Assembly (NCBI GenBank): GCA_016192135.1
Contig: JACPUR010000010.1
Location: 1 to 33,292 of the forward strand
Length of the DNA stretch: 33,292 nucleotides
Direction of reading: 5' to 3'
Source of the DNA: Candidatus Tectomicrobia bacterium
GTDB lineage: Bacteria > UBA8248
Numbering within the stretch: the stretch's first letter is position 1; each line of letters begins with the position of its first letter. Under the pieces are notes generated by a model. It had not been told where the DNA came from. It searched no databases and saw only the letters and a program-made list of their open reading frames with translations. The translations under genes and the position numbers were made by a program. Shown here piece by piece: positions 1 to 33,292 of this stretch.

Positions 1-725
1 CCGGCCATTTCCTCAGCCTCCGCAAGGACCACCTCGCCTCCTACAAACCCAAGGGGACGGACAAGTTCCACCCGGCCTTCGTGACCGACCACGGCTACTG
101 GACCTACTACCGGGCGACGGTGGTGGTGCCCTTCTACAACACCCGGAAGGTGGCCGAGAAGGACGCCCCGAAGAGCTGGAAGGACCTCACCGACCCGCGC
201 TGGAACGGCAGGCTCCTCCAGGCCCACCCCTCCTACAGCGGGAACATCACCACCCAGATCATCCTGCTGGAGAAGGTGCTGGGCTGGGGCTTCTTCGAGA
301 AAGTCGCCGCCCTCAAGCCCAAGATCCAGCAGTCCAGCCTGGCCGGAATCCCCATCGTGGCGCGGGGAGAGTCCGACGTGGCGACGGGGAGCCCCCTCTA
401 CGCCATCTTGAACGCCATCAAGAAGGGCGAGCCCCTCAAGGTCGTCTACCCGCCCGAGGGGGTGCCCCTGAACACCATGCCCTATGGGGTGATGAAGAAG
501 GCCCCCAACCCGAACGCCGCCAAGGTGTTCTCGGACTTCCTCTTCAGCCAGGAGGCCCAGCAGGTCCTCGCCGACCAGAACCTCTACGTCGGCCATCCCG
601 GCGTGAAGTACCCCAAGGCCCTTCCCGACCTGAAGAGCCTCAAGCTCCTCGACCTCGCCCCCGAGGAACAGCAGAAGAAGAGTAAGGAAACCCAGGACAA
701 GTTCCGCAAGGCATTCGGCGTTTAG
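1..725 (+). CDS. Family-1 extracellular solute-binding protein (C-terminal part, cut by window edge)
   Basis: Periplasmic binding component of an ABC importer. The frame is open from base 3 to the TAG at 723-725, so the GTG at 81 is an internal valine and the true start lies outside the window. The visible part carries the family pattern: a VVVPFYNTRKV strand, then the PKSWKDLTDPRWNGRL segment in which Fe(III)/spermidine-type binding proteins commit to the domain crossing, and near the end a segment on successive residues (FSDFLFSQEAQQVLADQNLY) typical of bacterial extracellular solute-binding family 1. The C-terminus is lysine-rich. A strong terminator follows at once, so this gene ends its operon and is separate from the next importer. 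The substrate cannot be read; iron(III) or an organic anion are both possible. Confidence 0.85.
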   Translation, partial: GHFLSLRKDHLASYKPKGTDKFHPAFVTDHGYWTYYRATVVVPFYNTRKVAEKDAPKSWKDLTDPRWNGRLLQAHPSYSGNITTQIILLEKVLGWGFFEKVAALKPKIQQSSLAGIPIVARGESDVATGSPLYAILNAIKKGEPLKVVYPPEGVPLNTMPYGVMKKAPNPNAAKVFSDFLFSQEAQQVLADQNLYVGHPGVKYPKALPDLKSLKLLDLAPEEQQKKSKETQDKFRKAFGV

Positions 726-755
726 CCTTCTCCGCCACCTGGAACCGCGCTTCCC

Positions 756-789
756 CGCCCGCCCCCTTCCGGGGGGCGGGCGTTTTTTT
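756..789 (+). terminator. Rho-independent terminator after the solute-binding protein gene
   Basis: An 11-bp GC stem (756-766 with 772-782), a 5-nt loop and a run of seven T. It lies 31 bp past the stop codon and isolates the upstream operon from the importer that follows. Confidence 0.9.
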
Positions 790-861
790 CGGTTAAAATT
801 CAATGGGTTACGCTTTATTCATCAATTGTGTTGTTTTGCATGGATAAAATGGAAATTAATG

Positions 862-890
862 TTGACAAAACAACTTCTATTTCGCAGAAT
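862..890 (+). promoter_or_regulatory. Sigma-70-like promoter of the SsuABC-like operon
   Basis: A perfect TTGACA at 862-867, a 17-bp spacer and CAGAAT (4 of 6) at 885-890, set in an AT-rich island (791-900) that contrasts with the GC-rich genes. The predicted transcript start is about 60 bp before the ATG at 958. This is a call from sequence only. Confidence 0.5.
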
Positions 891-957
891 AATTCACGGC
901 ATTTCGGTTCTCTCCCCTCGCGGTTTCGCGCTGCCTCATTGGATGGAGAGCTAGGTC

Positions 958-2019
958 ATGGATTGCTGCGAAGGCCCCCTCTGCCCGCAGGCCGGCACGT
1001 CCGAAAAACCTCAGGGCATCGGGCGGCGGACCTTGCTCCAGGGGATGCTGGCCGCGGCCGGGGGCGTCCTGATCTCGCCGGGCGGCCTCCCCGCCGCCCA
1101 GGCCCAGGCGAAGAAGATCCGCCTCGCGTTCTGCAGCCAGCTCCTGTGCATCGTGCCCTACGAGGTCGCCCGCGCCGAAGGCTATTTCAAGGAAGAGGGC
1201 CTCGACGTCGAGCTCGTCTACACGCGCGGCGGCAACGCCGCCATGCAGGCCCTCATCGGCGGGGCGGTGGACTACGCCGCCACCGCCTTCGACGTGGCCC
1301 TCCAGGCCTACGCCCGGGGGGCGAAGATCGTGCGTTTCGCCTCGACGGGCCGGCTGCCGCTCTTCGCCCTGGCCACGGCGCCCGCCAAGAAGGACGAGAT
1401 CAAGGGCCTCAAGGATCTCGAGAACCGCTCGGTCGGCATCTCCGCCCTGGGGAACGCCGACCACATTATTCTCCTCTACCTGCTGAAGCAGGCCGGCGCC
1501 GACCCGAAAAAGGTGCGCTTCGCCATCCTCGGGCCCAACCTCTTCGACGCCCTGCGCCTCGGGCAGGTCGACGCCGGCATGGTGCAGGAGCCCGCCCTCA
1601 CCCTCCTCGGCCAGTCGGGCTCGCGCGTGCTCGTGAACACGATGGACATCGGAGACGCCAACAAATTCCTCGGCGGCGCCTACGAGTTCATGGGCGTGGC
1701 CGTCCGGGCCGACGAGCGGGACCGCCGCCTGGACGAGATGCGGCGCCTCGCCCGCGCCCTGGGCAAGGCCCTCCGGGCGACGAGGACCGAGCCCGTGGAG
1801 CGGCTCATCGGCGCGCTGCCCAAGGCGATGGTCGCGGGCGGAAACACCAAGCACCTCGCCGCCGCCCTGGAACGCCACCGGAAGTCCCTGTACCCCGAGA
1901 ACCCCAAGATCGACCCGGCGGCCTCCCTCCGCGTTGCGAACTCGCACCGGGAGGCCGGAATCCTCAAGGACGGGGTCGACCCCAAGGGCGTCCTCGATCT
2001 CAAAGTGCTGGGGGGCTGA
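958..2019 (+). CDS. NMT1/SsuA-like ABC transporter substrate-binding protein, Tat-exported
   Basis: A 353-residue periplasmic binding protein of the nitrate/sulfonate/taurine/thiamine-precursor class. Residues 22-29 (GRRTLLQG) followed by an alanine-rich hydrophobic stretch and PAAQAQA form a twin-arginine signal peptide. The mature part shows the family pattern: KIRLAFCSQ strand, YFKEEGLDVELV, then GGAVDYAATAFDVALQAYARGAK, and later DLENRSVGISALGNADH. The ATG at 958 is preceded by GGAGAG at 945-950 with 7-bp spacing. It is the first gene of a three-gene importer operon with the ATPase 6 bp downstream. Two cysteines near the N-terminus and the Tat signal are unusual for SsuA and suggest a folded or cofactor-bound export form, but this is inference. 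Substrate unknown. Confidence 0.88.
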   Translation: MDCCEGPLCPQAGTSEKPQGIGRRTLLQGMLAAAGGVLISPGGLPAAQAQAKKIRLAFCSQLLCIVPYEVARAEGYFKEEGLDVELVYTRGGNAAMQALIGGAVDYAATAFDVALQAYARGAKIVRFASTGRLPLFALATAPAKKDEIKGLKDLENRSVGISALGNADHIILLYLLKQAGADPKKVRFAILGPNLFDALRLGQVDAGMVQEPALTLLGQSGSRVLVNTMDIGDANKFLGGAYEFMGVAVRADERDRRLDEMRRLARALGKALRATRTEPVERLIGALPKAMVAGGNTKHLAAALERHRKSLYPENPKIDPAASLRVANSHREAGILKDGVDPKGVLDLKVLGG

Positions 2020-2025
2020 TCAGGC

Positions 2026-2799
2026 ATGCTCCGCGTCTCGCGAGTCACGCTCTCCTACGGGGACGAGCCCGTCCTCGAGGGGGCGAGCATCAAGGTGGAG
2101 GCGGGGCAGTTCACCAGCCTCGTCGGGCCCTCCGGCTCCGGGAAGTCCTCCCTCCTTCGGGTGATCATGGGGCTCCAGCGGCCCGAGGCGGGGCTCATCG
2201 ACCTCGCCGCCGGGCGCGAGGAGGTGGGCATCCTCTTCCAGGACGACGCGCTGCTGCCCTGGCGCACGGCCCGCGAGAACGTGGCGCTGGGCCTGCGGGC
2301 GCGGGGCGCTGAGAAGCGAAAGGCCGGCGAGGAGGCCCTCTCCTGGCTGCGGCGCATGGGCCTCGCCGGCTTCGAGGACCGCTACCCCCGCGAGTTGAGC
2401 GGCGGCCAGCGCAAGCGGGTGGCCATCGCCCAGGTGCTGGCCCTCCGGCCGAGCCTCCTCCTGATGGACGAGCCCTTCGCCTCCCTCGACGCCATCGTGC
2501 GCCACCGCCTCACCCAGGACCTGCTGGGGCTGGTCGAGCGCGAGCGGCTGACGGTCCTCCTCGTCACCCACGACCTCGAGGAGGCCATCGTCCTCTCCGA
2601 CACCGTTTACCTGCTCTCGCAGGGGCCGCGCGCCTCGGTGCGCGAGTGCTACCACGTGCCCATCCCCCGGCCGCGCGACCTCCTCCAGGCGCGGGCCCAC
2701 CCGGCCTTCGGCCCCCTGCTGAGCCGGCTGTGGCAGGACCTCTCGGAGGAGGTGGGCGAGCCGGAGCCCACCGCCGAGCTGCTGAGGCAGGAGGCGTGA
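2026..2799 (+). CDS. SsuB/TauB-like ABC transporter ATP-binding protein
   Basis: A 257-residue cytoplasmic ATPase that powers the importer. Walker A GPSGSGKS at 34-41, Q-loop glutamine at 72 within FQDDALLPWRTARENVALGL (the layout of nitrate/sulfonate ATPases), signature LSGGQ at 124-128, Walker B LLLMDE at 144-149, D-loop SLD at 153-155 and switch histidine 182. The signature continues QRKRVAIAQ rather than the usual QRQRVAIAR. The ATG lies 6 bp after the stop of the binding protein gene with a G-rich site at 2011-2015. Its stop overlaps the start of the permease gene. Confidence 0.93.
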   Translation: MLRVSRVTLSYGDEPVLEGASIKVEAGQFTSLVGPSGSGKSSLLRVIMGLQRPEAGLIDLAAGREEVGILFQDDALLPWRTARENVALGLRARGAEKRKAGEEALSWLRRMGLAGFEDRYPRELSGGQRKRVAIAQVLALRPSLLLMDEPFASLDAIVRHRLTQDLLGLVERERLTVLLVTHDLEEAIVLSDTVYLLSQGPRASVRECYHVPIPRPRDLLQARAHPAFGPLLSRLWQDLSEEVGEPEPTAELLRQEA

Positions 2800-3557
2800 G
2801 GCAGGCCCTGGACCGGCCCTGGCTCCGCCAGCTCCTCGCCCTGGCCCTCTTCCTGGGGCTGTGGGAGGGCGCCGCGCGCGCGGGCCTCGTGAACCCGTTC
2901 TTCCTGCCTCCCCCCTCCCAGGTGGGCGGGGTGCTCCTCACCCTGGTGGCCGAGGGCTCCATCTGGCCCCACCTCTACGCCACCTTCCTCGCCGCCCTGA
3001 TGGGGCTGGCCGCCGGGATCGGGGCGGGGGCCGTCCTGGGCTTCGCGGGGGCGCTGCTCCCCTGCGTGGCCGAGCTCCTCGTGCCGGTCATGATCCTCCT
3101 GAACGCCGTCCCCCGCGTCATCCTGGCCCCGCTCTTCGTCATCTGGCTGGGGATCGACCTCGAGTCCAAGGTGGCGCTCGCCTTCGTGCTGGTGGCGGTG
3201 GTGATGTTCTTCGCCGTCTACAGCGGCATCAAGGAGGTGGACAAGCGCCTCGTCGAGCGCGTCCGCACCCTGGGCGGGGGCCGGTGGCTACTGCTCCGGG
3301 AGGTGTACGTGCCCTCGGTCATCGTCTGGGTGATGGGGGGGATGAAGGTGGCGGTGGGCTTCGCCTTCACGGGCGCGGTGGTGGGGGAGTTCGTGGCCTC
3401 GAGCCGGGGGCTGGGCTACCTCCTCTCGTTCGCCCAGAGCACCTACAACGCCGCCCTCTCCCTCGCCCTGGTGATCCTCGTCATCGGCTTCGTGCTGCTC
3501 CTCTTCGCCACGGCCGGCCTGCTCGAGCGGCGGCTGCTCAGGTGGAAGTACCGGTAG
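2796..3557 (+). CDS. SsuC/TauC-like ABC transporter permease
   Basis: A 253-residue inner-membrane permease of the BPD_transp_1 family with about six membrane segments. The cytoplasmic coupling (EAA) loop is visible at about 147-175: KEVDKRLVERVRTLGGG then LLLREVYVPS. The start is the GTG at 2796, which overlaps the ATPase stop in the pattern GTGA; GAGG at 2784-2787 gives 8-bp spacing. The open frame continues upstream inside the ATPase gene but that part is out-of-frame shadow. Translational coupling with the ATPase and the shared strand make the three genes one transporter. No terminator hairpin is obvious after the stop. Confidence 0.92.
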   Translation: MRQALDRPWLRQLLALALFLGLWEGAARAGLVNPFFLPPPSQVGGVLLTLVAEGSIWPHLYATFLAALMGLAAGIGAGAVLGFAGALLPCVAELLVPVMILLNAVPRVILAPLFVIWLGIDLESKVALAFVLVAVVMFFAVYSGIKEVDKRLVERVRTLGGGRWLLLREVYVPSVIVWVMGGMKVAVGFAFTGAVVGEFVASSRGLGYLLSFAQSTYNAALSLALVILVIGFVLLLFATAGLLERRLLRWKYR

Positions 3558-3612
3558 GGCTCTGACCGGGGCATATTCCGGCCCCTCCGCGTCCCGCTCT
3601 GATACAAAAACC

Positions 3613-3626
3613 GTGATCCAGATCAC
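3613..3626. promoter_or_regulatory. CRP/FNR-type palindrome upstream of the first cysteine-repeat gene
   Basis: GTGATCCAGATCAC, a perfect inverted repeat that fits the CRP core GTGA-N6-TCAC. It lies 140 bp before the ATG at 3766 in an AT-rich gap. A similar palindrome lies 127 bp before the paralogous gene at 4716. No CRP-family regulator gene is in the window, so the bound protein is unknown. Confidence 0.5.
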
Positions 3627-3765
3627 TCATTTTGCGCTATTTTCGTATTTTCCTGCCTCCGGTTCATGTTACTTTTTATTTACGTCTTAAAATGGGATGG
3701 GAAGGGGGGAGGCTCCCGGAGCCTCCATCCGTCCCGGAAAAAATATACAGAGGGGAGGAAACGCC

Positions 3766-4440
3766 ATGAGACGCGTCATTGCCGCCACTTTCACCGCCGC
3801 CGGCTTCCTGCTCGCCGCAGGCGCCGCCCAGGCCCAGCCGGTCCAGAGGCCGGGCACGCCCCAGGGGCCTCAGGCCCGGCTGGCCTGCAACAACGTCAAG
3901 GACCCGGGCCAGCGCGGGGCCTGCATCGCCAAGGCCTGCGCCCCCGTGCCCGCTCCCTTGAAGAAAGCCTGCATCGACGGGACAGGCCCCTTCGCCAGCA
4001 AACCCCCCGTGAAGCCTCCGGTCAAGCCCGTCGTGGGCAAGCCGCCCCTGAAGCCGCCCGTCCCGAACCCGGCCGCCGCCCGGTGGGCCTGCAACAACAT
4101 CAAGGACCCGAGACAGCGCGGCGCCTGCATCGCCAAGGCCTGCGCCCCCGTGCCGCCTGCCGTGAAGCAGACTTGCCTCTCGGGCACCGGCTCCTTCGCC
4201 GGCAGGCCGCCCGTGAAGCCGCCGGTCAAGCCCGTCGTGGGCAAGCCGCCCCTGAAGCCCCCGGTCGGCAAGCCCAACGCCGCCCTGCTGAACCAGAAGA
4301 GGTCGCAGCTCACCAGCCTGCGCAACGAGGTGCTCCGGCTCTGCCAGCAGGTTTATGACGGCAAGGCCGAGGCCGACTGCATCGCCGGCGCCTTCCCGCC
4401 GATCCCCCGGGCGCTGCCCTTGAAGAAGCCCGCGAACTAG
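3766..4440 (+). CDS. Secreted cysteine-repeat protein, two 68-residue repeats
   Basis: 224 residues, no recognised family. MRRVIAATFTAAGFLLAAG followed by AAQAQ is a Sec signal peptide. The mature part has two repeats starting at 3883 and 4087 (204 bp apart), each with C-x11-C-x4-C-x10-C followed by a proline/lysine linker (PPVKPPVKPVVGKPPLKPPV). A C-terminal region has one more C-x11-C pair around LCQQVYDG. The ATG at 3766 has GGGGAGG at 3752-3758 with 7-bp spacing; the open frame runs back to 3697 but that would bury the signal peptide. The gene has its own CRP-like site and terminator, so it is monocistronic. It is a paralogue of the gene at 4716. The linker resembles cell-wall or envelope-spanning Pro/Lys stretches; function unknown. 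Confidence 0.8.
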   Translation: MRRVIAATFTAAGFLLAAGAAQAQPVQRPGTPQGPQARLACNNVKDPGQRGACIAKACAPVPAPLKKACIDGTGPFASKPPVKPPVKPVVGKPPLKPPVPNPAAARWACNNIKDPRQRGACIAKACAPVPPAVKQTCLSGTGSFAGRPPVKPPVKPVVGKPPLKPPVGKPNAALLNQKRSQLTSLRNEVLRLCQQVYDGKAEADCIAGAFPPIPRALPLKKPAN

Positions 4441-4462
4441 CACAGCCACAAGAAGCAGGACG

Positions 4463-4499
4463 AAAACCGCCCTCTGGGTTTCCGGGGGGCGGTTTTTTT
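4463..4499 (+). terminator. Rho-independent terminator after the first cysteine-repeat gene
   Basis: AACCGCCC (4465-4472) pairs with GGGCGGTT (4487-4494), 14-nt loop, followed by a T run. It lies 25 bp past the stop. Confidence 0.85.
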
Positions 4500-4575
4500 C
4501 CTCTCGCCCCATGAAATCACTATAAATTCTTCAAAAGATTTGGCCGCCCTGAAATTTCATCCTGAGAACAATCGG

Positions 4576-4589
4576 GTGACTCATGTCAC
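4576..4589. promoter_or_regulatory. CRP/FNR-type palindrome upstream of the second cysteine-repeat gene
   Basis: GTGACTCATGTCAC, a perfect inverted repeat matching GTGA-N6-TCAC, extended on the right by A (TCACA). It is followed by a weak promoter candidate, TTCAGA (4605-4610), 17 bp, TATGCT (4628-4633), which would place the palindrome near -58 to -61, the position used by class I CRP-dependent promoters. Confidence 0.5.
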
Positions 4590-4715
4590 AATTTATCTAA
4601 AAATTTCAGAATGAACCCACTTTCGCATATGCTATCGTAAATGAATCCGGACTAAGGAAACGGCGATGCGTGCGGCATCCTTCCTTTTGCTCCGGCCCAT
4701 GGGGAGGGTCAGGTC

Positions 4716-5591
4716 ATGAAACGCTGTACCGCCGCCATTGTGGGTTTCGCAGGCCTCCTGATGCTAGTCTCGGATGTCTTGGCCCAGGTTCCCCCACCGC
4801 TTGGCCCGCCGCCGAGCCCGGCCCAGATCGCCGCCCGCCGGGCCTGCAACGCCCAGCCCGCGGGCCAGGCCCGCACCAACTGCATCAATGCCGCCTGCGC
4901 CGGCGTCTCGACTCCCTTCCGCGGCGCCTGCATCAGCGGCATCGCCATGTTCGCCAGCGCCCCGTCCGTGCCGACCAACGTGGCCCAGCGCCGGGCCTGC
5001 AACAACGTGCCCCCGGCCAACCGCGGAGCCTGCATCAATAGCGCCTGCGGCCCCGTGGCGCCCCAGTTCCGCCAGGCCTGCCTCGCGGGCGCCGGCCCCT
5101 ACGCGGCCGGGCCCACGCCCCCGGGCGGGCCCACCAACGTGGCCCAGCGCCGGGCCTGCAACAACGTGCCTCCGGCCAGCCGCGGAGCCTGCATCAACTC
5201 GGCCTGCGGCCCCGTGGCCCCCCAGTTCCGCCAGGCCTGCCTCGCGGGCGCCGGCCCCTACGCGGCCGGCCCCACGCCCCCGGGCGCGCCCACGAACGTG
5301 GCCCAGCGCCGGGCCTGCAACAACGTGCCCCCGGCCAACCGCCAGGCCTGCATCAACTCGGCCTGCGGCCCCGTGGCGCCCCAGTTCCGCCAGGCCTGCC
5401 TCGCGGGAGCCGGCCCCTACGCGGCCGGGCCCACGCCCCCGGGCGGGCTCCAGCAGCTGAACACCCTGCGGAGCAGCATCTCCAGCCAGCGCAGCCGGGC
5501 CCTCGCTCTCTGCCGGCAGCTCTATGACGGCGCGCAGGAGCAGGCCTGCATCCGCGGCCTCTTCCCGCCCGCACCCGCCCCGGCCAACTAG
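4716..5591 (+). CDS. Secreted cysteine-repeat protein, four repeats
   Basis: 291 residues with a Sec signal peptide (hydrophobic 6-22, cleavage near VLAQ). One divergent repeat (about 4815-4973) precedes three near-identical 53-residue repeats. Each has C-x10-C-x4-C-x10-C (x11 in the first) with RRACNNVPPANR, ACINSACGPV and FRQACLAGAGPYAAG, then a PTPPG linker. The C-terminus (ALCRQLYDGAQEQACI) matches the C-terminus of the paralogue at 3766, so both share signal, repeats and a C-terminal C-x11-C module. ATG 4716 has GGAGGG at 4703-4708 with 7-bp spacing. The even number of cysteines and periplasmic export suggest disulfide-bonded helical hairpins; this is inference. Function unknown. Confidence 0.8.
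   Translation: MKRCTAAIVGFAGLLMLVSDVLAQVPPPLGPPPSPAQIAARRACNAQPAGQARTNCINAACAGVSTPFRGACISGIAMFASAPSVPTNVAQRRACNNVPPANRGACINSACGPVAPQFRQACLAGAGPYAAGPTPPGGPTNVAQRRACNNVPPASRGACINSACGPVAPQFRQACLAGAGPYAAGPTPPGAPTNVAQRRACNNVPPANRQACINSACGPVAPQFRQACLAGAGPYAAGPTPPGGLQQLNTLRSSISSQRSRALALCRQLYDGAQEQACIRGLFPPAPAPAN
4974..5450 (+). repeat. Three in-frame 159-bp tandem repeats inside the cysteine-repeat gene
   Basis: Units start at 4974, 5133 and 5292, exactly 159 bp apart, and differ at only a few bases. The near identity at third codon positions points to recent duplication or gene conversion. Copy number is likely to vary between strains. Confidence 0.9.
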
Positions 5592-5617
5592 CCGGACGCA
5601 TCCAGCCACAGAAACAG

Positions 5618-5653
5618 ACCGGCCCCCCGGAGCGATCCGGGGGGCCGGTTTTT
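5618..5653 (+). terminator. Strong Rho-independent terminator
   Basis: A perfect 14-bp stem (5618-5631 with 5636-5649), GCGA tetraloop and a T run to 5653. It ends the second cysteine-repeat gene and also faces the minus-strand ORF ending at 5667. Confidence 0.92.
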
Positions 5654-5666
5654 GCGAGCGGGAGGG

Positions 5667-5825
5667 CTACAGAGATTTTCCGCCGATCAGGCCAATCAGC
5701 GCTCCGAAGCGCATCCAGAACGCCTCCCAGGTCCGGTCAATCACTTTGGCCACCCCAGGAGTTGGATTGTCGAAGTAGATGGACAGGGAAACACTCGCGA
5801 TAAAGGCAAGCAGTGTGATGCCCAT
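5667..5825 (-). CDS. Small membrane protein, possibly N-terminally truncated
   Basis: 52 residues from the ATG at 5825: a hydrophobic helix (ITLLAFIASVSLSIYF), then FDNPTPGVAKVIDRTWEAFW and a second short hydrophobic glycine-rich segment ending GGKSL. The frame stays open upstream to a TGA near 5882 and reads NAYLFKWALLTI before this ATG, with no ATG/GTG start and no ribosome binding site; a TTG at 5837 is another possible start. This looks like the intact end of a gene whose beginning is lost or uses a rare start. Downstream of a phage portal gene on the same strand, so a phage tail-end gene is possible. No family recognised. Confidence 0.45.
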   Translation of the reverse strand: MGITLLAFIASVSLSIYFDNPTPGVAKVIDRTWEAFWMRFGALIGLIGGKSL

Positions 5826-5917
5826 GATCGTGAGCAACGCCCATTTGAATAGATAAGCATTGTCTAATGTGACCGCCCACTCTCATTCGAAGGATGGGGA
5901 GAGGAGGTCACGATGCT

Positions 5918-6094
5918 CTATTTTGAAGTCTTGGAATTTTCCGTGCGCGGCCGGATTTCAGTTTTGGTGGGGGTAATTGTGATGGTCGAGGTGACCATGG
6001 GGTTGGCAAAAGTATCCTTGAGGATGGCCGCCGCCTTTCGGAACACCAGAATTCCTTTGCTCATCGCCGGGGCCTTGCCATTTTGCCTGGGCAT
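5918..6094 (-). CDS. Small hypothetical protein next to the phage portal gene
   Basis: 58 residues, basic, beginning MPRQNGKAPAMSKGILVFRK and ending in a Thr/Lys/Arg-rich tail. GGGAGG lies 7 bp before the ATG, which supports translation. It lies 49 bp after the portal gene on the same strand. The opposite strand holds an equally long ORF (5913-6098) that also has a good GGAGG site, so strand assignment is not certain. No known family recognised. Confidence 0.4.
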   Translation of the reverse strand: MPRQNGKAPAMSKGILVFRKAAAILKDTFANPMVTSTITITPTKTEIRPRTENSKTSK

Positions 6095-6143
6095 TTGAGG
6101 CCTCCCGATTCAACCACCCATAAAAAATAGCATAAATTTCACA

Positions 6144-7547
6144 TTACTCCGCCATTTTCTCCTCCCCCACCTCCATCCCGAACTGCCCGGCGAGGTGGCC
6201 GAAGAGCTTGCCGGCGGCGTCGTTCCCCATCCAGCCGCGCGAGGTGGCGAGGTCGAGGGCCTGGCCCATCCGGAGGAGCGCACCCGAGAGCTTCTCGGTG
6301 TCGCGCACGGAGATCTCAGGGAGGACAGGCCTCGCCCCCGCGCGGAGCGCCTCGGGCGGGAGGGCCCCCGCGCGGTGGGCCTCCTCCAATTGTTTGTCCG
6401 CCATCTGCTGGAGCATGTGGCGCACGGTGCGCTGGCGGCGCGTCATCTTCTTGAAGGCGGGGAGCTCCATGCTCTCGGCCGAGGCGCGGTTCACGTCCTC
6501 CCCCTGGGCGAACCAGTGGGAGGGCACCCCCGCGCCCCCGAGCAGGAGGCCGCGCATGAGCTTGGCGATGCCCTGCGCCCCGCTCTCCCCGCCCCGGAGG
6601 TCGGGGGTGACGGCCCGCCACTCCTCCTTCTCGTTGTGCACCCGCACGCTGGAGGGCCTCGGCGCCGCGCCGTTCTGGGCGAGCCATTCGGCGACGCGCT
6701 CGGGCCCCGCGCCCTTGAGCGTCACGTCGTAGATGAAGGAGTTCTGGAGGCGGGCGCGCTCGGCCGCGTCGAAGATGAAGCGCTCGTAGATGTCGATCCA
6801 GTCGATGGCGGCGAGGAGGTCGGAGCTGCCCCGCGGGGCGTCGCTCGCCTTGTTGATCTGGAAGAGAAACGCCTCGCCGTCCCCGAAGCGCTCACGCTCC
6901 CGCTGGGCGGCCGCGCCCAGGTATTCGCGGGGATCTCCGCCGAGCACGGTGCGGAGCCGCTTGCCCGAGCGCGAGGGCCCGAGGCCCCCCTCGGGCTTGA
7001 GCACGACGCCGATGGGCAGGGCGCAGTTGTCCGGGTCGGGCACCACCTCCTCGATCCAGCGCGGGGAGACGTAGCCCAGCCGCACCCGGCCCTCGAAGCG
7101 CGAGACGGCGGCGGGCAGCAGGAGCTCCCCGAAGATGGCCAGCTCCGAGACCAGCCGCTCGACGCGCAGGTCGAGCTGGTTCACCGGGTCGCCCCAGAAG
7201 CCCTGGACGCAGGCCAGGGCGCGCGGGTCCTCGGACTGCCAGGAGACGCCCTCCCCCACCACGTGGTCGGTGACGATCTCGATGAGGCGCTGGCCCACGA
7301 GGTTGGTGAGCCAGAGCTCGTAGGCGAGCCGCTGCATCCGCTCGTGCGTGGCGGGGCTCACCCCCGAACGCCCGCCCGAGAGGCTCCGCCAGACCCGCTC
7401 GTCCGGGTCCAGCCCTCCGCTCAAGAGCCGGCGGAAATCCGTCTTCGGGCGGCGATAGCCGAGGTTCGAGGGCGCGCCATTGGGCTTCGAGGGCGCCCCC
7501 TCGCTCTTGAGGCGTACTCTTTTGGAGCCTGCCGCTTTCCGTGCCAT
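6144..7547 (-). CDS. Phage portal protein
   Basis: 467 residues. Forms the dodecameric portal ring through which phage DNA enters the capsid. After a basic, low-complexity N-terminus (about 1-35), the protein shows the portal pattern: ERMQRLAYELWLTNLVGQRL, IVTDHVVGEGVSWQ, FWGDPVNQLDLRVERLVSE, FGELLLPAAV, LGYVSPRWIEEVVPDPDN, then a late stem-like region (VPSHWFAQGEDVNRAS) and a Met/Gln-rich helical end. The ATG at 7547 has AGGAGGG 8 bp upstream and lies 2 bp after the nuclease ORF, so the two are coupled. The longer open frame to 8279 is shadow of the nuclease gene. No frameshifts or stops, so the gene is intact. Gene order terminase then portal is the phage norm. Confidence 0.85.
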   Translation of the reverse strand: MARKAAGSKRVRLKSEGAPSKPNGAPSNLGYRRPKTDFRRLLSGGLDPDERVWRSLSGGRSGVSPATHERMQRLAYELWLTNLVGQRLIEIVTDHVVGEGVSWQSEDPRALACVQGFWGDPVNQLDLRVERLVSELAIFGELLLPAAVSRFEGRVRLGYVSPRWIEEVVPDPDNCALPIGVVLKPEGGLGPSRSGKRLRTVLGGDPREYLGAAAQRERERFGDGEAFLFQINKASDAPRGSSDLLAAIDWIDIYERFIFDAAERARLQNSFIYDVTLKGAGPERVAEWLAQNGAAPRPSSVRVHNEKEEWRAVTPDLRGGESGAQGIAKLMRGLLLGGAGVPSHWFAQGEDVNRASAESMELPAFKKMTRRQRTVRHMLQQMADKQLEEAHRAGALPPEALRAGARPVLPEISVRDTEKLSGALLRMGQALDLATSRGWMGNDAAGKLFGHLAGQFGMEVGEEKMAE

Positions 7548-7549
7548 CC

Positions 7550-8221
7550 CTAATCCCTCCTGAAGAGGCGCCGCGCGCCTTCCGTCCCTCCCGGGCCTCC
7601 CGCGCCGGCCGGAGGAGCGGGGAGGGTGGTGCCCCCCGCGTCGGGGGCGAGGATGCCCTCCCCCTCGGCGAGCTCCTCGGCCAGCTTGGCGAAGGCGCAG
7701 GCGAAGCCGTAGTGGTTCTCGTTCCGCTCGTAGAGGAGCGGGCGCTCGCCCGTCCCCCGGCGGCTCTTGCGCAGGTTCATGAGCTGGCCCTCGACCGAGG
7801 CCAGCAGGGCCTCCTCCGCCTCGTTCCGGGGCCGGGGCCAGCGCACCGGAGGCGTCTCGCGGTGGAACTCCTCGACGAGGAGGTCGAGGAGTTCCTCGCG
7901 GCTCAGGCGCACGTGGCGGCGCGCCACCTGGAGGAAGGAGACCTCCTTCACCCCCATCGCGCCCCCGGTGTGGCGCCAGATGAAGGCGCCGCCGGGCAGG
8001 AGGTCGTGCACGGCGCGGGCGGCCTGGGTGTGGGGCCCCCCGTCGATCACCGCGCCCTCGACGCCCAGGCGGTCGAAGACGAGGCGGCAGCGCTCGACCA
8101 GCCGCTCGACGGGCGGGGCCTCGAAGTGCACCCAGCGCGCGCCGCCGTCCCGCACGCGCTCGCGCACGGCGATGGCGCAGCGGTCCCCCGTGTCGATGCC
8201 GCAGAAGCGGGGGGCGGTCAT
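7550..8221 (-). CDS. Terminase large subunit, separate C-terminal nuclease domain
   Basis: 223 residues. Resembles the RNase-H-fold nuclease half of large terminases, which cuts concatemeric phage DNA during packaging. FCGIDTGDRCAIAV (Asp10) fits the first catalytic strand and AVIDGGPHTQAARA (Asp60) the second. A NENHYGFACAFAKLAEEL helix near 165-182 sits where the third metal-binding acid is expected, but no aspartate is obvious there. It has its own ATG with GGAAGG 7 bp upstream; the frame upstream reaches a stop within 16 codons, so it is not joined to the ATPase ORF. The last quarter is proline/glycine-rich. The ATPase half is the next gene upstream, 323 bp away. Confidence 0.7.
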   Translation of the reverse strand: MTAPRFCGIDTGDRCAIAVRERVRDGGARWVHFEAPPVERLVERCRLVFDRLGVEGAVIDGGPHTQAARAVHDLLPGGAFIWRHTGGAMGVKEVSFLQVARRHVRLSREELLDLLVEEFHRETPPVRWPRPRNEAEEALLASVEGQLMNLRKSRRGTGERPLLYERNENHYGFACAFAKLAEELAEGEGILAPDAGGTTLPAPPAGAGGPGGTEGARRLFRRD

Positions 8222-8245
8222 CGCACGGCCTTCCAGGATTCCGCA

Positions 8246-8267
8246 GGGGCGGTTCGCGAACCGCCCC
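8246..8267. repeat. Palindromic intergenic repeat (GGGGCG...CGCCCC family)
   Basis: A perfect 22-bp palindrome (arms GGGGCGGTTCG and CGAACCGCCCC). A near-identical copy is at 21225-21246 and two relatives are at 17224-17290. It sits inside the gap that splits the terminase. Confidence 0.8.
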
Positions 8268-8387
8268 TACGAACGTCATTCGGTGTCATCACGCTCCTCC
8301 TGGGCCATTCAGAATCGCCTGTCACCCATGCGCCCGGTCTACCCTGTTACCTATGTGCCCGGTTCGGGTCCCCGCTTTTCCCCTCCC

Positions 8388-8467
8388 CCTCCGGGGGAGG
8401 GTGGGGTGGGGGAGGGCCGCAGGTGGTTTTCCCTCCCCCCGTCCCCCTCCCGGAGGGAGGGGGAGAG
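8388..8467. repeat. CCCTCCC/GGGAGGG palindromic dispersed repeat
   Basis: A C-rich then G-rich, strongly self-complementary element. Its last 25 bp (8443-8467, core CCCTCCCGGAGGGAGGG) occur identically at 14570-14594. With the element at 8246 it accounts for much of the 323-bp gap 8222-8544 between the two terminase ORFs. I see no gene in that gap. Confidence 0.7.
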
Positions 8468-8544
8468 GCCCGCCATCGGCTGGCCGCAGCCGGAGAAGGA
8501 GAAAAGACGGCGCCAGGCACCCGGCGTGAAGCGGAGATTCGAAC

Positions 8545-9627
8545 TCACGCCGGCACCTCCTCGAGCCAGCAGGGCGCGTCGTCCCGCAGGCGGCGGAAGA
8601 GCGCCCGGGTCAGGGGTTGCATCTCGCCCGCGTCGGGCATGGCGAGGGAGGAGCAGCGGAACCTGGCGCGCTCCCCGGGCAGGCGGGCCGCCTCCCACTT
8701 GGCGGCGACCCGCTCCAGCCCGATGGCGGGGACGGCGAGCTGGGAGAGGCGGTAGCTGCGCTCTCCTCCGGACTCGCCGGGGGCGGCGGCGGCCCAGCGG
8801 CCGCCCCGGGGGGAGAGGGCCGCCCCGCAGCCCGGGCAGGCGAGGAGGAGCCGGCCCTCCTCCTCCTTCAGGACCCCCGGCCACTCCTCCTCGAGCGCCC
8901 ACTCCTTGCCGCAGCCGAGGCAGGGGACGAGCCAGCGGCGCTGGTCCCCGCGCAGGTACATGGCGTGGATGCCCTCGCCGGGCATGCGGCCCACCGCCAG
9001 GTTGACGGTCAGGGCGAGGCGGGAGGCGTCCAGGCGGTCCTCGGACCACTTGAGGTTCCCGGGCGGAAGGTCGTCCACCTCGTCCCGGATGAGGAGGTCG
9101 AGCGGAAGGGAGATGGCGTTGCCGATGTCCCGGAGGCCCAGGACGTAGAGGAAGCGGGAGCCGTCCACCCGGGGGAACTCGAGCAGGCCCTTGGGGGAGG
9201 CCCCCTTCCAGCACCCCTCCCGCATGGCCCGGGCGAGCTTCGAGCCCCGGAGGAGGGGCCGGACGCGGGTCGCGTCGAAGCGGTCGGCGAAGTCCTGGTC
9301 CGGGAGGAAGTAGCCCACGTTCAGGCGGCGGACGGCGGCGGCGTAGAGCGCCAGCCCGATGGCCAGGGTGGTGAGGCCCACCTGGGCGCCCTTGAGGACG
9401 CTCACCGTCCGGCCCGGGAGGCCCAGGCGGAGGATGCCGTCCAGGTGGGCGGCGATCTCCCGGAGGGGCTCCCGGCCCCGGAAGGTGAAGCCCCTTTCCC
9501 CGGCCCGGATCTCCTCCTTCAGGAAGGCGCCCAGCGGGGGAGCCTCGGCTCCGAAAGGGGCGTCCCCTTGTAAAATCTGCCCCAGAGCTGGGTCTTTTTT
9601 TCTAGGATGACCCATTCTTTCCCGCAC
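8545..9627 (-). CDS. Terminase large subunit, GpA-like ATPase part
   Basis: 360 residues. The packaging motor ATPase of tailed phages. Walker-A-like KGAQVGLTT at 79-87 follows the GpA form, YFLPDQDFADRF follows it, and Walker B LLIRDEVDD is at 178-186 with the catalytic acid pair. Two Cys pairs (CLGC at 236-239, CPGC at 264-267) form the zinc knuckle of GpA terminases. The ORF ends after CWLEEVPA, close to where the nuclease domain should begin; that domain is a separate ORF at 7550-8221. The GTG at 9627 has GGGGGAGG 6 bp upstream; an ATG at 9615 has no such site. A shared phage-type promoter lies just upstream (9670-9734). Confidence 0.8.
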   Translation of the reverse strand: MRERMGHPRKKDPALGQILQGDAPFGAEAPPLGAFLKEEIRAGERGFTFRGREPLREIAAHLDGILRLGLPGRTVSVLKGAQVGLTTLAIGLALYAAAVRRLNVGYFLPDQDFADRFDATRVRPLLRGSKLARAMREGCWKGASPKGLLEFPRVDGSRFLYVLGLRDIGNAISLPLDLLIRDEVDDLPPGNLKWSEDRLDASRLALTVNLAVGRMPGEGIHAMYLRGDQRRWLVPCLGCGKEWALEEEWPGVLKEEEGRLLLACPGCGAALSPRGGRWAAAAPGESGGERSYRLSQLAVPAIGLERVAAKWEAARLPGERARFRCSSLAMPDAGEMQPLTRALFRRLRDDAPCWLEEVPA

Positions 9628-9669
9628 TTGCCACCTCCCCCGGGGCGCCAGGCGCGCCCGCAGGGAGGG

Positions 9670-9734
9670 AATGTAGGGCCTCCGGCCGGAAAGCCCGTTA
9701 CAGCAAATCGCAGCAAATTACGCCATTTTCATGC
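9670..9734 (-). promoter_or_regulatory. Shared phage-island promoter element, copy A (terminase operon)
   Basis: On the minus strand: GCATGAA, 33 bp from its first base to GTAACGGGC, then exactly 16 bp, then CTACATT. The 33-bp part holds ATTTGCTG twice, 12 bp apart. Copies with identical GTAACGGGC-N16-CTA spacing precede the other minus-strand phage genes at 16546 and 17956. With TACATT as -10 the transcript would start near 9663 and reach the GGGGGAGG site about 25 bp later. No good TTGACA is present, so an activator or alternative sigma factor is inferred. Confidence 0.7.
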
Positions 9735-9890
9735 ACGAGGTGGAAATGTCGGGGGCGGGGGCGTAATCTTGCAGAAACAACCCTGGTTTAGGCTATGCTG
9801 GCCGCCGCGCGCGGGCCGGCTCGGGGGAGACCCGGCCCGGGCGGCGGCTCCCCGGATTCTTTCCCGACCTCGCACGAAGGAGAACGCCTC

Positions 9891-10883
9891 ATGAAGACCG
9901 CACGCCTGGCCTTCCTGGCTGGACTCTGCCTGGCCGCCGGCCTCGCCGCCCTGCCGGGCGGGGTGTGGGCCGCGCCCCACAAGTTCGCCATGATCGTCCC
10001 CGGGCCCATCGAGGATTCGGACTTCAACTTCCGGGGCTACGAGGTGGTCGAGGACGTGAAGAAGCACTACAAGATGCCGGCCTCGCTCTCGGAGCGCATC
10101 TCCCCGGCCGACGCCGAGCGCGTCGCCCGCGAGTACATCGCCTCGGGCCACACCATCGTGGCCTTCCACGGCGGGCAGTACTTCAGCCTGGTGAGGAAGC
10201 TCTCGCCCGCGTTCCCCAAGACCGTCCTGGTCATCGAGAGCAGCGCCCCCGGGACCTTCGGCAAGAACGTGTGGAACGTCCACCGCAAGTTCAACGAGGG
10301 CTTCTACGCCTTCGGCGCCCTGGCGGGCCTCTCGACCAAGACGAACAACATCGGCGTGATCGCCGGCATCCAGCTCCCGGATTTCCGGGCCTCCATCAAC
10401 TCCATCTCGGACGCCCTCAAGCAGGTGAACCCCAAGGCGAAGCTGGTCTACTCCTTCACCGGCGACCAGAACGACCCCATCAAGGCGCGGCAGACGGCCG
10501 AGGCCATGATGGCCAACAAGGTGGACTTCATCATCAACATGGTGAACCTGGGGGTGTACGGCGTGATCGAGGCGGCCAAGGCCTCGAAGAACAAGGTCCT
10601 CGTCACCACCTTCTACACCGACAAGACCGAGAAGGCCCCCGACCACCTGGCGGGCACCCTGATCCTGGACTTCCGGCCGCCCTACCGGAAGGTGGTGGAC
10701 GGCATCCTGAAAGGGCAGACCTCCGGCTACGTGGCCATGCAGCCGGGCAACGGCTTCGAGTTGGCGGGCATCCGCAACGTGCCGCCCCAGGCGGCCGCGA
10801 AGACCAAGGAGTTCTTCGAGAAGGTGCAGAGGGGCGAGATCAAGGTCCGCAACGAGCTGACGAAGATCGACATGGCCAAGTAG
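9891..10883 (+). CDS. BMP family (PnrA-like) substrate-binding protein
   Basis: 330 residues. Periplasmic or lipid-free homologue of basic membrane proteins, whose known members bind purine nucleosides or related compounds for an ABC importer. A signal peptide (1-27, ending GGVWAA) is followed by KFAMIVPGPIEDSDFNFRGYEVVEDV, VAREYIASGHTIVAFHGGQY, VWNVHRKFNEGFYAFGALAGL and NIGVIAGIQLPDFRASINS, the standard BMP order. No lipobox cysteine. ATG 9891 has AAGGAG with 7-bp spacing; a weak promoter candidate TTGCAG (9769) and TATGCT (9794) has a long 19-bp spacer. No permease or ATPase gene is nearby, so partners must be elsewhere. It converges on a ring-opening amidohydrolase gene, which hints at pyrimidine or triazine substrates. 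Confidence 0.85.
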   Translation: MKTARLAFLAGLCLAAGLAALPGGVWAAPHKFAMIVPGPIEDSDFNFRGYEVVEDVKKHYKMPASLSERISPADAERVAREYIASGHTIVAFHGGQYFSLVRKLSPAFPKTVLVIESSAPGTFGKNVWNVHRKFNEGFYAFGALAGLSTKTNNIGVIAGIQLPDFRASINSISDALKQVNPKAKLVYSFTGDQNDPIKARQTAEAMMANKVDFIINMVNLGVYGVIEAAKASKNKVLVTTFYTDKTEKAPDHLAGTLILDFRPPYRKVVDGILKGQTSGYVAMQPGNGFELAGIRNVPPQAAAKTKEFFEKVQRGEIKVRNELTKIDMAK

Positions 10884-10897
10884 CGCGCCGGAAAAGG

Positions 10898-10934
10898 AAA
10901 AGGGCCGGGGGGTTCCCCCCCGGCCCTTTTTTTT
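10898..10934. terminator. Bidirectional terminator between convergent genes
   Basis: A 15-bp AAAAGGGCCGGGGGG arm (10898-10912) pairs with 10916-10930, flanked by A and T runs. It serves the BMP gene on the plus strand and can serve the amidohydrolase gene on the minus strand. Confidence 0.9.
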
Positions 10935-10950
10935 CATTCCGGTCCGCGAA

Positions 10951-12057
10951 TCACCCCGCGCGCGCGATGACGGCGATGGGGCCCCCGCCCGGGGGGCCCT
11001 GGTGCTCGGCCCCGCCCGAGACGTACAACATCGGGTCCCCCACCACCGCGGCCACGACGGCGTTCACCACCGAGCGCGCGTGGCGCGTGCTGTTGATGTC
11101 GGAGTCGTCGAGCATGGTGTGGCGGCGGCCCCGGATGAGGCCGTCGGGGCTCGCCTCGCACTTGGCCAGCACGTTCACGATGCGCTCGCGCTGGGCCGGG
11201 CTCAGGCTCCACTCGAAGCGGATGCCCGCGCTCTCGAGGGCGGCCTTCACGGCGTCGCGGTCGATGGCGTCCCGCATGACGCTGTGGCCGATGACGAGAT
11301 CGCCCCCCCAGGCGGGGCTGTTCCCGAAGACCATGACCTCGTTGCACATGAGCTCGATGCCCGCCGAGGTGGAGGCCACGCCCGAGGCGAGCGACCAGTC
11401 GTGGCAGATCACCTCGTCATGGAGCTGGTCCGCCCGCACCTCCCCCACCGCCAGGGCCGCCCCCAGCGCCGAGGCTCCGCGCGAGTAGGCCATGGACTTG
11501 TAGGTGTCCTCGACGCGCACGCTCTCCCCCCGGCCCCGGGCGTCGCGGATGCGCTCGGCCGTCACGAGCGGGCACTTGACCTGGACGAAGTGCACGTCCG
11601 AGGGGTCCTCGATCCCCGCGTCCTTCATGAGCTTGCGGACGAGCTCGGCCGTCGCCTCGGCCTGGGGCATGCGGCCGATCTCCTCGGGGCGGAACTCCCG
11701 CGTGTGGCCCGAGGCCACGGCCAGGCGCTTCGCGCCCCGGGCGGGGGCTGCGCCGTCCCGCGAGGCGGAGAGGACGGTGAAGTGCGGGCTCATGGCCCCC
11801 TCGGTGCCCCCCGACATGATGAGGGCGATGCGCCCCTCGGCCTCGCGGCGCGAGACGCCCAGCTTGCGGGCGAAGTAGTCGCTCAACACGAAGTTGCTGA
11901 AGCCTCGCGAGAAGTCGTTGACGCAGCCGTTCCCCTCGGTCTTGCCCATGATGCAGAGCACGTCCTCGGCCCTGAGGCGGCCGCTCTCGACCAGCCCGGC
12001 CACGCCCTCGATGTCGTCCGGGGCGCGCATCGGGACGCGGAAAACCTTGGCTTCCAT
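10951..12057 (-). CDS. Cyanuric acid amidohydrolase / barbiturase family ring-opening amidohydrolase
   Basis: 368 residues. Opens the ring of cyanuric acid (to carboxybiuret) or barbiturate (to ureidomalonate). The three-fold pseudo-repeat of the AtzD/TrzD/barbiturase family is visible: a lysine in each repeat (K39 in [11 protein letters not shown]161 in FVQVKCP, K299 in [11 protein letters not shown]) and a serine in each S-x-G-x-E motif (S82 SGGTEG, S231 SAGIEL, S347 SGGAEHQGP). These are the paired Ser-Lys active-site residues of the fold. ATG 12057 has GGAG at 9-bp spacing; a TTG at 12072 is a weaker start. Which substrate applies cannot be decided by eye. The nearby BMP binding protein and ammonium channel suit a nitrogen-scavenging role. 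Confidence 0.88.
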
Positions 12058-12150
12058 GGGTCCGATCTCCAAAACGGGGGAACCGGGGTCTGCTGATGGC
12101 TCAGATCAGCCAGAGCAAGGGGCCATTGCCTCGATAGAGCGACGAATCGC

Positions 12151-12254
12151 TGTCACCCTGAGCCCTGCGCTTGCGCTCAGGACAGGCTCCGCGAAGGGTA
12201 TCGGTTTGATTCAAAACCGATATTCTTCGCTCCCTATGGCCGCTCAGAATGACA
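12151..12254. repeat. TGTCA...TGACA dispersed intergenic repeat, copy 1
   Basis: Bounded by TGTCACCCTGAG and CTCAGAATGACA, with an inner 9-bp inverted repeat TATCGGTTT/AAACCGATA (12199-12222). The 20 bp at 12160-12179 are the exact reverse complement of 27693-27712. It fills most of the gap between the amidohydrolase and yajQ genes, which otherwise holds nothing recognisable. Confidence 0.75.
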
Positions 12255-12317
12255 GGCTGAACCCTCTGTCATGCAAAAGGCAGAGAAACCGAAAATGGCG
12301 CAGTTGAGCCACTCTCC

Positions 12318-12803
12318 CTATTCCCTGAAATTCACGTATTGGAGGGGGAGGTCCACCTTCATTCCCCGGCAGAGGGCGATGGCCGCCTGGAGGTCGTCCT
12401 TCTTCTTGCCCGAGATACGCACCTCGTCCCCCTGGATGGCGGCCTGCACCTTGAGCTTGGAATCGCGGATGGCCTTGGAGATGGCCTTGGCCGTGTCCTG
12501 GTCGATGCCGTTGCGGACCCTGATCGTCTGGCGGAGCGCGCCGCCCGAGGCGTCCTCGGGCTTCTGGTAGTCGAGCGCGCGGGCGTCCACCTTGCGGCGG
12601 GTGAGGTAGGTGTTCAACAGCTCATGCATCTGCTTGAGCTTGAACTCGTCGTCCGCGAGGAGGACGAGCTCCTCCTCCTTGCGCTCGATGGAGCACTTGC
12701 TCCCCTTGAAGTCGAACCGCTGGGCGATCTCGCGGCGGATGCCCTGCACGGCGTTCTCGACCTCCTGGAGGTCCGTGCGGGAGACGATGTCGAAGGAGGG
12801 CAT
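12318..12803 (-). CDS. yajQ: YajQ family nucleotide-binding protein
   Basis: 161 residues, normal family length. YajQ proteins bind cyclic-di-GMP in some bacteria and act through partner regulators. The start MPSFDIVSRTDLQEVENAV, then REIAQRFDFKGSK, later the ARALDYQKPEDASGGALRQ stretch and the end KVDLPLQYVNFR are highly characteristic. The ATG at 12803 has GAGG with 8-bp spacing. The much longer open frame running on to 14363 is antisense shadow of amtB. Monocistronic by context, facing away from amtB. Confidence 0.95.
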   Translation of the reverse strand: MPSFDIVSRTDLQEVENAVQGIRREIAQRFDFKGSKCSIERKEEELVLLADDEFKLKQMHELLNTYLTRRKVDARALDYQKPEDASGGALRQTIRVRNGIDQDTAKAISKAIRDSKLKVQAAIQGDEVRISGKKKDDLQAAIALCRGMKVDLPLQYVNFRE

Positions 12804-13073
12804 TCTTGAGGCCTCTTCTGTCGAAAACGGGGGCGGGCCGGGGCTGTTTCCTCCTTCATAGCAGAACGGCGGCGGGGCGCAAGTGCGCGGCGGGGCCGCG
12901 GGCGGCGGGCCAGCCTCGAAACATTCCCGAAACCTTGCTTTGATATGAAGAAGATTACCCCACACGGGCGCGGGCGGCTCCTCCGGGACCCGCCCGCACG
13001 GCCGATCGCCCGGGAGGCGCCTTCGGCCGGCCGCCCCAACGCCGCACCGCCGTACGGCAGGAGGGAAACCGAC

Positions 13074-14390
<1,317 letters not shown>

Positions 14391-14400
14391 CCCTCCCGGA

Positions 14401-14449
14401 AAAAGAAAGCGGGGCGGCCCAAAGGGGCCCGCCCCGCTTTTTCTTTTTT
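14401..14449 (+). terminator. Rho-independent terminator after amtB
   Basis: AAAGCGGGGC (14406-14415) pairs with GCCCCGCTTT (14431-14440), with an inner GGCCC/GGGCC stem and a long T run (14438-14449). Confidence 0.9.
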
Positions 14450-14512
14450 CGTGAGGCGCCGCTGGCTGACTTCAAGCGCGGTATCGCGCGGCCGACACGG
14501 AAGCCATCCTCC

Positions 14513-14594
14513 CTCCCCCGCCGGGGGAGGGCCGGGGAGGGGGAGCGACCTGGAGTCTCCCTCACCCCACCCCCTCCCGGAGGGAGGGGGAGAG
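14513..14594. repeat. CCCTCCC/GGGAGGG palindromic dispersed repeat, second copy
   Basis: Same element type as 8388-8467, sharing 25 identical bases (14570-14594). Two self-complementary C/G blocks flank a short unique core. It fills the gap between the amtB terminator and the receiver gene. Confidence 0.7.
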
Positions 14595-14663
14595 CCAAGA
14601 CTGCGTGGCATCCCCTCGCGAGACGCTCAGCGACGAAAAGGAGATGGTCCGCGGTTGGCGCCG

Positions 14664-15131
14664 CTAGCCGGCCGCCTGATCCTTCCGCGCGGCGAGCGGG
14701 AGGAGGACCTCCGACACCTTCTCGGCCAGGTCGGTGGGCGAGATCGGCTTGAGCAGGAAGGCCGAGATGCCCAGGCGGGAGAGCTCCTGGACGGTGGCGA
14801 CCGTGGCGTTCTCGGAGAGGACCATCACGGGCAGGTGCCGGAGCGCGGCGTGCTCGCGGATGTGGCGGACCAGATCGAGGGTGGTCATCCCGGGCTGGTG
14901 GAGATCGCAGACCACCAGGTCGAAGGGCACGCCCCGGCCCTGTGCGAGGAGCTCATCGAGGAGCTTCTTGGCGGTGGCGCCGCTCTCGGCGAGCACGAGC
15001 TTGCGCATGCCGAAATACTTGAAGGCGTTGCCGATGTTGGCCCACGCGCCCTTGTCGTCCTCGACCATGAGGACGGTGCGCTCCCTCAGCTCGTGAGGAA
15101 ATTTCGTGAAAACGATGGCGGCGCCCTCCAC
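14664..15131 (-). CDS. Stand-alone response regulator receiver protein
   Basis: About 155 residues, a single CheY-like domain without output domain. TVLMVEDD gives the acidic pair, VVCDLHQPGM the phosphoacceptor aspartate, MVLSEN the conserved Ser/Thr position and FLLKPI the invariant lysine. The start is unclear: GTG 15131 is used here; GTGGAGG lies 8 bp before an ATC at 15116 that would make a rare but well-placed start, and the frame is open to 15275. No partner kinase is nearby. It lies between amtB and the phage island and could belong to either. Confidence 0.82.
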   Translation of the reverse strand: MEGAAIVFTKFPHELRERTVLMVEDDKGAWANIGNAFKYFGMRKLVLAESGATAKKLLDELLAQGRGVPFDLVVCDLHQPGMTTLDLVRHIREHAALRHLPVMVLSENATVATVQELSRLGISAFLLKPISPTDLAEKVSEVLLPLAARKDQAAG

Positions 15132-15253
15132 CCACCCGCCTGGAACGGGCGGCCCAGGACGGCTGACAGGATCATCTTCGCTTGGACCGGGCGAAATATA
15201 GCGGGCAAGGGCCCGCGGGGAGCGGCGCGGAAATGATAACCAGGGATGAGTCC

Positions 15254-15272
15254 AAGAAGGTATAACCTTCTT
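15254..15272. promoter_or_regulatory. Inverted repeat between the receiver gene and the phage island
   Basis: AAGAAGG-TATAA-CCTTCTT, perfect 7-bp arms. No T run follows on either strand, so an operator is more likely than a terminator. It lies 18 bp after the stop of the gp27-like gene and upstream of the receiver gene. Confidence 0.4.
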
Positions 15273-15290
15273 CACATTCCGCCCCGCTTC

Positions 15291-15830
15291 TCAAGTTGAT
15301 ATCACACCGGGCGGAGCCGGGCAAGAAGAATCGCCCTCCGCGCGCGCCTCGGGCGGGGCCGGGAGCGCGGGAAAAATCTTCCGCATCTCGGCGAGAAGCC
15401 CGGGCTTGTCCCGGACGCCCTCCAGCACCTCGTTCATGATGTCCTGGCGCGCCTGGGCGTAGAGCTTCTCGTGCCGAATGCGCAGCCGGTCGCCCGCCAG
15501 GCGGGCGCTCTCCAGGTTGAGGATGTAGCGGGTGAGGTCCGCGGGCTTTAGCTCCTCCATCGCCTTGGGCGAGAGCAGGGAGGAAGCCTCCACCATCTGG
15601 CTCATCAGCACCCGCCGGGCCATGTAGGCGGTCGCCTCGATCGGGTCCAGCTCGTCCGGCGCGAGCCCGGCCGCGTGCGCCATCAGGCTCTCGACCTGCT
15701 TCTCGATGGCCTTGGCGCGCTTGAAGGCCTCTTTCAGCCGCTTGGAGGCGGCTTTGGCGCCGGCCGCCGGAGAGGGCGGGGCCGTCTCGGATTCCGGATT
15801 CGCGGGCGGAGTCTTCTTCCTCGCGGCCAT
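15291..15830 (-). CDS. Mu gp27-like / DUF3486 phage protein (small terminase type)
   Basis: 179 residues. The helical, charged pattern (KRAKAIEKQVESLMAH, EATAYMARRVLMSQMV, LKPADLTRYILNLESARL, RHEKLYAQARQDIMNEVLEGV) resembles the DUF3486 family that lies just before the large terminase in Mu-like phages. A proline/alanine-rich N-terminus (about 1-30) precedes the helical body. ATG 15830 overlaps the TGA of the preceding gene by one base and has GGGAGAG 5-6 bp upstream. In Mu-like phages the next gene would be the terminase; here chromosomal genes follow and the terminase is 5.7 kb away. Confidence 0.55.
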   Translation of the reverse strand: MAARKKTPPANPESETAPPSPAAGAKAASKRLKEAFKRAKAIEKQVESLMAHAAGLAPDELDPIEATAYMARRVLMSQMVEASSLLSPKAMEELKPADLTRYILNLESARLAGDRLRIRHEKLYAQARQDIMNEVLEGVRDKPGLLAEMRKIFPALPAPPEARAEGDSSCPAPPGVIST

Positions 15831-16162
15831 CACAGCTCTCCCACCAGGATGTCGGCCGCCTCGGGCAGCGCCCCCTCGAGCAGCCCCCGCCCCTTGCGAG
15901 TGAGGTGCACCTCGTAATCGGTGAGGAGTCTCCCCAGCGCGTTCGGCACCGATTTGCGCAGGAGGCCCCGCCCGGCCAGCTCGTCCACGAACCGCTCCAG
16001 CGTGGCGCGGGAGAGGGCCTCCCCCTCCTCCCGGTGGCCGGCCTCGCGCAGGGCGCTCCAGAGCAGGAAGCTGCCCACGGCGGCCTCGGCGCGGAAGGCG
16101 CCTTGGTAGTAGAGGCTCTTGAGGATGTCCCCCCGGAGGATCCGGGCGCTCAGCTCGTTCAC
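15830..16162 (-). CDS. Mu gp26-like small phage protein with winged-helix look
   Basis: 110 residues beginning NELSARILRGDILKSLYYQG. The pattern of helices and LLTDYEVHLTRKGRGLLEG near the end looks like a winged-helix domain (the LTRKGRELLEG strand-turn). It sits between the gp25-like and gp27-like genes, the position of Mu gp26. Start GTG 16162 with GAGGGAG 9 bp upstream; its stop overlaps the next start (TGATG). Family assignment rests mainly on order and general form. Confidence 0.5.
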   Translation of the reverse strand: MNELSARILRGDILKSLYYQGAFRAEAAVGSFLLWSALREAGHREEGEALSRATLERFVDELAGRGLLRKSVPNALGRLLTDYEVHLTRKGRGLLEGALPEAADILVGEL

Positions 16163-16195
16163 GGCTATCGGCTCCCTCTCGATTCCGGACCGCGC

Positions 16196-16546
16196 TCAGG
16201 AGGCGGCCGATTCCCCCCGCAGCGCGGCGATGCCCTCGTTCGCCCGGCGCAGCTCGGCGAACACCTCAGAGAAGGCCTGGCGGATGCCCTCGAGCTCCCG
16301 GGCGATGTCGTCGCGGCGCGCGAACCGCAGGTGCACCTCGTCGATGCGTCCCTCGGCCCGCTCGACGCGGAGCCGGAGCGCCTCCTCGGCCGCCTCGATC
16401 TGCCGCCTGAGGGCCCGCTCCGCCCGCTCCATCCGGCCCCGCAGCTCCATGTAGAGGATACGGCTCAGCACCCCCAACAGGGTGAGCGCCAGGGTCAGCC
16501 CCCCGGCCGCGGCTCCGGCCATCCCCTCTCCCAGCCAATCCGGCAT
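16196..16546 (-). CDS. Mu gp25-like (DUF2730-type) membrane-anchored coiled-coil phage protein
   Basis: 116 residues. One N-terminal membrane helix (GAAAGGLTLALTLLGVLSRI) followed by a long charged heptad region (RMERAERALRRQIEAAEEAL, RLRVERAEGRIDEVHLRF) and a second helix ending NEGIAALRGE. This matches the layout of the Mu gp25/DUF2730 protein at the same place in the gene order. ATG 16546 has GGAAGGAG with 7-bp spacing. It is the first gene behind promoter element B, 33 bp before the gp26-like gene. Confidence 0.55.
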   Translation of the reverse strand: MPDWLGEGMAGAAAGGLTLALTLLGVLSRILYMELRGRMERAERALRRQIEAAEEALRLRVERAEGRIDEVHLRFARRDDIARELEGIRQAFSEVFAELRRANEGIAALRGESAAS

Positions 16547-16611
16547 TCCCGTTCTCCTTCCCTCGGGCGCCTCCGATCCTCCTCCCGGCGCGGCCAGGCG
16601 CCGGAGAAGGG

Positions 16612-16676
16612 AATATAGGCGGCCCCAGGGAAAAGCCCGTTACCGCAAATCGCGCCATTTTCGTCCACCTTCGTGC
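16612..16676 (-). promoter_or_regulatory. Shared phage-island promoter element, copy B (gp25-27 operon)
   Basis: Minus strand: GCACGAA, 33 bp from its first base to GTAACGGGC, 16 bp, CTATATT. Three phased blocks, CGAAGGTGGA, CGAAAATGGCG and CGATTTGCGG, lead into the core. Transcription would start near 16605, about 60 bp before the gp25-like ATG. Confidence 0.72.
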
Positions 16677-16757
16677 ATCCGGTTGGCGGGACGGGCGGGG
16701 GCCGGGCAAAATGCCGAGAAATGGCGGGCCGGATTGCCCGCCGCCAGGGAGAACTCC

Positions 16758-17186
16758 ATGCGGGAACGATTTCGGGCCTTGAGGAAAAAAATCCGGGCGG
16801 GGCTCGCCGGCTGGGCGTCCCTCGCCTTGTGGGCGTCCCCCGCCTGGGCCCACGGGGAGGACGAGATCCTCCTCTTCACCTACCTGGCCGAGGAGCCCAA
16901 CATGCTCCGCCTCTCGGCCGCCTTCATGGGGACGGCCCTCCTTCTCCTGGGGGCCTACGTGGCCCTGGCCGGGCGGCGGGAATGGAGCCGCCCGGAGGGG
17001 AAGACGCGCGCGAGCGCCCTCAAGCTGGTGGGGCCCGGCGCCTTCATCGCGGGAGTGGGGGTGCTGATTCTTCTGACGGCGGCCTTCATCCTGCCCGAGA
17101 CCCTCCGCCCGCCCCACGAGCATCCCGCGCCCGGGAAGGCCGCGCCCGCCTCTCCGGGCGGACCAAAGGGGCTGAAAGGGTATTAG
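16758..17186 (+). CDS. Small exported or membrane protein of unknown function
   Basis: 142 residues. Residues 1-31 form a signal peptide ending SPAWAHG; GEDEILLFTYLAEEPN follows, then two hydrophobic helices (about 51-72 and 93-112) and a proline/glycine-rich tail with PPHEHPAPGK. ATG 16758 has AGGGAG 6 bp upstream. It is on the plus strand between two minus-strand phage islands and close to the back of promoter B, so it was either present before the phage or inserted later. No known family recognised. Confidence 0.65.
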   Translation: MRERFRALRKKIRAGLAGWASLALWASPAWAHGEDEILLFTYLAEEPNMLRLSAAFMGTALLLLGAYVALAGRREWSRPEGKTRASALKLVGPGAFIAGVGVLILLTAAFILPETLRPPHEHPAPGKAAPASPGGPKGLKGY

Positions 17187-17223
17187 GAAACCCCATGTGG
17201 CAATCCGGCGACGGGAAAACCCT

Positions 17224-17290
17224 GGGGCGAACACGAGGTTCGCCCCTACAGATCGGTGCGCTTCCGTAGGGGCGATGCTTGTCATCGCCC
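17224..17290. repeat. Two palindromic GGGGCG/CGCCCC repeats
   Basis: GGGGCGAAC-N5-GTTCGCCCC at 17224-17246 and GGGCGATG-N5-CATCGCCC at 17270-17290, relatives of the elements at 8246 and 21225. They fill the gap between convergent genes and may act as weak bidirectional terminators. Confidence 0.65.
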
Positions 17291-17341
17291 TCGCGTGACG
17301 CGGCGTCGCCGGGTTCGCATCCATCCGCGCCCGGGTCGCCG

Positions 17342-17701
17342 CTACTCCTCCGGCTCGCGGAACTGCCGCCATAGGCGGTCGAAGCGGCTCTCGTAGATCA
17401 TGTCGTAGAGGTCGAGGCGGTCCGGGAAGACGCGCGCGCAGGTTTCGCGCAGCTCGGCCCGGGCGAGGACGATGTCGGCGTAGGGGACATCGTGCCGCAG
17501 GATGAGGGCGCAGACGCGGTCCGCCTCCCGCTGGAAGCGGCGCACCCGGGCGCCCTCCTCCCAGCGCGCGCGGGCGTCCGGGGCCATCACGCCGGGCGGG
17601 CCTCCGGCCAGCAGCCACGCGCCGCAGCCGCAGCGTCTGGGAGCTGGCTCCCACATCTCCTCCGCCGTCGCGTACCGTCCGCAGAATGGACACCGGCGCA
17701 T
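17342..17701 (-). CDS. Small zinc-ribbon protein in the phage island
   Basis: 119 residues. CPFC near the start (MRRCPFCGRY) and CGCG after about 17 residues form a possible zinc ribbon. The rest is helical and charged (EEGARVRRFQREADRV, LARAELRETCARVF) and ends RFDRLWRQFREPEE. ATG 17701 has GGAGGG 5 bp upstream; the frame is open to 17743 without another good start. It follows the holin-like gene on the same strand by 87 bp, so both are probably one transcript from promoter C. No family recognised; small zinc-ribbon proteins are common next to phage lysis and packaging genes. Confidence 0.6.
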   Translation of the reverse strand: MRRCPFCGRYATAEEMWEPAPRRCGCGAWLLAGGPPGVMAPDARARWEEGARVRRFQREADRVCALILRHDVPYADIVLARAELRETCARVFPDRLDLYDMIYESRFDRLWRQFREPEE

Positions 17702-17788
17702 CCGTACCCTCCCCGCGTGGATTTTCCAGGCGGCCGCGCACATCCTTTAGTTTTGCGGTTCCGGGGGAGGGATGCAAGGAAAAAAGAC

Positions 17789-17956
17789 TCAATGCCCGCC
17801 GTCGCGCGCGCTGATGAGGCCGATGCCGGCCAGGGCGGCGAGGATGTCCTGGATGGCGGCGGCGTCGACGCCGCCCGCGAGGATCTTGGCCGCGAACGAG
17901 AGCACGCTCGCGGCAAGGATGAGATAGCCCGGCAGGGTCGTCTTTGGGTTCAGCAT
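17789..17956 (-). CDS. Holin-like small phage membrane protein
   Basis: 55 residues: [19 protein letters not shown], an amphipathic middle ([12 protein letters not shown]) and a second glycine-rich hydrophobic stretch ending ISARDGGH. This N-x-KTTL-x-G start, two short hydrophobic segments and AxDxx tail is the layout of small membrane proteins in phage lysis modules. GAGGAGG lies 7 bp before the ATG. The leader contains a perfect CRP-like palindrome and the gene is first behind promoter element C. Confidence 0.6.
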
Positions 17957-17971
17957 TGGAATCGCCTCCTC

Positions 17972-17987
17972 TGTGATTTGGGTCACA
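17972..17987. promoter_or_regulatory. Perfect CRP-consensus palindrome in the leader of the holin-like gene
   Basis: TGTGATTTGGGTCACA matches TGTGA-N6-TCACA exactly. It lies between the predicted start of promoter C (about 18014) and the ribosome binding site, so a bound protein would block rather than activate this transcript. It could instead serve a plus-strand promoter. Confidence 0.5.
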
Positions 17988-18020
17988 CATTCCGCGGGGG
18001 ACGCTTCCCGCCGCCGGGAT

Positions 18021-18075
18021 AAAATAGGGCGCGCGCGGGCGGAGCCCGTTACCGCAATTTCGCGCACCTTCATGC
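18021..18075 (-). promoter_or_regulatory. Shared phage-island promoter element, copy C (holin-like operon)
   Basis: Minus strand: GCATGAA, 23 bp from its first base to GTAACGGGC, 16 bp, CTATTTT. It has one phased block fewer than copies A and B (23 instead of 33 bp), that is, exactly one helical turn shorter, while the core spacing is unchanged. Confidence 0.7.
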
Positions 18076-18118
18076 TCAGAGGTTTTTTTTGCGGGGAACC
18101 GCCGGCGTCTAAGCCATT

Positions 18119-18144
18119 AAAAAATCCGCTTCGGCGGAAGCGGA
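18119..18144 (-). terminator. Minus-strand terminator without an obvious gene
   Basis: TCCGCTTC (18125-18132), GGCG loop, GAAGCGGA (18137-18144), and on the minus strand a run of six T follows. No minus-strand gene ends here; the bases 18145-18350 hold no supported gene. Confidence 0.6.
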
Positions 18145-18350
18145 ATTCGAAACCCCATTTCGGACGCAGAGGTCATCTTCCCGATGGCGCACGTTTTCAG
18201 CGATTTCGGCGATTCCCGCGGCGAGCCCGATCCCCCTCCCCGGAGGCGAAGGGGCTGTGGTTGCCAATCGTGGAGAGTGATAGAATCGTTTCTCGTTTTC
18301 CGGGGGTTCCGGCGCTGAGGCGCGAGCCGCCGCGGAGGGAGAGATCGAAG

Positions 18351-18836
18351 ATGAAAAAGGCAGCGGCAGGAGCGGTTTTGTTCTTCTTTGCTGTTTCCCT
18401 GGCGGGATGCGCGGGGCCGGGCCAGGACGGGCTGAACAAGCAGACGGGCGGCGCTGTTCTCGGTGGTATCGGCGGCGGCCTCATCGGTTCGCGGATCGGC
18501 TCGGGCCGCGGCGCGGTCATCGCCACCATCGCCGGCGCCGTCCTCGGGGGACTGCTGGGCAGCGCCGTGGGCAAGCAACTCGACGAGCGGGACCGCCTGA
18601 TGATGGCCCGTGAAACCCAGTCGACGCTCGAGACGGCGCCCTCCGGGCGGACCACCACGTGGCGCAATCCGGACACGGGCGCGCAGGGCACCGTCACCCC
18701 CCGGCCCGCCTACCAGGCCTCCTCGGGACAGCAGTGCCGGGAGTTCCAGCAGACGGTCACGGTCGGAGGCAAGACCGAGCAGGCCTACGGCACCGCCTGC
18801 CGTCAGCCGGACGGGAGTTGGAAGATCGTGCAGTAG
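18351..18836 (+). CDS. Glycine-zipper 17-kDa-antigen-type outer-membrane lipoprotein
   Basis: 161 residues. Signal peptide with lipobox LAGC (Cys20), then two glycine-zipper hydrophobic stretches ([18 protein letters not shown] and [19 protein letters not shown]) typical of the RT0821/17-kDa surface antigen family. The C-terminal part has [20 protein letters not shown] and a cysteine pair in [20 protein letters not shown] and [11 protein letters not shown], the usual domain of this family. GGAGGGAG lies about 9 bp before the ATG. It is followed 50 bp later by two small exported proteins on the same strand. Probably structural in the cell envelope. Confidence 0.85.
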
Positions 18837-18886
18837 GGCCTTCGCCCTATCCTCATATCCCGAGGTAGCCCGTTAAAGGAGGACCC

Positions 18887-19219
18887 ATGAAACGCGCCGC
18901 CGCCGTCCTTTGCCTCGCCGCCGCGCTGGCCCTGGTCCCCACGGCCATGACCATGGTCGCCCCTTCGCCGGCCGTCGCCCAGGCCCAGGTGTCCAAGCAG
19001 GAAGCCGACCCCGGGCTGTGGATCCTGGATCTCCTGATCGTCCGGCCCGTCTCCCTCATCGTCACCGCGGGAGCGGTCATCACCTATCCGGTGGCCCTGC
19101 TCCTGGACCCCCTGTTCGGGAACGATCCGGTCCGCCTGAAGAAGGAATGGCTGACCAAAAACTTCGACTACACCTTCGATCGGCCGATGGGGGACTTCAA
19201 CTGGAAGCCCCGCGGCTAG
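18887..19219 (+). CDS. Small exported protein, first of a tandem paralogue pair
   Basis: 110 residues. Long signal peptide to about AVAQAQ, then WILDLLIVRPVSLIVTAG, a hydrophobic helix (ITYPVALLLDPLFG) and a C-terminal KNFDYTFDRPMGDF motif. The D-LL-x-RP ... YTF-x-RP-x-G-x-F layout is shared with the next gene and with small proteins that databases often label as multidrug transporter without evidence. AGGAGG precedes the ATG by 6 bp. Probably a membrane-associated envelope protein; function unknown. Confidence 0.75.
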   Translation: MKRAAAVLCLAAALALVPTAMTMVAPSPAVAQAQVSKQEADPGLWILDLLIVRPVSLIVTAGAVITYPVALLLDPLFGNDPVRLKKEWLTKNFDYTFDRPMGDFNWKPRG

Positions 19220-19235
19220 CCGGGAGAAACCGCCC

Positions 19236-19547
19236 ATGCTGAAGACGCCCGCCGCCGCGCTCCTGGCCGCCATCCTCGCGGCCGCGCCGCTGGCCGCCTC
19301 GGCCGCCTCACCCTCGGGGCCCGCCTCGCCCTACGCTCCCGTGGACGAGGGCGCCGTGGTGGTGGACCTCCTGCTGACCCGGCCCTTTGGGCTCGTGGCG
19401 GTGGCGGCGGGCCTCGTGCTCTACCTGCCGGCGGCGCTCATCCAGAGCATCGGCGGGAACCCGGTGGAGCCCATCGCGGACGCACTCGTCCGCCGGCCCA
19501 TCGCCTACACCTTCGAGCGCCCGCTGGGCCACTTCCCGTTGGACTGA
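19236..19547 (+). CDS. Small exported protein, second of the tandem pair
   Basis: 103 residues with signal peptide (to SAAS), VVDLLLTRPFGLVAVAAG, a hydrophobic segment (LVLYLPAALIQSIGG) and RRPIAYTFERPLGHF at the end. It aligns along its length with the gene at 18887, 16 bp upstream, so the two arose by duplication. GGGAGAA precedes the ATG. A strong terminator follows 22 bp after the stop. Confidence 0.75.
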   Translation: MLKTPAAALLAAILAAAPLAASAASPSGPASPYAPVDEGAVVVDLLLTRPFGLVAVAAGLVLYLPAALIQSIGGNPVEPIADALVRRPIAYTFERPLGHFPLD

Positions 19548-19569
19548 CCGGGACCACGGACGAAACGAC

Positions 19570-19599
19570 AAAACCCCCCGCTGCAAGGCGGGGGGTTTT
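19570..19599. terminator. Bidirectional terminator
   Basis: Perfect 12-bp arms AAAACCCCCCGC and GCGGGGGGTTTT with a 6-nt loop. It closes the plus-strand envelope genes and the minus-strand operon that ends at 19611. Confidence 0.92.
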
Positions 19600-19610
19600 C
19601 GTATCGGTTC

Positions 19611-19967
19611 TCATCCCCCTCCCCCGTTCTTCCACTCGAGGTCGAAGGGGAAGTCCACCTGCATCTTCTCGATGTAGCGGAGCACGTCCTCCTTGCGGAA
19701 GCGCAGGCTCTTGAAGGAAGGGACCCCCGGCTGAGGCGGGCCATGGTCTGCGCGGCGCAGGTAGACGGGACGCAGGCAGGGCGCCTCGCTCGCGCAGTCC
19801 TCCATGATGATGTTGTCCACCCCTCGCACGCTGCGGTAGCCGAGCACCTTGGCGAGCATGGGCTTGGTCAGGACGGCCTCCTCGGCCAGGATCTGGACGG
19901 CCGGGCGGGGATCCACCTCCGACTCGCACCTGCGCCGCCGGCGCGGGCGCCCGGCCCCCGCGCTCAT
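19611..19967 (-). CDS. HTH-like DNA-binding protein in a minus-strand operon
   Basis: 118 residues. An arginine-rich start (GRPRRRRR) is followed by VQILAEEAVLTKPMLAKVLG, which looks like a helix-turn-helix, then GVDNIIMEDCASEAP and a KSLRFRKEDVLRYIEKMQVD end of the kind seen where excisionase-type proteins read their target. The ATG at 19967 overlaps the stop of the gene before it (ATGA). Family not certain; role in regulation or excision is inferred from the fold and the operon. Confidence 0.55.
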   Translation of the reverse strand: MSAGAGRPRRRRRCESEVDPRPAVQILAEEAVLTKPMLAKVLGYRSVRGVDNIIMEDCASEAPCLRPVYLRRADHGPPQPGVPSFKSLRFRKEDVLRYIEKMQVDFPFDLEWKNGGGG

Positions 19968-20470
19968 CGCGCCCTCTCGCGCGGGGCGAGCCCCTCCAGG
20001 GCCGAGAGGGGGAGGATGGCGGCGCCCTCCCGCCCCTCGGCCCAGGCCTCGGCCGCGGGGCGGGTCGGGAAGAGCACCGTGACGCGCCGCTCCCGGCGCC
20101 GGTCGAGGTAGGTGAGGGCCACGCCCTCGGCCGGGAGCCCGATGCCCTCCTCCACGAGCTCGCGGGGGCTCCGCTCGTGGCCCGAGATGTAGGAGGCCGC
20201 GTCGCGGGCGCCCTCCCCCTTCGCGGCGGTTCGGTGGGTCCGGGCGGCCCGCGGCAAGGGGATGGTGCGGAGGGCTCCATGACGGGACGCCGGCCGGCGG
20301 CCCGAGGCCGCCTCCGGCGCGGTTGCGGATGTTGGGGCGGGACATTGACGGGACAGGCCGCCCGGACCCGGTTCACGACCCGGGCGGGGAGAGCTCTCCC
20401 GTTCCGGGCATTTTCCTGCGGGGTGCGGCGTTTCGGCGGGATTCAACCTGGAAGATGCGGGGCGCTTCAT
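19964..20470 (-). CDS. Hypothetical protein, first gene of the HTH operon
   Basis: 168 residues. The first 85 or so are Pro/Arg/Ala-rich and low in complexity; the rest is a compact domain (AASYISGHERSPRELVEEGI, ALTYLDRRRERRVTVLFPTR, AAEAWAEGREGAAILPLSAL). ATG 20470 has GGAGG with 6-bp spacing and a well-formed promoter about 50 bp upstream, which supports this start. An internal TTG is possible for a shorter form. Unknown family; the coupling with the HTH protein suggests a regulatory or phage-early role. Confidence 0.5.
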   Translation of the reverse strand: MKRPASSRLNPAETPHPAGKCPERESSPRPGREPGPGGLSRQCPAPTSATAPEAASGRRPASRHGALRTIPLPRAARTHRTAAKGEGARDAASYISGHERSPRELVEEGIGLPAEGVALTYLDRRRERRVTVLFPTRPAAEAWAEGREGAAILPLSALEGLAPRERAR

Positions 20471-20515
20471 GCTCTGCCTCCAGACGCCGGCGGCACCCGC
20501 GCCGCCAGCCCACCC

Positions 20516-20565
20516 AAGATATGCATATTTACATATTGGGTCAATAGTTATTGTCCATATATACT
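20516..20565. promoter_or_regulatory. Divergent promoters over a shared operator-like palindrome
   Basis: Minus strand: TTGACC (20544-20539), 17 bp, TATCTT (20521-20516). Plus strand: TTGGGT (20536-20541), 18 bp, TATACT (20560-20565). The inverted repeat GGTCAATA-GT-TATTGTCC (20539-20556, one mismatch) overlaps both -35 regions, and ATATGCATAT (20519-20528) is a perfect palindrome. The island is AT-rich in a GC-rich setting. Confidence 0.6.
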
Positions 20566-20683
20566 TAATAAAACAGTAACAACGGCAAAATCAAGGGGCT
20601 GCGCGGGGCCGCCCAATGGCCGCTTGGCCGGGGCGGGCGGGGGGGCTATCCTGGCCTCTCCCGCCGCCGATGGAGGCGCCCGC

Positions 20684-21181
20684 ATGAAGGGCTGGATGCG
20701 CCGGATACAGGTGTCGGTGGCCCTCGCGGCCGCCGTTTTCTCGCTCGCGCTGGCGTGGGCCGGGGGGGCGCGGCTGGACCGCCGGCCTGTGCTAGAGGCG
20801 GAATTCGCGGCCTTCCGGAAGGGCGGGCCGCCCCCCGGCGCGGCGCGGAGGAGCCCCCCGGCCGTCCTCATGGACTGGCACCAGGCCCGCGCCTACTGCG
20901 CGGCCCAGGGGAAGCGCCTCCCGACCGCCCAGGAGTGGCTGGAGGCCTGCCGCGCCCGGCAGCTTGAGTTCCAGGGGGCCATATGGGAGTGGACCTCGAC
21001 CGAAACGGACCGGGCGGGGGAGGACGAGAAGGTGCGCTTCAAGCTCCTGTGCGGCCCCGGCCCCGAGTGCGCCTGCACCCACGCCTATCATCCCGACTGG
21101 AAGAACGAGGTGAAGGGCTTCCGGTGCGCCCGGCCGGAGCCGAGCGTGCGCCTGGGGGCCCCATCCGTACGGGTTCCATGA
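20684..21181 (+). CDS. Exported minimal FGE/SUMF1-like protein
   Basis: 165 residues. Membrane or signal helix at 8-26, then a reduced formylglycine-generating-enzyme-like domain: VLMDWHQARAYCAAQGKRLP, TAQEWLEACRAR, GAIWEWTST, CGPGPECACTHAYH and KGFRCARPE. These are the sequence landmarks of the C-lectin-type FGE-sulfatase fold, but the protein is about half the usual length and lacks the N-terminal half. GGAGG is 7 bp before the ATG. It is downstream of the plus-strand promoter at 20536-20565. Catalytic function is doubtful; binding or structural role likely. Confidence 0.65.
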   Translation: MKGWMRRIQVSVALAAAVFSLALAWAGGARLDRRPVLEAEFAAFRKGGPPPGAARRSPPAVLMDWHQARAYCAAQGKRLPTAQEWLEACRARQLEFQGAIWEWTSTETDRAGEDEKVRFKLLCGPGPECACTHAYHPDWKNEVKGFRCARPEPSVRLGAPSVRVP

Positions 21182-21224
21182 AGCGGGCCGCGAAACCTTT
21201 CCGGCGCGCTTCGCCGTCCTCACA

Positions 21225-21246
21225 GGGGCGGTTCGCGAATCGCCCC
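21225..21246. repeat. Palindromic intergenic repeat, second copy of the 8246 element
   Basis: GGGGCGGTTCG/CGAATCGCCCC, one base different from 8246-8267. It lies in the gap 21182-21335. Confidence 0.8.
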
Positions 21247-21335
21247 TGCATCCCGCCGACGGAACCAGGACCGCTTCGTCCGTGTTCGGTTCAATGAAAT
21301 GCAGGCGCCGCCGCTTGGATGAGGAGGGAGACACC

Positions 21336-21788
21336 GTGCAGGGCGTCCGGAGATGGGCCGGGTTTTTGGTTCTTCTCGCCGCCCTGGCCCCGGGCTGCGC
21401 CGTGGTGGAAAGCCTGGAGGCGGGCGCCCCCATCCGGCCGGTGGCCCTCTCCCCCCTCCTCGACCGCCCCGCCCGCCTGACGGTGCTCCACAGCCCCACC
21501 CCCCTGGACTTGTACGGGAACACGGTCAGCGCCGTGCTGGTGCATTTCGAGGACCAGCGGCTGCCGCTCCGGTCGGGCAATCTGCGTCCGGCCCCGCCTT
21601 TCCGCGGAACGATGCGGGAATTCTTGGCGCGGGCGGCCATGCCCCGGTCTTTCCATCTTCTCGAGGCGCGGGGGAAGGGCGGCCGGACACTGGGCTACCT
21701 TCTGGTCCGGGAGCACGGGCTCGAAAACCTCTTCTTGGATGAGAACGAGGCCCTCATCGCTAACGCCATGCCAGTCAAGACTCCCTGA
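21336..21788 (+). CDS. Small lipoprotein of unknown function
   Basis: 150 residues from GTG 21336 with GGAGGGAG 5 bp upstream; the frame is open to 21282, but the later start gives a normal signal peptide (RRWAGFLVLLAALAPGC) with a lipobox-like cysteine at 21. The mature part has VLHSPTPLDLYGNTVSAVLVHFE, FRGTMREFLARAAMPRSFHLLE and a C-terminal LGYLLVREHGLENLFLDENE. No known family recognised. Confidence 0.65.
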   Translation: MQGVRRWAGFLVLLAALAPGCAVVESLEAGAPIRPVALSPLLDRPARLTVLHSPTPLDLYGNTVSAVLVHFEDQRLPLRSGNLRPAPPFRGTMREFLARAAMPRSFHLLEARGKGGRTLGYLLVREHGLENLFLDENEALIANAMPVKTP

Positions 21789-21796
21789 CCCCCCCC

Positions 21797-21838
21797 AAAA
21801 AAAACGGCCCCCAGCCGGGTTCCCCCGGCGGGAGGCTT
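21797..21838 (-). terminator. Minus-strand terminator of the zinc-ribbon gene
   Basis: GCCGGG (21814-21819) and CCCGGC (21824-21829) with an outer G/C extension; on the minus strand eight T follow (21804-21797). Confidence 0.75.
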
Positions 21839-21860
21839 GGCCCGCGGCATTCAGTCGCCT

Positions 21861-22118
21861 TTAGGGAAATGGAGCCCCCCACCTCGCGGGGGCCGTCTCC
21901 GCGCCCAGCTCCGGCACCTTCATCTCCGCCCACACGAGCTCCATGCAGCAAGTATCGCACACGGGGCCAGCGGCCGGGGTGGCGTAGGTGAAGACATGAT
22001 GGCGGAAGATTCGCTGGCAGTTCGGGCACCGCCACGCCATTTCGCGCTTCTGCGTACCACTCAGCAGGAAGCCGCTCATGTCTCCACCCAGCTGGAAGCT
22101 ACCGCTCATATCCTCCAC
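21861..22118 (-). CDS. Small zinc-ribbon protein
   Basis: 85 residues with WRCPNCQRIF and VCDTCCMELVWAEM, two CxxC pairs 25 residues apart that can bind one zinc. Start uncertain: GTG 22118, ATG 22109 and ATG 22079 are all possible, none with ideal spacing; the N-terminal part carries a short repeat (MSGSF.., MSGFL..). Unknown function; a terminator follows on its strand. Confidence 0.55.
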   Translation of the reverse strand: MEDMSGSFQLGGDMSGFLLSGTQKREMAWRCPNCQRIFRHHVFTYATPAAGPVCDTCCMELVWAEMKVPELGAETAPARWGAPFP

Positions 22119-22326
22119 TGTTCATGAAACGTGCCGGCGCCCGGGTAATTCCAGGGCATGCCTGCTCATCATCATGGAGAGCCATTCGCGTGCCCCAAAG
22201 CGCCGGCAAGGAGAATGGCCGGAATCCACTGTAAATTCAAAGAATTGAAGCAAAAGCGCGCCATGGAAACCGGGCCGGGATGTCGCAAAACGCCTCAGTC
22301 GGCGGGACGGGCGCCCTGTGGAAAAG

Positions 22327-23151
22327 CTACGCCCACAGCTCCTCCGCCTTCCCCACCCGCCATCCCCACCACTCGGGGCCTTCGCGGACATAAGCCCACT
22401 CAGGGTTCCGCTCCACGTCCCGCAGAGCGGCGGCGACGGCGCGGAAGGTCCCGGCGTAGGCCTCGGCGAACTCGAAGTAGGTGAGGAAGTCGTAGCCCCC
22501 GGGCCGACCGTACCCCTCGGCGCGGTGGTAGAGCCGGCGCACGATGGCGGGCACCCCCTCCCGCGCGGCCAGGGCGTGGCCCTCGGCCTCCATCTCGCCC
22601 CCGGGGCCGTAACGAGGCAGGAAAAAGCTCTCCCGCCGCATCCAGTCCATGGCCCACCACTCGGGCGTCTTGTTCTGGAACATCGCCACCCCGTAGGGGT
22701 GCCGCGCCCCCGGGGCCGGCGCCAGGGCCTTCTCGTAGGCGAAGCGCGCCATCCCCTGGCTGGTGTAGCTGCGCGGGCGCTGCACCCCGGCGAAGCACTC
22801 GAGCCCGCCCCCGCTCCGCTCGAGGGCGCGGCGCAGGCCCTTTTCGTACTCGGCGAGAGGATCCGGGGAGGCGGCCTCGATGCGCGCGAGGGCCTCCGCC
22901 TTCAGGATGGAGGGGTGCGGCAGGTCGCACTCCCGGCCCAGGGCGGGCAGGGCCCGCAGGAGCTGGTAGCGCCCCCGGCGGAACGCCGCCGGCGAGGCCG
23001 GGCCCTCGGCGCGGTGCATGTTCTCCATGCCCTCGCCCAGGCGGTCCCAGGCGCGGACGAGCTCGCGGTCCTCCCGGTCCGGCAGATGGATGAAGAGAAA
23101 GCGGCAGTGGCCGATCACTTCCGATGTCAGGTTCAGCGCGTCGAGATCCAT
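22327..23151 (-). CDS. Chlorite-dismutase-like heme protein (probable)
   Basis: 274 residues. The end (YDFLTYFEFAEAYAGTFRAV, AALRDVERNPEWAYVREGPE, WWGW) is like the second half of chlorite-dismutase-family proteins, a dimeric alpha/beta barrel that binds heme. The region before it (YGVAMFQNKTPEWWAMDWMR, ESFFLPRYGPGG) is aromatic-rich. The catalytic histidine and arginine cannot be placed with confidence by eye, so chlorite activity is not claimed; other family members make heme or act as peroxidases. ATG 23151 has GAGGAG with 8-bp spacing. Monocistronic, divergent from the peptidase. Confidence 0.5.
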   Translation of the reverse strand: MDLDALNLTSEVIGHCRFLFIHLPDREDRELVRAWDRLGEGMENMHRAEGPASPAAFRRGRYQLLRALPALGRECDLPHPSILKAEALARIEAASPDPLAEYEKGLRRALERSGGGLECFAGVQRPRSYTSQGMARFAYEKALAPAPGARHPYGVAMFQNKTPEWWAMDWMRRESFFLPRYGPGGEMEAEGHALAAREGVPAIVRRLYHRAEGYGRPGGYDFLTYFEFAEAYAGTFRAVAAALRDVERNPEWAYVREGPEWWGWRVGKAEELWA

Positions 23152-23247
23152 CCGCCCCGCTCCTCAACCGGGCGCCTTCACTCCGCGGGCTTTCGTCCAT
23201 CGGGCGGTCCCGCCATAATGCCGCGAAAGCACAGGAAAGGAAACCCG

Positions 23248-24162
23248 TTGATCCCGGACCCGCGTTCCGCCGACGACCCGATGGCCCGCCGCCTGGCCGG
23301 GATCCGCGAGGAGGATCTGCGCCGCTGGGTGGACGCCTTCTCCGGCCTCAGGCACGCCCAGCGCGAGCCCGAGGCCCTGGCCGCCCGGGCGGACCTCCTC
23401 CAGCAAGAGCTCGAGCGCATGGGGCTGCGGCCCGCGCGCGAGCCCGTCCCGTTCGGGGGGCGCGCCTACCACAACATCCTGGCGGAGATCCCGGGGCGGG
23501 AGAGGAGCCTCCCGCCCCTCCTCATCGGCGCCCATTACGACGCCGCCTGGGGCACCCCCGGCGCGGACGACAACGCGAGCGGGGTGGCCGTCCTGCTCGG
23601 GGCGGCGCGGGCGCTGGCGGAATTTCCCCCCCGGCGCCCGGTGCGGCTCGCGGGCTTCACCCTGGAGGAGCCGCAGGACGCGGGCGACCGCGCCTGCCGC
23701 CACGGGAGCCGCCATCATGCCCGGATGCTCCGCCGGCAGAGGCAGAAGCTCGCGGGGGTCTTCATCCTGGAGATGGTGGGCTACACCGATCCCCGGCCCG
23801 GCAGCCAGCGCCTTCCGATCAAGCTTCCGGTCGCGCCCGAGGCGGGCACCTTCCTCGGCGCGGTGGGCACCCGGCGCTCCCGCCACCTGCTCGCGGGCCT
23901 CCGGGAGGCGGCCGGGCGCCACGTGCCGGGGCTCCAGGTGATCGGCCACGCGGTGGCGCTGTGGGGCTTCCTCCTCCCGATGAGCCGGATGAGCGACCAC
24001 GCCCCCTTCTGGGACCGGGGCTTCCCCGCCGTCATGCTCACCGACACGGCCTTCCTCCGGAACCCGCACTACCACACGCCCACGGACACGCCGGAGACGC
24101 TCGACTACGGCTTCCTCACCCTCGTGACCCGGGCCCTCGCCGCCGCCGCGGCCGAGGCGTGA
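23248..24162 (+). CDS. M28 family metallopeptidase
   Basis: About 304 residues. Two-zinc aminopeptidase fold: LLIGAHYDAAWGTPGADDNA supplies the histidine and bridging aspartate, FTLEEPQDAG the catalytic and metal glutamates, and HYHTPTDTPETLDYG the final histidine. VFILEMVGYTDPRPGSQ supplies the other acid. The TTG at 23248 has AGGAAAGG with 8-bp spacing; ATG 23218 is in frame but has no clear site, and ATG 23281 is a third choice. No signal peptide is visible, so it acts in the cytoplasm. Confidence 0.85.
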   Translation: MIPDPRSADDPMARRLAGIREEDLRRWVDAFSGLRHAQREPEALAARADLLQQELERMGLRPAREPVPFGGRAYHNILAEIPGRERSLPPLLIGAHYDAAWGTPGADDNASGVAVLLGAARALAEFPPRRPVRLAGFTLEEPQDAGDRACRHGSRHHARMLRRQRQKLAGVFILEMVGYTDPRPGSQRLPIKLPVAPEAGTFLGAVGTRRSRHLLAGLREAAGRHVPGLQVIGHAVALWGFLLPMSRMSDHAPFWDRGFPAVMLTDTAFLRNPHYHTPTDTPETLDYGFLTLVTRALAAAAAEA

Positions 24163-24189
24163 GGCCGGGGGCATGCCAGGGCCATCCAG

Positions 24190-24222
24190 CGAGGTTTCGG
24201 GTATGATGGGAGCGAAACCTCG
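24190..24222 (+). promoter_or_regulatory. Promoter inside a 10-bp inverted repeat, upstream of the MNT-HEPN pair
   Basis: CGAGGTTTCG (24190-24199) and CGAAACCTCG (24213-24222) are perfect arms; TATGAT (24202-24207), a 5-of-6 match to the -10 consensus, lies in the 13-bp loop. No good -35 hexamer. The layout suggests autorepression, as is usual for antitoxin operons. Confidence 0.5.
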
Positions 24223-24253
24223 TCCATGATCTCGCCGGGAGGCCGGGCCCGCC

Positions 24254-24616
24254 ATGCTACGGGAACGGAAAAGGAACGGAGGAAGGACCAGGACCCGAAA
24301 GTCGATCGAGCGGGACATCCGGAGGATGGTGGACCGCATCGTCCGGCGGTTCCGGCCGGAGCGGGTCATCCTCTTCGGCTCCCACGCCCGGGGGGATGGC
24401 GGGCCCGACAGCGACGTGGACCTGCTCGTGGTGATGCCGGTTTCGGGCTCGAAGCGGGAGAAGGCGGTCGAGATCGGCGTGGCGCTCCACGACATCCGCG
24501 TGCCGAAGGACATCATCGTGACAACTCCCGATGACTTTGCATGGCGCAAGGAAGTCGTCGGCACCATCGCGCGGCCCGCGGCACGAGAAGGCAAGGTGCT
24601 GTATGAGCGCTCTTGA
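24254..24616 (+). CDS. MNT-type minimal nucleotidyltransferase
   Basis: 120 residues. A basic start, then RPERVILFGSHARG and DSDVDLLVV: the GS-x10-D-x-D signature that binds metal and NTP in the MNT fold. In known pairs this protein adds AMP to tyrosine of the HEPN partner and so inactivates it. ATG 24254 with a distant GGGAGG (10 bp). It overlaps the HEPN gene by 14 bp, so the two are translationally coupled. Confidence 0.85.
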   Translation: MLRERKRNGGRTRTRKSIERDIRRMVDRIVRRFRPERVILFGSHARGDGGPDSDVDLLVVMPVSGSKREKAVEIGVALHDIRVPKDIIVTTPDDFAWRKEVVGTIARPAAREGKVLYERS

Positions 24617-25001
24617 GCGCTCGCTCAGAATTGTTTACGGCTGGATTGAGAAGGCGGAGAACGACCTGAAGAACGCCATGCTGGCTCTGAAAGCCGGCGA
24701 GGAATGTCCCGCCGACACCGTGGCATTCCATGCCCAGCAATGCGTTGAAAAATATCTAAAGGCATATTTCGCCTTCAAGAGCATCGAATTTCCTAGAACC
24801 CACGACATTGAGGAACTGGCAGCGTTGTTGGAGCCGGGCAGCCGCATTGGGCTTTCCATCAAAGAGCAGCGGCGTTTTACCGCCTACGCCACCGTCACAC
24901 GGTATCCAGGGGAATATGAGCCGGTATCTCTCGCCGAGGCCCGCCGGGCGAGGAAGGAGATCCGGAGGCTTCTGCCCAAAGAGGCGCGGCGAGGCAGATG
25001 A
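24603..25001 (+). CDS. HEPN domain protein, partner of the MNT protein
   Basis: 132 residues, all-helical. WIEKAENDLKNAMLALKAGE, ADTVAFHAQQCVEKYLKAYF, RTHDIEELAALL and the YATVTRYPGEYEPVSLAEA end are the standard HEPN order. The R-x4-6-H ribonuclease motif of toxic HEPN proteins is not visible, so it may be a substrate-binding rather than RNA-cutting version. The codons are clearly less GC-rich than in neighbouring genes, suggesting recent acquisition. ATG 24603 lies inside the end of the MNT gene. Confidence 0.82.
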   Translation: MSALERSLRIVYGWIEKAENDLKNAMLALKAGEECPADTVAFHAQQCVEKYLKAYFAFKSIEFPRTHDIEELAALLEPGSRIGLSIKEQRRFTAYATVTRYPGEYEPVSLAEARRARKEIRRLLPKEARRGR

Positions 25002-25124
25002 AGCGCCGGCCCCCAGCCGCGGCCGAGGCGTGAGAGCCCGGCGAAAGCGGCATCTCGGACCCAACATGCCGAAAAAACCCTGGCGGAGACTAAACAATCC
25101 GAAATTGGACTTCCGGAATCCGGT

Positions 25125-25153
25125 TTGACGGCCCAGGCCCTCTCCCCTAGAAT
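25125..25153 (+). promoter_or_regulatory. Sigma-70 promoter of the sod-peroxiredoxin operon
   Basis: TTGACG (25125-25130), 17 bp, TAGAAT (25148-25153), each 5 of 6 matches with ideal spacing: the best promoter in the window. It implies a leader of about 200 bases to the ATG at 25362; the leader has GC-rich self-complementary segments near 25180-25215 but no recognised riboswitch. The gap 25002-25361 holds nothing else. Confidence 0.65.
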
Positions 25154-25361
25154 GCCGCCCCAGGATGCGAGAGGGACACCCTGAGGCTCCCTCCTTCGGG
25201 AGCGGGAGGCGCGCGGGCGCGCCGCCGCCTGATGTGCTTCCAACCCCCCTGAACCGGGTCCCGCACGGGGCCGCTGACGGAAATTCCGGGAAGAGAAAAA
25301 CCCCTCTTCCCCCGCTGTTTCGGTTCCCCTGTTTCCTCTTTCCTCTTCAAGGAGAGCAGCG

Positions 25362-25973
25362 ATGGCCTTCGAACTTCCGAAGCTGGACTACGACTACAAA
25401 GCTCTCGAGCCCCACATCGACGCGCAGACGATGGAGATCCACCACTCCAAGCACCACAACACGTACACGACCAACCTGAACAACCTCGTCAAGGGCACCG
25501 ACCTGGAGAAGAAGTCCATCGAGGACATCCTCGCCAACATCAACTCGGTGCCCGCCGACAAGCGCGGCGGCGTCAACTTCAACGGCGGGGGCTACGACAA
25601 CCACAACATCTTCTGGAAGATCATGAAGCCGGGCGGGGGCGGCGAGCCCACCGGGGCGGTGGCCGACGCCATCAAGAAGGCCTTCGGCGACTTCGCCAAG
25701 CTCAAGGACGAGTTCACCAAGGCCGCCGTGGGCGTCCAGGGCAGCGGCTGGGGCTGGGTCGTCACCAAGAAGGGCTCGGGCACGGTCGAGATCAAGACCA
25801 TGCCCAACCAGACCAGCCCGCGCACCGAGGGCTACATCCCGCTCATGGGCGTGGACGTCTGGGAGCACGCCTACTACCTCAAGTACCAGAACCGCCGGCC
25901 CGACTACGTCGCCGCGTGGTGGAACACCATCAACTGGGCCGAGGTGAACAGCCGCCTCCAGGCCGCGAAGTAG
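25362..25973 (+). CDS. Fe/Mn superoxide dismutase
   Basis: 203 residues. Converts superoxide to H2O2 and O2. Metal ligands are in place: His27 (MEIHHSKHH), His81 (YDNHNIFW), Asp165 and His169 (GVDVWEHAYYLKYQ). GSGWGWV and the NRRPDYVAAWWNTINW end are typical. The GGGYDNHNIFW context leans to the manganese or cambialistic type, but the metal cannot be decided by eye. GGAGAG precedes ATG 25362. No signal peptide, so cytoplasmic. The peroxiredoxin gene follows 36 bp later. Confidence 0.95.
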   Translation: MAFELPKLDYDYKALEPHIDAQTMEIHHSKHHNTYTTNLNNLVKGTDLEKKSIEDILANINSVPADKRGGVNFNGGGYDNHNIFWKIMKPGGGGEPTGAVADAIKKAFGDFAKLKDEFTKAAVGVQGSGWGWVVTKKGSGTVEIKTMPNQTSPRTEGYIPLMGVDVWEHAYYLKYQNRRPDYVAAWWNTINWAEVNSRLQAAK

Positions 25974-26009
25974 GACTTCCGGACCGTCAGAAAAGAGGAG
26001 AGAGCGCCG

Positions 26010-26477
26010 ATGGCTCTCAAGGTGGGGGACACCGCCCCCGACTTCGAGCTTCCCCAGGCCCAGGGCAAGGGGCCCGCGATCAAGCTCAGCGACTACAAGG
26101 GCAAGAAGAACGTGCTGCTCTGCTTCTACCCGTTCGACTTCTCCTCCGTGTGCAGCGAGCAGCTCCCGGCCTACCAGGCCCAGAAGGACAAGTTCGCCAA
26201 GGCCGACACCGAGGTCATCGGCGTCAGCGCCGACAGCCCCTTCGCCCACGCCGCGTGGGCCGAGAAGCACGGCATCGAGTTCCCCCTGCTGAGCGACTTC
26301 TTCAGCAACAAGAAGACCATCCAGTCCTACGGCCTGCTCCACGAGCGGGGCATGAGCAACCGCGCCGTCGTGCTCATCGACAAGCAGGGCAAGATCGTCC
26401 ACATGGAGGTCACGCCCTCGCCCCCCGAGAAGCCCGACGACAACAAGCTCTTCGCCGCGCTGGAGAAGCTGAAGTAG
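26010..26477 (+). CDS. 1-Cys peroxiredoxin (AhpC/TSA family, AhpE/BCP-like)
   Basis: 155 residues. Reduces peroxides formed by the dismutase upstream. The peroxidatic Cys48 is in PFDFSSVCSEQ, where Ser replaces the usual Thr; the catalytic arginine is in HERGMSNRAVVLID. The only other cysteine, Cys38, is on the strand before it, so there is no C-terminal resolving cysteine and an outside thiol must reduce the enzyme. GAGGAGAG precedes the ATG. Same operon as the dismutase gene. Confidence 0.93.
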   Translation: MALKVGDTAPDFELPQAQGKGPAIKLSDYKGKKNVLLCFYPFDFSSVCSEQLPAYQAQKDKFAKADTEVIGVSADSPFAHAAWAEKHGIEFPLLSDFFSNKKTIQSYGLLHERGMSNRAVVLIDKQGKIVHMEVTPSPPEKPDDNKLFAALEKLK

Positions 26478-26496
26478 GGGCATCCGCCTGAACAGG

Positions 26497-26531
26497 CCCG
26501 GCGCGGGGCTTCCCCCGCGCCGGGTTTTTTT
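26497..26531 (+). terminator. Terminator of the sod-peroxiredoxin operon
   Basis: Perfect 12-bp arms (26497-26508 and 26513-26524), CTTC loop and seven T. Confidence 0.93.
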
Positions 26532-26542
26532 GGGGCCGATCC

Positions 26543-26570
26543 TTGGCCTCGGGGCCGCCGGGTGTAGTAT
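26543..26570 (+). promoter_or_regulatory. Probable metF promoter
   Basis: TTGGCC (26543-26548), 16 bp, TAGTAT (26565-26570). Four of six matches each. It lies between the terminator and the metF start with a leader of about 90 bases. Confidence 0.4.
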
Positions 26571-26668
26571 GCTTCGCCCCTAGGGCCATTTCGAGAGAAC
26601 CTTGGCGCCCCTACGGATGACCGCCGCGATGGTGGCTTTTTGGGCGTTCCTCAAGGGAAAGGAGCCCC

Positions 26669-27556
26669 GTGTCCCTCGTCACCGAGAGCATCGCCTCGCC
26701 CGGCTTCACCGTCTCGATCGAGCTCTTCCCGCCCAAGGGGGAGAAGGCGGCCGAGCGCGCCCTGCGCGAGGCGGAGGAGATCCACGCCGGGATGGAGGTG
26801 GCCTTCACCTCCGTCACCTACGGGGCCGGGGGCACCACCCGGGAGGGCACCCTGGAGCTCGTCCTGGACCTCGCCCGGCGCCACCCGGGCCGGGTGGTGG
26901 CCCACCTGACCTGCATCGGCGCGAACGAGGGGGAGATGGGCTCCCTCCTCGCCACCTATCTCAAGCACGGGATGCGCGACATCCTCGCCCTGCGTGGGGA
27001 CCTGCCCGACGGCATGGCGCCCGAGCAGGCCGCGGCGGGGGGCTTCCGCCACGCCATCGACCTGGTGCAGTATCTCCGAAAGCTCGGCGGCTTCGCCTCG
27101 GTGGGGGTGGCCTGCTTCCCCGAGGGCCACCCCGAAACCCCGGACCTCGCCCGCCACCTCGCCCACTTCGCGGCCAAGGCGGAGGCCGGAGGGGACTACG
27201 CCGTCTCCCAGTTCTTCTTCGAGAACCACCTCTGGGAGCGCTTCATGGAGGAGTGCGCCAGGCGGCGCATCGCCATCCCCCTCGCCCCCGGCATCATGCC
27301 CGTTCGCGACCTGGAGCAGCTCCTGCGCTTCGCCGTCCGCTGCGGCGCCACCGTCCCCAAGTTCGTCGTGGACGCCCTCGCCCCCTACAAGGACGATCCC
27401 GAGGGCTTCAAGGACCGCTCCGCCGACCTGGCCGCGGCCCAGATCGAGGGCCTCCAGCGGCTCGGCGTGCGCCACGCCCACCTCTACTCCCTCAACAAGA
27501 GCGACATCGTCATCAAGATGGCGGACCGGCTCGGGTGGCGGAAGGCGGCGCGTTAG
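26669..27556 (+). CDS. metF: Methylenetetrahydrofolate reductase
   Basis: 295 residues, the usual length of bacterial MetF. Reduces 5,10-methylene-THF to 5-methyl-THF with FAD, feeding methionine synthesis. SIELFPPKGE carries the catalytic glutamate, then FTSVTYGAGGTTRE, AHLTCIGAN, ILALRGDLP, VACFPEGHPE, SQFFFENHLWERF and PLAPGIMPVRDLEQL in family order. GTG 26669 has AAAGGAG 4 bp upstream. Single-gene unit. Confidence 0.95.
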   Translation: MSLVTESIASPGFTVSIELFPPKGEKAAERALREAEEIHAGMEVAFTSVTYGAGGTTREGTLELVLDLARRHPGRVVAHLTCIGANEGEMGSLLATYLKHGMRDILALRGDLPDGMAPEQAAAGGFRHAIDLVQYLRKLGGFASVGVACFPEGHPETPDLARHLAHFAAKAEAGGDYAVSQFFFENHLWERFMEECARRRIAIPLAPGIMPVRDLEQLLRFAVRCGATVPKFVVDALAPYKDDPEGFKDRSADLAAAQIEGLQRLGVRHAHLYSLNKSDIVIKMADRLGWRKAAR

Positions 27557-27582
27557 AGGCGACGGGGCGGACGGCCAAGAGA

Positions 27583-27722
27583 TGTCATTCTGAGCGACCG
27601 AAGGGAGCGAAGAATCTCGGTTAAACCGAGATGCTTCGCTTCGCTCAGCATGACACTGTAAAACAGAAGCAGATTCCTCGCGGAGTTTACCCTGAGCGCA
27701 AGCGCAGGGCTCGGAATGACAC
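27583..27722. repeat. TGTCA...TGACA dispersed intergenic repeat, copy 2, with a second element
   Basis: 27583-27655 is bounded by TGTCATTCTGAG and CTCAGCATGACA and has an inner perfect 9-bp inverted repeat ATCTCGGTT/AACCGAGAT (27614-27632). A second piece at 27688-27722 contains the reverse complement of 12160-12179. It fills the gap after metF. Confidence 0.75.
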
Positions 27723-27753
27723 CGAAAAGCAAGGCGCCTCGTGTTCCCCCAAC

Positions 27754-27784
27754 AAAAACGGCCCGGGCCGGAGCCCGGGCCGTT
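27754..27784 (-). terminator. Terminator of the minus-strand gltB-gltD-rhodanese unit
   Basis: Perfect 12-bp arms AACGGCCCGGGC (27757-27768) and 27773-27784; on the minus strand a T run follows. Confidence 0.9.
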
Positions 27785-27814
27785 CCAGAGAATGCGTGGG
27801 GATGTACCAGGGGT

Positions 27815-28216
27815 CTACTCGCAGCCGCACCTCTCCCCGGCCGGGGCGGCGGCGAGCATCCCGCCCTCGGTCGGGTGGCCGTCGCGCCTCCACCAGTCGA
27901 GACCGCCGATGAGCTCCTTCACCCGGAAGCCCAGCTTGAGCATGTTGAGCGCCCCCTTGGTCGAGGCGTTGCAGCCGATCCCGTCGCAGTAGGTGACGAC
28001 GAGGGCGTGGCGGTCGATGCCGGCCACGGTCTCGGGCGCCATCCGGCGGTGGGGGATGCTGATCGCGCCGGGGATGCGCTCGCGCGCGTGGGCCTCGGGG
28101 GAGCGGGCGTCCACGACCACGACGTTCCCGCCCGCCTCGAGGGCCTCCCGGAGGTCCCACGAGTCGATCTCGTAGGCCAGCTTCTCCGCGTAATGCCTGA
28201 GCTGCTCGTCCATCAT
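27815..28216 (-). CDS. Rhodanese-like domain protein
   Basis: 133 residues, one rhodanese domain: VVVVDARSPEAHARERIPGA, ISIPHRRM, then the active loop VTYCDGIGCNASTKGA with the catalytic-position cysteine, and ELIGGLDWWRRDGHPTEGG. Transfers or binds sulfane sulfur, or acts as a sensor; the loop is of the YCDG-x-GCNAS type rather than CxxGxR. The C-terminus ends ERCGCE with two further cysteines. Start ATG 28216 or 28213, AAGGAG about 11 bp upstream. 37 bp after gltD, same strand. Confidence 0.88.
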   Translation of the reverse strand: MMDEQLRHYAEKLAYEIDSWDLREALEAGGNVVVVDARSPEAHARERIPGAISIPHRRMAPETVAGIDRHALVVTYCDGIGCNASTKGALNMLKLGFRVKELIGGLDWWRRDGHPTEGGMLAAAPAGERCGCE

Positions 28217-28253
28217 GGCTTCCGCTTCTCCTTCTCTGCTTAAGTCTGTTTCC

Positions 28254-29691
28254 CTACTTGAGCGGCGCGGGGAGCAGGGTCTCCCCCATCAGGTGGCGGT
28301 CCACCGCCTGGGCGCAGGAGCGGCCCTCGGCGATGGCCCAGACGATGAGGGACTGCCCGCGCTGCATGTCGCCGCAGGTGAAGACGCCGGGCACGTTCGT
28401 CATCCAGTCCGCGCCGCGCTTGACGTTCCCCCGCTCGGTCAGCTCCACGCCCAGCTCCTCGAGCATCCCCTTGCGCTCCGGGCCGAGGAAGCCCATGGCG
28501 AGCAGCACCAGCTCGGCCGGGTACTCCTTTTCGGTGCCGGGCACCTCGGGGAACGACAGGCGCCCGTTCTCCTGTTTCATCTCCACCGTGACGAGGCGGA
28601 GCCTCTTGACCCGCCCGCCCTCGCCCTCGAAGCATTTGGTCGAGACGGAGTAGAGCCGCTCGCCGCCTTCCTCGTGGGCCGACGAGGTGCGGAATATCTG
28701 GGGGTAGAGCGGCCAGGGGTTCGAGGGCGCCCGCGAGTCCGGCGGGCGGGGCAGCAATTCGAGCTGGAGGACGGAGGCCGCCCCCTGGCGGTGCGCCGTG
28801 CCCAGGCAGTCGGCCCCGGTGTCGCCCCCGCCGATGATGACGACGTGCTTGCCCTTGGCGGTGATGATCTTCTCCGGCGGGAGCTTGTCTCCCTCGCAGA
28901 GGCGGTTCGAGAGGGGGAGGTACTCCATCGCGAAGTGGATGCCCTGGAGCTCGCGCCCCGGGATGGGGAGGTCGCGCGGAAAGGTGGCCCCCCCGGCGAG
29001 GACCAGGGCGTCGTGCTCCCGGCGGAGCTTCCCGGCCGGCACGTTCACCCCGATGTGGGAGTTCGGGCGGAAGACGACGCCCTCCTCCTCCATGAGCCTG
29101 AGCCGGCGGTCGAGGACCCGCTTCTCCATCTTGAACTCGGGGATGCCGTAGCGGAGGAGCCCCCCGATGCGGTCCGCGCGCTCGTAGACGGTGACCTCGT
29201 GGCCGGCGCGGCAGAGCTGCTGGGCGCAGGCCAGGCCCGAGGGGCCGGAGCCCACGACGGCGATCTTCTTTCCGGTGCGCGCCCGCGGGAGGACGGGCCT
29301 CACCCAGCCCTCCTCGAAGGCGCGGTCGACGATCGAAACCTCAATCTGCTTGATGGTCACCGGGTCGCTGTGGATGCCGAGGACGCAGGCCCCCTCGCAG
29401 GGCGCCGGGCAGAGGCGCCCGGTGAATTCCGGGAAGTTGTTGGTGGCGTGCAGGCGGTCGATCGCGTCGCGCCAGCGGTTGCGGTAGACGAGGTCGTTCC
29501 AGTCCGGGATGAGGTTCCCGAGCGGACAGCCGTCGTGGCAGAAGGGGATGCCGCAGTCCATGCACCGGGCGCCCTGCGTCTTGAGCCTCTCCTCCTCGAA
29601 GGGGAGGTAGACCTCCCTCCAGTCGAGCACCCGGAGCTCGGAGGGCCGCCGCTTCGGCAGCTCCCGCTGGAACTCGACGAAACCGGTCGGC

Positions 29692-29699
<8 letters not shown>
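28254..29699 (-). CDS. gltD: Glutamate synthase (NADPH) small subunit
   Basis: 481 residues. Passes electrons from NADPH through FAD and 4Fe-4S clusters to GltB. N-terminal cluster cysteines [17 protein letters not shown] and [13 protein letters not shown] site [20 protein letters not shown] site [15 protein letters not shown] and the C-terminal [25 protein letters not shown] 29699 overlaps the gltB stop by 8 bp with GGAGGGGG just upstream, so the two are coupled. Downstream rhodanese gene completes the operon. Confidence 0.96.

Positions 29700-33292
<3,593 letters not shown>

Follow-up and report, generated by a model that had tools for sequence, protein, structure and literature searches.

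Two adjacent, co-directed genes of an uncultured soil/groundwater bacterium from a Candidatus Tectomicrobia genus, here called P1 and P2, encode paralogous members of a real, well-defined exported cysteine-repeat family that is new to the libraries searched and, judged by sequence, is restricted to that one genus within the genomes searched. The grammar of the family is clear, with one hairpin brick of 12–13 residues used at several spacings and in copy numbers that differ between species. Our preferred reading, held tentatively and at a little under even confidence, is that of a genus-specific family of stapled helical hairpins, which would serve as a durable extracytoplasmic scaffold or bind multivalently to an anionic polymer of the envelope or the extracellular space, and would be made when a CRP signal is on. 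Throughout, the window is the whole 33,292-nucleotide stretch of DNA analysed, G000 is the genome that contains it, and G001 and G002 are two genus mates.

P1 and P2 are exported proteins built from cysteine repeats

Codon usage backs both open reading frames as genes, and both contain the signal peptides, the two (P1) or four (P2) repeats and the Pro-rich linkers that an earlier note, made from the sequence alone, had claimed for them (Table 1). Its C-terminal C-x11-C module around L-C-x-Q-x-Y-D-G is likewise present in the two proteins, whose paralogy is borne out by 40% identity over 186 residues (E 1e-27). The gaps between successive cysteines read 11-4-10 / 11-4-10 / 11 in P1 and 11-4-10, then 10-4-10 three times, then 11 in P2; none of 20,000 residue shuffles attained the observed number of C-x10/11-C pairs, and none attained that of full units. 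The 53-residue unit given in the earlier note applies to P2, which advances in steps of 159 bp, but not to P1, where the repeat spans 68 residues because the Lys/Pro linker is longer. P2 repeats 2–4 share 150 of 160 bases with each other (94%), and this near-identity in DNA indicates that the array was recently expanded or homogenised.

Table 1. Features of the P1 and P2 loci, in window coordinates.
Feature	Position	Strand	Remarks
CRP-type palindrome GTGATCCAGATCAC upstream of P1	3613..3626	+	Exact GTGA-N6-TCAC, conserved before homologues
P1 extended -10, TGT TACTTT, 43 bp after palindrome	3667..3675	+	TGnTA at offset 43
P1, exported protein, 224 aa, two A-type repeats	3766..4440	+	G002 orthologue at same place
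P1 signal peptide	3766..3834	+	Cleavage expected after AQA, residue 23; assigned by eye
P1 repeat 1, C-x11-C-x4-C-x10-C	3871..4002	+	
P1 repeat 2	4075..4206	+	
P1 C-terminal helical-hairpin module, C-x11-C	4285..4437	+	Profile A4, E 7e-25
Terminator-like hairpin AACCGCCC...GGGCGGTT plus T run, after P1	4465..4499	+	14-base loop, beyond the limit of the hairpin scan; read directly
CRP-type palindrome GTGACTCATGTCAC upstream of P2	4576..4589	+	
P2 extended -10, TGC TATCGT, 43 bp after palindrome	4630..4638	+	
P2, exported protein, 291 aa, four A-type repeats	4716..5591	+	Orthologues in G001 and G002
P2 signal peptide	4716..4784	+	Cleavage expected after VLA, residue 23; assigned by eye
P2 repeat 1	4830..4961	+	Most divergent of the P2 repeats
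P2 repeat 2	4983..5111	+	
P2 repeat 3	5142..5270	+	
P2 repeat 4	5301..5429	+	Structure predicted
P2 C-terminal helical-hairpin module, C-x11-C	5445..5588	+	Profile A4, E 5e-28; helices predicted
Terminator-like GC-rich hairpin plus T run, after P2	5618..5649	+	14-pair hairpin, listed on the - strand by the scan; T run on + read directly

A half-unit underlies all paralogues

Further members of the family clarify how the repeats are put together; the earlier note had missed a third paralogue in G000, the half-unit division of the repeats and the common upstream site. Repeat profile A1 gave weak matches at the end of contig C22 and at the start of contig C18 of G000, probably two parts of one gene, a third paralogue, split where the assembly met repeats. 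This gene encodes a signal peptide and 72–75 residue repeats of six cysteines each, in which the spacers between pairs measure 10 or 13 residues and every turn pair is still x10/11; it ends in GQLNSLRGQLNNIRAQAQRLCGQMPPQERAACVRSLYPPAPPSN, a C-terminal module of the P1/P2 type (profile A4, E 1e-21). This B-type paralogue carries many more acidic residues than P1 and P2. In G001, B-type pieces lie on contigs C443 and C103, and a paralogue with a single repeat lies on C404.

Nearly every unit in all of these proteins reduces to the half-unit C-x4/5-P-x2-[RK]-x2-C, 12–13 residues long and exemplified by CNNVPPANRGAC, CGPVAPQFRQAC, CNNVKDPGQRGAC, CGLLPPPERGLC, CNRQPNPQAREAC, CPRVAPAQRDDC and CGQMPPQERAAC. 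The gap within a turn pair is constant at 10 or 11 residues across the paralogues, whereas successive pairs are set apart by 4 residues in A-type repeats, by 10 or 13 in B-type repeats and by 15 in the C404 paralogue, so that the near-symmetric repeat is best described as two half-units in tandem. The C-terminal C-x11-C module keeps the half-unit spacing, but lacks the Pro in P1 and P2. Among the matches listed for G000, a DNA pattern of the half-unit clusters only at the window's contig C10 and at the C22/C18 loci.

Predicted structure of the repeats

An AlphaFold2 model of P2 repeat 4 with the C-terminal module, built from a shallow alignment of 18 sequences, reached a pLDDT of 83.7 and placed helices at residues 4–12, 15–26, 31–39, 53–78 and 82–91 of the modelled fragment. 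Judged by their place in the sequence, cysteines 10, 21, 26 and 37 sit on the first three of these helices, with both turns flanked by a cysteine on either side, and the final two helices, those of the C-terminal module, bear cysteines 75 and 87. In this prediction the Pro turn falls inside the x10/11 stretch and C-x4-C is part of a helix. The model thus supports helical hairpins, for which structure prediction had been proposed as a check, and of the suggested two helices joined by disulfides the pairing of helices by cysteines stands, but with three short helices per repeat rather than two. For the full mature P2 (alignment of 4 sequences, likewise shallow; pLDDT 70.8, pTM 0.25), the three-helix pattern recurs four times, the linkers are the least confident parts (mostly pLDDT <50) and there is no confident packing between beads. 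The repeats are accordingly predicted to be three-helix beads on a string, joined by Pro-rich linkers.

Each gene is preceded by a CRP-type site at a fixed distance from an extended -10

Three copies of GTGA-N6-TCAC occur in the window, against 0.18 expected, and two of them lie directly upstream of P1 and P2. Upstream DNA could be read for eight homologues from three genomes, and every one of them has a CRP-type site, six times as an exact match and twice with one mismatch, and always within 153 bp of the start; shuffles averaged 0.32 sites, with a maximum of four. In 5/5 A-type genes the palindrome is followed by an extended -10, TGnTAnnnT, whose hexamer starts at a spacing of exactly 43 bp. 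With transcription taken to start 7 bp past this hexamer, the palindrome is centred near -62.5. This corresponds to the class I position of CRP at lac-type promoters (about -61.5) and, at the level of sequence, a GTGA-N6-TCAC-type site held at a fixed distance gives the P1 and P2 sites the features of that class.

With its own promoter-type site and its own terminator-like hairpin, each gene looks like an independent transcription unit. Across G000, the pattern GTGAYNNNNRTCAC occurs 17 times, compared with 2 occurrences of the reversed control, and one CRP-family regulator, with cNMP-binding and Crp HTH domains, was detected near 101,058 of contig C37, a count based on the single Pfam model PF13545. 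Site and geometry together suggest that the family is under shared CRP-type activation, in which a CRP-family regulator would activate the own promoter of each gene from the class I position. Such apparent common control offers a handle on function in an uncultured phylum.

The third exact palindrome of the window (17973–17986) lies directly upstream of a small ORF on the - strand and about 380 bp before a glycine-zipper lipoprotein gene on the + strand. Elsewhere in G000, four intergenic palindromes (C4:52181, C19:107394, C15:34728 and C37:33089; loci L058, L066, L063 and L070) precede genes that were read from their translations as PAS/GAF sensor kinases, as a response regulator and as a fliL-fliM flagellar block; these may belong to a signalling and motility regulon.

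Distribution and evolution

Profiles found the family in 3/3 genomes of the genus. A peptide-pattern scan of 84,980 species, with one genome per species, matched only the two genus mates; profile A6 gave no match in the remaining 15 genomes of the taxonomic family, these being also all the others of the phylum that were sampled, and there was no credible match in 368 further genomes, leaving the genus mates as the only carriers in a 386-genome sample. One match in genome G091 (E 3e-4) lay in a frame with seven stops and was rejected as chance. A horizontal or phage origin was also rejected, as viral contigs, plasmids and phages contained no relatives.

Within the genus, copy number differs between species: P1 has two repeats in the window and one in G002, and P2 has four in the window, compared with at least six in the P2-like gene of G001. 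The latter (L029, 2267–2515) opens in one reading frame (MRRIVAATMF...) and is read in another from roughly repeat 2 onward; this single break is due either to misassembly or to a genuine frameshift. P1 and P2 have a dN/dS of 0.6–0.7 in comparisons with the window and of 0.45 when the genus mates are compared with each other, and the ATPase next to them has 0.22, which indicates weak sequence constraint on P1 and P2 outside the framework.

These values, the restriction to one genus, the near-identical tandem copies in P2 and the frame break in G001 would all suit a dispensable, fast-evolving repeat protein without a specific role that persists through drift and the expansion of its repeats. 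Such an explanation is unlikely, however, since other species retain all framework cysteines, the C-terminal module, the 43-bp promoter geometry and the synteny, and each genome has several paralogues.

Genomic neighbourhood

P1 and P2 lie between genes for an NMT1-type ABC transporter and a remnant of phage portal and terminase genes. G002 shows the same gene order as the window, from the ABC transporter through P1, P2 and the portal/terminase genes to a BMP-type binding protein, and in G001 the P2-like gene follows the same ABC transporter. None of the relatives has an assigned function.

Within the window, the remnant (6147–9615, - strand) consists of a phage portal protein (phrog_10963, E 7e-39), an unnamed protein of 223 aa and a short gpA-type terminase large subunit of 356 aa, with no other head or tail genes alongside; the same three-gene block occupies the same place in G002 (L032, 829–4170), and it is possibly a domesticated packaging remnant. 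Small exported coiled-coil proteins rich in Gln, Leu and Asn are encoded beside the ABC transporter in G002 (L034, 3567–4004) and on contig C34 of G000 (L002, 1160–1693). A DNA match between the latter and P1 was set aside, being confined to signal-peptide coding similarity with an otherwise unrelated exported coiled-coil protein.

Oxidation state and possible roles

In the mechanism that we favour, P1 and P2 would be exported through Sec and lose their signal peptides, after which the two cysteines flanking each Pro turn would form a disulfide outside the cytoplasm and staple two helices together. Two such hairpins with a common middle helix would make up the 44-residue repeat, predicted as three helices, and the whole protein would consist of stiff helical beads strung on flexible basic Pro-rich linkers and closed by the C-terminal hairpin module. 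The even number of cysteines in both mature chains (10 in P1, 18 in P2) and the constant turn gaps were counted in favour of disulfide-stapled hairpins. Both mature proteins are also strongly basic, with a pI of about 10 (32 basic and 7 acidic residues in P1, 21 and 2 in P2), and would therefore be suited to binding anionic envelope or extracellular polymers. Neither DsbB (PF02600) nor VKOR (PF07884) was found in G000, which is 97% complete, while some control genomes matched each model; a different oxidant or free thiols have therefore to be considered, and P1 and P2 offer a small system in which to study how disulfides form in a lineage without detected DsbB or VKOR.

The strong positive charge would also fit a modular precursor of cationic hairpin peptides, cut in its Pro-rich linkers to release hairpins that act on other microbes. 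The best PDB fold match, although not significant (E 5.4), is the Tk-hefu peptide, which we take to be an α-hairpinin-type scaffold. By analogy, a signal peptide, tandem cysteine modules, linkers, a C-terminal domain and variable copy number are all found in α-hairpinin precursors (PMC7191063). This reading nevertheless appears improbable, considering that the cysteine pattern is not C-x3-C twice, that no export, protease or immunity gene adjoins P1 and P2, and that the B-type paralogue is much more acidic.

If the cysteines instead stayed reduced, the proteins could act as a periplasmic thiol metal binder or redox buffer for soft metals such as copper or mercury, a role in line with the 10 and 18 cysteines of the mature chains and with the failure to find DsbB or VKOR. 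We regard it as very unlikely: the cysteines are widely spaced (10–11), both chains lack His as well as CxC or CC clusters, pairing across a turn fits disulfides, and no metal-resistance or metal-transport genes were recognised next to P1 and P2.

Comparison with known systems

As the earlier note had surmised in recognising no described bacterial family, P1 and P2 gave nothing significant in Pfam, NCBIfam, PHROGs, PDB by sequence, PDB by fold or viral folds; the profile search that it had proposed for the repeats matched no known domain significantly in Pfam or NCBIfam, and the literature on Tectomicrobia and cysteine-rich exported proteins, or on bacterial helical-hairpin repeats, yielded no description of the family. 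A PHROG match to P2 (phrog_31785, unknown function, E 0.004 over 27 residues) and the Foldseek matches (E above 4) were judged to be chance.

The suggested similarity in plan to CHCH proteins and their twin CX9C motifs extends to four cysteines, helices and even spacing. In the mitochondrial twin CX9C proteins, however, a single helix carries each CX9C and the motifs are separated by the turn, whereas P1 and P2 are predicted to reverse this, with a turn inside each C-x10/11-C, a helical C-x4-C and three helices, and their gaps are 10/11-4-10 instead of C-x9-C twice. CHCH-like two-helix hairpins, with each C-x10-C on one helix and pairs C1–C4 and C2–C3, would account for the superficial symmetry around a short middle but are almost certainly the wrong description, given the Pro-Pro or Asp-Pro halfway along the x10/11 stretch and the lack of any CHCH Pfam match to P1 or P2 at E up to 10.

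The nearest Pfam model is that of the trefoil domain (PF00088), which was best for 6/18 repeats with an E of 0.024 for a single repeat, below the curated cut-off; full-length P2 scored 8.1 bits against a cut-off of 21. The match arises because the local motif C-x-V-P-P-x-x-R-x-x-C, followed by a further Cys, resembles a P-type domain. Trefoil domains have six cysteines that include an adjacent pair, and a compact fold with no helical array; P1 and P2 have four cysteines per repeat and lack both the six-cysteine set and the adjacent CC. The PsiF repeat of E. coli (PF07769, periplasmic), which we take to be an exported tandem repeat with two cysteines each in the arrangement C-N ... R ... C-[LI], is a lead only; its cysteines are spaced more widely than those of P1 and P2, and PF07769 was not among the Pfam matches at E up to 10.

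The closest architectural analogues are the precursors of plant α-hairpinins (EcAMP1, Tk-AMP-X and MiAMP2), although no tool used detected sequence similarity to them. P1 and P2 share their plan of a signal peptide, tandem helix modules with paired cysteines, linkers and a C-terminal domain in variable copy number, the plant precursors containing 5, 6 or 7 modules, a number that varies between genomes (PMC7191063). In EcAMP1 the cysteines at positions 7, 11, 25 and 29 form C-x3-C twice, with bonds 7–29 and 11–25, whereas P1 and P2 have one Cys on each outer helix and C-x4-C on the middle one instead of C-x3-C on two helices; because of this difference in cysteine pattern, we speak of likeness and not of membership. 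Extending the analogy, the stapled hairpin C-x4/5-P-x2-[RK]-x2-C could conceivably, if with rather low probability, be an undescribed bacterial counterpart of the α-hairpinin, oxidised without DsbB or VKOR and used as a covalent building block for exported polymers or hairpin-peptide precursors.
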